DNA from: Candidatus Binatia bacterium
Lineage (GTDB): Bacteria > Desulfobacterota > Binatia > UBA12015
NCBI GenBank assembly: GCA_029243485.1
Contig: JAQWRY010000013.1
Span: forward strand, 1 to 50,120
DNA length: 50,120 nt
Reading direction: 5' to 3'
Of the stretch, positions 1 through 50,120 are shown in pieces. The notes below the pieces were generated by a model. That model had not been told where the DNA came from and did not search any database. It saw nothing but the letters and a program-made list of their open reading frames with translations. The stretch's first letter is position 1. Every line of letters starts with the position of its first letter. The translations under genes were made by a program, and so were the position numbers.

Positions 1-30
1 TTTGGCGCGTGACTAACCAACGTCCCCCCC

Positions 31-807
31 CTAGCCTCCCTTGAAGATTGGGGGGCGTTTTTCGCGGAAGGCGGTCATGGCCTCTTTTGAGTCTTCGTAG
101 TGCGAGAGGCGGGCCGTGTAGTCTTGTTCGGTTCGGTAGGCGTCTTTGAAGGGCATTTCGTCGGTGCGGTTCAGGGACTCTTTTGCGAGGCGGATGGCGG
201 CGGGGCTCTTCGAGGCGATCTCGGTGGCGATTTGGCGCGCGGCCTGGTCGAGTTCGGCGTGGGGGACGACGCGGGAGAGGCCGCCCATCTCGTACATCTC
301 GGCAGCGGAGACGGCGCGGCCGGTGAAGTACAGCTCGCGCATCCGGTAGGGGCCGATCATTCGCTTCATGTGTGAGCCGGCGCCGAGAAGCCCTACGCCG
401 ATTTCCGGGCAGCCGAACGTTGCGCGCTCGGACGCCACGATGATGTCGCAGACCGCGGCGAAGCACAGGCCGCCGCCGAGCGCCGGGCCGTTCACCGCCG
501 CGATGACGGGGACCGGGCAGTCGAGGACGGCCCACATGGCATCGCGGGCGATCTTGCGTGCGTCGGTGGGGAGGGGGACCGGCGGCTTCTCGGTCCCGCG
601 CGTTTTCAGGTCGGCGCCGGCGCAGAACGCTCGATCCACCGCAGAACCGAAGATCACAGCCCGGGTGTCCCAGTCCTCGGCCACCGTACTGAAAGTGTCG
701 CGGATCTCCGCGAAAACCTGATCCGTGAGGGCGTTCACCGGCGGGCGGTCGAACGAGACGGTGGCGATGTGATCTCGACGCTCGATCTTCAAGAACTCGG
801 CGGCCAT
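31..807 (-). CDS. Enoyl-CoA hydratase/isomerase family protein (crotonase)
   Basis: Crotonase-fold enzyme of about 258 residues, the usual family length, expected to act on an enoyl-CoA intermediate in cytoplasmic beta-oxidation. The oxyanion-hole signatures are visible: FCAGADL near residue 63 and GPALGGG near residue 112. The later acid is kept in a CPEIGVG segment, but the position of the first hydratase Glu (after GGG) reads LCF, so only one of the two acids of classical crotonase is present and the reaction may not be simple hydration. The start at 807 is chosen because GGGAG lies about 9 nt upstream and homology begins there; the frame stays open upstream to 894 without family similarity. 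Divergent from the SDR gene at 996. The exact substrate cannot be read from the sequence. Confidence 0.9.
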   Translation of the reverse strand: MAAEFLKIERRDHIATVSFDRPPVNALTDQVFAEIRDTFSTVAEDWDTRAVIFGSAVDRAFCAGADLKTRGTEKPPVPLPTDARKIARDAMWAVLDCPVPVIAAVNGPALGGGLCFAAVCDIIVASERATFGCPEIGVGLLGAGSHMKRMIGPYRMRELYFTGRAVSAAEMYEMGGLSRVVPHAELDQAARQIATEIASKSPAAIRLAKESLNRTDEMPFKDAYRTEQDYTARLSHYEDSKEAMTAFREKRPPIFKGG

Positions 808-995
808 TCGACGACTCCCGTGTTGGCAGGCCCGTTTCCCTAGGGGCCCGTCGACTCGACAGCCGGTATACAGGAGTGCGTGCGGGCCGACCACGAATCG
901 GTCCCGAAGAACCAGCTCTCTCAGGAGACGGGCCGTCGTCCCTTGTGGCGCGGCGCGCAGCCAAATAGAGCAAGCCCAGTGGAGGGAGAAAGATC

Positions 996-1826
996 ATGTC
1001 GAATCCCCTGAGTTATGAAGGCAAGCGGGTCTTGGTGGCCGGCTGCTTCTCCGGAATGGGCGCCGCGACGGCCAAGATCGTGAAGGAACTGGGGGGTTTC
1101 GTCTCCGGTTTCGACATCAAGAAGCCCGAGATCCCGATCGACGAGTTCCGGGAAGTGAACTTGAAGGACCCGTCCGCGATCCGCAGCGCGGTGGCCGAGG
1201 TCGCGAGCGGCGGTCCGATCGACACGCTCTTCTACTGCGCCGGCCTGAGCCCGGTTCATCCGGACTTCGACGTGATGCTCGTGAACTTTCTGGGTCTCCG
1301 GGAAACGGTCGAGGCCTGCATCCCCCACATCCCGCGCGCCGGCTCGATCGCGACCATCTCGTCGGCGGCCGGGATGGGGTACTTGGGTTCGGTGGCCGAG
1401 GTCAGCCAGTTCATGGCGCTCGCTGGCCACGACGAGCCACGCGCCGCGCTCGACGGGATGAAGGATCAGCCGATGTTCAGCGCGTACGCCTTCTCCAAGA
1501 TGTGCACGATCGTCTACACGATGCAGCGCGCCGCCAAGCTCGCTCCGGAGAAGGGGATCCGTCTCAATTGCATCAGTCCGGGGCCGACGGCGACGCCAAT
1601 GATGCCCGACTTCATCGAGACGGCCGGCAAGAGCTACATGGATCGCTACCCGCGTCCGCTCGGCGGCGACTCGACGCCCGAGCAGCAAGCTTGGATCCTC
1701 GCCTTCTTGGGGAGTGATCTCGCCGGCTACATCAATGGGGAGAACATCTTCTCCGACGGCGGCACGACCGGTGGCGTGATGACCGGGGCGATCGACGCGG
1801 CAGCGCTCATGCCGGACCCGGACTAG
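996..1826 (+). CDS. Short-chain dehydrogenase/reductase (SDR)
   Basis: NAD(P)-dependent oxidoreductase of 276 residues. The Rossmann cofactor loop is GCFSGMG near residues 16-22. The catalytic Ser is expected in the TISSAAG stretch and the Tyr-Lys pair is YAFSK near 163-167. The N-terminal loop and the insert between the Ser and Tyr motifs resemble the 3-alpha-hydroxysteroid dehydrogenase/carbonyl reductase branch of SDRs, which makes a cyclic alcohol or ketone substrate plausible, though this is inference. A strong ribosome site (GGAGGGAG) sits about 9 nt before the ATG. The MocA-type oxidoreductase follows after 4 nt, so the two form an operon. Confidence 0.92.
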   Translation: MSNPLSYEGKRVLVAGCFSGMGAATAKIVKELGGFVSGFDIKKPEIPIDEFREVNLKDPSAIRSAVAEVASGGPIDTLFYCAGLSPVHPDFDVMLVNFLGLRETVEACIPHIPRAGSIATISSAAGMGYLGSVAEVSQFMALAGHDEPRAALDGMKDQPMFSAYAFSKMCTIVYTMQRAAKLAPEKGIRLNCISPGPTATPMMPDFIETAGKSYMDRYPRPLGGDSTPEQQAWILAFLGSDLAGYINGENIFSDGGTTGGVMTGAIDAAALMPDPD

Positions 1827-1830
1827 AAGG

Positions 1831-3006
1831 GTGGCCGACATCCGCATCGGCTTGGTGGGCGCGGGCTTCCTGGCCGAAACCCGGGCACGTTGTTGGGCCG
1901 CGGCCCGTGGGGTGCACATCGAAGCCGTTGCGTCCGTTCGGCCCGAGCGCGCCGCGGACTTCGCGAAGCGACACGCCGTGCCCCGTGCGTTCGCCACGGC
2001 CGAAGAACTCTTCGCGAGCCCCGACGTCGACCTCGTAGACCTCTGCGTGCCCAACCTGGTGCACCGTTCTCTCACGGAGGCCGCCGCGCGCGCGGGAAAA
2101 CACGTCCTCTGCACGAAACCGCTCACGGCCTACGTCGGCCAGGACCTCGCGGCCGATGCGAGCGACGAGGACATCGCCGGCCGCGATCGCCGAGAGATGT
2201 GGCGCGTCGCCGAGGCCGAGGCGCGGGCGATGGTCGATGCGGCGGCCGCCGCGGGCGTACGTTTGTTCTACGGAGAGAACTGGCTGTACGCGCCGGCGCT
2301 CGAACGTGCGAGTCGTTTGCTTGTCGAGGGTGACACCGTGCTCCTCGAGATGCGCGGATGGGAGTGCCACAACGGTTCGCACTCGCCGTACTCGAAGTCG
2401 TGGCGTCATGCAGGCGGCGGAGCGCTGTTGCGGCTCGGCGCACATCCGATCGGCGCGATGCTTCACCTGAAGCGCGCCGAGGGCCTACGCCGGACGGGGA
2501 AGCCCATCCGTCCCATCGCCGTGACGGCCGATGTCACCGATCTGACCGGCGCGGCGGGTGGCGCGGAGCTTCGCGTCGCCACCGGTTGGCAGGACGTCGA
2601 GAACTGGGGCTGCGCGATCCTGCACTTCGAGGACGGCTCTCGCGGCGTGGCCTACGGCAGCGACGCGGTCCTGGGTGGGATGGAGAGCAAGCTCGAACTC
2701 TACGGAGCGAACGCGCACGTGAAGGTCAACATGAGTCCGAACGACATGCTGCGTGCGTACGCGCCCGACGCCGGCGTATTCGGCGACGCCTACCTGATGG
2801 AGAAGATCGACGGCGGGTCGGGCTGGACCACACCCATGCCGAACGAGGACTGGACCTCGGGCCATCTGCCGATGTGTCAGGCGTTCGCGGATGCGGTGCG
2901 CTCGGGCGGGGATACGCCGGCCGACGGAGTGCTCGGACTCGAGACGACGCGGGTCGTCTACGCAGCCTACGTCGCGGCGAAGGATGGAGTGCGGGTCTCG
3001 CTCTAA
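1831..3006 (+). CDS. Gfo/Idh/MocA family oxidoreductase
   Basis: Predicted NAD(P)-dependent dehydrogenase of 391 residues with a GTG start. The N-terminal Rossmann fold carries GLVGAGFLA near residues 7-15. The family's EKP motif appears as TKPLT near residues 96-100, with Thr in place of the usual Glu. The C-terminal half has the beta-sheet substrate domain (repeated LEL/LEM strands and a GG-AL-RLGAH segment). Members oxidise sugars, inositols or related polyols, or act on other ring alcohols; the substrate here cannot be assigned. It starts 4 nt after the SDR stop, so it is translated from the same message. Start taken at 1831 because the Rossmann strand begins a few residues later. Confidence 0.9.
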   Translation: MADIRIGLVGAGFLAETRARCWAAARGVHIEAVASVRPERAADFAKRHAVPRAFATAEELFASPDVDLVDLCVPNLVHRSLTEAAARAGKHVLCTKPLTAYVGQDLAADASDEDIAGRDRREMWRVAEAEARAMVDAAAAAGVRLFYGENWLYAPALERASRLLVEGDTVLLEMRGWECHNGSHSPYSKSWRHAGGGALLRLGAHPIGAMLHLKRAEGLRRTGKPIRPIAVTADVTDLTGAAGGAELRVATGWQDVENWGCAILHFEDGSRGVAYGSDAVLGGMESKLELYGANAHVKVNMSPNDMLRAYAPDAGVFGDAYLMEKIDGGSGWTTPMPNEDWTSGHLPMCQAFADAVRSGGDTPADGVLGLETTRVVYAAYVAAKDGVRVSL

Positions 3007-3020
3007 CGCCCGATCCGAGG

Positions 3021-3040
3021 GGAGGCATTGACTTGCCTCC
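3021..3040. terminator. Short perfect hairpin after the MocA gene
   Basis: GGAGGCA (3021-3027) and TGCCTCC (3034-3040) form a 7-bp stem around a 6-nt loop, 15 nt after the oxidoreductase stop. No T-tract follows, so termination is uncertain. The loop sequence also provides the candidate -35 element described next. Confidence 0.3.
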
Positions 3041-3062
3041 AGGAAGGCTTGTACATACAAGC
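3028..3062 (+). promoter_or_regulatory. Candidate promoter with an operator-like palindrome
   Basis: TTGACT (3028-3033) matches a -35 box closely. TACATA (3052-3057), 18 nt later, is a plausible -10. The -10 lies inside an inverted repeat, GCTTGT (3047-3052) and ACAAGC (3057-3062), separated by ACAT. This layout, a palindrome covering the -10, is typical of TetR/MarR-type repression. The only gene downstream is the candidate selenoprotein starting at 3102, 39 nt away. The regulator is unknown. Confidence 0.45.
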
Positions 3063-3101
3063 TTCATGAGTACCCTGCGGTAGGAAGACTCGGGGGTCCC
3101 G

Positions 3102-4178
3102 GTGCGTGAGGAGCTTCAGCAGTCCCACGCCGCCATTCTGGAGCACGTAGCGTCGCCCGGAACCTGGTGGACGGCGGCGGAACGCGTGGCGCTCGTCGAA
3201 GAGAGTCGCAACGGTCACGACTGCGCTCTGTGTCGCAAACGCAAAGCGGCGCTGTCGCCGAACGTGGTGCGGGGCGAGCACGATAACCTCGGTCAGTTCT
3301 CCCAGAACGTCGTCGACGTGGTCCATCGGATCCGCACGGATCCCGGCCGCCTTTCGAAGGGTTGGTACGACTCGGTGATCGCCGGTGGGGTCTCAGAAGA
3401 GTAGTACGTGGAACTCGTCGGCGTCGTCACGATCATTGCGGGCGTCGACTACTTCGCCCGTGCCCTCGGCGTACCGCGCGCGGAGCTGCCGGCGCCGAAG
3501 CCGGGAGAGCCGAGTCGCCATCGCCCGGCGGGAGCCAGGCACGGGATCGCGTAGGTTCCGCTCGTCGCTGCCGAAGATGCCGTCGGTCCGGAAGAAGGAA
3601 CGTACGGCGGCCAGAATATGGTGCCCAACATCATGAGGGCGCTCAGCCTCGTGCGGGATCAGGTTCGTGCGCTCATCCGCAGTTCGAACGCGCACTACTT
3701 CGAGATGGACACGATGATGGACCCGCTCGCGAAGCGGCATCTCGATCAAATGGGAGTGGAACTCGTGGCGTCGAGGGTCTCGGCGCTCAACGAATGCTTC
3801 TATTGAACGACCGCGCACTCCGCGCTGCTCCGTGTGAGCAGCCTAGCAACCGGTAGCGAGATCGAGCTCGGTGGGGTGAACGAAGGTGAAGGGGAGGGCG
3901 ACGCCGGCATTTCGCACGGCGCTCGCCTTCTGGCATTCACGGATGCCGTAATGCGGGGAAAAGACGCGGAGCTGGAGCGCGAACGCAAGGCGCTCAACGA
4001 CGAAGAGTACGTGGATGCCGTCGCGACGGTCGGCGCGTTCAACGTCGTCGACCGCATCGCGGATTCCACCGGAATCCCGCTCGATGCGACGCTCGAAGCT
4101 GTGAGTAAAGACGTCCGGGACGAGTTGGGTCTGGCCCGCTTCGGCTCGTCCGCCAATACGCCGGGCGCGCGCGTCTGA
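3102..4178 (+). CDS. Tandem CMD/AhpD-like peroxidase-type protein, candidate selenoprotein, frame interrupted by TAG, TAG and TGA
   Basis: A single frame of 358 codons encodes two carboxymuconolactone-decarboxylase/AhpD-like helical domains. Family members use a Cys-x-x-Cys pair and a downstream His for peroxide or disulfide chemistry. Domain 1 shows DCALC (Cys41, Cys44). Domain 2 shows ECFY, then TGA at codon 235, then TTAHS, so the TGA replaces the second Cys of CxxC with the partner His four codons later. A hairpin of bacterial SECIS type follows at 3824-3842. Two further in-frame stops, TAG at codon 101 (after VSEE) and TAG at codon 151 (before VPLVAA), remain unexplained; related proteins as I recall them have a variable residue and Trp there. 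No frameshift occurs anywhere. If the TAGs terminate, domain 2 could still be made from the ATG at 3618, giving a 186-residue selenoprotein with Sec at position 63. Alternatively the whole gene is a young pseudogene. GTG start at 3102 behind a candidate promoter. Confidence 0.6.
3402..3404 (+). other. In-frame TAG, codon 101 of the CMD gene
   Basis: The codon lies between GVSEE and YVELVGVV, within the continuous helix of domain 1. Family similarity continues on both sides in the same frame. A one-base change from GAG would produce it. TAG is an ordinary stop for many neighbouring genes (for example those ending at 1826, 5884, 8028 and 19216), so general reassignment of TAG is unlikely. Confidence 0.8.
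3552..3554 (+). other. In-frame TAG, codon 151 of the CMD gene
   Basis: This stop lies between HGIA and VPLVAAED in the linker joining the two domains, again without any shift of frame. From memory of the family the position is usually Trp, so a TGG to TAG transition would explain it. Confidence 0.75.
3804..3806 (+). other. In-frame TGA at the catalytic CxxC position: candidate selenocysteine codon
   Basis: TGA follows CFY and precedes TTAHS, which makes a CxxU motif. Cys-containing relatives have CFYC followed by a conserved His. CMD-domain and AhpD-like selenoproteins with Sec at this position are a known class in bacterial metagenomes. The hairpin 17 nt downstream supports recoding. Confidence 0.65.
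3824..3842 (+). promoter_or_regulatory. Candidate bacterial SECIS element
   Basis: GCTGCTC (3824-3830) pairs perfectly with GAGCAGC (3836-3842) around the 5-nt loop CGTGT (3831-3835). The loop starts 25 nt after the TGA and has G at its second position. Bacterial SECIS elements lie within the coding region just after the UGA, with the apical loop roughly 16-37 nt downstream and a G among its first two bases, so both criteria are met. Confidence 0.6.
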
Positions 4179-4537
4179 CGCGCTCCGGGCTACTCGAAGG
4201 TGCGGAAGAGGCGGTAGGTTTGCCACGCGACCGCTGAGCCGGCGGTGAGATCGACGAGCACCATTACAGGGGCGAGTCGCTGCCAGAGCCGTGGCTCCCG
4301 CTCCACGCAAGGGGGCTGCAGATCGGCCCCTTCGGGGTCGCGCTCGAAGGCCTGTCGACGTCGTTCCCGCTCCAGGTACCTTTTTCGGCGCCGCCCTCGT
4401 TCGCGTTTATCGCATAAGCGCGCTGCGATTTGGACGATTGTTCAGCTTTCGAGGACTTGCGGTGCGTGCCGCGACGAGCGACCGTGGGGAATCCAACACC
4501 TACCCCGCGCCACAAGAGCACTCTCAGGAGGAACGTC
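4179..4537. other. Intergenic region, 359 bp, no convincing gene
   Basis: Between the CMD gene and the amidohydrolase. A weak antisense frame (stop at 4190-4192) encodes an Arg-rich stretch ending in QTYRLFRTFE but has no good start or recognisable fold. A TTTTT run at 4381-4385 follows GC-rich sequence without a clear stem. The last 12 nt hold the AGGAGG ribosome site of the next gene. Confidence 0.5.
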
Positions 4538-5884
4538 ATGGGCATGAAGATGGAAGACATGATTTTGGTCAGCGTCGATGACCACGTGTGCGAGCCTCCC
4601 GACATGTTCGATAATTCCGTTCCGGCGAAGTGGAAGGACAAGGCGCCGAAGCTGCAGCACAAGTCGGACGGCTCGGACGTCTGGGTCTTCGACGGAAACC
4701 AGATACCCAACGTCGGCTTGAACGCCGTCGCCGGTCGTCCTCCCGAAGAGTACGGGATGGAACCGACCGCGCTCAGCCAGCTGCGCGACGGCTGTTGGAA
4801 CAGTGCCGCCCGCATCGATGACATGAACGTAAACGGTGTCCTCGGGTCGCTGTGCTTCCCCTCTGTACCGGGCTTCACCGGCGAGCTGTTCGCCAGGCAG
4901 GCCAAGGAAAACAACGATCCCGAGCTCGCTCTCGTGATGGCGCGAGCCTACAACGACTGGCACATCGACGAGTGGTGCGGGGCGCATCCCGGCCGGTTCA
5001 TCCCCCTCGCGATCCCGATGATGTGGGATCCGAAGCTGATGGCCGAGGAGGTTCGGCGCGTCGCGAAGAAGGGCTGTCACGCGATCACGTTCCCTGATGT
5101 TCCGAGCGGGCTCGGGTACCCCAGTGTTCACAGCGACCACTGGGATCCCTTCTGGCAGGCCTGTCAGGACGAAGGCACGGTCGTGTGCATCCACATCGGA
5201 TCCGGCACCGGGATGAGCCTCCAGGATACGACCGCGCCAATCGAGGTGATGATCTCGAGCACGCCGATCACGCTCTACAACTGCGCGGTCGAGTTGGTCT
5301 TCAGCGATGCCTTCCGCAAGTTCCCGGATCTCAAGGTTGCACTCTCCGAAGGTGGAACGGGCTGGATCGCGTACTGTCTCGAGCGAATGGACTACGTGCA
5401 CGAGCACCATAATCCCTGGACGTTGCATCGCTTCCCCGACGGGAAGAAGCCGAGCGACGTGTTCCGCGATCACATCATCACCTGCTTCATCGATGACGCC
5501 GTGGGCATTGCGACGCGCGACCGGATCGGGATCGACACCATCACCTGGGAGTGCGACTACCCGCACTCCGATACGACCTGGCCTCATTCGCCAGAGAAGC
5601 TGTGGGCCTCTCTTGGCGGCGTTTCCGACGAAGACATCGACAAGATGACGCATCTGAATTCGATGCGGCATTTCCAGTACGATCCGTTCCGGCACATCCC
5701 GCGTGAGCAGTGCACGGTGGCTGCGCTTCGCTCGCAGGCGACGCACGTGGACCTCACGCCCAAGGGCGGGAAGGGCGGCAAGGCGCCGTCGGACTACGAG
5801 CGCGGGTACGCCACCGTCGGTGACATCATCAGTCAGATGGCGACCGCCTTCGCGACGCCCTTCGACGAGAGCCCGCCAAAGTAG
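4538..5884 (+). CDS. Amidohydrolase family protein (amidohydrolase-2 type)
   Basis: Predicted metal-dependent TIM-barrel hydrolase or decarboxylase of 448 residues. The N terminus has the family's first metal site written as SVDDHVCEPP, near residues 10-19. Later landmarks are a CIHIGSG strand near 215 (metal His) and the ECDYPHSDTTWPHS segment near 345, where the Asp and His ligands are expected. Proteins of this type are common next to acyl-CoA genes in steroid- and terpenoid-degrading bacteria, often with unknown substrate. AGGAGG at 4526-4531 fixes the ATG at 4538; the frame is open upstream but lacks similarity. Its TAG stop overlaps the GTG start of the next crotonase by one base, so the two are translationally coupled. 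Confidence 0.9.
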   Translation: MGMKMEDMILVSVDDHVCEPPDMFDNSVPAKWKDKAPKLQHKSDGSDVWVFDGNQIPNVGLNAVAGRPPEEYGMEPTALSQLRDGCWNSAARIDDMNVNGVLGSLCFPSVPGFTGELFARQAKENNDPELALVMARAYNDWHIDEWCGAHPGRFIPLAIPMMWDPKLMAEEVRRVAKKGCHAITFPDVPSGLGYPSVHSDHWDPFWQACQDEGTVVCIHIGSGTGMSLQDTTAPIEVMISSTPITLYNCAVELVFSDAFRKFPDLKVALSEGGTGWIAYCLERMDYVHEHHNPWTLHRFPDGKKPSDVFRDHIITCFIDDAVGIATRDRIGIDTITWECDYPHSDTTWPHSPEKLWASLGGVSDEDIDKMTHLNSMRHFQYDPFRHIPREQCTVAALRSQATHVDLTPKGGKGGKAPSDYERGYATVGDIISQMATAFATPFDESPPK

Positions 5885-6699
5885 TGGGGGCGGAACGGCG
5901 GTCTGAAGTGGCGGCGGGATCGACCGTCCACGTCGAGACGCGGGCCGGCGTCGCGCGGATCACCCTTAACCGGCCGGAGCGCAAGAACGCCTTCACGGAC
6001 GCGATGTGGCACGACTTCCTCGCTGCGCTCGGCGGGGTGCTTGCCGATCCCGGCGCGCGCGTCGTCGTCCTGACTGGCGCCGATAGCAACTTCACCGCTG
6101 GGGCCGACATGGCGCTCATCGAAGGAAAGGGCGAGGGCGACTCGAGCGGGCCGCATCCATTCAGCGGCGTGATGGATCACCTCACCACCACCTTCGACAA
6201 GCCGATGATCGCTGCGGTCGACGGCGTCGCGATCGGTTTCGGCCTCACGATCCTGCTGCACTGCGACTTCGTCTACGTGAGCAGTCGTGCGCGCCTTCGC
6301 GCGCCGTTCGTGAAGCTGGGCGTCGTGCCGGAGGCGGCGTCGAGCTTTCTCTTTCAGGAGATCCTCGGCGTGCGGAACACGGCGGAGCTGCTCTACGCGA
6401 CCGACTTCATCGACGGGCCGCGCGCGGTTGCTCTCGGACTCGCCAACGCCTGCGTTGAGCCGGACGCGTTGATGGCGACGGCGCAGGCGACGGCCGATCG
6501 CATAGCCGGGGATCCGCCGGGGGCCGTTCGCGCGACGAAGCGTCTCTTGCTGGAAGCCCGTCGCGATCAGGTCCTGGCCGCGGTGGAGCGGGAGAACGCG
6601 GCCTTTGCTCTCCGGATGGGGACGCCCGAGAACGTGGAGGCACTCACTGCGTTCTGGGAGAAGCGTCCTCCGGACTTCTCGAAGCTTCCCGAGGAGTGA
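5884..6699 (+). CDS. Enoyl-CoA isomerase/hydratase family protein
   Basis: Crotonase-fold protein of 271 residues with GTG start overlapping the preceding stop (TAGTG). It has the oxyanion motif NFTAGADM near residue 78 and DGVAIGFG near 120. The active-site region reads KLGVVPEAASS, the pattern of delta3,delta2-enoyl-CoA isomerases in which the Glu after VP acts as base, rather than the two-Glu hydratase pattern. It probably shifts a double bond during breakdown of an unsaturated or ring-derived acyl-CoA. Co-transcribed with the amidohydrolase, suggesting a joint pathway. The C terminus (FWEKRPPDFS) is the typical family end, so it is complete. Confidence 0.9.
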   Translation: MGAERRSEVAAGSTVHVETRAGVARITLNRPERKNAFTDAMWHDFLAALGGVLADPGARVVVLTGADSNFTAGADMALIEGKGEGDSSGPHPFSGVMDHLTTTFDKPMIAAVDGVAIGFGLTILLHCDFVYVSSRARLRAPFVKLGVVPEAASSFLFQEILGVRNTAELLYATDFIDGPRAVALGLANACVEPDALMATAQATADRIAGDPPGAVRATKRLLLEARRDQVLAAVERENAAFALRMGTPENVEALTAFWEKRPPDFSKLPEE

Positions 6700-6702
6700 A
6701 GC

Positions 6703-7046
6703 GCTCGACGGGCTGCTCGATCACGAGCTTGGCCGCGAGCTGGTGGGGGGCTTCGTTCCAGTGGTAGTCGCCGTCGATGAATCGCATCTCGAACGTGGCC
6801 TGATCGATCCTGGGGTCCTGCGCGATGAAGCCTGGGAACAGGTTTAGGAAGGTGGCCGCGCGCGCGGGCCCACTCTTGCCAGAAGACGACCTGCCGCGAC
6901 TCCACGTCGCCGTGGAGAATTTGCGTGGGCCACGGGTACACGACGACCGTCAGACCGCGGAAATCCTCGCAGAACTTCCGCGTCTCCTCCGAGTCGCGGC
7001 AGCGGTAGGCAGCGCGGTGCAGGCGCTTGATCACCTCGTCGAATCT
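6703..7046 (-). pseudogene. SGNH-hydrolase C-terminal remnant, frameshifted
   Basis: Reading the minus strand, one frame gives LTVVVYPWPTQI and VFWQEWARA. After a shift near 6860 another frame gives FLNLFPGFIAQDP and then RFIDGDYHWNEAPHQLA, which carries the D-x-H-W-N type catalytic block of SGNH/GDSL hydrolases. The shift lies inside an alternating GC run, as expected from slipped replication with loss of 2 nt. The upstream end (RLHRAAYRCRDSEETRKF) instead resembles the N terminus of VOC/glyoxalase proteins, so the remnant may be a chimera. The N-terminal part with the catalytic Ser is missing and no proper start or stop remains. Confidence 0.6.
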
Positions 7047-7107
7047 CCGTTCCTCCCTGATTCTAGTATGCCGTGCTTCGTTGGGCTGGCTTGATAGGTA
7101 CTTGGGG

Positions 7108-8028
7108 ATGAGTCCGGCGGAACGTCCTCCGATGGAGCGCCTGGTCGGCGCGGTCGTGGTCAACTACAACGGCGCGCCGGTCACCCGGGCCTGCGTCGAT
7201 TCGCTTCGCGGTGGGCAAGGTCCGCGGGTCCAGGTCGTGATTGCAGACAACGCATCGGACGCGTCGGATCTCGAAGAGCTGGAGAAGGCCTACGCCGGCG
7301 CGGACGACGTGGAGATCGTTCGCCTGCCCGAGAATCGGCACTTTGCCGGGGGTGTGAACGGTGGTGCGGTCCGTGCCCTCGAACTCGGAGCCACGCACCT
7401 TTTCATTCTGAACAACGATACCGTGATCGAGCCGGACTGCGTCGCGCGGATGGTCGCCGTCGCAGAGGCCATGCCCGAAGCGGGGATCGTCGGCCCGGCG
7501 CTTCTGGACCTGGGCGACCGACACGCGCTCTCCCTCGGAGAGCGATACTCGTCCTGGTCTCTCGCGGTCCCGCGGACCCTCTTGAAGGTACGTTCGACCG
7601 GAGACAATCGACCATATCCCGTGGGGGGCATCATGGGGTCGGCGATTTTCGTGACCCGAGAGTGCTTCGAGCGCGTCGGTCCGTACGACGAGGGCCTCCT
7701 CGTCTACTACGAAGAGGTCGATTTCTGTCTCCGGGCCCGGGCCCTCGGTTACGGCCCGATGCTCGAACCCCGCGCGGTCGTCCTCCACGACGGGATGCGC
7801 GGGTTCACCGCGGGGCTCACCCCCTACGCCGCGCGGCTCAAGTGCCGGAACATGTTCCACCTGATGCGGAAGCACGCCGGCGTTGGCGCGTGGCTCGCGT
7901 TCACTCCCGTGTACGCCGCTCTGATCGCGGGCAGTGCGGCCATTTACGCCGCCCGCGGCAAGTGGGACGTCGTACGCGCGCTCGCCCAAGGCGTGCGCGA
8001 CGGCATCACCGGCGCACCCGCGCAGTAG
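7108..8028 (+). CDS. GT2-family glycosyltransferase
   Basis: Predicted inverting nucleotide-sugar glycosyltransferase (GT-A fold), 306 residues from the ATG at 7108. It starts with the VVVNYNG strand, has the IADNASD loop near residue 45, and the metal-binding NNDT (DxD variant) near 95. A GSAIFV region and the YYEEVDFCLRARALG segment hold the catalytic acid, the usual rhamnosyltransferase-like arrangement. A C-terminal hydrophobic helix (AALIAGSAAIYAA) suggests membrane association. It probably builds a surface polysaccharide or glycolipid. An alternative start is the Met at 7132, nearer the conserved strand. Confidence 0.9.
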   Translation: MSPAERPPMERLVGAVVVNYNGAPVTRACVDSLRGGQGPRVQVVIADNASDASDLEELEKAYAGADDVEIVRLPENRHFAGGVNGGAVRALELGATHLFILNNDTVIEPDCVARMVAVAEAMPEAGIVGPALLDLGDRHALSLGERYSSWSLAVPRTLLKVRSTGDNRPYPVGGIMGSAIFVTRECFERVGPYDEGLLVYYEEVDFCLRARALGYGPMLEPRAVVLHDGMRGFTAGLTPYAARLKCRNMFHLMRKHAGVGAWLAFTPVYAALIAGSAAIYAARGKWDVVRALAQGVRDGITGAPAQ

Positions 8029-8111
8029 CTTCTACCCCTTTCGCGCCGCGCCAACCCATTGTGCGGCGGGTGCGACCGTTGCGCGTGGAACTGGCGCACC
8101 CACCTGCGGCT

Positions 8112-10775
8112 CTAGCCCCGACTGTCCTCCGCGCCCGACGGTGCTTGCTGGGCCAGATCGGAGCGGAGCCTCCGGGCCACATCGTTCATCGGGCGGAGCC
8201 TCAAGCTCTCCTCTACTCGTCGGCGGGCCTCGTCGTCGTCCCCTTCCTCTTGGGCGAGCAGCGCGAGTCGCAGCAGCAACTGCGCTCGGTTGGCGTCGGT
8301 GGTCGTGGTCTCGAGCGCCGCATCGAGAAAGGAGCGAGCGCGTTCGAATTGTCGCCGGGACGACCACAGCCTGGCGACTCTGATGGAGGTCGCGACGCTG
8401 CGGTGCTCCTCGAGTAGCCGTGTCTCCTTCGGCGTCGCGTTGCGCAGGGGCGGTGCCTCGGAGAGTCTCCGGGTGTGGATCAGGTGTATCGATTCCTGCA
8501 GCTCTTCGGGAGCGAGTGGGCGCGCCGTTTCGAACTCGAGCGTGGGATGATCGTCGGTGATCAGTGAGGCCCCGGCGACTAGGTCCTCCACCTGCTCCGG
8601 TCCCAGGCCGTAGAGGTCGACGATCTGGGATGCGGTGCGTATGTGGATCTGGCGCATACCTTCACGGACTGGCGATGCGGCCAGCTGGCGCCGAAGGCGC
8701 GGTAGGTCGATCTCGATGGGTCCGTCTCGGCGCGCGACGATGATGCCAGTGTAGAAGTGCATCCAGAGGCTCGTCTCGGGAAAGACGTCCTGCACGGTGC
8801 GCAGGATCGACAGCGCTTGGTGCCATTCTAGCAGGTGGAAGGGCAGCCACTGCACCAAGTAGCCTCCCTCGTTCAACCGCTCCTTCGCCTGCTCGTAGTA
8901 CTCTCGCGAGTAGAGGTTCACGATTCCCGCGAACGTGGGGGGCATCGGCTCCGAGGTGATGACGTCGTACTTCTCGTTCGAGACGAGGAGGTGGTTCCGG
9001 CCGTCATCCACGATGCCGTGTGCGCGCGGATTCTCGGCCACGTTGGCGTTTGCCGTCGCGAAATACGGAGTGAAGTCCAGGACGGTCTGGTTGATGTCGA
9101 CCATGTCCACCGAGGTCCCCGGGTGGAGGGCGGCGGCGCCGGCCGTGGACCCCGTGCCGACCGAGATCACGAGCACTCGCTTGGGGTCGGGGTGGAGGAG
9201 GATGGGTAAGTGGCTCATCAGCTGCATGTAGCCGTAGAGGGATCCGCCGTCGGAGCCTGCTGCCTCGAAGCCGTCGATGCGCAGCGACCGCCCACCCATC
9301 GCGTACTCGATCACCGACACCGACGCATTGGCCGTGTCTTCGTGCGCGAGCACGCTCCAGTCCCCTGTGCGGAAGCGGGAGGGAGGATCGAAGGGATTTG
9401 GGCCGGGGAGCAGCCAAACGAACAGGATGGTGCAGAGTCCGAGCGCCGCGGCCGATCCGGCGATTGCCAGATCGCGTCGCCGACCGGGGAGCGGGGACGC
9501 GGCGAGCAGCGCCCAACCCGCCACGATCGGGAGTACCGACAAGGCGAAGAAGCTCCCCTTGAGGGTGAGCCAGGGAAGAAGGACGAACGGGGCGGCGAGC
9601 GCCCCGAGCGCGCTGCCCACGGTGTTGACGAAGTAGGCGCGACCGATCTTTTCTCCGACTGTGGCCACGCGGTCGGCGAGCATGCGGCTCGCCATCGGGA
9701 AGACGATTCCGAGCAGCACGGTGGGCAGCAGCATCAGAGCCCCCGCGGCCAGCGCGTTTCCCATCGCCTGCGACGCGTAGCTCACCCCGGCGTAGTCCAG
9801 GAAGACGAGCATCAGGTCGAAGGCGCGCACCCCCCAGGGGACTAGGAGCAGGGCCAGGATCCCGGCGGTGATCTCCGCGCCAGCTAGAACCGGCAGTGTT
9901 TCGCGCTTGCCGGCGATCAGAACGGCGAAGATCCAGCTCCCGAGCGCCAGCCCCGAGAGGAACACCGCCAGGATGACGGTGAACGCCTGGGCGGTGCTGT
10001 CGATGGAGAAGATCAGGATGCGGGTCCAGAGGACCTCCCAGGCCATCGTGACGAAGCCCGAGAGGAACACGATGAACCACATCAGCCATCGCGGCGACGG
10101 AGCCGGCGGTTCCCACGCGGGAGGCGGCTCTTCGCCCGCTCGCTCGCCCGGCGTCGCCATCCCCGCTGCGAGAAACGCGAGCCCGGCTGCGACCAGGTTG
10201 GCGACCAGCGCGACGGTGGTGGTGCCGGAGAGACCGAGGTGGCGAATGAGGACGAACCCGGCGGCGGTGCAGCCGAGCACCGCGCCCGCCACGTTGGTGC
10301 CGTAAAGGAGGCCTAGGGATCGGCCCATGGACCCGTGCGTTCCAACGAAGCGAATCAGGACCGGCAATGTCGCGCCCATGAGTACGGTGGGAATCAGCAA
10401 GACCGCTGCGCCCGAAGCGAATCGTACGAGAGTCAGGGCGAAGGCGTACCCTTCGAGAGCTTGGGCGATCGCGACGTACACGGGCGTGAGCCCGCCGACG
10501 AGCCACGGAAGCAGCAGCGCGTAGAGGCCGATGCCCGCTTCGAGAAAGGCATAGAGCTTGAGCGGGGACCGACTCCGATCCGCGATACCTCCGAAGGCCC
10601 AGGCTCCAAGTGCGAGACCCACCATGAACGTGAACAGCACCGTGCTCACGGCCGCCGTGGTGCTGCCTAGGGTGAGCACCAGCCACCTCATCCACACTAC
10701 TTCGTAGACCAGGCTGCTGGCTCCGGAGAGGAAGAAGCAGAGGTAGACGAGAGCTAAGGGTAGAGATCCAGCCAT
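8112..10775 (-). CDS. Fused MFS-like membrane / spermidine synthase-like protein with TPR tail
   Basis: About 887 residues. The first ~510 form two bundles of hydrophobic helices in the inner membrane, starting with LVYLCFFLSGASSLVYEVVW, the usual beginning of this fused family. Next comes a Rossmann methyltransferase/aminopropyltransferase-like domain with VISVGTGSTAG near 590 and the acidic strand end VDINQ. A helical tail (residues ~790-880) looks like tetratricopeptide repeats, with ARSFLDAALE and ARRRVEESLRLRP. Whether it makes polyamines is unknown; many such fusions are uncharacterised. Start set at 10775 because the first membrane helix begins there with a GAGAA site upstream; the frame is open further upstream without similarity. 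Confidence 0.88.
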   Translation of the reverse strand: MAGSLPLALVYLCFFLSGASSLVYEVVWMRWLVLTLGSTTAAVSTVLFTFMVGLALGAWAFGGIADRSRSPLKLYAFLEAGIGLYALLLPWLVGGLTPVYVAIAQALEGYAFALTLVRFASGAAVLLIPTVLMGATLPVLIRFVGTHGSMGRSLGLLYGTNVAGAVLGCTAAGFVLIRHLGLSGTTTVALVANLVAAGLAFLAAGMATPGERAGEEPPPAWEPPAPSPRWLMWFIVFLSGFVTMAWEVLWTRILIFSIDSTAQAFTVILAVFLSGLALGSWIFAVLIAGKRETLPVLAGAEITAGILALLLVPWGVRAFDLMLVFLDYAGVSYASQAMGNALAAGALMLLPTVLLGIVFPMASRMLADRVATVGEKIGRAYFVNTVGSALGALAAPFVLLPWLTLKGSFFALSVLPIVAGWALLAASPLPGRRRDLAIAGSAAALGLCTILFVWLLPGPNPFDPPSRFRTGDWSVLAHEDTANASVSVIEYAMGGRSLRIDGFEAAGSDGGSLYGYMQLMSHLPILLHPDPKRVLVISVGTGSTAGAAALHPGTSVDMVDINQTVLDFTPYFATANANVAENPRAHGIVDDGRNHLLVSNEKYDVITSEPMPPTFAGIVNLYSREYYEQAKERLNEGGYLVQWLPFHLLEWHQALSILRTVQDVFPETSLWMHFYTGIIVARRDGPIEIDLPRLRRQLAASPVREGMRQIHIRTASQIVDLYGLGPEQVEDLVAGASLITDDHPTLEFETARPLAPEELQESIHLIHTRRLSEAPPLRNATPKETRLLEEHRSVATSIRVARLWSSRRQFERARSFLDAALETTTTDANRAQLLLRLALLAQEEGDDDEARRRVEESLRLRPMNDVARRLRSDLAQQAPSGAEDSRG

Positions 10776-11084
10776 CGTTCTCAGCCATGTGACATACGCC
10801 AACTCGATTGGACGCGCCAGGTACAGATTCCGCGCGAAGTCCGGGCGCCCGTTGCGCCAAAGCCATAGGGGAGGCGATTGAGATCGGCGCGAACAAGGGG
10901 AAGCGTGGGAACCGGGCCTCTGCCGTCGGCGCCGTTGTTCCCGCACCTGACGAGTGCCCCCGCAGCTTCAGCCAGGTTTCTCGAGGAGGGCTGGGCCCAT
11001 GCACCTCAATCAGAGTAACGATTCAAGAAATCGCCGAGACTAAGGAACGTCCCTACTTCGGGCTCGTGAGCGACCGCGCTCGTT
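10776..11084. other. Intergenic region, 309 bp, carrying a dispersed repeat
   Basis: Between the fused membrane gene and the crotonase, both on the minus strand. Apart from the 42-bp repeat at 11012-11053 I see no gene, promoter or terminator that I can defend. Confidence 0.5.
11012..11053 (+). repeat. Dispersed 42-bp repeat, copy 1
   Basis: Matches 46247-46288 in the same orientation at 35 of 42 positions by eye. Conserved blocks include ACGATT, CGCCGAGA and GAAC. The flanks do not align. Both copies are outside genes. One frame would read RVTIQEIAETKERP, against RVTIRETAEIKELP in copy 2, so it could be a relic of coding DNA or of a small mobile element. Confidence 0.7.
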
Positions 11085-11750
11085 TCAGGCCGGGATTCGG
11101 AAGCCCGCGGCGATCTCGCCGTAGAGATCCTGCTTGATCGCCTTGAAGATCTGACGTTCCTTCGCGGCGAGGGTGGCGGCGACCTTCGTAGCCTCGCCCA
11201 GCAGGTTGGCCTCCGAGGCCTTCGCATCGCTGAAGCCGGCCGCGATCGCATCGTCCGCGGCGTAGCGCTTTCCGGTAAGGGCGGCCTCTCGCGCGACGGC
11301 CGGCGTCAGTTTCCCGTTGAGCAGCCCCATCATCGGTTTGCCGATGGGGACACCGACGTCGACCTCGGAGACGCAGATCCAACCTCGGTCCTCGCGCTGA
11401 ATGCGAAAATCGCACGCGAGAGCGAGGAAACAACCTGCCGCGAACGCGTGTCCATTCAGCGCGGCGATGACCGGTGCCGGGAAGAGGGTCAACTTCTTCA
11501 TCATCGACATCATCGCGCCGCCGAACTGCTTTCGCTGATCGTCGGACGCGCTCATCATGAAATCCAGGTTGAGGCCGTTCGAGAAGAACTTCCCCTCTCC
11601 TGTGAGCACGAGGGCGGCGGGGCCTTCGGCGTCGGCCTCGACGGCGTTGAGGTTCTCGGTCAGTGTCGTGAGGAACTCGAGGTCGATCGTGTTCTGTCCG
11701 TTCTGCATCGTCAGAACGTGAACGTCGCCGTCTTTGGTTCGGGTCATCAT
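11085..11750 (-). CDS. Enoyl-CoA delta-isomerase-like crotonase
   Basis: Short crotonase of about 221 residues. Motifs: FFSNGLNLDF near 56 (oxyanion hole), LNGHAFAAG near 96, and DRGWICVSEVDVG near 125. The SE-x-D-x-G pattern resembles plant peroxisomal enoyl-CoA delta-isomerases. Likely moves double bonds in acyl-CoA intermediates. The first ATG is at 11750 (a second follows at 11747); a TTG at 11759 is possible. The leader is very short and lacks a clear ribosome site. A TTGACA box and palindrome sit just upstream, and a broken TetR gene lies divergently, suggesting former local repression. Confidence 0.85.
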   Translation of the reverse strand: MMTRTKDGDVHVLTMQNGQNTIDLEFLTTLTENLNAVEADAEGPAALVLTGEGKFFSNGLNLDFMMSASDDQRKQFGGAMMSMMKKLTLFPAPVIAALNGHAFAAGCFLALACDFRIQREDRGWICVSEVDVGVPIGKPMMGLLNGKLTPAVAREAALTGKRYAADDAIAAGFSDAKASEANLLGEATKVAATLAAKERQIFKAIKQDLYGEIAAGFRIPA

Positions 11751-11763
11751 GGAGGGCAATGAT

Positions 11764-11787
11764 GTAAACTGACAGTCTCTATGTCAA
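11764..11787 (-). promoter_or_regulatory. TGACA-N7-TGTCA palindrome and -35-like box upstream of the crotonase
   Basis: TGACA (11770-11774) and TGTCA (11782-11786) form an inverted repeat with a 7-nt spacer. On the minus strand the outer half reads TTGACA, a consensus -35 (11782-11787). CATCAT lies 17 nt on as a weak -10. It sits between the crotonase and the TetR remnant, where a TetR operator is expected. The sequence GTAAACTGAC-N-GTC at 11764-11777 recurs at 38200-38213. Confidence 0.4.
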
Positions 11788-11930
11788 TAGGAGTCCGATA
11801 TCGACATGGAGCTGGTCCATAGATCTTGGCTGCCGCCCACGGATCCGGCAGACGTAAAGGCGATGTCCGATGCAGGGGGAGGAGATGACGCGCAGGAGGT
11901 CGATGGTCGCGTGCTGGGTGCTTACTCTGA

Positions 11931-12233
11931 ACGGTCTATCGGCATTTCGAGGACATGGAAGGGCTCTACCGCGAGATGCAGGTGCGGGTGTCGAGGGGGC
12001 TGCATCCGGAGCCGGCAGCGCCGGTTCGGACGCTTCGCGACGACCTCGTGCGTTCTCTGCCGGAAGTCGGGCCGTATCGCGACGGGGTGGAACTCCTGAC
12101 GTCATTCGAGGCCTGGGATCGGATGCGTACGGACCAGAAGCTTGGCCGTGATCGCACGCGGCGGGTCGTCGAGGAGGCCGTGGCGGCGCTCCTCGAGAGA
12201 AGTGCTCCGGCGAAACGACGCACGAGTCGTTGA
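11931..12233 (+). pseudogene. TetR-family regulator remnant
   Basis: About 100 codons remain of a regulator that should be near 200. The fragment starts at TVYRHFEDMEGLY, the end of the recognition helix and the following segment of a TetR DNA-binding domain, directly after an in-frame TGA. The rest of the helix-turn-helix is gone. The C terminus is well preserved (LLTSFEAWDRMRTDQKLGR then VVEEAVAALL), matching the ligand-domain end of TetR proteins in related genomes as I recall them. The middle is also short. Divergent to the crotonase at 11085-11750, which it probably once controlled. Confidence 0.65.
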
Positions 12234-12295
12234 ACACCGGCGACTTCATGCAGAAGGACGTCGGCCGCTTCTCGCGGATCGACGTGATCGGCTGA
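12230..12295 (+). other. Possible C-terminal gene scrap
   Basis: Read in the frame ending at TGA 12293-12295, this stretch gives LNTGDFMQKDVGRFSRIDVI, which looks like a natural protein end but has no start and no family I recognise. It lies between the TetR remnant and the kinase gene. Confidence 0.2.
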
Positions 12296-12367
12296 TCCGG
12301 GACAATCGGCTGCCCTGATCTCGTCGTTTGTGGAACCCGGGCGGCGAATTCGGCATACGTTTGGGAC

Positions 12368-13441
12368 ATGCCGAATCTACCGACCCCGGAGACGATCGAC
12401 GCCGCCTGGCTCACGGAGCGCTTACGCGACGCCGGGCACGCCACTGCGACGGTTCGCGGTCTCACCAAGCAACGGATCGGCACCGGCCAGGTGGGGATGT
12501 GCATCCGCTACGAGCTCGACCTGGAAGGAGCCGACGCCTCGACGCCTCGGACGCTCGTTGGGAAGTTCGCATCGGACGATCCGACGAGTCGGCAGACGGG
12601 GATTCTTCTCAAGAACTACATCAAGGAGGTGTCGTTCTATCGCGAGCTCGTCTCGCGCCTCTCGATCTCGACGCCGCGGTGCTACTACGCCGACATCGAG
12701 GGCGACGGGCCCGACTTCGTGTTGCTGCTCGAAGACATGGCCCCGGCAGAGCAGGGCGATCAGCTCGCGGGCTGTTCGCCCGAGATCGCGAAGGCGGCGG
12801 TGCTCGAGTTGGTCGGCCTGCACGCGCCGAGTTGGAAGGACGAGACGCTGCGCGGGCCCGAGTGGCTCGGCGAACCGAGCGACATGACCATCCAGATGGG
12901 GCGCATGCTCTACAAGACGAACCTACCGGGGTTCCTCGAGCGGTACGGTGCGCGCCTCGCTCCGGACGAGGTGGCGATCATCGAGGCGGTCGCCGAATCG
13001 CAGGGGCCGCCGTTCCAGTTGCTCCGGGATCCGTGGTCGCTGGTCCACATCGATTACCGGCTCGACAATCTCCTGATTGACGCGGCGCAGACGCCGCCGC
13101 GCATTTCGGTCGTGGATTGGCAGAGTGTGGCGCTCGGGAGCCCGCTGTCCGATGTCGCCTATTTCCTCGGGGCCGGACTTCTCGCCGAAGATCGGCGCCC
13201 GGTGGAGGAGGAGATCGTCCGAGCCTATCACGGCGCTCTGGGTGACGCGGGTGTGTCCGGCTACGCGTGGGAGGATTGCTGGCAGGACTATCGCCGCGGC
13301 ACGTTCTCCGGTTTCGCCGTGACGATCATCGCGTCGATGCTGGTCGGGCAAACCGAGCGCGGTGATGAAATGTTTGTCGCGATGGCGAGTCGGCACGCGC
13401 GCCACGCCATCGACATGGGCGCCGGCGAGCTCCTCGGTTAA
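12368..13441 (+). CDS. APH/ecdysteroid-kinase-like phosphotransferase
   Basis: Aminoglycoside-phosphotransferase-fold protein of 357 residues. The N lobe has LVGKFAS near residue 63 (ATP-binding Lys). The C lobe has VHIDYRLDNLL near 226-236, carrying the catalytic Asp and Asn, and VVDWQ near 250, the metal-binding Asp. Proteins of this branch lie in lipid and steroid catabolic loci and may phosphorylate a hydroxyl group or an acyl intermediate, but the substrate is unknown. A single ATG about 7 nt after TTTGGGAC starts it. It converges on the hydrolase gene, whose stop is 6 nt away. Confidence 0.85.
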   Translation: MPNLPTPETIDAAWLTERLRDAGHATATVRGLTKQRIGTGQVGMCIRYELDLEGADASTPRTLVGKFASDDPTSRQTGILLKNYIKEVSFYRELVSRLSISTPRCYYADIEGDGPDFVLLLEDMAPAEQGDQLAGCSPEIAKAAVLELVGLHAPSWKDETLRGPEWLGEPSDMTIQMGRMLYKTNLPGFLERYGARLAPDEVAIIEAVAESQGPPFQLLRDPWSLVHIDYRLDNLLIDAAQTPPRISVVDWQSVALGSPLSDVAYFLGAGLLAEDRRPVEEEIVRAYHGALGDAGVSGYAWEDCWQDYRRGTFSGFAVTIIASMLVGQTERGDEMFVAMASRHARHAIDMGAGELLG

Positions 13442-13447
13442 TCGGGC

Positions 13448-14140
13448 TCAGTTTTTCTTGGTGAGCGCGTTCAGGATCGGCGCGAGTGCTTGCGGCTTCG
13501 AGATCATCACGTCGTGGCCGGTGTCGAGCTCGACGACGTTCACTGGGGCGAGTCGCTCGATCACCTCGTCTTGTAGTTGCGGGCGCAGCGACTGGTCGCG
13601 AAGAAGTTTCACGAAGGTGCGCGGCACTGGATGGGCGAGTCCCGCGAGGTCCATCGGCTCGGCGAACGGCCTGCCAGCCTCGGGGACGAGTCGTTCGAGA
13701 ACGAACTTCGTCTGGCGCTCGTCCATGTCGTTGCAGAAAGCCGCCCGGACGGCGGCGTCCTCCGGCGGTCCGACCGTCGCCGGGGGGGCTTTCCCGTCGA
13801 GGACCATGTCGGCGATCGATTCGCCGGCGGCGGGGACCGCTGCGGCGACGTAGACCACGTGGGCGATTCGATCCGGAATCCGGTCGACGACACGGGGGAG
13901 CGTGATCCCCGCGAGAGAGTGCCCGACGAGGATGACATCGTGGAGATCGGGGCCGGTGATCGCGTTGCAGACGTGGTCGACCCACGCGCCGATCTCGATC
14001 TCGGCGGGGTCGAGCGGAAACATGCCACGGCCGGGGAGATCCAGGCTCGCGAACGGCGCGGACAGGAGCGGGCGCATCAGCTCCCAGCACCACGACCCGT
14101 GGTTCGCGCCGTGTACGAAGATGATGCTCTGAATGCTCAT
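13448..14140 (-). CDS. Alpha/beta hydrolase
   Basis: Serine hydrolase of about 230 residues resembling the EstC/hydroxynitrile-lyase-like branch. It has the HGANHGSWCWE oxyanion motif near residue 10, the nucleophile elbow VGHSLAG near 75, and a late ELDTGHDVMIS segment with the catalytic His near 210. Start at 14140 is supported by AAGGACC just upstream and by homology starting there. It follows the acyl-CoA dehydrogenase stop by 16 nt on the same strand, so the two form an operon; a thioesterase or ester/lactone hydrolysis role in that pathway is likely. Confidence 0.88.
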   Translation of the reverse strand: MSIQSIIFVHGANHGSWCWELMRPLLSAPFASLDLPGRGMFPLDPAEIEIGAWVDHVCNAITGPDLHDVILVGHSLAGITLPRVVDRIPDRIAHVVYVAAAVPAAGESIADMVLDGKAPPATVGPPEDAAVRAAFCNDMDERQTKFVLERLVPEAGRPFAEPMDLAGLAHPVPRTFVKLLRDQSLRPQLQDEVIERLAPVNVVELDTGHDVMISKPQALAPILNALTKKN

Positions 14141-14156
14141 GTCGTGGTCCTTGCCC

Positions 14157-16367
14157 TCACGAGCGGCTCCGAGGGAGACCGAGCGCGAGTTGGGCGATGA
14201 TGCTCCGCATGATCTCGCTCGTTCCGGCATAGATCGTCGGCGCCGGCGAGAATCGATAGGTGTTTTCGAACTCGCCGTCGGCGGCCGCGCCAGGCTCCCC
14301 CGCGGCGAGGAGGGACTCGGGTGCCGCGAGATCGAGCAGGTCCTGCGCGTCCTGGACGAGGATCTCGGTCTGGAAGAGCTTGGCCATCGGCCCTTCGCCC
14401 TGGTCCGGCCGTCCTTCGGCGGCCATCCAGAGCGTGCGGCGGGAAAGCACGCGTGAAGCCTCGAAGTGGGTTGCGGCCAGGCCGAGACGCTCGCGGACGC
14501 GGACGTCCTCGAGCGCGGGGCGGCCGTCGCGCGACGTGGTTCGCGCCCACTGCGCGGCGGCGTTCACGAGATCCTCGTGGTGATTCGGGTAGGCTCCGCC
14601 GTGTTCCAACTCGAGCGCGTACGACAGTACCGCCCAACCGCCGTTCACCTCACCGATCCGATAGCGGTCGGGGACGCGGACGTCGGAGTAGTACGTGATG
14701 TTCGTTCGCTCCTCGCTCACCGTGTGCACGGCCTGGACCTCGATGCCCGGTGTGTCGAGCGGGACGAGGAACATCGTGAGCCCGCGATGCTTCTTCGCCT
14801 TCGGGTCGCTGCGAGTGAGGAGCAGCACGTACTGCGCGAGGTTTGCGCCGCTGGTGAACATCTTCTGCCCGTTGATGACCCAGCTGTCCCCGTCCCGGAC
14901 AGCGCGGGTCTGCGCGGCAGCGACGTCGGAGCCCGAGCCGGGCTCTGTATACCCCAGAGACGTGATGGCCTCGCCGCGCGCGAGGCGTGGAAGCACTTCC
15001 GCTTTCAGTTCGTCGCTCCCGAGCTTCATTAACGTCGCGCCGACCATGCGCGTCGTGCCGAGGGGGTGCGTCGCCCAGCCACAGCGGTAGAACTCCTCCT
15101 CGAGCGCCATCTGCTCGTAGATGCCGCGTTCCTCGCCGCCGTATTCGCGGGGCCAGGACGGGAAGGCGAGGCCGGCGGCCGCGAGCTTCTGGTTGAACTC
15201 GGGGTGGTGCCCGTCCCAGCTGAAGTGGGCATGCGTCCGTAGCTCGTCGGTGAGGTTCTCTTCGAAGAATTTGCGGACGGTGGTGCGGAACGACTCGGCT
15301 GCCTCGCCCAGCTCGAAATCGAATGGATGTGGCCCCGCTTCCGGGAGCGGGACGCGCTCGTTTCTCCACAGGCGGTCGGTGACGCGGACGAGCTCATCGC
15401 GCGGATCGCCGTCCATGAGGGCGACGGCCTTGGCGCGACGGAAGTAGAGCTGAACGTCGTATTCGAGGGAGAGCCCGTATCCCCCGTGCGTGTGCAAGCT
15501 GCGCCGGACGGCGCGCGTCGCGGCGAGCGCAGCCCAGGCGGAGGTCATGGACACGAGCGCGGCGGCTTCGGGTCGTCCACCGCTGATTGCCCAGATGGCT
15601 TCGTGCGCGAGGAGATGCGCGGCCTCCACATCGGTCACCGCATCGGCGAGAGGATGGGCGACGGCCTGGAAGGCGCCGATCGGTCGGTCGAACTGGATGC
15701 GCTCGGTCGCGTACGCGGCGGCGATGCGGAGCGCTTCCCGCGCGAGGCCGGTCAGATACGAGGCCGTGAGGAGCTTCCATTCTTCGGCAGCGGCGCCGAA
15801 CGCGTCACACGCCGCACGCCCGCGCCCGAGCACGTCGACCTCGCTAGCGCCGATTCCCGACCAGCGTGCGAGCCCGGGGTTGCCGAGGTTTCGAACGGGG
15901 TGGACCGTGGCGGGACGTTGGATCAACACGACGTCGTCGCCGTGTCGTGCGACGATGGCGGCGGCGGTCGAACCTCCGGGAACGGTGAGGTCCTGGCCCA
16001 CGTCGAAGGGACGAAGCGAGAGGGAGACGACGGACTCGCCTACGAGGACTTCGGGCAGGAGGCTCGATTCACCAAGGTCGGCGAGCAGTCTCGCTGCCAC
16101 GGTACTCTCGGTGAGTGGCCCCGTGGCCAGCCTGCGGCCAGCCTCGTACATCAGAATCGTCGCTTCGAGCAGACCAAGGCCGATACCGCCGGCGGCCTCC
16201 GGTACGCGGATGCCGAACGCTCCGGTTTCCGCCAGTTTCCGCCAGAGATCCTCGTCGAAACCGGATTCCTCGGCCCTCCGAACCCGCTCGGGGCTCGACT
16301 CGGACGCGAACAAATCGGAGAAGGTATCGCGCAGGAGTTCCTGTTCGTCGGTCAGGGCGAGTTTCAT
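14157..16367 (-). CDS. Fused tandem-domain acyl-CoA dehydrogenase (FadE34-like)
   Basis: 736 residues containing two acyl-CoA dehydrogenase units in one chain. Unit 1 (about 1-345) begins with LTDEQELLRDTF and ends after HTHGGYGLSLEYDVQLYFRR. Unit 2 (about 350-736) has LGYTEPGSGSDVA near 465 (FAD/substrate loop), INGQKMFTSGA near 493 and APTIYAGTSEIMRSIIA at the end. Mycobacterial FadE34 has the same fused layout and oxidises steroid side-chain CoA thioesters; the substrate here is inferred by analogy only. It shares a 54-bp divergent promoter region with the FAD oxidoreductase and is followed by the alpha/beta hydrolase. Confidence 0.9.
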   Translation of the reverse strand: MKLALTDEQELLRDTFSDLFASESSPERVRRAEESGFDEDLWRKLAETGAFGIRVPEAAGGIGLGLLEATILMYEAGRRLATGPLTESTVAARLLADLGESSLLPEVLVGESVVSLSLRPFDVGQDLTVPGGSTAAAIVARHGDDVVLIQRPATVHPVRNLGNPGLARWSGIGASEVDVLGRGRAACDAFGAAAEEWKLLTASYLTGLAREALRIAAAYATERIQFDRPIGAFQAVAHPLADAVTDVEAAHLLAHEAIWAISGGRPEAAALVSMTSAWAALAATRAVRRSLHTHGGYGLSLEYDVQLYFRRAKAVALMDGDPRDELVRVTDRLWRNERVPLPEAGPHPFDFELGEAAESFRTTVRKFFEENLTDELRTHAHFSWDGHHPEFNQKLAAAGLAFPSWPREYGGEERGIYEQMALEEEFYRCGWATHPLGTTRMVGATLMKLGSDELKAEVLPRLARGEAITSLGYTEPGSGSDVAAAQTRAVRDGDSWVINGQKMFTSGANLAQYVLLLTRSDPKAKKHRGLTMFLVPLDTPGIEVQAVHTVSEERTNITYYSDVRVPDRYRIGEVNGGWAVLSYALELEHGGAYPNHHEDLVNAAAQWARTTSRDGRPALEDVRVRERLGLAATHFEASRVLSRRTLWMAAEGRPDQGEGPMAKLFQTEILVQDAQDLLDLAAPESLLAAGEPGAAADGEFENTYRFSPAPTIYAGTSEIMRSIIAQLALGLPRSRS

Positions 16368-16421
16368 GGGTGGTTTGGTCTCCTACGTTGTATCGAAGCA
16401 AAGGGCAGCGGCGAAGCAATC

Positions 16422-17564
16422 ATGCAGTTGAGTGACCCCACATTCTCACGGGACGTCGACGTCGCCATCATCGGGGGCGGGGTGGTCGGGCTCGCCTGCG
16501 GAGCTGAACTTGCGTGCGCCGGGCAACGGGTTCTGGTCCTGGAGCGGGGCGGGCGAGTCGGGGCGGAAACGTCGTCGCGCAACAGCCAGGTCATCCACGC
16601 GGGGATCTACTACCTCGAAGGGACCCACAAGGCGCTTTGCTGTGTGGAGGGACGGGATCTTCTGTACGAGCGCTGCGAGCGGTTGGGCATCCCCCACCGG
16701 AGGGTCGGAAAACTCATCGTGGCGACGGCCCCCGAGGAGATCCCCACTCTGGAGCGGATGCAGGCGCGCGCCGTCGCGAACGGGGCCGGTGGCATCGAGT
16801 GGTGCGACGCGGCGGAGATCGCTCGGCGTGAGCCGCGCGTTCGGGCCGTCGCGGGCCTCTGGTCGCCGAACACCGGGATCGTCGACGCGCACGCGCTCGT
16901 CGAGAGCTACCGCGCCGAGATGGAATCGGCCGGGGGCGTCGTCGCGCTGCGCACTGAGGTAGTGGGCCTCGCGCGAACGACGGACGGCTGGCGGGTCGAG
17001 ACCATCGGGCCCGACGGCGCGACGTTCACTCTCGACGTTCCGCTGCTCGTGAATGCGGCGGGCCTCGGATCGGATCGGGTTGCAGAGATGGCCGGCATTG
17101 ATCTCGACGAACAGGCGTGGCGACTCCACTTCTGCAAAGGCAGCTACTTCGGTGCTGCCCCCGGGCTCGGCCCACTGACGACGCACCTCGTCTATCCGGT
17201 TCCCACCGACGGAGGGCTTGGCGCCCACGTCACGATCGATCTGGACGGTCGGTATCGGTTCGGGCCGGACGCGGAGCCCGTCGACGAGATTTCGTACCGG
17301 GTCGATCCGTCGAAGCGGGATCGTTTCGCCGAAGCCGTGCAACGCTATCTTCCCGAGATTCGCCCGGAGGATCTCCATCCCGAGATGGCCGGCATCCGGC
17401 CGAAACGCGTCGGCCCGGGCGGACCGTTCGCCGACTTCGTGATCGAGGAGACATCTCATCTCGGCGCTCCGGGCATGGTGCAGCTCATCGGAATCGAGTC
17501 GCCGGGCCTCACGTCGGCGGGCGCGATCGCGCGCCGGGTGTCGGAGTTGCTCGGTCACTCTTGA
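16422..17564 (+). CDS. FAD-dependent oxidoreductase (L-2-hydroxyglutarate oxidase-like, DAO fold)
   Basis: Flavoprotein of 380 residues. The dinucleotide-binding motif VAIIGGGVVGLA lies near residues 13-24. The stretch ETSSRNSQVIHAGIYY near 50-66 is characteristic of the LhgO/YgaF branch, which oxidises 2-hydroxy acids. LLVNAAGLGSDRVA near 207 and IGIESPGLTSAGAIA near the C terminus close the FAD site. Possible role: oxidation of a hydroxy-acid made in the neighbouring pathway. The frame is open far upstream, antisense to the dehydrogenase, but homology starts at this Met. Its TGA overlaps the TTG start proposed for the ligase. Confidence 0.9.
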   Translation: MQLSDPTFSRDVDVAIIGGGVVGLACGAELACAGQRVLVLERGGRVGAETSSRNSQVIHAGIYYLEGTHKALCCVEGRDLLYERCERLGIPHRRVGKLIVATAPEEIPTLERMQARAVANGAGGIEWCDAAEIARREPRVRAVAGLWSPNTGIVDAHALVESYRAEMESAGGVVALRTEVVGLARTTDGWRVETIGPDGATFTLDVPLLVNAAGLGSDRVAEMAGIDLDEQAWRLHFCKGSYFGAAPGLGPLTTHLVYPVPTDGGLGAHVTIDLDGRYRFGPDAEPVDEISYRVDPSKRDRFAEAVQRYLPEIRPEDLHPEMAGIRPKRVGPGGPFADFVIEETSHLGAPGMVQLIGIESPGLTSAGAIARRVSELLGHS

Positions 17565-19216
17565 CGACCTGGCGCCAAGTAGACGAACGTCTCCCGGCAA
17601 TGGCGGACACGCTCCCAGGAATGCTCTCGCGCGCGGTGGAGACATACGCCGATCGCGATTTGATGGTGACGCCGACCGAGCGTCTCACGTATCGGGCCGC
17701 GGAGGAGGAATCGCGCCTCCTGGCGCGGGCGCTTCTGCATAAGGGGGTCGGAAAGGGGAGCCGAGTCGGGATCCAGCTCCCCAACGGCCCCGCGTGGGCG
17801 AACGCGTGGCTCGCTGTGACCCGGATCGGCGCGATCGCGGTGCCGATCAGCACGTTCTACCAGCCACCGGAGATGGCGTGGATCCTGCGGCACGCGGACG
17901 TCGAGATCCTTCTGTGCGGCCGCTCGATGTTCGGGCGGGACTTCGCTGCCGTCTTGGAGGAGGCGCTGCCGGATCTGCGTTCGGCGGACCGTCCGGAACT
18001 GCGCACCGCGGCTGCGCCCTACCTTCGGTCGGTGGTCTTCTGGGGCGACGCGCCCGCGTGGGCCTCGTGTGTGGACGCCGACCTCGTTGCTGTCGCAGGA
18101 GGTGTCGCTTCCGAGCTCGTCGATGCGATCGAGGCGTGCGTCACGCCTGCAGACGTTGCCGTGACTCTGTACAGCTCGGGCAGTACGTCCAAGCCGAAGG
18201 GCGCCTTGCATACCCACGGGGGCCTGGTCCGGCGCGTCGCTCATTTGCATCCGTTTCGGAACCACGTCGATGCCGATCGGGTGTTCACGCCGATGCCCTT
18301 CTTCTGGGTCGGCGGTCTCGTCGTCGGTCTTCTGGACTGCCTCGACGCGGGCCTCACGTGTCTCGCGATCGAAGGGGCCGACCCGGCGACGACGCTTCGA
18401 TTCCTCGCGACCGAGCGCGTGACGGTGTTCAACGCGTGGCCCGCCACTTTGGAAGGGCTGCGTCGGGAGTTCGTGTCCGGCGACTACGACCTGAGTTCGG
18501 TCCGTGCCGGGAACCTGCTCGAGGCGGTTCCGCCCGAGCTGCGACCGAAGGATCCGCTGCTGCGAACGAACGCGCTCGGCATGACCGAGACCGCCGGACC
18601 CCACACGTGGGATGATCCGCTTGTCGAGCTGCCCGAAGAGTTGCGCGGGTCGTTCGGCCGCGCGGTGCCGGATACCGAGCACCGTGTAGTGGACCCCGAC
18701 AGCGGCGAGGTCCTGGGTCCCGGGGAGTCCGGCGAGATCTGTGTGCGCGGTCCGAACGTCATGCTGGGCCTGCACAAGGTGGAGCGCGCCGACGTGTTCG
18801 ACCGAGATGGCTGGTACCGTACAGGCGACCACGGTTCGTTCAACGAGACTGGGCACCTCTTCTTCGAGGGCCGCAAGGACGAACTCATCAAGACGGCAGG
18901 CGTGAACGTTTCGGCTCGTGAGGTGGAGGCCGCCTTGATGGCGTTCGATGACGTCACGCTCGCCGCGGTCGTCGGCGTTCCGCATTCGACGCGCGGGCGT
19001 CTCGTCGCTGCGGTCGTGGTTCCGGAGAAGGCGATGTCGCCGACGCCGCACGATCTTTGGGATCGGCTTCGGAAGGTGATCTCTGCCTTCACGGTGCCAC
19101 GCCGGATCTGGGTGTGCGCGCCGAACGAGGTGCCAATGACCGCGAGTGGGAAGGTCGACAAGAAGTCGCTCGAGAAGATCATCGAGAGCCGCGGCGAGCT
19201 GCTCGTCGCCGACTAG
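17561..19216 (+). CDS. AMP-dependent acyl-CoA synthetase/ligase
   Basis: ANL-superfamily enzyme, about 551 residues, that should activate a carboxylic acid to its CoA thioester. Motifs in order: P-loop-like YSSGSTSKPKGA near 205, LGMTETAG near 338 (adenylate binding), GWYRTGDHG near 416, GRKDELIKTAGVNVS near 436, and the C-terminal Lys in TASGKVDKKSL near 530. TTG at 17561 overlaps the previous stop (TTGA) and adds a WRQVDERLPAM segment that I think belongs to the family; the ATG at 17600 is the alternative. Together with the divergent fused dehydrogenase it supplies the first two steps of side-chain beta-oxidation. Confidence 0.9.
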   Translation: MTTWRQVDERLPAMADTLPGMLSRAVETYADRDLMVTPTERLTYRAAEEESRLLARALLHKGVGKGSRVGIQLPNGPAWANAWLAVTRIGAIAVPISTFYQPPEMAWILRHADVEILLCGRSMFGRDFAAVLEEALPDLRSADRPELRTAAAPYLRSVVFWGDAPAWASCVDADLVAVAGGVASELVDAIEACVTPADVAVTLYSSGSTSKPKGALHTHGGLVRRVAHLHPFRNHVDADRVFTPMPFFWVGGLVVGLLDCLDAGLTCLAIEGADPATTLRFLATERVTVFNAWPATLEGLRREFVSGDYDLSSVRAGNLLEAVPPELRPKDPLLRTNALGMTETAGPHTWDDPLVELPEELRGSFGRAVPDTEHRVVDPDSGEVLGPGESGEICVRGPNVMLGLHKVERADVFDRDGWYRTGDHGSFNETGHLFFEGRKDELIKTAGVNVSAREVEAALMAFDDVTLAAVVGVPHSTRGRLVAAVVVPEKAMSPTPHDLWDRLRKVISAFTVPRRIWVCAPNEVPMTASGKVDKKSLEKIIESRGELLVAD

Positions 19217-19268
19217 TGCCCGTCCTTCCCATATTGCCGGGTGGAGTGGACTACCGTATTCTCAGCGT

Positions 19269-19864
19269 TTGACCAGGTTGCCCGAGCAGTGGAGGTCCGA
19301 GATCGAGGAGGGCGGTTACGTCATCGTTCCGAACGCGATCGATGAGCGAGCAGTCGGAATACTGCGCGAGGAACTCTCGCCCTACCTACAGAGCCGCTTG
19401 GTGGGCAGGAACGACTTCGAGGGCACTCGATCGGAGCGTGTCTATCGCCTGCTCGCGAAGACGCCTTCCGTCGCGGTGTTGATCGAGCACGAGGCTGTAC
19501 TGGCGGTAGCCGATCACTTCCTCGCCGCGAGCTACCTCCCCTCCGCCGCTCTCGGCGCGCCGGCACCGCCCCGACCGGCGCAGGGTGTGTCGACGATCTG
19601 GGCTCCGTTGCGATCTTCCCCGGCTCGCTCTTCCATCGGGCCGGTTCGAATCGGGCTGACACGAAGCGGCTGGGCCTCACGATTCAGTATTGTCAGCCGT
19701 GGCTGCGACAGCTCGAGAACCTGATGCTCGGTACACCGCCGGAGTTGGCTGCGCGCTATTCCGAACGGATTCAGGACCTTGTTGGCTACAACCTTCTCCA
19801 AGGAACCTTCGTCGGATACGTCGACGGCCGGAACCCGAAGAAGATGATCCCCGGGCGGTCCTAG
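19269..19864 (+). pseudogene. Phytanoyl-CoA dioxygenase-like (PhyH) remnant
   Basis: The N-terminal part (GGYVIVPNAIDERAVG) and the C-terminal part (AIFPGSLFHRAGSNRAD, then IQYCQPWLRQ and NPKKMIPG) match the PhyH Fe(II)/2-oxoglutarate dioxygenase family, but in different frames. The middle is mostly gone: the HxD iron-binding segment is absent and a short RPAQGVSTIWA piece lies between two deletions. The distal His (FHRAG) survives. A working enzyme of this family is near 270-300 residues; fewer than 200 codons remain here. It follows the ligase by about 50 nt and was probably part of that operon. Confidence 0.75.
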
Positions 19865-19910
19865 TGTCTCGCCGTCGAGATCGGGTCAGGCTTCCTAGTT
19901 TAGCCGCGCT

Positions 19911-20798
19911 TCACTTGGGTCGCTCGGGTTTGATCGGCGGCCAGCTGTTCTCACTCGCGAGGATTGCATCGCCGATGTCGCGCACGTTCCACGGGTCTCC
20001 CTGACTGCTCTTGGCGGCCACCTCGGTGCGCTGCCAGGAGAGGAGAGACACGCGGTTGCCGGAGATCATGAAGGTGCGCCCGGTGATGCCGGCCGCCTCG
20101 TCGGTGCAGAGCCAAACGATCGCGGGGGAGACCTTCTCCGGAGCGGCGGCTTCCTTGGCTGCGGCCTTGGTTTCCTCCGGATACAGGTCCTCGGTCATGC
20201 GCGACCACGCGCCTGGTGCCAGGACGTTCACGGTGATCCCGTATTTCGTCGCTTCGGGATAGAGGCATCGCGCGAAGCCCGCGATGCCGGCCTTCGCCGC
20301 GCCGTAATTCGTCTGGCCGAAATTCCCGAGGAGGCCGGACGTCGAGCTCGTCATGATGATGCGGCCGCCGCGTCCCTGCACGAGCATCTGATCGTACGCG
20401 GCCTTCGTGACGAGGTAGGTGCCGCGGAGGTGCACGTCGATGATGACGTCCCACATCTCGTCGTTCATGTTCTTGAACGACTTGTCCCGAAGGATGCCGG
20501 CGTTGTTGATGCAGATGTCGATGCCGCCGAAGTGCGCGACGGCGGTCTGCACCATCGCCGCGGCCTGCGCGGGGTCGGAAACAGAGCCGTAGTTGGCGAC
20601 GGCCTTCCCGCCGGCGCTCTCGATCTCCGCGACGACCTGATCGGCCATTCCCTGGCCGGCGCCTTTGCCGTCGCGTGAGCCGCCGAGATCGTTGACGACG
20701 ACCGCGGCGCCTTCTTTTGCCAAGAGAAGCGCGTGGGCGCGGCCGAGGCCGCCTCCAGCGCCGGTGACGAGAGCAACTTTTCCGTCGAGCAGACCCAT
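19911..20798 (-). CDS. SDR, HSD17B4/MFE-2-type 3-hydroxyacyl-CoA dehydrogenase
   Basis: 295-residue NAD-dependent dehydrogenase. TGAGGGLGRAHA near 12-23 followed by VVNDLGGSRDG is the signature of the peroxisomal multifunctional enzyme type 2 dehydrogenase domain, which oxidises (3R)-hydroxyacyl-CoA. INNAGILRD near 88, a Ser in TSSTSG near 142 and YGAAK near 155 complete the active site. A GGAGGA ribosome site lies 9 nt before the ATG. No hydratase (MaoC) or SCP2 domain is attached. It probably serves beta-oxidation of a branched or ring-bearing acyl chain. Divergent from the rhodanese gene. Confidence 0.9.
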   Translation of the reverse strand: MGLLDGKVALVTGAGGGLGRAHALLLAKEGAAVVVNDLGGSRDGKGAGQGMADQVVAEIESAGGKAVANYGSVSDPAQAAAMVQTAVAHFGGIDICINNAGILRDKSFKNMNDEMWDVIIDVHLRGTYLVTKAAYDQMLVQGRGGRIIMTSSTSGLLGNFGQTNYGAAKAGIAGFARCLYPEATKYGITVNVLAPGAWSRMTEDLYPEETKAAAKEAAAPEKVSPAIVWLCTDEAAGITGRTFMISGNRVSLLSWQRTEVAAKSSQGDPWNVRDIGDAILASENSWPPIKPERPK

Positions 20799-20927
20799 GA
20801 TGAAATCCTCCTTCGTCCAGATTCCGTACTGGGCGAGCTGGAGATCTGTCAATTCACGGCATGGTTGAGCTCTCCGAGCAGAGGTGCGAAACCACAAGCA
20901 CTTCCCATCCCGACCTGAGGAGCGCCC

Positions 20928-21845
20928 ATGACGACACGACTGTTCATCTGTTTCGGACGTCTTCCCCTTCTGCTCGCGTTCTTGGTCCTCGCTGCCGGCT
21001 GTGGGGACAGCGCGTCGAATGGCACCGGTGGCACGGCGCCTTCGGCCGCCGACATCGTCGTGGACGTCGGTTGGTTGGCCGATCGCCTCGGTGATTCGAG
21101 TACCCAGGTCGTGGACGCGCGTACCACGCAGTCCGAGTTCGATGCGGGCCACATCCCAGGGGCCATCCGGCTGGATCCGTTGGAGCTGTCTTCGGCGGTC
21201 GGGGGCGTTCAGGCGCAGGTCGCTCCGGCGTCCCTCGCGGGACCTCTCCTGCGTGAACGCGGGATCCGCGCGGGGACGACGCTCGTCGTGTACGGCAAGC
21301 CGCCCGAGTTCGATCCGGCGCGAGTCGTGTGGGCGATGCGGTACTACGGTCACGACGATGTGCGGTATCTCGATGGCGGATGGGCCGCCTGGCAGGCGGC
21401 GGGTGGGGCGGTCGAGACCGGGCCGTCGGGTGAACCGTCCTCGGACTACGAGATGGGCGCGCCCGTGGATGCGCTCCGCGTGACCGCTGATTGGATCGTC
21501 GACCAGCTGGGGGCCCCTCCGGACGACGACCCCGCGATCCAGATCGTGGACGCGCGCTCGCCCAAGGAATTCGCCGCCGGCCGGATCCCGGGCGCGTTGC
21601 ACGTCCAATGGACGAGGAATCTCGAAGAGGGTTTCCTCCTGCCGCGAGAGGACATCGAGGCGCTTCACGCCGGGCTCGACAAGAAGAAGACGACCGTCGT
21701 GTACTGCCTCGTAGGATGGCGTGCTTCCTTCGGCTGGATCGCGCTCGAGTTGCTCGGGTTTGAGGACGTGCGGGTCTACGACGGCTCGTGGCTCGAGTGG
21801 GGCGCGGGCGGATTTCCGATCGAGACGGACGGGGGCGTTTCCTAA
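20928..21845 (+). CDS. Tandem-rhodanese sulfurtransferase, predicted lipoprotein
   Basis: 305 residues. A signal peptide ends at a lipobox (LVLAAGC near residue 24), so the protein should be lipid-anchored outside the cytoplasm. Two rhodanese domains follow. In the first (about 45-165) the active loop reads VVYGKPPEF and has no Cys, as usual for the structural domain. In the second (about 185-300) YCLVGWRAS carries the catalytic Cys, and YDGSWLEWG is the typical end of thiosulfate/3-mercaptopyruvate sulfurtransferases. Ribosome site CTGAGGAG. An extracytoplasmic sulfurtransferase is less common than the cytosolic form; its sulfur donor is unknown. Confidence 0.9.
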   Translation: MTTRLFICFGRLPLLLAFLVLAAGCGDSASNGTGGTAPSAADIVVDVGWLADRLGDSSTQVVDARTTQSEFDAGHIPGAIRLDPLELSSAVGGVQAQVAPASLAGPLLRERGIRAGTTLVVYGKPPEFDPARVVWAMRYYGHDDVRYLDGGWAAWQAAGGAVETGPSGEPSSDYEMGAPVDALRVTADWIVDQLGAPPDDDPAIQIVDARSPKEFAAGRIPGALHVQWTRNLEEGFLLPREDIEALHAGLDKKKTTVVYCLVGWRASFGWIALELLGFEDVRVYDGSWLEWGAGGFPIETDGGVS

Positions 21846-21871
21846 ACGCAGGATGCTGGTACCATAGTCCG

Positions 21872-22456
21872 ATGAAACGATCTCGTGGGCTAGGGAATCC
21901 GTTCGTCGGAATCGCTGCGGCGCTGTGTGTCTTGTTCTCGTCGAGCGGTCCGCTCGCCGCGGACAGCGCCGCGACCAAGCGGGACGACTTGCTCATCGGG
22001 TACAATCTCCTCTCTGGTGCAATGTCGGCCGAGGGACAGCTAAAGTACCTGCTCTGGCTGCGTGAGCTCATGCTGCAGGGTCCGAGCAAAGAGGTCGAGC
22101 GTCTGATGACGACGATCTACGAGACCTCGAACAAGCGCGTGGACGAGCTCGACAAGCTCCGAAAGCTCGCTCCGGTGGCTACGGCGAAGCCGCCACCGTC
22201 GCCAATCGGCAGCGCGATCGAGGCGGCCGCGAAATGGGACGGGACGAAGGAGCTGCTGTTCCCTGATGGCGAGTTCGGGATGCGTTTCGTGTTCTTGCAA
22301 GCGCAGACGACTCGGATGATCTCGGTGATCGCCGAGCAGACCGCGAAGATCGACCCCAACGTCGAGCGCAAGCAGTGGCTCGAGAACGTCGGGAAGGAGT
22401 ACGAGGCGTTTCGCGAGGAGCTCGTCGTAGCCGTAGAGAAGTGTGAGCCCCGATGA
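21872..22456 (+). CDS. Secreted hypothetical protein
   Basis: 194 residues with an N-terminal signal peptide (hydrophobic core GIAAALCVLFSS, cleavage probably near LAADS). The mature part is helical and charged, with segments such as KEVERLMTTIYETSNKR and VERKQWLENVGKEYEAF, and a single Cys at the end. I do not recognise the family. Its stop overlaps the next gene's start (ATGA at 22453-22456), so it is coupled to the GT8 glycosyltransferase. Confidence 0.75.
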   Translation: MKRSRGLGNPFVGIAAALCVLFSSSGPLAADSAATKRDDLLIGYNLLSGAMSAEGQLKYLLWLRELMLQGPSKEVERLMTTIYETSNKRVDELDKLRKLAPVATAKPPPSPIGSAIEAAAKWDGTKELLFPDGEFGMRFVFLQAQTTRMISVIAEQTAKIDPNVERKQWLENVGKEYEAFREELVVAVEKCEPR

Positions 22457-23544
22457 GCGATCGAGGCCCTCACATCCAGGACGACCCCGCGTCCCATCTC
22501 CTCGCGCGCTTCACGGAGAGCCCGGCCATCCGCAAGCTCGCGCGTGGGCTCGCAGGCGAGCTCCTCCTCGTGGATCACGAGGGCGACATCGTGGACCCGA
22601 CCATCGACCCCCGGATCTTCACGGTCGAGCCCGACGATCTCCGTCCGGCGAAGTACGCGCACACGACGCTTCTCATGGCGGGCGATACCTATCTCCCGGG
22701 TTGTCTCGTCGTCGGCGCGGCACTGCGCTACCAGATCCAGTCGAAGGCGACGCTCATCTGTCTCGTCGACGACAAGGTGAGCAAGGGCGCCCGCGAGATG
22801 CTCGAGATCATCTACGATCGCGTGCTCGAAGTGAAACGGTTGCGCGCCCATGAGAGTAGCTACCCCGAACACCTACTGTCCGAGGCGTACCGCGATGTTT
22901 ATACAAAGCTTCACTTGTTCGACTCGGATCTCCTTCCGTACGAACGCATCACCTTCATCGACGCGGATCTGCTTCCGATCCGGTGTTTCGACCACCTCTT
23001 CACGCTGAGCGGTCCGGCGGGTGTAATCGAGAGCGTCCACCCGACAAGCCAGTACGCGTACATGCAGCACATGCACGGCGTGCGACACGGGGAGCCCGTT
23101 CCGCCGCAGATTCTCGAGGTCACGAGCGACGACGACATTCGCGGCGGCGTGAACGCGGGCCTGCTCGTAATCGAGCCCAAGCGCGAACTCTTCGAGGACT
23201 GGTCGGCTCGAATCGACAAGCCGATGGCGGAGTGGGGCCCCAAGCACCGTGAGCACTTTGAGGACGGGATCAAGTACGGCTTCCCCGAGCAGCACTTCCT
23301 ACAGGTGGAGATGCAAGACGCGTGGACCGCGATCGATCCGCGGTTCAACGCAATGCGCACCGATGTGCCGCACAGCTTCGGCATCCATTGGACCATTGGT
23401 CGCAAGCCTTGGCACAATCACGCGAACCCGGGCCGCACGGTGAGCCAGGGCCTCTGGGTCATGGCGTGGGAGACCCTGCGACTCCATCACCCGGAGATGT
23501 GTGCCGACCTAGAGAAGCGCGGGCTGGTGACGGACAAGCCGTAG
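22453..23544 (+). CDS. GT8-type (glycogenin-like) glycosyltransferase
   Basis: 363-residue retaining glycosyltransferase. Visible features: an early strand block ending in ATLICLVDDKVS, the manganese-binding DxD in TFIDADLLP near 163-171, and VNAGLLVIEPKRELFEDW near 230-247, the signature of GT8/glycogenin-like enzymes. FPEQHFLQ and HWTIGRKPWH near the end are the usual catalytic-site and nucleotide-binding segments. It lacks a signal peptide. The acceptor is unknown; being translationally coupled to a secreted protein, it might modify that protein or a cell-surface glycan (inference). Confidence 0.88.
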   Translation: MSDRGPHIQDDPASHLLARFTESPAIRKLARGLAGELLLVDHEGDIVDPTIDPRIFTVEPDDLRPAKYAHTTLLMAGDTYLPGCLVVGAALRYQIQSKATLICLVDDKVSKGAREMLEIIYDRVLEVKRLRAHESSYPEHLLSEAYRDVYTKLHLFDSDLLPYERITFIDADLLPIRCFDHLFTLSGPAGVIESVHPTSQYAYMQHMHGVRHGEPVPPQILEVTSDDDIRGGVNAGLLVIEPKRELFEDWSARIDKPMAEWGPKHREHFEDGIKYGFPEQHFLQVEMQDAWTAIDPRFNAMRTDVPHSFGIHWTIGRKPWHNHANPGRTVSQGLWVMAWETLRLHHPEMCADLEKRGLVTDKP

Positions 23545-23725
23545 GCGGTTTGTGTTTCGGCGGTACCTTCGGTGGTTCGTCTTGATCTGCTCCGGGCGCG
23601 GGAGCTTTTCGTGATTTCGGCGCCCCCTGGTTGGTCTTCGGGGCCACGGGCGTCCACAAGGTCGGCCCTTCTTGGGGCAGTGCTCTTCAGTTTCGGTCTG
23701 GAGGCCTACTGGGCGTGGGGGGCAC

Positions 23726-24532
23726 TCAGACGGCCACGCCGAGTTGGCGTGAGTGTGCGAGCAGCTGGCCGTCGCGACTCCAGATCTCTCCGTCTTCTTC
23801 GAGGAATCCGTCGTGGACCTGGCGTGTTCGAAACACCACCAGCACGAAGTCGTCGACCGGGACGTCGACGGGGAGAGGTGTCCGGATGTGCACGGTCAGG
23901 TCGACCGTAGGAACGCCACCCATCGGCGGCGGGAAGTCCTTCGTCGCGAAGACGGCGGGGGGCCAGGCGTCGGTGTAGGCCGCGAGAAGGGCGGCGTCGA
24001 TCGGGCGCGGATCGGCGAGTCGGATCCAGCCGCCGGTCAGGGCCGCGCGTTCCTTTTCTGACGGGTCGAAACTCTTAGGGCCGATGGCGATGCGCGTTTC
24101 GAACTGCTCGTGCAGTGGAGTCGGGGCCGCTTCTCGAAGGGGGCACTGCTCGGGTGGCGCGACCTCGGGCATCACGGCGTGGGCCAGCTTCGGGCCCCCT
24201 CGGCTCTTTGCGAATGCGGCGGTCGCAAGGGCTTGCAGTTTCCCGTTCTGTTCGAGCCGAGCGGTGACCGTAGTGAGGCCGCGTCCCTCGCGCTCGATCC
24301 GAGTGACGACGGTCGCTGGGCCTTCGGCGGGCGGGCGCAAGTAGTGAACGGTGAGCGAGCGTAGGGTGCGCGCGTGATCCGCGACGGCCGTCTGCATCGC
24401 GCGGACGAGGATGGCGGCGATATAGCCGCCGTTCGGCCCGCGGACGATCCACCAGGCCCGATCGATGCGAGCGTCGAAGGAGCCTGCGGGGTTCAGGGTA
24501 ACGGACGTGTCTCGGTCGAAGCGGGTGCTCAT
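23726..24532 (-). CDS. Acyl-CoA thioesterase, TesB-like double hotdog
   Basis: 268 residues with two hotdog-fold halves. The first carries GPNGGYIAAILVRAM near 32-46 and LTVHYLRPPAEGP near 60. The second carries SGGWIR-like TGGWIRLADPRPID near 166, then PTVDLTVHIRTPLP near 207 and FLEEDGEIWSRDGQLLA near the end. This is the pattern of TesB/acyl-CoA thioesterase II-like proteins, which hydrolyse acyl-CoA to free acid and CoA. It lies 45 nt downstream of the GST-family gene on the same strand, probably in one operon. Confidence 0.9.
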   Translation of the reverse strand: MSTRFDRDTSVTLNPAGSFDARIDRAWWIVRGPNGGYIAAILVRAMQTAVADHARTLRSLTVHYLRPPAEGPATVVTRIEREGRGLTTVTARLEQNGKLQALATAAFAKSRGGPKLAHAVMPEVAPPEQCPLREAAPTPLHEQFETRIAIGPKSFDPSEKERAALTGGWIRLADPRPIDAALLAAYTDAWPPAVFATKDFPPPMGGVPTVDLTVHIRTPLPVDVPVDDFVLVVFRTRQVHDGFLEEDGEIWSRDGQLLAHSRQLGVAV

Positions 24533-24577
24533 CCTAGGGAGCGTAGGGAATGACCTGTCGGCCTTGCATCCTGGCGT

Positions 24578-25885
24578 TCAGGCGGCGCTGAAGATGCGAC
24601 CGCCGTCCTTTCGTACGCGGCAACCCTCGAGTCTCCCGTCGAGTTCGAGAATGTCGCGGCCGCCGTTGAACGTAGCGAGGAATGGTTCCAACGCTGCGCG
24701 GCCTTCCGGGGTCGACGTGCCTGCACGCACGGCGTCTGCGATCCGCTGGAGCATCCAGAGGTGATAGGGCACGACCATCCGCCGCTCGGTCACGTCGCCG
24801 ATCCGAAACTCGTGCGTGAGGGCGCCCCCGTCGCGCTGCACTTCCTCCCATCCGGCGCTCGCGTGGAAGGTATACGAGGGCAACTCGCCCCCGGGCGCAT
24901 GCGCATCGCTCGCGACGTACGCCGTCGTGCGCTCGATCGTGGAGTCGAGCATGGGCCACATCTCTTCGAAGAACACGTCGAGGACCGGCCCGAGCGTTTC
25001 GGGGATCTGGTCGTCTTCGAGCCACTCGCCGCCGTCGCTCGTCGCGGGTCGACCCACGAGTTCGCCGTCGACGAGTGAATAGAGGAGCTGATTGTAGCTG
25101 CGGGCGTCGAGCGCGTTCGTGCCGTTCGTACGTTCGACCCATTGGGTCACCAAGGGGTACCGGACGCGGAGATCGAATCCCGGAACCGGGTCCCGGTAGA
25201 GGTGCGCGTACAGGGGGCCGAGCAAGCCGAAGTCGGCAAGGGAGGGTCGGCCACCCAAGACGTAGTCGTGGCGGTCGAAGTGGTCTTCGAGGCGCTGGAG
25301 GATCCGGTGCATGCTGGTCGTCCACGCGGCCTCGGTCCGTTTGCTCATGCCGAGGTCGGTGAGTCCTGCGTGCACGGTGGGCCCGAGCATTGCGTCGTAC
25401 ATCGTGCGCGCAGCGTCGCGCCGGCCCGTGCCGGATTCACCGGGGGCGAAGGCACTCCCCCATTGCTGGAGGTTGAACTGTAGGTGATTGGGCTCGACGC
25501 CTTCGAGGGAGTGGTGCCAGCGCTCCCAGAAACCCCACACGACCATCCACTCGTCGGCCAGCAGTTCGATGAGGTGCGCGGTGAGCGCTTGCCGCGGGCG
25601 GGTGCGCGGATCCGGGGTCACGCGCGGCTCGGGGTACAGACCCTCGAAGTAGTCGATGATCTCGCTGGAGTCGTGCACCCACGTGCCGTCGGGGGCAAGG
25701 ATCTGGGGGACGGTCGCTGCGCCGGTGTTCGGCGCGAGGAGTCCGAGGATGAGGTCGAACGAGCAGAGGATGTCTTCGTACCCGGGACCTAGGGCGTCGA
25801 AGTGATCCTTGTAGCGCATGTACGCGCGGACCTTGCCCGAGAAGTAGCTGAGCTCCCAGGAGAAGAGTCGGTACTTTTGGGTCAT
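24578..25885 (-). CDS. Glutathione S-transferase family protein, long form
   Basis: 435 residues, about twice a canonical GST. The N-terminal thioredoxin-like part contains LFSWELSYFSGKVRAYMRYK and the cis-Pro site VPQILAPDG; the conserved acidic/Ser pair follows in HDSSEIIDYFE. An all-helical GST-C segment runs to about 270, with VLGGRPSLADFGLLGP carrying the N-capping-box Asp. The last 160 residues form an extension unlike ordinary GSTs. Function is unclear; the long type occurs in several environmental lineages. Upstream partner of the thioesterase. Confidence 0.85.
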   Translation of the reverse strand: MTQKYRLFSWELSYFSGKVRAYMRYKDHFDALGPGYEDILCSFDLILGLLAPNTGAATVPQILAPDGTWVHDSSEIIDYFEGLYPEPRVTPDPRTRPRQALTAHLIELLADEWMVVWGFWERWHHSLEGVEPNHLQFNLQQWGSAFAPGESGTGRRDAARTMYDAMLGPTVHAGLTDLGMSKRTEAAWTTSMHRILQRLEDHFDRHDYVLGGRPSLADFGLLGPLYAHLYRDPVPGFDLRVRYPLVTQWVERTNGTNALDARSYNQLLYSLVDGELVGRPATSDGGEWLEDDQIPETLGPVLDVFFEEMWPMLDSTIERTTAYVASDAHAPGGELPSYTFHASAGWEEVQRDGGALTHEFRIGDVTERRMVVPYHLWMLQRIADAVRAGTSTPEGRAALEPFLATFNGGRDILELDGRLEGCRVRKDGGRIFSAA

Positions 25886-25931
25886 GGCCGATGTTCAGCA
25901 TCCGCCCTAACATCGCGCAAGCCCGCGAGAC

Positions 25932-26255
25932 GTGCGGCAGGTGCGCGCGCTCGGTCGGTTCGTGGATACGCGGCTTCAGCAGGGTTTGCCGCACGAGCAG
26001 GTGGTGGCTGAGTTCCCGGCCGTGATCGAGGATAGCGATGTCGATCGCGGGTACTCGTGCATGGTCGATCGGACGGGGAACTTCATCTCGCACCCGATGG
26101 AGCGGGATTCTGCATCTGCCCGGTGATCGAGTCGAGGTCGTGCAAATGGTCTCGGTGGGGCAAACGGGGTGGACCATCAACACCCACGAGAACACCGATC
26201 GCCGCCGGGAGGAACTCGCACAGGCGAGGCGGACGAAGGTGTCCTGCGTGAGTTC
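25932..26255 (+). pseudogene. Cache-type sensor domain fragment
   Basis: One frame gives GRFVDTRLQQGLPHEQVV and then GYSCMVDRTGNFISHPM, a Cache-like extracytoplasmic sensor segment. Around 26100 the frame shifts to give VQMVSVGQTGWTINTHENTD and RRREELAQARR, matching the end of such a sensor domain just before a transmembrane helix. The N-terminal anchor, the second membrane helix and any kinase or phosphatase output domain are missing. Family assignment is from recalled pattern only. Confidence 0.5.
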
Positions 26256-26483
26256 TTCCGCCCGGGTCCGTCACGGCTCCCGACTCTGGGCCGGAAAGGA
26301 GCATCCTGACCCGTTGGAGGCCCGCCGAGCGAAAATGGTTGAGCCGGCCCGGCGCGTGGTCGTGGGGGCGTCCTCACCGTAAAATTGATCGTTGATTCAT
26401 GCTGTGCGCCCAACCCATTTCGGCTCGCGTGCGTCGTAGTCCCAGAAATGCCGGTTTCGTGCCGGCCAAGGGCGGGATTCCGA

Positions 26484-26851
26484 ATGTCTTGGCGCTTCTT
26501 CGCAACGGTGGGTCTGGTGGCTTTGGGTGTGCTCACGGGGCTTCTCGCTCCGGGGGTGGTGGAGGGCGCTTCCATGCAATCGGTGCCGACTAGTCGGTTG
26601 CTCTCTGGACGAACTACGTCAACGTCGAGACCGACAGCCAAGAGCTCGAACTCGTGGTGCACCGCAGGAAGCACGACGATCTGTATGTGGAGATCGAGAG
26701 CCACGACGGTGCGCTTCACATCACGAGCGTTTGCCGCATCGAGCCGCCCGAGGGCCCGCAGAGCATGTGGGAGCTGGGCTACGAACTGCACGTCCCGCGC
26801 GGGACACGCTTCGAGATCAGCACCGGCGAAGGCCGCGTGGTCGGCGGATGA
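26484..26851 (+). pseudogene. Small secreted protein, single frameshift
   Basis: An ATG at 26484 starts a convincing signal peptide (RFFATVGLVALGVLTGLLAP, cleavage near VEGAS). Around 26585-26610 the frame changes, and the continuation WTNYVNVETDSQELELVV, ending in GTRFEISTGEGRVVGG before TGA at 26849-26851, is a beta-rich mature domain with typical codon use. One single-base deletion would explain the break, so it could be a recent mutation or a sequence error. Family not recognised. Confidence 0.5.
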
Positions 26852-26855
26852 AGCG

Positions 26856-27290
26856 TCAGGGCTTCTCCCAGTTGGTCAGCAGCTCGACGCGTTGCCCATC
26901 CGGATCGAGAATCAAGATCGCGTAGTCGCCGATGCGTGTCTCGTCGAGCACCGTCCCGCCCAGAGCCCGCACCTTGTCGAGGCGCGTGTCGAGGTCGTCG
27001 ACGAGGAGGGACAGGTGCGTGAGGCCGGCTTCGTTCATGATGCGTGGGCCCCGTTCCTCGAGGCCGGCATCGGCGTAGTGCAAGAGTTCGAGAACGAAAT
27101 CGTCGCAGCGCAGGTACACGGCCTTCAGGCCGACCGGCGCAGGGATACCGAGGAGCCGGCTCGTGCCTTCATCGGGTGCTGCGAGTTCCTTCACGACCTT
27201 GAAATCGAAGGCTCCGGTCCAGAAGGCTCGGGCGCGGTCGAGATCGGCAACGGCGTGGCCGACGTGATTTACTCGGACCTCAGCGGGCAT
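26856..27290 (-). CDS. VOC-family (glyoxalase-like) protein
   Basis: 144 residues with two beta-alpha-beta-beta-beta modules. Metal-ligand positions: VNHVGHAVADL near residue 8 (His), LELLHYAD near 74 (Glu), THLSLLVDDL near 92 (His) and GQRVELLTNW near the end (Glu). Members include glyoxalase I, ring-cleavage dioxygenases and methylmalonyl-CoA epimerase; this short form with a GHAVADL start is closest in feel to epimerase/lactoylglutathione-lyase-like proteins. Its start overlaps the end of the P450 gene by 11 bp, so it is coupled to it. Confidence 0.88.
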   Translation of the reverse strand: MPAEVRVNHVGHAVADLDRARAFWTGAFDFKVVKELAAPDEGTSRLLGIPAPVGLKAVYLRCDDFVLELLHYADAGLEERGPRIMNEAGLTHLSLLVDDLDTRLDKVRALGGTVLDETRIGDYAILILDPDGQRVELLTNWEKP

Positions 27291-28512
27291 GGGGACTCTC
27301 CTCGTGGAAGCGTGGGGTGAGCGTGACGTCGACGCTCTGCGGACCGAAAAGGAATGGTACGGGGACGTGAGCGAACTCGAAGCCCCGCGCGTGTGCGAGA
27401 TCGCCGGGCGCGAACCGGTCCAGGAACACGTCGAGCGCCTCCTGGACCTCCATCCGTGACAGGGCCGCGCCGACGCAGAGGTGCGCGCCATGTCCAAAGG
27501 AGAGATGCGGTTCCGGGTCGACCCGGTCGAGAGAGAACGTCTCCGCCTCGGGGTAGATTTCCTCGTCGCGATTCGCGGATGCGATCGCGACGAGAATCCG
27601 TTCGCCGGGGCTGACGTCGAGCCCGCCGAGGAGGGTGGACTCGGTCGTCCTTCGGAGGACGAAGAGAACGGGAGGCGCGAGCCGCAGCGATTCCTCTACC
27701 GCGGCCGGCACGAGGGAGCGGTCCGCCCGCAGCCGTTCGTGCAGATCGTGGTGTACGATCAGCTCGTGCAGAAGGTTGCCGATCGTGTCGCGCGTGGTCG
27801 CGGTGCCGCCGAGGAGCAGGTTGACCAGAATCATTCGAACCATCGGGACGGGTAGCTCGGCGTCTTCGATCCCTGTCTGGACGATGCGGGTGATGGCGTC
27901 TTGTGGCGCGGTTTCGGCCGACAGCCGCGCCTCGATCAGGCCGTCGACGTAGCCGATGAAGTCGGGGAACGCGTCGGCGCGCCCCCGCGCGGAGTCCTTC
28001 GGGCCGCCTGTCGTGTTGGAGCTCACGACTTCTTCGGTCCAGTGCGCGAGCTTGGGGCTGTCCTCGAGCGGAACGCCGAGCAACTGGGCGATCACGAGGT
28101 TCGTGAGGGCGAGTCCGTAGCCGGTGATGAGATCGCCGCCCCCGGCGGCGACGAGCGTGTCGAGGAGCTGTTCTGCGTGTGCACGCACGAAGGGGCGGAG
28201 GTTCTCCGCGACGCCGCGTCCGCCGGCACCGGAACGCGCGAGTTGTCGGATCGGTCCGTGCTCGGGCGGGTCGAGCTCGCCGATGTTCCGATCCTCCATC
28301 GGGACGTATTGGCCATCGGGGCGAAATCCACCCTGCGCGCAGAACGTCCGGCTCTCGAGGAGGACCGTCCGGGCGGCTGCGTAGCGCGATGCGAAGACGA
28401 AGCCGTTGGCGAGTCGAACCACGGGCCCCTGGCGGCGGAGCGCGGCCGCTACGTCCCACATGCCGTGCGCCTCGGCGGGATCAAACGGGTTGAATGCGAG
28501 AGGGTCCTTCAT
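27280..28512 (-). CDS. Cytochrome P450 with an atypical I helix
   Basis: 410-residue soluble bacterial P450. The K-helix ExxR is EESLR near residue 280. The haem loop FGHGAHLCVG near 340 contains the cysteine ligand. The I-helix oxygen-activation segment reads LLGGTATTRDT: the acid that normally precedes the Thr pair (AGxD/ETT) is Ala. Such variants can be slow monooxygenases or use another proton path. The upstream M24-fold gene ends within its first codons (28509 versus 28512), and the VOC gene overlaps its 3' end, so four genes form one operon. The redox partner is not in the window. Confidence 0.9.
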   Translation of the reverse strand: MKDPLAFNPFDPAEAHGMWDVAAALRRQGPVVRLANGFVFASRYAAARTVLLESRTFCAQGGFRPDGQYVPMEDRNIGELDPPEHGPIRQLARSGAGGRGVAENLRPFVRAHAEQLLDTLVAAGGGDLITGYGLALTNLVIAQLLGVPLEDSPKLAHWTEEVVSSNTTGGPKDSARGRADAFPDFIGYVDGLIEARLSAETAPQDAITRIVQTGIEDAELPVPMVRMILVNLLLGGTATTRDTIGNLLHELIVHHDLHERLRADRSLVPAAVEESLRLAPPVLFVLRRTTESTLLGGLDVSPGERILVAIASANRDEEIYPEAETFSLDRVDPEPHLSFGHGAHLCVGAALSRMEVQEALDVFLDRFAPGDLAHARGFEFAHVPVPFLFGPQSVDVTLTPRFHEESPHAR

Positions 28513-29699
28513 ACGAGCCCGCTACCGGCGTGAGACAGCGGTCCGTGGCTCATCGTCGTGAGTCGCTCCGGTGCTCCGCCGGTGATTCGGACGACTTCCT
28601 CGCCGAGGAACCCACACTGTTCGTCGGACACCCAGGGGCGAAGCGCGACGACCATGTCATGCGCGAGGACTTGTCGTCGGTCCAGGTATGCCCCCTGGCC
28701 GCTTCCCGCGATGGGGCCCTCGTGCCCCAGGCCGACGCTGTAAGCGAACGCGCCTCGGGGAAGGGGTTCGCCCGACGCTTGATAGGCGCTCACCAGCTCG
28801 GCCCCCGAACGCCCGGGCCGGCACTGTTCGAGGAGGCGGGCGAGGAGCTCGCGCCAACGCGAGTAGAGTGCGCGCTGTCCGGCCGAAGGATCGTCACCGT
28901 CCGGGCATCGCCACGTGCGCGCGAGTGATCCCTCGTAGCCGCTCCAGAGCGCGCCGCCGGACAGGACGACGAGCTGGCCCGGCGTGAAGGGCTCCGCGCG
29001 CGTTCCGAACGGGGGCACCGCGCCGGGTCTCGCGGGGTGGAAGGTTCCCTGCTGTGCGAACAGAGAGGTTCCCAGCGTGCACATGCGCTCCAGGTATCGT
29101 GACTGCAGCTCCTGGCCCGTGACGCCCGGGCGCAGAAGGTCCGCGGTGCACTGGAGGGACGACTCGGCGATCGCGAGGGCGACGCGGATGCAGTCGACTT
29201 CCGCCGGGAGCTTCACGCGCCGGAGCTCGCGCATCGTGGCTTCGGCCGCAACGATCTCGGCGTTCGGACAGATGTGGCCGATCAGATCGCGCGTCGGCAC
29301 GGTGAGTCCGTCGACGCCGACTCGCTTCGCTTCGGGCAAGCCGGGTAGGGCGCGGTAGATGCCGAGAAGCCGGGCGGCGTCGAAGGATCGGCCGTAGACG
29401 TCTTCGCTCGGGAGGTCTTCGGGGGCGTCTTCGACGCTCGACGAGAGGGTCATGACATGGACGCGGCCGGTTCTGCGGATTGCGATGCAGGTGGGGAGAT
29501 AGGCGCGGGTGTTCGATGTCCACAGCCGCCGCTGTCCCGCCACGTAGCGCGCGTTGGTTTCGCGGCCGAATAGGCAGGCATCCAACCCGAGCTGCTCCAT
29601 GGCGGCAAAGACACGCCCGCGCCTCGCGCGGCGCAAAGCGGCGAAGTCGATGCCGGCGCGGTCCTCCCGCGGGCCGATCGCGATCTCGTGGCTCGCCAC
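28509..29699 (-). CDS. M24-fold protein lacking most metal ligands (degenerate paralogue)
   Basis: 396 residues with the creatinase/aminopeptidase P-like N domain and pita-bread C domain. In M24 peptidases five ligands (Asp, Asp, His, Glu, Glu) bind two metals. Here the first two sites read VLSGGALWSGYEGSLARTW, giving Ser and Gly in place of Asp. His remains in GLGHEG, the first Glu is Arg in ALRPWV, and the last Glu remains in GEEVV. Three of five ligands are lost, so it is unlikely to be a peptidase; creatinase-like metal-free hydrolysis or a partner role for the next protein is possible. GTG start overlaps the upstream gene's TAG by one base. Confidence 0.85.
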   Translation of the reverse strand: MASHEIAIGPREDRAGIDFAALRRARRGRVFAAMEQLGLDACLFGRETNARYVAGQRRLWTSNTRAYLPTCIAIRRTGRVHVMTLSSSVEDAPEDLPSEDVYGRSFDAARLLGIYRALPGLPEAKRVGVDGLTVPTRDLIGHICPNAEIVAAEATMRELRRVKLPAEVDCIRVALAIAESSLQCTADLLRPGVTGQELQSRYLERMCTLGTSLFAQQGTFHPARPGAVPPFGTRAEPFTPGQLVVLSGGALWSGYEGSLARTWRCPDGDDPSAGQRALYSRWRELLARLLEQCRPGRSGAELVSAYQASGEPLPRGAFAYSVGLGHEGPIAGSGQGAYLDRRQVLAHDMVVALRPWVSDEQCGFLGEEVVRITGGAPERLTTMSHGPLSHAGSGLV

Positions 29700-30883
29700 T
29701 ACGGAGTCTCCTCGAAAGGAGCGTAGCCGTGGGCACTGAGGCGGTCACAGCCCGTGTCGGTGACGACGACCAGCTCTTCGCTGCGGTAGCCGCCGATTCC
29801 GTCCTGCCAGATCACGGGCTCGAAGACGATGGTCATCCCGGGGAGCAGTTCGATGTCGTCGTCGCCTTCGAGGCTACGGTCGGTTCCCATGAACGGCGCT
29901 TCGGCCGAATCGCATCCGACGCCGTGGGCGAGATAGAAGTGGTCGAGCTTGTATTGCGGTTCGAGAGCGATGACCTCGCGAACGATGTCGGTCGCGGAGC
30001 GGCCGGGGCGGACGGAGTCGTAGACGCAGGACATCACGTCTCGCCAGCGGCGGAAGCAGTCCTGTAGTCCCGCGCTCGGGGTCGGATCGTCTCCGCAGAT
30101 CCAGGTGGCGCCGAAGTCGGAGTGGTAGCCCTCCCACACGAGGCCCGTGTCGCAGAGGATCAGGTCGCCTTCGCGCAGGAACCGGTCGCTCGACGCGATC
30201 GGGAAGCCGACGTCGCCGTTTACTGTGCGGGTCTGATCGGCTCGGTTCTTCGGGGTGAGGTTCCAGATCGGATCGACGCAGCTGGCGGTCGCTCCCAGCT
30301 CGAACGCGCGGCGGAACAGGAGGGCGGACAGTTCCGTCTGTCGAACGCCGGGCCGGAGCGCGGCCTGGACGTCCGCGATCGCAGCTTCGTTGATGCGCTG
30401 TGCGCGCACGAGGCAGCCGATCTCGTCGCGGGTCTTCTGAAGGCGTGCGGGGCCCGTCACCCGGGAGCCGTCGATCCAGGTGAACCCAGAGCTCGGATCG
30501 CCGAGGCGTTCGAGCAACGGGCCGGTCAGCTCGTCGATGCCGAGGCGAGGCTGGTCGCCGAAGATCGTTCGAAGCGCCGCACCGAGCGCGTCGATCCCCT
30601 CGGGGAACTCGACGTCCAATTCGCGGTGGACGTTCTCCGTCGGCACCTCGGGGGGGACGCCGTCCTCGAAGGGAGTCCAGACGTGGAGGACGGCGTCGGC
30701 TGTCAGGGCCACTACGGTCGGCTCGTAGTAGACCCGCATCGCGTCGGAGCACGGCCGCCGGACGCCGGCGTACTCCTGGTTCGAGGGTGAGAGCAGCACG
30801 AGGCCGTCCGCGCCCGAATCGGCGAGACTCGTTTGGAGGCGCGCCAGGCGCTCCCGCCTCATTAGGCTGAAATCAGGATCCAC
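29699..30883 (-). CDS. M24-family metallopeptidase (Xaa-Pro peptidase-like)
   Basis: 394 residues. All five metal ligands are in place: two Asp in CDTGLVWEGYHSDFGATW near 230-247, His in AHGVGCD near 310, Glu in IVFEPVIW near 345 and Glu in SEELVVVTD near 370. Expected activity is removal of an N-terminal residue before Pro, or a related C-N cleavage. It is the first gene of the M24-M24-P450-VOC operon and overlaps the degenerate paralogue by one base (TAGTG). The pairing of an intact and a degenerate copy suggests a heterodimer (inference). Confidence 0.9.
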   Translation of the reverse strand: MDPDFSLMRRERLARLQTSLADSGADGLVLLSPSNQEYAGVRRPCSDAMRVYYEPTVVALTADAVLHVWTPFEDGVPPEVPTENVHRELDVEFPEGIDALGAALRTIFGDQPRLGIDELTGPLLERLGDPSSGFTWIDGSRVTGPARLQKTRDEIGCLVRAQRINEAAIADVQAALRPGVRQTELSALLFRRAFELGATASCVDPIWNLTPKNRADQTRTVNGDVGFPIASSDRFLREGDLILCDTGLVWEGYHSDFGATWICGDDPTPSAGLQDCFRRWRDVMSCVYDSVRPGRSATDIVREVIALEPQYKLDHFYLAHGVGCDSAEAPFMGTDRSLEGDDDIELLPGMTIVFEPVIWQDGIGGYRSEELVVVTDTGCDRLSAHGYAPFEETP

Positions 30884-30953
30884 GTCGAGACGAGTATTGC
30901 TGACCTCACCGTGATTGGGAAAGGGCGGCGTCTACGGATAGTATCGCGCCTCG

Positions 30954-32666
30954 ATGCCGTCGGACACCCCCACCCCCTCCGCCCTAGGAGTCGCGCTCCG
31001 AGATCTCGCCCGGCTGCGCGAGGTCGCCACAGCCGTCGCCAAGCACGGCTTCGGCGAGCTCCTGGCCGACACTCCCCTCGTGCGGAAGGCCTTCGGCGGC
31101 GATGCGCCGCCGGATGAAGAGACGGGGCTCGAATCGGAGTCGGCGGCCGTCCGGCTCGCGCGGCTCCTCGGCTCGCTGGGTCCGACGTACATCAAGCTTG
31201 GCCAAATCCTCTCGACACGCCGCGACCTCTTGCCCGACGAGTACATCACCGCGCTAGAGACCCTGCAGGATGATGCGCCCGTTCTCCCGGCGGGCGAGGT
31301 GCGGATGGCCGTGGAGGAGGGCCTCGGGGCGTCGATCGAAGAGAGCTTCCAGTCGTTCGACGAGAGGCCTCTGGGGACCGCCTCGATTGCGCAGACCCAC
31401 CGCGCCGTCACGCACGCCGGGACGGCGGTCGTCGTGAAAGTGCAGCGTCCGGGCATCGAGGAGACGATGCGGGGCGATCTCGACCTGCTCTACCTCGCCG
31501 CGCAGGTTCTCGAAGCCAGCATCGACGAGATGCAGCTCATGGGCATCACCGACGTCGTCCAAGAGTTCGAGCGAGCGCTCCTCGAGGAGTTGGACTTCCG
31601 AGAGGAGCTGAAAAACCTTCTCGCGGCGCGGCAGTTCCTCGATTCTGAACGGAGCGTGGTCGTGCCGCGGCCGTTCCCAGAGCTTTCGAGTCGCACCGTG
31701 CTCTGCATGGAGCTCTTCGAGGGGTGCGCTCTGCGGGAGCTCACTTCGGGGAGCGACGAAGCACGGTCGGCAGTCGAGGAGCTGCTGGGCTCGACGTGCA
31801 AGCAGGTCTTCGTCGACGGCTTCTTCCACGGCGATCCGCACGCGGGCAACATCCTGGTCGACGGCGAGGGGCGCGTTTGCCTGATCGACTTCGGTCTCGT
31901 CGGCAAACTGCGCGAGGAGCAACGGCAAGATCTAGTGACGCTGATCGTCGCTGTGATCTCGGGCGACTCGGGCACGATCGCGCGTGTACTCCTGCGGATG
32001 GGGACGCCGACGCAGCGCGTGGATCTCGGCGCCTTGAAGAGGGAGATCGACCGGATTCACGAGGAGTACCTCTCGGGTGCTCGTCTGTCCGACGTCGACT
32101 CTGCAGGATTCGTCGAGGATTTCGCAGCCGCGGCGGGCCACTTTCGCATCAAGCTGGCCCCGGAGTATTCGGTCCTCACGAAGTCCGCTGCGACGCTCGA
32201 GGGCGTGATTCGCAGCCTCCATCCGGATGTCGATCTCGTGAGCCTGGCGCGGCCCTACGTCGAACACGTCGTGGCGGAGCGCTTCTCGCCCGCGTCGGTC
32301 CTGCAGGGCCTCGCCTCGGACCTGGGTGATCTCGGATCGATCGCGCAGCGCTTGCCCGCGCAGCTCGATCAGGTGCTGCACGACGTGGAGACGGGAAATC
32401 TGCAGGTGCACGCGGTCACGCCCGGCCTCGACGAGATCCCGGCGCTTCTCCACCAGATGGCGAGCCGGCTCGCGGTCGCGGCGTTCGCCGCGTCGCTCTC
32501 GATTTGTGCGGCCTTGCTCGTTGCCGGGGGCGGTGGGCACCTGACGCTCGGCGTCCTATGTGGGCTGCTCGCAGGCGGCGGCTGGACGGCACTCTTTTGG
32601 TGGCACTTCATCGGGCGCGGCAAGCCAGTGAAGCTCGGGCCGCTCCTAAAGATGTTCCGTCGCTAG
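30954..32666 (+). CDS. ABC1/AarF/UbiB-family atypical kinase
   Basis: 570 residues. The family KxGQ motif is in YIKLGQILSTR near residue 80. The Ala-rich nucleotide loop is PLGTASIAQTHRA near 138. The catalytic segment FFHGDPHAGNILVD lies near 288 and the metal Asp is in LIDFGLVGKL near 306. Two hydrophobic helices at the C terminus (SICAALLVAGGGG and LCGLLAGGGWTALFWW) anchor it in the membrane. Homologues support ubiquinone or other isoprenoid-lipid synthesis. It has its own promoter region divergent from the M24 operon, with 70 bp between them. Confidence 0.93.
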   Translation: MPSDTPTPSALGVALRDLARLREVATAVAKHGFGELLADTPLVRKAFGGDAPPDEETGLESESAAVRLARLLGSLGPTYIKLGQILSTRRDLLPDEYITALETLQDDAPVLPAGEVRMAVEEGLGASIEESFQSFDERPLGTASIAQTHRAVTHAGTAVVVKVQRPGIEETMRGDLDLLYLAAQVLEASIDEMQLMGITDVVQEFERALLEELDFREELKNLLAARQFLDSERSVVVPRPFPELSSRTVLCMELFEGCALRELTSGSDEARSAVEELLGSTCKQVFVDGFFHGDPHAGNILVDGEGRVCLIDFGLVGKLREEQRQDLVTLIVAVISGDSGTIARVLLRMGTPTQRVDLGALKREIDRIHEEYLSGARLSDVDSAGFVEDFAAAAGHFRIKLAPEYSVLTKSAATLEGVIRSLHPDVDLVSLARPYVEHVVAERFSPASVLQGLASDLGDLGSIAQRLPAQLDQVLHDVETGNLQVHAVTPGLDEIPALLHQMASRLAVAAFAASLSICAALLVAGGGGHLTLGVLCGLLAGGGWTALFWWHFIGRGKPVKLGPLLKMFRR

Positions 32667-32682
32667 AAGGTCCGAGCCCGAC

Positions 32683-32700
32683 GCCGGCGTTGACGCCGGC
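32683..32700. terminator. GC-rich hairpin after the kinase gene
   Basis: GCCGGCG and CGCCGGC form a perfect 7-bp stem with a TTGA loop, 16 nt after the stop at 32666. No T-tract follows, so a terminator role is only possible. Confidence 0.3.
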
Positions 32701-32825
32701 CCCCACTCCGGAGCCGACGGGGTCGCCTCCGGTCCACCGGAGTTCGGTCGACCGGTTGGTCGGAATGGTTGCGCTCACGAGGGCTTGCCTCAATCGCTGC
32801 GCGTGAGCTCGATCGATCCGATGGT

Positions 32826-33079
32826 CTACTGCTGCGCAGCCTTGGGCCACACGAGCTGTACGTCGAACAGGTCGGCGGGGTGGATGCGGAGACTCGTGAT
32901 GGGAATCCGCTGGAGCTCGATCTCTTTTGCGCGGAGGAACTTGTCGGTGTCGTCGCCGAAGCGCACGAGTTCCTTGGCGTTGCTGTCGACGGACCACGTG
33001 ACGTAGTCGATCGCGCCGTTCTTGGAGAGGGCGTAGCCGTTCACGAGGCGGTGAGTGCGACTGAGCAAAGCGTGTTCAT
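32826..33079 (-). pseudogene. Hypothetical protein remnant
   Basis: The minus strand has a good start, AAGGAACTCACG before ATG (33079), but that frame stops after 12 codons (MNTLCSVALTAS). The next frame carries a well-formed protein end: VNGYALSKNGAIDYVTW, then FGDDTDKFLRAKEIELQ and HPADLFDVQLVWPK. This looks like an internally deleted gene whose signal-like start and C terminus survive. I do not recognise the family. The rest of 32667-33241 holds only the hairpin above and a short Pro-Thr-rich stretch. Confidence 0.45.
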
Positions 33080-33241
33080 CGTGAGTTCCTTCGGGTGGGA
33101 GGGAGCCGGGGACCACCCCGGTAACGAAGGGGCGTTCAGTCGCGGTGCACGCCTGTGCATCGTGCTTGCTGTAAACTCCGCTCGAAGTGCGTGACGCCGC
33201 GGCGCCTACGGTGGCGGGTGCCGTCGGTGTCGCGAAGCGAC

Positions 33242-34333
33242 TCAGGGGAGGTTGTAGAGACCCTTACAGTTGTCGCTCGTCACGAGGCGCACCGTCTCCG
33301 GGGGAAGGCTCGAGAGGGCGTGCGCAATGGCCTTTCGTGATTCCGGCCACGTGCTGTCCGGGTGGGGGTAGTCGGACGCCCACATGAAATTCCGGGGCGG
33401 AAGCAGTGGCAGAAGAGTCGGCCCCAGAGGTTCTTCCTCGAAGGTCGCGTAGATCTGCCGTTCGAAGATCTCGCTCGGCTTGGTCTTGATGCTGTAGCTC
33501 GGATACGGAGCGGAGTGCTTGTCGTACGTCGCGTCGAGTCGCGCCAGGAAATAGGGCAGCCACCCGACGCCGCACTCGGCGAGAACGAGATTGAAGTTCG
33601 GCACGCGCTCGAGGGCGCCGGAAAAGATCATGATCGCGAGCGGCTCGTCGAGCTGCATGGGGACCACCGAAGCGAAGGTGGCGATCTTCCAACTATCGCG
33701 TTCGGGCATGACGCGCGTTCCGCCGCCGACGTGAAAGCTGATGGGGAGGCGGGCCTCGGCGGCCGCGGACCAGAGTCGGTCCCAGGCGGGGTCTTCGATG
33801 GCGGCCTCGAAGGGGTTCAGGATCGCACCGCGGTGGCCGAGTTTTGCGCAGCGATGGAACTCCTCGACCGCGGCTTCGGGAGAGTCGCTCGGAAGGAAGG
33901 GGAGGGCGCTCAAGCGGTCGGGCGCGTGGCTGTTGAACTCCTCCGCGGCCCAATCGTTCCAGGCGCGCAGCGTGGCGTTCGTGTGTTCCACTTCGTCGAT
34001 TGGGAAGCGGAACAACGCGGCGGGCCCGTACACGATCGAGGCGTGAACGCCGTCACGCTCCATGTCCTCGAGTCGCCGGACCGGATTGGAAGGGCGAAAC
34101 GCGTCGTCCTCGAGCCCCTCGACCCGGGAAAGCGCGGTCGGATAGCCGCCGGTGCTGCCGCTCAACCCGAACGGTGTGTCGCCGACCATCCACACCTGGG
34201 CGCTGCCCATCTCCACGACCCGCGGGCCGATGTCACGGTACTTGGCGGGAAGTCGCGTCGACCACAGGTCGCGGGGGGTGGCCGAGATGTCGAGGTGGTC
34301 GTCGCAGGAGTAGATCCGGTCGGGAGAGCTCAT
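33242..34333 (-). CDS. Amidohydrolase family protein
   Basis: 363-residue TIM-barrel metal-dependent hydrolase, amidohydrolase-2 type, distantly related to the protein at 4538. The first metal site appears as YSCDDHLDISATP near residue 10, changed from the usual D-x-H in detail. ISFHVGGGTR near 202 has the barrel His, and FMWASDYPHPDSTWPES near 318 has the late Asp and His. The start is placed at 34333 where homology begins; the frame runs on upstream across a C-run. Substrate unknown; decarboxylation of an aromatic or cyclic acid is one possibility for this superfamily. Confidence 0.88.
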   Translation of the reverse strand: MSSPDRIYSCDDHLDISATPRDLWSTRLPAKYRDIGPRVVEMGSAQVWMVGDTPFGLSGSTGGYPTALSRVEGLEDDAFRPSNPVRRLEDMERDGVHASIVYGPAALFRFPIDEVEHTNATLRAWNDWAAEEFNSHAPDRLSALPFLPSDSPEAAVEEFHRCAKLGHRGAILNPFEAAIEDPAWDRLWSAAAEARLPISFHVGGGTRVMPERDSWKIATFASVVPMQLDEPLAIMIFSGALERVPNFNLVLAECGVGWLPYFLARLDATYDKHSAPYPSYSIKTKPSEIFERQIYATFEEEPLGPTLLPLLPPRNFMWASDYPHPDSTWPESRKAIAHALSSLPPETVRLVTSDNCKGLYNLP

Positions 34334-34573
34334 GTCCGTTGTGTATCGTCGCTTGAGCGGGCGGTCCAGATGCCCCCCCCCCGGCGTTTGGGAAGGGGAG
34401 GAGGCGCGATCGATGCGCTCGGCGTCCGTCTCGACGATCTTCAAGCGATCGCCAGTACGACGAAGCTGACGGGGAGCGGGAAACTCCTCCTCTATGTGCT
34501 CCCGGTGGGAATCCCCAGCAATGTTTTCGGGCGCTTCAGCCAGACGCTCGGCGCGTTCCCGATCGGGCAGCGT

Positions 34574-35065
34574 ATGCCCGGGTGTAGCCTGATCCCGGTG
34601 CTCGCGGTATCGGGCCGGCCGGTGATTTCAGTCGACTTCATCGGTCTCGGTCGCTCGGACAAACCGATCGACCTCGACGCGTATACCTACGACCAGCACA
34701 CCGCGTGGGCCTGGCAATTCGTGGAGGAGCTGCGCCTGCAGGAGATTACCCTTTTCGGGCAGGATTGGGGTGGGATCGTGGGGCTGCGAATCCGTTCCGG
34801 CTGCCCGAGTCGAGCGAGATCGATTGCACGCTCGGTGACTTCGAAGGTTTCGCCGACTTCGATCGCTGGATCGAGTGGTCGCTTCGCACGCCGTTACTCC
34901 GGCCGAGCCAGGTCGTGGAGGATGCGACGGCGGGACTCGCAGCCTACGACAAGCCGTTCCTCACGCTCTTCGGCGCGCCCGATCCAGTGCTCGGATCCGA
35001 GGCGGTGCACAATGGGCTCTTCAATCTCGTGCCCGGCGCGAAGGGGCCCCATCACGATCCTTCTC
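34574..35065 (+). pseudogene. Haloalkane dehalogenase-like alpha/beta hydrolase remnant
   Basis: A first frame gives ISVDFIGLGRSDKP and LFGQDWGGIVGLR, where the nucleophile is Asp, as in haloalkane dehalogenases. Then, in another frame, FDRWIEWSLRTPLLR, AYDKPFLTLFGAPDPV and LVPGAKGPHH follow, the cap and late core of the same family. The N-terminal oxyanion region (HGxP) and part of the cap are missing and the late catalytic His is lost at the 3' break. The 34334-34573 stretch upstream reads openly but shows no family similarity that I can support. Confidence 0.65.
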
Positions 35066-35074
35066 GATGGCTGC

Positions 35075-35335
35075 ATGCCGCCCTTGTTCCCGACGCTCTC
35101 GCCGGCGCCTGGCAACATCGAGATCTTCGGATCGATCGAAGCGGCGGTTTCTTCGTGCGACCCGGAGAACATCTTCGCGGGTGTCTGTCGCGGATTGTCG
35201 TTCGTATTCGGAAGCGAGACCTTTGCCCGCATGGACGAGTGTGAGATTGCGAGCTGTGAAGACCTCCGCGGTTGCCTGCTCGAGGCGAACTGCACGTTCC
35301 CGTTCGACCAGCGCGGGGCGTTGCCGGATCGATAA
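35075..35335 (+). CDS. Cysteine-rich short ORF, possible gene fragment
   Basis: 86 codons immediately after the dehalogenase remnant. Six Cys are spread through the sequence (SSCDP, GVCRG, DECE, ASCED, GCLLE, NCTFP), a pattern of disulfide-rich exported domains, but there is no signal peptide. It may be the C terminus of a larger secreted protein fused here by deletion. It ends 20 nt before the next amidohydrolase. Confidence 0.35.
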   Translation: MPPLFPTLSPAPGNIEIFGSIEAAVSSCDPENIFAGVCRGLSFVFGSETFARMDECEIASCEDLRGCLLEANCTFPFDQRGALPDR

Positions 35336-35355
35336 CGGATCGACATAGTACCTTC

Positions 35356-36180
35356 ATGAAGATTCGAGCGATTGACCCCTGGGTCAATGTGAACATGGGC
35401 GAGACCCGGCCCGAGGAATACCTCATTCGCGTGAAGGAGGACTACTTCAAGGCCGGGGAAGAGTTCTTTCAGAGCATCGAGGCCGAGAGGCTCGTCGCCG
35501 ACATGGACGCGGCGGGCATCGAGAAGGCCGTGCTCTCCATCGGGACTCAGCAGCCCGATCCACGGGTGCTTCAGTTCCACGTGAAGTACCCCGGCCGGTT
35601 TGCGTACGCGGCGTGGCTGCAGCCCACGGGCAAGATGGATGAAGTGTGGGCTCTCGAGGCGCTCGTTCGCGACTATCCGATCGCGATGGCGCGCGTGGTT
35701 CCGTTCTCCGTCGATCGTCCTCCGACGGATCCCCTCTACTACCCGTTGTACGTGAAATGTATCGAGCTCGACTTGCCGGTGTCCATCAATACTGGGCTGC
35801 CGGGGCCGCCGATGCCGGGGGAGTGTCAGAATCCGATCTACCTCGATCGCATCTGTTTCCAGTTTCCCGAACTCAAGGTCTGCATGGCGCACGGTGCGGA
35901 TCCCTGGTGGGGTGTCGCGAGCCGGCTCATGATCAAGTACCGCAACCTCTATCTGATGACGTCTGCGTACTCGCCGAAGTACTTGCCCGACGAGTTCGTT
36001 CATTTCATGAACACGCGGGGTAAAGACAAGGTCCTGTTCGCGTCCGATCACCCAGTGCTCTCGTTCAACCGCTGCCTCGCGGAAGCGCAGGCGCTCGATC
36101 TCCGCGAAGGGGTCCTCGACAAGTACCTTTACGCAAACGCGGAGAAGCTCTTCTTCTCGGAGCGGAAGCCTCGTTACTGA
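35356..36180 (+). CDS. Amidohydrolase family protein, short form
   Basis: 274 residues, TIM-barrel amidohydrolase-2 type but shorter than the other two in the window. The first-strand metal motif is changed to AIDPWVNVNMG near residue 5, without D-x-H. Later parts are better kept: VCMAHGADPWWG near 182, where the barrel His is expected, and LFASDHPVLSFNRCL near 230 with the Asp. Loss of the first His pair suggests altered metal binding. Start at 35356 is the first Met with similarity. Its 3' end overlaps the convergent pseudouridine synthase gene by 7 bp. Confidence 0.85.
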   Translation: MKIRAIDPWVNVNMGETRPEEYLIRVKEDYFKAGEEFFQSIEAERLVADMDAAGIEKAVLSIGTQQPDPRVLQFHVKYPGRFAYAAWLQPTGKMDEVWALEALVRDYPIAMARVVPFSVDRPPTDPLYYPLYVKCIELDLPVSINTGLPGPPMPGECQNPIYLDRICFQFPELKVCMAHGADPWWGVASRLMIKYRNLYLMTSAYSPKYLPDEFVHFMNTRGKDKVLFASDHPVLSFNRCLAEAQALDLREGVLDKYLYANAEKLFFSERKPRY

Positions 36181-37775
36181 TCGAGTTCCGCGGGGAGTGG
36201 GGAGGTAATCTCGAGGGGGGCTCCGGTCCTCGGGTGGGCGAGTCGAAGCGCGTTCGCGTGGAGGAGGAGCCGTTGCCCCGGTGCGGCGGTGCCGTACAGC
36301 GCGTCGCCGATGATGGGTGTCCCCAGCCCGGCGGGGTCGGCGCAATGCACGCGCAGTTGGTGAGTGCGGCCGGTGTGGGGTTCGAGGAGGAGGTCGGTGG
36401 TGTTCTCCCCGCGAGCGACGACGACGAAGCGGGTTGACGCGGGTCGTCCGGAGTCCACGTCGATGACTTGCCGTGGTCTCGTCTCCATCGGACCGCGGAG
36501 GGGGAGGCGGATCTCGCCGGAGTCCTTGGCGACCCTACCCCCGACCCTGGCGCGGTAGCGCTTCGCGACGCGGCCGCTCGCGAAGGCCGCACTCAGCTGC
36601 CGGTGGGCTTCGCGCGAGCGGGCGATCACGAGGACGCCGGACGTGGCCTGGTCGAGGCGGTGCGCGGACCGCAAAAATTCGAGGGGACGGAGTAGTTCCA
36701 GCCGCGTCTCGACGCAGTCCGCAGAGGCGCTCGTACGGCCAGGAACGGAGAGCAGGCCTGCGGGCTTGTCGATCGCGAGGAGGTCGTCGTCCTCGTACAG
36801 GATATCGAGGGGGGCGTGCGGGGCTTCGTGCCCACAGAGGAGATGCCCGAGGATCGGCCCGCACTTCTCGGCACATGGTGGATAGAACCGACCGTGTTCC
36901 CGTCCGCCCGACGCAGGCGGCGGCCCCCACCAGAACTCGGCGACGCCCGTGGGTCGAATCCCGCGAAGCGCGGCTTCGTGCAGGAGCTTCGGGGCGCAAC
37001 ACTCGCCGGCGCCGGTCGGGATGCCCGCGTGGAAGAACTCCTCGAGGCGCGCGTAGCGACCGGCGAAGTTGAGCAGTCCGTGGGAGGCGTGCATGGCTGC
37101 CTGCAGAGTGCGGGACCGGTCGCCGCGCTCGCGACGGAGGAGGGCTCGGCGTTCGCGCAGGTCGCTGGCCGTTTCTTCCAGAGGTGTGAGGGCCTCGCGT
37201 CGTTCGCGCCGTATCGCGCGAAGACGACCGCCTTCGCGCTGGGAGATGGCCTCCATTTCCGCGAGGCGGTCGGCGGTGTCCTCGCCGGAGGCTCGCAGTG
37301 CTTCGCGCTCGTGCTCGCGAAGCCGCTTTTGTGCGTTGCGCGCTGACACGAGCGCCGCGATCTCGTGGTCGAAGCGATGGCGTGCGGTCGCGAGTGCTCG
37401 CTCTGCGCCCGTGACGTCGAGCGCTTCGATTCGGGTGCTCAACTCGGTGAGGGCCGTGAGCGTGGCCGCCTCCGCTTGGGCAGTCAGCCGCGCGGATCGC
37501 GTCGGACCGACGAAGCCGTGCGCGAAGGGCTCTCCGTCGAGCATGCCGGAAAACGCATGTAGCTCCGCGGCGCTGCCGTCGGAAGATTCCCCGACGAGGA
37601 CGCCGAACATCTTGCCGGCGCGCTCGAATCTCGGATCGTGCAGCAACCGAGCCATCAGCTGCTGGGCGACGGCCGCGGCGTCGGGGGTTCGCTCGAGGCC
37701 GTGGTGTGTACCGCACACGCGACACGCACCGCGATAGCTCGTGCTCTCGCCCGCCGGGCCTTGGGGGTGGGTCAC
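36174..37775 (-). CDS. RluA-family pseudouridine synthase with long N-terminal region
   Basis: 533 residues. The C-terminal ~210 residues form the RluA catalytic domain: ILYEDDDLLAIDKPAGLLSV near 330, the catalytic Asp in AHRLDQATSGVL near 375, and EPHTGRTHQLRVH near 470. It isomerises uridines in rRNA or tRNA. The N-terminal ~320 residues include a CRVCGTHHG start, a long Arg/Glu-rich coiled-coil around 130-215 and a Cys-containing segment (GAGECCAPKLLHEA, YPPCAEKCGPI) before the catalytic domain. This long architecture is known in some RluA-type proteins. Target site unknown. Confidence 0.9.
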   Translation of the reverse strand: MTHPQGPAGESTSYRGACRVCGTHHGLERTPDAAAVAQQLMARLLHDPRFERAGKMFGVLVGESSDGSAAELHAFSGMLDGEPFAHGFVGPTRSARLTAQAEAATLTALTELSTRIEALDVTGAERALATARHRFDHEIAALVSARNAQKRLREHEREALRASGEDTADRLAEMEAISQREGGRLRAIRRERREALTPLEETASDLRERRALLRRERGDRSRTLQAAMHASHGLLNFAGRYARLEEFFHAGIPTGAGECCAPKLLHEAALRGIRPTGVAEFWWGPPPASGGREHGRFYPPCAEKCGPILGHLLCGHEAPHAPLDILYEDDDLLAIDKPAGLLSVPGRTSASADCVETRLELLRPLEFLRSAHRLDQATSGVLVIARSREAHRQLSAAFASGRVAKRYRARVGGRVAKDSGEIRLPLRGPMETRPRQVIDVDSGRPASTRFVVVARGENTTDLLLEPHTGRTHQLRVHCADPAGLGTPIIGDALYGTAAPGQRLLLHANALRLAHPRTGAPLEITSPLPAELDQ

Positions 37776-37895
37776 GAGTCGAGTCTAGCAGGTCGTCTGG
37801 AAGCTTCGGATCAGGCGGGTGCGTCGGCGTCGTCTCGAGGCCAGGGCGCGGGCCGCGCTTTCGCGGTGGCAACGGGTCTGCCAGACTCTCCGTAC

Positions 37896-38171
37896 ATGCC
37901 CGTTTTACTTGCGTTGCTCGGCTTTTTTTTTCCGCGGATGGTTCTCTTCATCGTTTGGTTCATGGCGCCCGCGGCCGTCGAGCACGTCTTCGGTGGAAAC
38001 TTTCTCTGGCTCCTCGTGGGGTGGCTGTTCCTTCCGCTCACGACCTTGGTCTACGCGTACTGCTTCGATCCGATCACGGGCGCGGTCCAGGGGGCCTCGC
38101 TGTTCGCGGTCGGCCTGGCGGCCCTGTTCGACCTTGGGATCATCGGAAGCGGCGCGCGCTCCCGGCGGTGA
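37896..38171 (+). CDS. Small membrane protein
   Basis: 91 residues with three predicted hydrophobic helices: LLALLGFFFPRMVLFIVWFM, NFLWLLVGWLFLPLTTLVYA and GASLFAVGLAALFDLGI. No signal peptide or catalytic motif. Similar tiny proteins of unknown function are widespread. The ATG follows GACTCTCCGTAC with a poor ribosome site. A run of eight T (37923-37930) lies inside the coding sequence. It sits 42 bp before the acyl-CoA dehydrogenase. Confidence 0.7.
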   Translation: MPVLLALLGFFFPRMVLFIVWFMAPAAVEHVFGGNFLWLLVGWLFLPLTTLVYAYCFDPITGAVQGASLFAVGLAALFDLGIIGSGARSRR

Positions 38172-38199
38172 CGCCACGGGCAAACCAGCCGGCGGTTCG

Positions 38200-38213
38200 G
38201 TAAACTGACCGTC
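38200..38213 (+). promoter_or_regulatory. Candidate operator abutting the acyl-CoA dehydrogenase start
   Basis: GTAAACTGACCGTC ends directly at the ATG, making the palindrome TGAC-C-GTCA with the start codon's first A. Thirteen of 14 bases match 11764-11777, next to the crotonase promoter and TetR remnant, so both may belong to one fatty-acid-type regulon. Two sites are too few for certainty. Confidence 0.3.
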
Positions 38214-39389
38214 ATGAAGTTCGATCTTGAATCCGATGAGCGCGCCTTCGCGGAGGAGGTCGAGGCCTTCCTCAACGAGAACGCATCGCCCGACGTGATG
38301 GACCCGCACCCCGAGCAGTTGTCCCAGACGGTGGATACGCCGGCGAAGCGAGCTTTCATAGGGAAGCTTGCCGAGCGTGGGTGGCTCGGCATGTCCTGGC
38401 CGAAAGAGTACGGCGGCCGGGAAATGTCGGGCATCTACGACTTCGTGCTCACGGAGGCGCTTGCACGGCGTGGGGCGCCGCAGCCCGGCAAGGGCGTCGG
38501 GATCGTGGGCAAGACGCTGATCCGGCACGGAAGCGACAAGATGAAGAGCGAGGTCCTGCCGAAGATCCTTCGCGGCGAGATCGAATTCGCGATCGGTTAC
38601 AGCGAGCCGGACGCCGGCTCGGACGCTGCTTCGATGCGACTCAAGGCGGAACGGAAGGGCGACGGCTGGGTTCTCAACGGCGCCAAGCTGTGGACCACGT
38701 CCGCCCACTTCGCCGACTGGTATTGGGTGGGGGCCCGAACTGATCCGGATTCGAAGCACAAGGGCATCACGCTGTTCCTGATTCCGATGAAGCACCCGGG
38801 GCTGAGCATCCGACCGATCTGGACAATCGGGGACGAACGCACCAACGAAGTGTTCTTCGAGAACGTCGAGGTCTCGGCCGACATGGTCGTCGGGGAGGTG
38901 AATCACGGTTGGACGTACATCTGCGAAGCTCTGGATCTCGAGCGATTTGCAATGATGCCGATCGGTGGGCTCGAGAAGAAGGTGGAAGCGCTTTGCGCGC
39001 ACGCGCACGATGCCGAGGTCTCCGGCCGGCGTCTTCGAGAGGACCCGATCGTGCGTCATCAGATCGCGCGGCTCGTAACCGAGCTCGAGGTTTCGCGCAT
39101 GCTTCAGGCGCGGGTCATCTCCTCTGCGCTGAAGGACAAGATTCCGACGATCCAGTCGTCCCAATACAAGCTGTTTATGAACGAATGTGGACAGCACGTG
39201 GCGGATGCCGCTCTCGATCTCTTGGGGCCCGACGGCGTTTTGCGCCCGGGCGAGGAGGGGGCGCTCCTGGATGGGAAGTTCGAGCGCAGCTATCGGTACA
39301 CGGTCGTCGACACGATCGGCGGCGGCGCGAGTGAGATCCAGAAGAACATCATCGCGACGCGCGGACTCGGCCTGCCGAAGAACTTCTGA
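38214..39389 (+). CDS. Acyl-CoA dehydrogenase
   Basis: 391-residue FAD enzyme. Motifs: GYSEPDAGSDAAS near 128-140 and LNGAKLWTTSAHFADW near 155-170 form the flavin and substrate sites. EVNHGWTYICEALDLER near 227 and the end DTIGGGASEIQKNIIATRGL match the subfamily common in steroid side-chain degradation clusters, where two related subunits often pair as a heterotetramer. The base Glu expected in many family members is not evident in this end (GGGASEIQ). No obvious ribosome site precedes the ATG; a candidate operator touches it. Confidence 0.92.
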   Translation: MKFDLESDERAFAEEVEAFLNENASPDVMDPHPEQLSQTVDTPAKRAFIGKLAERGWLGMSWPKEYGGREMSGIYDFVLTEALARRGAPQPGKGVGIVGKTLIRHGSDKMKSEVLPKILRGEIEFAIGYSEPDAGSDAASMRLKAERKGDGWVLNGAKLWTTSAHFADWYWVGARTDPDSKHKGITLFLIPMKHPGLSIRPIWTIGDERTNEVFFENVEVSADMVVGEVNHGWTYICEALDLERFAMMPIGGLEKKVEALCAHAHDAEVSGRRLREDPIVRHQIARLVTELEVSRMLQARVISSALKDKIPTIQSSQYKLFMNECGQHVADAALDLLGPDGVLRPGEEGALLDGKFERSYRYTVVDTIGGGASEIQKNIIATRGLGLPKNF

Positions 39390-39437
39390 GCGGGGTGCGT
39401 TTGCCCGGCGGGGGCTCGCCGCGATATCCCTGGGGGT

Positions 39438-41765
39438 GTGAGTTCGGGAATTTTTCTCCTCTCGAGCCTCCTTGCGACGCTCTGCTTGCCGACCGTTGCC
39501 GGCGGGCAAGAGACTGCGCCCGAGGGCGCGACCCTTTCGCGGCACGAGAGCCGCAGCATCGAAGAGATTGTCGTCACCGCCCGGCGGCGTGCGGAGCTGT
39601 TGGAGGATACGCCGATCTCCGTCACGGCACTGAGCGAGGCGACGCTGCGCGAGGCCGGTGTCACTCGCCTCGACGAGATCCAGGAACTCGTTCCGAACCT
39701 CCAGATGCCGACGGGACGTTCGGGCCTCGAGGGTCGCATTCGGATTCGAGGGATCGGCACGTCGACCAGCGAGGTCGCCTTCGATCCGGGCGTCGGAGTA
39801 TACGTAGATGGCGTTTATCTGCCGCGGTCTCTCGGGCAGCTCGTCGACGTGCTCGACATCGAGCAGGTGGAGGTCCTGCGCGGCCCCCAGGGGACGCTCT
39901 TCGGAAAGAATACGGTCGGCGGGGCGCTCAACATCACGACCGTGAAGCCGACGCAGCAGCTCGAAGCGTGGGCCCTGTTGCGGCCCGGCAATCTGGGCTC
40001 GTTGCACACGCGGATGATGGTGAACACGCCGATCGGAACCGGTTGGCTGCGCGAGAGACTGGCGGCGCGAGTGGCGTTCAGTTCCACGAATCGGCGGGGG
40101 TACACCTACAACACGTTTCGAAATGAGTACTGGTCCGATACGAACTCTCTCGCCTTCTTGGGCTCGCTTCGGTTCACGCCGGTCGACGACGTATCGATCA
40201 ACGTGAGTGGCTCGTGGTCGCGCAATCACGGTCGCCAGCGGGGCGGGCAATGCCTGGTCGTTCGCGAGACCGTCCTCGGAAACCTGCAGCCGGGGCTGTA
40301 CGACGCGTGTCGCGCGTCGGGGAAGTATGAGTTCGAAGCCGATCCCGCGACGATCGCGGACGTCGAGAGCTACGGCACGTGGGGAACCATTGCATGGGAC
40401 GTGGGTGAAGTCGGGCCCATTGATCACCTCAAGGTGAAGTCGATCACCTCGTGGCGTCAGCAGCACCCGCGCGGGCGGGACGACTTCGACATGACGGAGT
40501 TCCCCGTAATCCAGCTCGCGAGTGTCGGCGGCGGGGTGCTCGACGGCGAGCCCGGGTTCCAGCAGCAGATCAGCCAGGAGATCCAGCTGAACGCTTCGGC
40601 GTGGGACGATCGTCTCAACTTCGTGGGCGGCTACTTCGTATTGTGGGAGAAGGGCACCGCGCTCTGGACGATCTGGGCAATGGGCAACGCACTCGACGCG
40701 GCGACCACGACGGACGTGGACTTCAGCAACTGGACGTGGGCGCCGTTCGCGCAAGCAACGCTGGACATGACGGATTGGGCGAGCCTCACGGCGGGGCTGC
40801 GGTACACCGAGGACAAGAAGGGCCTGCACCTCCTGTTCTACGATCCCCGCATGCCCGAGCCGCCGCAGCTCGATCGCGACAAGAGCGTGATCTTCTCTGC
40901 GTGGACACCGATGGGGAGCCTCGCGCTTCGACTGCCCGACGAATATACGGACGGCACGCCGCTGAACCACCTGATGGGGTACTTCACGTACTCTCGCGGG
41001 TTCAAAGGGGGCGGCTTCGACGCGGTGACATCGCCGTTTGCCGAGGAGCTGAACCGGTTCGATCCGGAGACACTCGATTCATTCGAGTTTGGAGTGAAGA
41101 CGATCTCGTTCGAGCAACGGGTGACGCTCAACTTGTCACTCTTCCTCGGCAACTATGAGGATATTCAGATCACGAAGTTCCAGGACCTGGGCGACACCGA
41201 TGGCGACGGGTTGCCGAACCTTCAGCGCGTTACGCTCAATGCGGCGAGCGGGACGACGAAGGGTCTCGAACTCGAACTGCAGGCCTTGCCGATGGACGGG
41301 CTGCGAATCACGGGCTCTGTCGGACTGCTCGACGCTCGGTATGACGACTTCGAAGGCCTAGACGACGTGACGGGCGACAACGTCGACCGGGCCGGGCAAC
41401 GGTTCTTGCTGACTCCGGAGATCCAGTCCCACATCGCTATCCAGTACTCGCTGCCGGTGTCTTTCGCGGGGCCGCAGTGGCTGCAGGGTTGGATCACTCC
41501 CCGGGTGGACTGGTCCTATCAAGGGAACGTCCTGTATCTGGGCCCCGAGATCCCGCAGGGCACGCAGTCGGGGTACAATCTCGTGCACCTGCGGGTCAGC
41601 TACGACTTCCTCGACGACCGGGCACAGGTCGGACTGTGGACCCGAAACCTCCTGGACGAGGCATACTTCGACTACGCGTTCTCGTCGTCTTCGAGTTTCG
41701 GGACCGGAAACCGCTGGTTCCAGGTCGGCCGAACGTACGGCGCGGAACTGAGCTACCGGCTCTGA
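39438..41765 (+). CDS. TonB-dependent receptor
   Basis: 775-residue outer-membrane transporter with GTG start. Signal peptide (IFLLSSLLATLCLPTVAGG), then a TonB box SIEEIVVTARRR near residue 41. The plug domain (about 55-165) carries RIRIRGIGTS, GVGVYVDGVYLPR and VEVLRGPQGTLFGKNTVGGA, typical of this large subgroup. The rest is a 22-strand barrel ending in the aromatic-type strand YGAELSYRL. This subgroup is expanded in bacteria that take up sterols, terpenes and other hydrophobic compounds; direct substrate evidence is lacking. It follows the acyl-CoA dehydrogenase by 48 bp on the same strand, so substrate uptake and oxidation may be linked. Confidence 0.93.
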   Translation: MSSGIFLLSSLLATLCLPTVAGGQETAPEGATLSRHESRSIEEIVVTARRRAELLEDTPISVTALSEATLREAGVTRLDEIQELVPNLQMPTGRSGLEGRIRIRGIGTSTSEVAFDPGVGVYVDGVYLPRSLGQLVDVLDIEQVEVLRGPQGTLFGKNTVGGALNITTVKPTQQLEAWALLRPGNLGSLHTRMMVNTPIGTGWLRERLAARVAFSSTNRRGYTYNTFRNEYWSDTNSLAFLGSLRFTPVDDVSINVSGSWSRNHGRQRGGQCLVVRETVLGNLQPGLYDACRASGKYEFEADPATIADVESYGTWGTIAWDVGEVGPIDHLKVKSITSWRQQHPRGRDDFDMTEFPVIQLASVGGGVLDGEPGFQQQISQEIQLNASAWDDRLNFVGGYFVLWEKGTALWTIWAMGNALDAATTTDVDFSNWTWAPFAQATLDMTDWASLTAGLRYTEDKKGLHLLFYDPRMPEPPQLDRDKSVIFSAWTPMGSLALRLPDEYTDGTPLNHLMGYFTYSRGFKGGGFDAVTSPFAEELNRFDPETLDSFEFGVKTISFEQRVTLNLSLFLGNYEDIQITKFQDLGDTDGDGLPNLQRVTLNAASGTTKGLELELQALPMDGLRITGSVGLLDARYDDFEGLDDVTGDNVDRAGQRFLLTPEIQSHIAIQYSLPVSFAGPQWLQGWITPRVDWSYQGNVLYLGPEIPQGTQSGYNLVHLRVSYDFLDDRAQVGLWTRNLLDEAYFDYAFSSSSSFGTGNRWFQVGRTYGAELSYRL

Positions 41766-41783
41766 GCGGGGACGGGGCGCACG

Positions 41784-41930
41784 ATGCGCGTGCATTGGGT
41801 TCTTCACGAACTGGGCCTGCCGCACGAAACGCGCCCCATCCAGTCTCGGACGGGCGAAACGCAGACGCCCGAGTACCTGGCGCTCAACCCGGCCGGTAAG
41901 ATCCCGGTGCTCCGAGAAGACTCCCGGCCG
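41784..41930 (+). pseudogene. Glutathione S-transferase N-terminal fragment
   Basis: About 49 codons match the thioredoxin-like domain of a GST: RVHWVLHELGLPHE, then YLALNPAGKIPVLRED. The first strand with the catalytic residue is missing upstream (the TonB gene ends 18 nt before), and the frame runs into unrelated sequence antisense to the Pro-Thr protein's end, stopping at 42014. Both ends are therefore lost. Confidence 0.6.
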
Positions 41931-41959
41931 TTACGCGCACAGCCCGCGGTCCGGATCCC

Positions 41960-42811
41960 TCAGTCCAAAAAGCTTGCCGTCGCAGCTACAAACGCTTCCG
42001 AGGTCGATCCGTAGAGCGGCTCCGGAGTCGGCGTCGGCGTCGGAGTCGGAGTCGGAGTCGGAGTCGGCGTCGGAGTCGGAACGGGCGTCGGAGTCGGAAC
42101 GGGCGTCGGAGTCGGAGTCGGAGTCGGAACCGGCGTCGGCGCCGGCGTCGGAACGAGCGTCGGCGTCGGTACGGATGTCGGCGTCGGAACGGGCGTCGGC
42201 ATCGCGTCGAGCGAAGGGCACGTTGCGGGTGCCGGGGCGCCCTTCGAGCGCCAGTTGCCTTTCTTCGCGCTGTCCTTGCGGAACGGGCGGTTGAACTTCG
42301 TGCAGTAGCGGGTGTCGCCGAGCGTGAGCTCGTCGACGACAGACCTGTCGCCCACAGGGAGCGTGAAGTTCTCGTCCAGGCTGTGGGGGCCCTGGCAGGT
42401 TAACTTGATGCTGCTGTGGGTGATGCGGATGGATCGGCAGGGGTCGTTGGCCGTGCCGTAGCCGATGTAGCGCCATCCCTTGATTCCGGCGGGGAAGCCA
42501 AGGCCTCGCCAGTTTTCGGCGGGCAGGTCGATTCTGTCGCAGCCTGGGCCGGCCGGGAAGACGCACTTGCGGAAGGTTCCGCCGACGATGGTCGGGTCGT
42601 CCGCGCTACCGGGCTTGGGCATCTTGATGCTGCTCCCTCTGGGAGCGCGTGAACGCATCTTTGCAAGGCGGGGTAGACCGGTGTTGGTCTCGATTCGCGC
42701 GAGGCCGGATTGGCCGCGAATCGGGTAGTCGATCGCGAAACTGGCCGAGGGCAACGCGAGCGCAGCGATGAGCAGTAGGTACAGGGGCGTGAAAAAAGCG
42801 TGAAGCCTCAT
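41960..42811 (-). CDS. Secreted protein with C-terminal Pro-Thr repeat tail
   Basis: 283 residues. Signal peptide ([16 protein letters not shown], cleavage near SFA). The globular part (about 27-200) has four paired Cys positions ([25 protein letters not shown]) and motifs such as [11 protein letters not shown] and [13 protein letters not shown], suggesting a disulfide-stabilised beta fold. Residues ~205-265 are PT/PV repeats, a flexible extracellular linker, followed by a short tail with no sorting signal I recognise. Similar architectures are frequent in deltaproteobacteria-like and Binatota-like genomes. Function unknown. Confidence 0.8.
42023..42200. repeat. Hexanucleotide tandem repeat (GTCGGA/GTCGGC type)
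   Basis: About 30 imperfect 6-bp units encode the Pro-Thr tail of the minus-strand secreted protein. Changes in copy number would keep the frame and alter only linker length. Confidence 0.9.
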
Positions 42812-42887
42812 CGAGCTTCTCCTTCAGAACTAGAGAATAGAGTTCGCGATGTTATTTCGTGGCGATACTCCGATGTCATACCCATGG

Positions 42888-44831
42888 TCAACCCACAAGG
42901 CGGGCCCACGCAGGTGCAATGGCAGATGCCATATTGCTCTCGGCACTCCGAGTGACGTGAACTTTCAGTGCTCTCGCGGATCCCGCCGCGGTCTTCTCCT
43001 CGCCCGAGGCCTTCAAGTGCTCGAGCAGGATGCGCCGGACTTCGCGGACCGTGGCCGGGTTCGATTGCACGGAGTGGCTCGACTTCACGACGACTTCGGA
43101 TTCCACCTCTTCGAGGTGGGCGCTCTTGTACTCGACGACGCCGTCGTTCCCTTCCTCGACCGGACCGTCTCCCGCGACGGCGATGATCGAGTGGCGAGGG
43201 ACGTGGGCTGCCATCGGGATCGCTTGCAGGACTCGATTGAAACGACTGTCGGGCGCCATGTTGTTGACGGCGTTGGGGACCTCCGACTCGTTGAACGCGA
43301 CCGTACCCTTCGTCGCTAGTTCGAGCGGAACGCTGACGGCTTGGATCGGGATTTTCAAGACGGTCTTCGAGACGGACACGAGCCCCGCGCCGATCTGGCC
43401 GAAGATGCCCCCCGCGACGAAGCTGCCTTTGTGTGGAGTCGCGACGAACACGGCACGTTTTACGCCCGGCGTCGGTGAGAAGATCATCATCTCCTCCAAG
43501 GTCGCGCGCTCGTCGGGTTCGAGCTCGAGCTCACCTGGGGGTTGGATCCCGAGCGATTTCCAGTCGAGCTCCGTCGAGTCGGCGATCGCCCCGCGCACCA
43601 GCAGCCCGCCCTGGCTATGGCCGATCAGGACCATGTCGCGGATGGCGGGGTCGTCGCCGTCCGGGTCGAGCTCGTGGAGGGTTTCGCCGATCGCCTTGCG
43701 GAGCTTGGCCGCGGAGTACGCGATCGGGTTGCCGCTGTTGTAGGTGAAGAACCAGAACTGGAAGTACTTCTGGATCGTCGGGTCGTTGTTCAGATCGTTG
43801 AACAGGCCGGCCCAACGCGCCGGGCTCGAGGCGGTACCGTGCACCAGGACGACCGGGATTGCGTCTGGCCGGTAGGGCTCGGCGAGGGAGATCCCGGGCG
43901 GGATCGTCTCGTCGGCGCCGGAGAGGAATCCGGCCAACTCGAAGTCCCACACGGGGGAAGAGCCCAGCAGGTACGCATACGCCGTCGTGGTCTGCGCTTC
44001 GAGGGGGATCACCTGACCGGCGACCGAGATCGTCGGAGTGGCGAGTGGGTCGTAAAGTTCCAGGGTTCCGTGGAGCGTTCCGGTCCGGAGTTGCTCCAGC
44101 CCACCGTCGACCCGAAGGAACGCGGTCGCCGGGATGTCGAGCTCCGGCGGATAGAGGCCCTTCTCGCCTAAACGGAGTGTTCGCGTGCCGATGAGAGGAG
44201 CGCCGAGTCCGGGTTGTCGGTAGCGGGCCGCGAGACCGTCGACCTCGTAGATGTCGGCCGGCTGGAAGGTCTCGAAGAGGACGTTGTCCTCCCACTGGAT
44301 CGTCGAGACAGGGACGGTGATGGCGATCTGCCCAACGGGGAGCCGTCGTGTGCCACTCTCGAGCAGGAAGTGGTCGCCATCGTCGGTCGAGAATGCTCGG
44401 GCGAGAGCGCGGTTGTAGATGTCCGCCGCGATGCGCGTCCGCGGGTCCCACGCGGTCGGCTTCGCTCCTTCGAGATCGCCGAACAGGTAGAGATAGGCGT
44501 AGACTGCCGCACCGAGATACTCGGTCTGCCTCTCGGTGCGTTGCCCCTCGAGATACGCGAGCTCCGCGAGAGCGAGCAGGGGCCCCCGGTAGCCGTCCAC
44601 GACCGCGCGCTTGTGCATCTTGATCAGCATGTCGCGCCGGGCCTTCTCCTCGGAGATCCCCGCCAGGTGCAACTCGATGCTCGAGAAGCGCGTGGTCTCG
44701 CCGGTCTCGAGGATGCTTGCCGAGTCGCCTTGGTAGACGTCGTGCGGACTCACCCGCTTCACGGTGACGGCCGGGCCGCAGGCGACCAGGGTCAGAGCTA
44801 GCAAGACGAGGCCGAACTTTCGCGACGACAT
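42888..44831 (-). CDS. Alpha/beta hydrolase lipoprotein
   Basis: 647 residues with a lipoprotein signal (LVLLALTLVACG, Cys at residue 18). A helical N-terminal part (about 20-300) precedes the hydrolase domain. The catalytic region has VVLVHGTASSPARW near 325, the nucleophile elbow LIGHSQGGLLVRG near 396 and VFVATPHKGS near 465, typical of lipase-like or PGAP1-like enzymes; SSHSVQSNP near 600 gives the His. It probably acts on lipids or esters at the outer membrane. An upstream gap of 89 bp separates it from the divergent P450. Confidence 0.85.
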   Translation of the reverse strand: MSSRKFGLVLLALTLVACGPAVTVKRVSPHDVYQGDSASILETGETTRFSSIELHLAGISEEKARRDMLIKMHKRAVVDGYRGPLLALAELAYLEGQRTERQTEYLGAAVYAYLYLFGDLEGAKPTAWDPRTRIAADIYNRALARAFSTDDGDHFLLESGTRRLPVGQIAITVPVSTIQWEDNVLFETFQPADIYEVDGLAARYRQPGLGAPLIGTRTLRLGEKGLYPPELDIPATAFLRVDGGLEQLRTGTLHGTLELYDPLATPTISVAGQVIPLEAQTTTAYAYLLGSSPVWDFELAGFLSGADETIPPGISLAEPYRPDAIPVVLVHGTASSPARWAGLFNDLNNDPTIQKYFQFWFFTYNSGNPIAYSAAKLRKAIGETLHELDPDGDDPAIRDMVLIGHSQGGLLVRGAIADSTELDWKSLGIQPPGELELEPDERATLEEMMIFSPTPGVKRAVFVATPHKGSFVAGGIFGQIGAGLVSVSKTVLKIPIQAVSVPLELATKGTVAFNESEVPNAVNNMAPDSRFNRVLQAIPMAAHVPRHSIIAVAGDGPVEEGNDGVVEYKSAHLEEVESEVVVKSSHSVQSNPATVREVRRILLEHLKASGEEKTAAGSARALKVHVTRSAESNMASAIAPAWARLVG

Positions 44832-44920
44832 CCAGCGAGATTCGCGGTTGCGCGCTCCGGAAACAAGCAGCGGGTCCGGTGGCCTTCGCCTGTGGGCGGA
44901 ATCCTGGTAAGCCGGGCTCG

Positions 44921-46096
44921 ATGGACGATCGACTGCCCACGCTGGCCGAACTCGAGCTGACGGTGCTCGACCCCTACCCGGATTGGAAGGCCCGCAGGGA
45001 GGCCGGGCCGGTCGAGATCAAGCAGGTGATGGGGCTTCCAAACGCGAAGGCCTTCACGCGAGACGCGTGCGAGGCCGTGCTGAAGGATGAAGCCGCCTTC
45101 TCGGCGAGGGTGAATCAGGAGAGCATGGGCCCGTACATGGGGACGGTCCTTCTCGGGATGGATGGCCCCGAGCACACCGTGTACCGGAACCTCGTCTCGC
45201 ACGCGTTCCGACGCTCGGCCCTCGAGCGATGGGAGTCGGAGCTCATCGAGCCGACGATCGGGGAGCTCCTCGATGCGATCGTCCCGGACGGCCGCGCGGA
45301 CCTCGTTCGTGCTGTCACGAGCCGCTATCCGCTCAAAGTGATCACGAGCCTCATGGGCGTACCCGTCGAGGATGTGGATCGCTTCCAATCGTGGGCGGAA
45401 GACGTGAGCAGTGGCCCGCTCAACCCCGAACGCGGACTCGCGTCCTCCAAGGCGATGCGCGACTACCTCACGCCCATCGTCGAGGAACGAAAGCGGAATC
45501 CGAAGGACGACCTGGTGACCGACATCGTGACCGCCGAGGTCGCCGGCGAGCGTCTCTCCGACGAGCACATCTACGGGTTTCTCCGACTTCTGTTGCCGGC
45601 CGGAGCGGAGACGACGTACCGGGTCTTCGGCAACACGCTCTTCGCACTGCTCTCTGATCAGAGCGCGCTCGAACGCGTTCGCACCGACCGCTCGCTCGTG
45701 CCTCGGGCGATCGAGGAGACGCTTCGATGGCAGACGTCGGTGACGTTGGTGTCTCGCGTGGCAAAGCAGGACACTAAAGTCGCCGGGTGCCCGATCGCCG
45801 CGGGGACGGTGGTATCGATGATGGTCGGCGCGTCGAACCGCGACGAGCAACATTTCGAGGAACCGGACGAGTGGAATCTCGATCGTCCCGAACAGCCGGG
45901 GCACCTGTCGTTCGGATGGGGACGCCACCTGTGCCTCGGGATGCATCTGGCGCGTCTCGAGTTGTTGGTCGGGGTGAACGCCGTGCTCGACCGATTGCCG
46001 AATCTGCGGTTCGATCCCGGTGCACCGCCAGCCGAGATCCGTGGTCATGCGTTTCGCGGGCCGGTCACGTTGCCGGTCCTCTTCGACCCGTCCTGA
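44921..46096 (+). CDS. Cytochrome P450
   Basis: 391-residue soluble P450 with all landmarks intact: I-helix PAGAETTYRV near 235, ExxR in EETLRW near 280, and haem loop FGWGRHLCLG near 337 with the Cys ligand. This contrasts with the P450 at 27280, whose I-helix acid is missing. The start is set at 44921, the Met after which family similarity begins; the frame is open 14 codons further. Likely hydroxylates a hydrophobic substrate; ferredoxin partner not in the window. Divergent from the lipoprotein hydrolase. Confidence 0.9.
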   Translation: MDDRLPTLAELELTVLDPYPDWKARREAGPVEIKQVMGLPNAKAFTRDACEAVLKDEAAFSARVNQESMGPYMGTVLLGMDGPEHTVYRNLVSHAFRRSALERWESELIEPTIGELLDAIVPDGRADLVRAVTSRYPLKVITSLMGVPVEDVDRFQSWAEDVSSGPLNPERGLASSKAMRDYLTPIVEERKRNPKDDLVTDIVTAEVAGERLSDEHIYGFLRLLLPAGAETTYRVFGNTLFALLSDQSALERVRTDRSLVPRAIEETLRWQTSVTLVSRVAKQDTKVAGCPIAAGTVVSMMVGASNRDEQHFEEPDEWNLDRPEQPGHLSFGWGRHLCLGMHLARLELLVGVNAVLDRLPNLRFDPGAPPAEIRGHAFRGPVTLPVLFDPS

Positions 46097-46246
46097 CCCC
46101 GGCGCCAGTGAAACCCCCAACTCCTTCGCCGGGGATCGCTCCGACCCGCCAGCGACTCCCGCGTCCGACCGAGGTCCGTAGAAGCTCCCGTGCCCGCTGG
46201 AGACCAAGACGAACCACCGAAGCCCCCCCTCCGACAAACCGCCACA

Positions 46247-46288
46247 AGAGTGACGATTAGAGAAACCGCCGAGATTAAAGAACTTCCC
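46247..46288 (+). repeat. Dispersed 42-bp repeat, copy 2
   Basis: Second copy of the element at 11012-11053, same orientation, 35 of 42 bases identical. It lies in the 295-bp gap between the P450 stop (46096) and the aldehyde dehydrogenase start (46392), which otherwise shows no feature apart from GC-rich sequence. Confidence 0.7.
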
Positions 46289-46391
46289 TGGCGACTGGGA
46301 GTATTTCCCCGCCCGGGCGTGCGCCCCGCGAGCCGGTTGCTAGGAATCATCCGACTATTCTTCCAACCTGCACGACAGAAGGGGACGAACC

Positions 46392-47855
46392 ATGGGCGAG
46401 CTGCGAATGCTCATCGACGGCAAGCTGGTGGAGGCCGAGGGTGGGGCGACTTTCGATAACCTGAATCCGGCGACCGAAGAGGTCTTGGGGCAGGTCGCGA
46501 GCGGTTCCGCGAGCGACATGGCGCGCGCCGTCGCTGCCGCCCGCCGTGCCTTCGACGGCACGGATTGGGGCACGGACGGAGCGTTTCGCAAGAAGTGCCT
46601 GCTCCAACTCCAGGCCGCGCTCGAAGGCGAGCGCGAGGAGCTTCGCTCCGAGTTGGTGGCCGAAGTCGGTTGTCCGCTGTTGACGACGTTCGGCCCACAG
46701 CTCGACGCACCCCTGCGCGAGGCGCTCACCTGGCCGGCCGCCCAGATCGACGAGTTCCAATGGGCGCGTTCGATCGGCCTCGGGAACCCGTTCGGGATCG
46801 GGGACAACGAGCGCGAGGTTTGGAAGGAGCCGATCGGCGTCGTCGCCGTGATCGTGCCGTGGAATTTCCCGCTCGAGATCATCCTGAACAAGCTTGGGCC
46901 CGCTCTTGCGATGGGGAACACGGTCGTCCTGAAGCCGGCTCCGGACACGTCGTGGAATGCAACGCGGATCGGTCGGCTCATCGCGGAGAAGACCGACATG
47001 CCGCCGGGTGTCGTGAACATCGTGCCGTCCCGAGATCACGCGGTGGGTGAGGTTCTAAGCAGGTCGCCCGATGTCGATCTCATCGCGTTCACCGGCTCGA
47101 CCGCCACCGGCCGTCGGATCATGGCGGCGGCTGCGGAGACTCTGAAGCCCGTCTTCCTCGAACTCGGTGGGAAGTCGGTGAACCTTGTTCTCGATGATGC
47201 GGATTTTGCCGCGACCGTTCCCGGTGCCGCCGGGATGTGCATGCACGCCGGACAGGGCTGCGCGATGTCGACGCGGCTGCTCGTGCCGAAGTCGCGTTAC
47301 GACGAAAGTGTCGAACTCGCGAAGGTCGCGTTCGAGAACGTCGGCTACGGAGACCCGACCGATGCCTCGAATTTCCAGGGCCCGCAGGTTTCGAAGCTGC
47401 AGCAGGAACGCGTGCTCGGCTACATCGCGAAAGGCCGCGAGGAGGGGGCCCGCGTCGTGACGGGCGGAGGCATTCCGAAGCACCTGTCGAGGGGGTTCTT
47501 CGTCGAGCCGACCGTGTTCGCCGACGTCGACAATTCGATGACGATCGCGCAGGAGGAGATCTTCGGGCCGGTACTGTGCGTGATTGGCTACGACGACGAA
47601 GCCGATGCGGTACGAATCGCCAATGACTCGCCCTACGGCCTGTCTGGGATGATCACGTCCGGGAGCCTCGATCGCGCGAAGAGCGTCGCGCGCCGTATTC
47701 GGACCGGCACGCTCGGGCTGAACGGCGGGATCTGGTACGGCCCCGACGCCCCCTTCGGCGGCTACAAGTCGTCGGGAATCGGCCGTCAGTGCGGGCGCGA
47801 GGGGCTCGAGATGTTCACCGAGACCAAGACTGTCGGTTGGCCGGCGGCGTCCTGA
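46392..47855 (+). CDS. Aldehyde dehydrogenase family protein
   Basis: 487-residue NAD(P)-dependent enzyme oxidising an aldehyde to the acid. Catalytic set complete: Asn in VPWNFPLE near 155, the cofactor loop FTGSTATGRRI near 233, Glu in LELGGKSVN near 255, nucleophilic Cys in HAGQGCAMSTRL near 290, and EEIFGPVL near 388. The ATG follows AGAAGGGGACGAACC, a good ribosome site. The crotonase follows 11 nt after the stop, so both are made from one message. Substrate could be an aldehyde from P450 oxidation (inference). Confidence 0.93.
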   Translation: MGELRMLIDGKLVEAEGGATFDNLNPATEEVLGQVASGSASDMARAVAAARRAFDGTDWGTDGAFRKKCLLQLQAALEGEREELRSELVAEVGCPLLTTFGPQLDAPLREALTWPAAQIDEFQWARSIGLGNPFGIGDNEREVWKEPIGVVAVIVPWNFPLEIILNKLGPALAMGNTVVLKPAPDTSWNATRIGRLIAEKTDMPPGVVNIVPSRDHAVGEVLSRSPDVDLIAFTGSTATGRRIMAAAAETLKPVFLELGGKSVNLVLDDADFAATVPGAAGMCMHAGQGCAMSTRLLVPKSRYDESVELAKVAFENVGYGDPTDASNFQGPQVSKLQQERVLGYIAKGREEGARVVTGGGIPKHLSRGFFVEPTVFADVDNSMTIAQEEIFGPVLCVIGYDDEADAVRIANDSPYGLSGMITSGSLDRAKSVARRIRTGTLGLNGGIWYGPDAPFGGYKSSGIGRQCGREGLEMFTETKTVGWPAAS

Positions 47856-47866
47856 GGAGAGGTTTC

Positions 47867-48664
47867 ATGGCAGATCTGCAGACCGAGCGTTCCGGCAACG
47901 TTCTCACGATCACGTTGAATCGCCCGGAGCGCATGAACGCGATCTCGGGCAACATGCTGACCGGCCTCGCGGACGCGCTCCGGAGCGCCGACCTGGAACC
48001 TGACGTGCGGTGCATCCTCCTCACGGGTGCCGGCCGCGGCTTCTGTGCGGGTCTGGATCTGCAGGACGTGTCGGCCATGGGGGGCGGTTCGAGTCTCGCC
48101 CCGGGCGGGCGCGGCCAGAGCCAGAGCGCCGTCAAGATCGACGGTCTGCCGCCCATGGTTCTGCGGCGGATCGATACGCCGATCATCTGTGTGATGAACG
48201 GGCCCGCCGCGGGCTACGGGATGGATCTGGCGCTCGGGTGCGACATGATCCTGGCGTCCGACCGGGCCAAGATGGTCTGCCCGGTCCGGCGTGGTGTCGT
48301 GCCGGAGAGCGGCGGGACCTGGCTCCTCCCGCGGCTGGTGGGCTGGCAGAAGGCGTCGGAGATCCTCCTCATCGGGCGGCCGCTCGAGCCGGCCCAGTTG
48401 CTCGAATTGGGCCTCGTGAACCGGGTCATCGAGCACGATCGCCTCTTGGACGAGGCCCGTGCCTGGGCCGAGGAGATCGCGGCCAACGCCCCCCTGGCGG
48501 TCGCGGCGACCAAGCGGTCGATGCGCCTCGGGCTCGAGTCGAGCTTCGATGCCAATGCCCACCACGTGATGGCGGAGCTCCTCCAGCTTTTCCGCACCAA
48601 GGACTTCGCAGAGGCGCTGGCGTCCTTCCTGGAAAAGCGCGAGGCGACGTTCGAGGGCCGCTGA
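47867..48664 (+). CDS. Enoyl-CoA hydratase/isomerase family protein
   Basis: 265-residue crotonase. Oxyanion motifs FCAGLDLQDV near 60 and NGPAAGYGMDLALGCDM near 110; the active-site segment RRGVVPESGGTWLLPRLVG near 145 has the isomerase-type Glu after VP. ATKRSMRLGLE and the end FLEKREATFEGR are usual for complete proteins. GAGGAGAGG before the ATG is a strong ribosome site. Second gene of the aldehyde dehydrogenase operon. Substrate unknown. Confidence 0.9.
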   Translation: MADLQTERSGNVLTITLNRPERMNAISGNMLTGLADALRSADLEPDVRCILLTGAGRGFCAGLDLQDVSAMGGGSSLAPGGRGQSQSAVKIDGLPPMVLRRIDTPIICVMNGPAAGYGMDLALGCDMILASDRAKMVCPVRRGVVPESGGTWLLPRLVGWQKASEILLIGRPLEPAQLLELGLVNRVIEHDRLLDEARAWAEEIAANAPLAVAATKRSMRLGLESSFDANAHHVMAELLQLFRTKDFAEALASFLEKREATFEGR

Positions 48665-48742
48665 GTCGGGTCGGCGTCCGGTTCGACGGGTGGGCTCGAA
48701 AGCGCTTTCCCGTCCAATTCGGCGGGGCTAGTGTCCCAGGTC

Positions 48743-49885
48743 ATGAAGACAGCTCAGCGAATCTCACTCGGCGCGGTGCTCCTCCTTGCCGCGTGCGGCG
48801 ACAGTTCCCCGACTGGTTCGGGGGTGAACCCCGAAAACTCACTACGAACATTCGATTTTTCGGCTTTCGAGGCTGAGGTCGACGCGTTCATCGCGGATAA
48901 CGCCGAGGTCGAAGGGGTCGGCGCCATCATCGTCCACCGCGACGAGGGTGTGGTTCTGAAGAGGGGCTTCGGCAACTACCACGAGGACCGGATCTCGCTG
49001 ATCGCGTCGTCCTCCAAGATGATCACGGCGGGCGTGCTTCTACGGCTCCAGGATCAGGGCATTCTCGACATGAACGAGCCCATCGTTGAGGCAGTGGGGG
49101 AGTGGGGGAACGACAACCCTGCGATCACCCCGGCCCAGCTTGTGTCGAATAGCTCCGGCCTGGTGGGCCTCGGGCCCGATCCGACCTACGGGCCGTACCT
49201 CTGCCAGTACCTCTTCACCGGCACGCTCCAGGACTGCGCTCGGCAGATCTTCACGACCGATCAGGACGACGCCGACGTGATCCCGCCCGATACGGAGTTC
49301 CGCTACGGGGGCGCCCAATGGCAGGTCGCGGGTGCCGTGGCCGAGATCGTCTCGGGCAAGAGCTGGGCGGAGCTCATCGACGAGACCTACACCCAGCCCT
49401 GCGGCCTCACGGCGCTGGGTTACAACAACCACTTCGTCCAGGTCATGGCCGAAGACGGAGATCCCTTCGGCTACCCTCCCGCCTTCGACGGCAACCCGGG
49501 CGTTCTGCTGCCGTCGGACAACCCGAACATGGAGGGCGGGGTATACACCTCCATCGCCGACTACGGGGAACTGCTCTTGATGCATCTGCGGGGCGGGATG
49601 TGCGGTGAGAACCGCGTGCTGTCCGAGGCCGCGGTCGCCCAACTCCACGAGGACCGCGTTGCGCGCACGTACGGCAATGGGCCCGGCTACGGCATGGGCT
49701 GGTGGGTCGACCGGCAGAACCCGTCTCTGATCACCGATCCGGGCGCCTACGGCTCCACGGCTTGGCTCGACGAGGACCGCGGTTACGGCGCCTTCCTCGT
49801 GATCGAGGTCACCTCGGACCTGGGCTCGACTCTCACGCGGCGCACCATCGGGCACGTGAACGAGGCGATCGACGCCGCGGGCTAG
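48743..49885 (+). CDS. Serine beta-lactamase-fold hydrolase, predicted lipoprotein
   Basis: 380 residues from the ATG at 48743. Lipobox LLLAACG near residue 18 marks a lipoprotein. The penicillin-binding/beta-lactamase-like domain has the catalytic SxxK as SSSKM near 93 and a Tyr motif RYGGAQW near 188, followed by a late GYGMGWWVDR block. This is the class C-like esterase/D-alanyl-D-alanine-carboxypeptidase-like family, which includes many esterases. GTG at 48731 in the same frame is an alternative start. Convergent with the partial gene at the right edge. Confidence 0.88.
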   Translation: MKTAQRISLGAVLLLAACGDSSPTGSGVNPENSLRTFDFSAFEAEVDAFIADNAEVEGVGAIIVHRDEGVVLKRGFGNYHEDRISLIASSSKMITAGVLLRLQDQGILDMNEPIVEAVGEWGNDNPAITPAQLVSNSSGLVGLGPDPTYGPYLCQYLFTGTLQDCARQIFTTDQDDADVIPPDTEFRYGGAQWQVAGAVAEIVSGKSWAELIDETYTQPCGLTALGYNNHFVQVMAEDGDPFGYPPAFDGNPGVLLPSDNPNMEGGVYTSIADYGELLLMHLRGGMCGENRVLSEAAVAQLHEDRVARTYGNGPGYGMGWWVDRQNPSLITDPGAYGSTAWLDEDRGYGAFLVIEVTSDLGSTLTRRTIGHVNEAIDAAG

Positions 49886-49920
49886 GCGCTTTCGGGGGCC
49901 TGGCGGCGGTTCCTGAACGA

Positions 49921-49960
49921 AAAAAGGCGGGTGGGGTTGATTCCCCACCCGCCTTTTTCT
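49921..49960. terminator. Bidirectional intrinsic terminator
   Basis: An 11-bp stem, GGCGGGTGGGG (49926-49936) with CCCCACCCGCC (49943-49953), surrounds the 6-nt loop TTGATT. It is flanked by AAAAAA on the left and TTTTTCTTT on the right, so it can stop transcription from both sides, fitting its place between two convergent genes. Confidence 0.92.
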
Positions 49961-49980
49961 TTCAAGGGACGAGTGTCGAC

Positions 49981-50120
49981 TTAGAACAGAACCGTGTCGA
50001 TGAACGCGCCACTAGGCGACTGGCAGTTCAGGTTCGAGTTGAAGCTCTGAACCAAAGGGTTGATCGAAGCGACCGAACCGGCTCCAGAGTTCGAACACGG
50101 GGGAAGCGGCGTGATGCCGG
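49981..50120 (-). CDS. C-terminal end of a gene cut by the window edge
   Basis: The minus strand reads from the edge to a TAA at 49983-49981, giving about 45 residues: PLPPCSNSGAGSVASINP, then FNSNLNCQSPSGAFIDTVLF. Two Cys and many Ser/Asn suggest an exported protein. No family is recognisable from this piece. It is served by the terminator just downstream. Confidence 0.55.
   Translation of the reverse strand, partial: GITPLPPCSNSGAGSVASINPLVQSFNSNLNCQSPSGAFIDTVLF

Follow-up and report, generated by a model that had tools for sequence, protein, structure and literature searches.

A probable recently inactivated copy of a known selenoprotein gene, with a genuine selenocysteine site, in Candidatus Binatia

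The window analysed here is the whole 50,120-nt stretch of contig JAQWRY010000013.1, part of a genome (GCA_029243485.1) of 6,548,273 bases in 88 contigs with 97.52% completeness and 2.22% contamination. Near its beginning lie the remains of a selenoprotein gene among five neighbouring open reading frames, with the following features:

31-894, other strand: enoyl-CoA hydratase-like protein
996-1826: SDR
1831-3006: GFO/IDH/MocA oxidoreductase
3066-4178, + strand: remains of an NF041238 (AhpD_rel_CFYUT) selenoprotein gene
3081-3083, + strand: in-frame TAG no. 1; a Tyr codon in both same-genus orthologues
3222-3233, + strand: CxxC (CALC) of the N-terminal AhpD-like half, aligned on relatives with CFYU of the C-terminal half
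3402-3404, + strand: in-frame TAG no. 2; 10 aligned relatives have Gln, Lys, Arg, His, Ser or Pro
3552-3554, + strand: in-frame TAG no. 3; the 10 aligned relatives that cover it all have Trp
3618-3620, + strand: possible internal start ATG, the first in-frame ATG, GTG or TTG past the last TAG
3795-3806, + strand: CxxU motif, with Cys (3795-3797), Phe, Tyr and the predicted Sec codon TGA (3804-3806)
3816-3818, + strand: invariant His of the CxxUTxxH motif
3824-3842, + strand: predicted bacterial SECIS hairpin, 7-bp stem, CGTGT loop, TGA-to-loop distance 24 nt
up to 5884: amidohydrolase
5884-6699: enoyl-CoA hydratase-like protein

The five neighbouring ORFs are intact and contain no internal TAG. 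The same gene order, including the NF041238 gene, is found at 77-83% DNA identity in a sister species of the same genus (G001), where the first hydratase gene and the SDR gene lie about 2.6 kb farther apart. The syntenic orthologue in G001 is open apart from its TGA and has sense codons at all three TAG places.

ATG 3066 is the counterpart of the start codon in the same-genus orthologues, and the final stop of the gene is the TGA at 4176-4178. The sequence-only reading had placed a CxxC-like motif with TGA for its second Cys at 3795-3806, followed by a conserved His and by continued homology. The sequence agrees on all of these points, with the His at 3816-3818, and homology extends past TGA 3804-3806 up to TGA 4176. 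The residues after the TGA are Thr-Thr-Ala-His, and the copy thus carries the CFYUT motif, with U encoded by TGA, and then the conserved His. That reading had also assumed an open, continuous two-domain frame, and this assumption failed: the gene is not a single open frame apart from the Sec codon, since TAG codons at 3081, 3402 and 3552 precede TGA 3804-3806, so that a ribosome starting at ATG 3066 or GTG 3102 hits a TAG ahead of it. TAG 3081 lies shortly after ATG 3066, and the other two lie between CALC and CFY-TGA. Among the relatives examined, an internal TAG was seen in this copy alone; at the place of TAG 3081, 29 of the 35 loci checked have Tyr and none has a stop.

Read through its interruptions, with the two TAG codons past 3102 taken as X and the TGA as U, the protein scored 430.4 bits against NCBIfam NF041238 (cut-off 175) and matched model positions 2-356 of 357. 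This full-length match to a family of alkylhydroperoxidase-related (seleno)proteins, whose name (AhpD_rel_CFYUT) itself states the CFYUT motif, makes the copy a member by descent, which does not imply that the gene is active. It differs in its three in-frame TAG codons, which no other match examined contains. A full-text literature search for NF041238 led to a 2026 review (PMC13188914), whose listing equates this AhpD-related, CxxU-bearing family with 'hypothetical protein 1' from the Sargasso Sea selenoproteome. The passages on that family in the 2005 report (PMC1088965) describe a conserved CXXU motif and give no functional evidence; our copy shares the CxxU family with it, the equation with NF041238 being that of PMC13188914. 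A single table row in PMC1242214 records a carboxymuconolactone decarboxylase-like match of another organism. The sequence-only reading had regarded the two-domain form with one CxxC and one CxxU as undescribed. Since NF041238 spans both halves and is catalogued in PMC13188914, we dropped the idea of a novel two-domain class.

Comparison of the two halves as profiles (hhalign, on relatives) aligned C41xxC44 with C232xxU235 at an E value of 1.5e-4 and a probability of only 52%. On the relatives, the architecture thus appears to be that of two homologous AhpD-like halves in which CxxC is the counterpart of CxxU, and Pfam CMD matches the C-terminal half alone. The AlphaFold model of one orthologue (L051) has a mean pLDDT of 94.8. 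The C-terminal half resembles single-domain AhpD-like proteins (PDB 6k40, 2prr, 3c1l), with a profile match of 3.3e-13 to 6k40 and a TIGR01926 score of 41.8 bits, below the cut-off of 81.8; in a fold search it retrieved AhpD-like proteins at a TM score of 0.70 on the target and a weak best E value of 2.8e-3, no match reaching 0.001 or better. Relative to these single-domain proteins, the NF041238 family adds the N-terminal AhpD-like half, and Sec replaces the second Cys. Foldseek also aligned Sestrin2 (PDB 5dj4, 9lvj, 5t0n) along the two-half model over 360-411 columns, a weak match that we treat as a lead only (E 0.06 to 0.43, rmsd 12-15 Å, identity 10-11%). An intact gene may well encode an AhpD-type enzyme with peroxidase-like, thiol/selenol-dependent activity.

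We compared the Sec codon across relatives in three overlapping collections. Across 58 genomes, our own included, there were 27 match loci, and all 25 that cover the codon have TGA; these 25 include the 3066-4178 copy, its two paralogues and three CHYU-type relatives, and the other two loci are partial and stop short of the codon. In a named genome collection, which overlaps the 58-genome set, the best 80 of 185 relatives comprise 79 with TGA, one with TAA (L106) and none with Cys, while Cys forms are possible among the other 105 weaker relatives. Finally, among 148 genomes of the class, 28 yielded a total of 41 match rows; 38 of these contain one TGA, three are partial and contain none, and TAG occurs in the 3066-4178 row only, the placement of the TGA being checked only for rows that also occur in the 58-genome set or the named collection. 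The TAA-bearing locus (L106 3001-4089; G148:C86:647-1729) is an alphaproteobacterial NF041238-like relative that has kept a SECIS-like hairpin; it is the sole family copy at E 1e-20 or better in its genome, where selB is matched in part at 285.3 bits, above cut-off. Three shorter AhpD-like relatives from the class (L036, L043, L044) carry CHY-TGA and represent a second Sec-bearing kind, the CHYU type.

The hairpin at 3824-3842 (GCTGCTC / CGTGT / GAGCAGC) has seven perfect pairs, a 5-nt loop with G at position 2 and a stem that begins 17 nt past the TGA, exactly the geometry previously read from the letters. The bacterial SECIS model given in the Fig. 2 legend of PMC13188914 requires a loop of 3-9 nt, a stem of 4-16 bp, a G within the first two loop positions, a UGA-to-loop distance of 16-37 nt and an MFE of at most -7.5 kcal/mol; with 5 nt, 7 bp, the loop-2 G, 24 nt and -10.6 kcal/mol, the hairpin falls within every limit of that legend. 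The isolated 19-nt hairpin is more stable than all of 200 shuffles (z -3.95). Because the fold energies of longer pieces around it are unremarkable (36 nt, z -1.16, equalled by 27 of 200 shuffles; 47 nt, z -0.62, equalled by 48 of 200), fold energy is weak evidence for a SECIS element here.

It is conservation and covariation across relatives that raise the hairpin above chance. We counted pairs in 103 rows reduced to 91 distinct ones, including the TAA locus and three CHYU-type relatives; L079 and L096, both with TGA at the Sec place, did not fit the motif pattern and are outside the counts. From the innermost to the outermost, the stem pairs form in 90, 90, 87, 90, 89, 67 and 78 of the 91 rows, and loop position 2 is G in all 91. 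Pair 21-37 is C-G in 53 rows, A-T in 10 and unpaired in 24; pair 20-38 is G-C in 63 and A-T in 9; and pair 26-32 is C-G in 84, T-A in 4 and G-C in 2. None of 2000 column shuffles reached the observed pairing of these three pairs, a comparison that ignores relatedness and is made on a stretch that is also coding.

The genome has the complete Sec machinery. All four genes that the sequence-only reading had proposed to look for were found above cut-off: selA (544.6 bits) and selB (348.8 bits) are adjacent on contig 86, tRNA-Sec (selC, anticodon tca, 75.6 bits, called tRNA-Sec by ARAGORN) lies on the same contig, and selD (285.4 bits) is on contig 47. The tRNA-Sec cut-off is not fully specific, as a second match above it in the same genome (49.8 bits) is a tRNA-Leu by ARAGORN. 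As controls, the selB, tRNA-Sec and selD models match in 14 of 14 control genomes and exceed their cut-offs in 2, 5 and 2, respectively; the selA model matches in 4 of 14 and exceeds its cut-off in one. Neither of the two findings that would have spoken against Sec was made: the machinery is not absent, and close homologues do not end at the TGA codon. Presence of the family is uninformative about the machinery within the class: 123 of 148 genomes have selA above cut-off, comprising 25 of the 28 with the family and 98 of the 120 without. The selD gene (G000:C47:88313-89227, L049) lies inside a 766-residue open frame and may be fused to another domain. Elsewhere, the UGA-containing gene occurs in G045 (99% complete; C97:6103-7173, L183) and in G002 (87%, same genus as our genome), in neither of which selA is matched or selB exceeds its cut-off, and in G103 (80%), where only a piece of selA below cut-off was found.

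Taken together, the complete Sec machinery, the TGA in relatives and the SECIS-conforming, covarying hairpin indicate that TGA 3804-3806 is an authentic Sec codon by descent. The proposal of a Sec codon with a matching SECIS element thus stands as regards ancestry, and is not supported for the gene copy in its present form, which is interrupted upstream by three TAG codons.

The genome contains two paralogues, both with TGA at the same codon. One, on contig C28 (303.3 bits against NF041238, cut-off 175), is open save for the TGA and has the form without the N-terminal CxxC, like that of G008. The other, a partial copy on contig C10 (229.1 bits), is missing the core of its N-terminal half; the remaining pieces lie in different frames, with a gap of 15 residues directly ahead of NQCFY-TGA. 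Since the nearest relatives of the C10 copy (L024, L038) carry CxxC, the genome's two representatives of the CxxC-bearing type, that at 3066-4178 and that on C10, are both disrupted. In the decayed C10 copy (G000:C10:79026-80045; L010, L045) the TGA is kept, and the hairpin has two G-T pairs and one mismatch among its seven.

We asked how TAG is decoded in this genome. Pyrrolysine decoding was rejected, the best PylS match scoring 25.8 bits, far below the cut-off of 178.15. An amber suppressor tRNA was likewise rejected: ARAGORN called 46 of the 47 tRNA matches, none with a CUA anticodon, a gene missed from a 97.52% complete genome being possible. The 47th match (G000:C77:323-386, L170) corresponds to the 3′ end of a gene resembling tRNA-Arg(tct) and has no 5′ half; it may be an integration-site remnant. 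An EF-Tu-like gene, 396 residues long, has TAG as its stop. Over 850,120 bases, roughly 1/8 of the genome, a coding-like frame follows the stop in 11 of 169 cases for TAG, 22 of 259 for TGA and 5 of 32 for TAA; judged by eye, most of these look like neighbouring genes sharing a frame, a clear exception being the Sec TGA of the C28 paralogue. With no excess after TAG in that portion, genome-wide amber reading was also rejected. TAG behaves as an ordinary stop in this genome.

The age of the damage was estimated from the changes since the split from G001. In the 3066-4178 copy, 59 changes are synonymous and 37 non-synonymous, against 46 and 30 in the orthologue (Fisher p = 1), with no sign of clear relaxation of constraint over the branch as a whole; the counts leave out 60 ambiguous sites, four codons without outgroup and the codons before 3102. 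Before TAG no. 3 the copy has 23 synonymous and 15 non-synonymous changes and after it 36 and 22, and domain-specific retention of the C-terminal half was rejected for want of a contrast. There is no frameshift in the homologous frame, and the one length change noted relative to the orthologue is a four-codon in-frame gap. At columns at least 95% conserved in 38 relatives, the only departures not shared with the orthologue are P185R and R216Q (Pro185 is invariant in 39 aligned relatives and Arg216 nearly so), as mild relaxation would give. Given the three nonsense changes, a pseudogene model is best fitted with 0.14 of the branch unconstrained (support interval 0.05-0.31, log-likelihood -13.6), and a model with TAG as sense and unchanged constraint gives -11.5, which is 2.1 log units better. 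This estimate is rough: parsimony was applied with a single outgroup that is divided between two contigs, the mutation spectrum comes from the same changes, multiple hits are uncorrected, and TAG 3081 enters the model fit although codons before 3102 are outside the substitution counts.

We consider it likely that 3066-4178, a copy of a known selenoprotein gene with a genuine Sec site, was inactivated recently, its loss of function and the recency of that loss both being inferred. The ancestral gene would have encoded two AhpD-like halves, with CxxC in the N-terminal one and CFYU-T-x-x-H in the C-terminal one, and until recently the UGA at 3804-3806 would have been decoded as selenocysteine via SelB, Sec-tRNA and the hairpin 17 nt on. 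The three in-frame ambers would be recent gains, and the full protein is probably no longer made; the UGA and SECIS element would still be present because the decay is recent. For Sec to be inserted at 3804-3806 today, translation would have to start internally or read through the ambers, or the assembly would have to be wrong.

The last of these is unlikely, though the least so of the alternatives. Consensus errors or the mixing of strains in a metagenome assembly would then have produced the three TAG codons, and the gene itself would be open like any ordinary NF041238 selenoprotein gene. Constraint that is not relaxed outside the TAG codons, an otherwise intact frame and the family-typical UGA and SECIS element fit such an error, as do the 88 contigs and 2.22% contamination of a genome whose metagenome origin is suggested by its draft state; yet it would have to strike a single gene at three separate points and leave five neighbouring ORFs intact, and the C10 paralogue of the same genome is broken too. 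Slightly less probable still is continued production of the C-terminal half, initiated within the gene at a codon such as ATG 3618, giving a one-domain AhpD-like selenoprotein with CFYU. ATG 3618 is indeed the first in-frame start past the last TAG, and the downstream part resembles single-domain AhpD-like proteins (6k40, 2prr; TIGR01926 below cut-off). Against this, constraint is alike before and after TAG no. 3, inspection by eye shows no Shine-Dalgarno-like sequence suitably spaced from ATG 3618 (some 18 nt separate it from the nearest purine-rich stretch), and its Met is not common to the aligned relatives.

A quite improbable alternative is readthrough of UAG, in this gene or in the organism at large, with the full Sec protein still being made; UAG would be tolerated via gene-specific readthrough or an unseen suppressor, and a single message would carry three decoded ambers and a Sec UGA. 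That the extra stops are all TAG, with no TAA or extra TGA, and that constraint is unchanged would fit, and the slightly better fit of the TAG-as-sense model, which counts against our preferred reading, is why we still give this alternative some, if low, probability. The mutation spectrum by itself, however, would make about 70% of nonsense changes TAG, and the residues of relatives at the three places are unlike one another. Recent loss is preferred over readthrough since nothing else in the genome supports a reading of TAG: PylS is below cut-off, no CUA tRNA is among the 47 matches, the EF-Tu-like gene stops at TAG, the surveyed 850,120 bases show no excess of coding-like frame after it, and the five neighbouring ORFs lack internal TAG. 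That TGA 3804-3806 is a plain stop and the hairpin a chance structure is hardly credible; the unremarkable fold energies of the longer pieces (36 and 47 nt) would suit it, while the conserved TGA, the continuing homology, the covarying hairpin and the complete Sec machinery contradict it.

With recent inactivation as the likely reading, selenoprotein biology gains a member of a known family and no new class, and we do not claim that decayed selenoprotein copies as such are new. An in-frame TGA with a perfect SECIS element can occur in a copy whose upstream frame has already closed, so that Sec predictions based on motif plus hairpin alone can point to genes whose expression is improbable. In this organism, where two of three family copies are disrupted in a genome with the full Sec machinery, the pattern looks like loss in progress.
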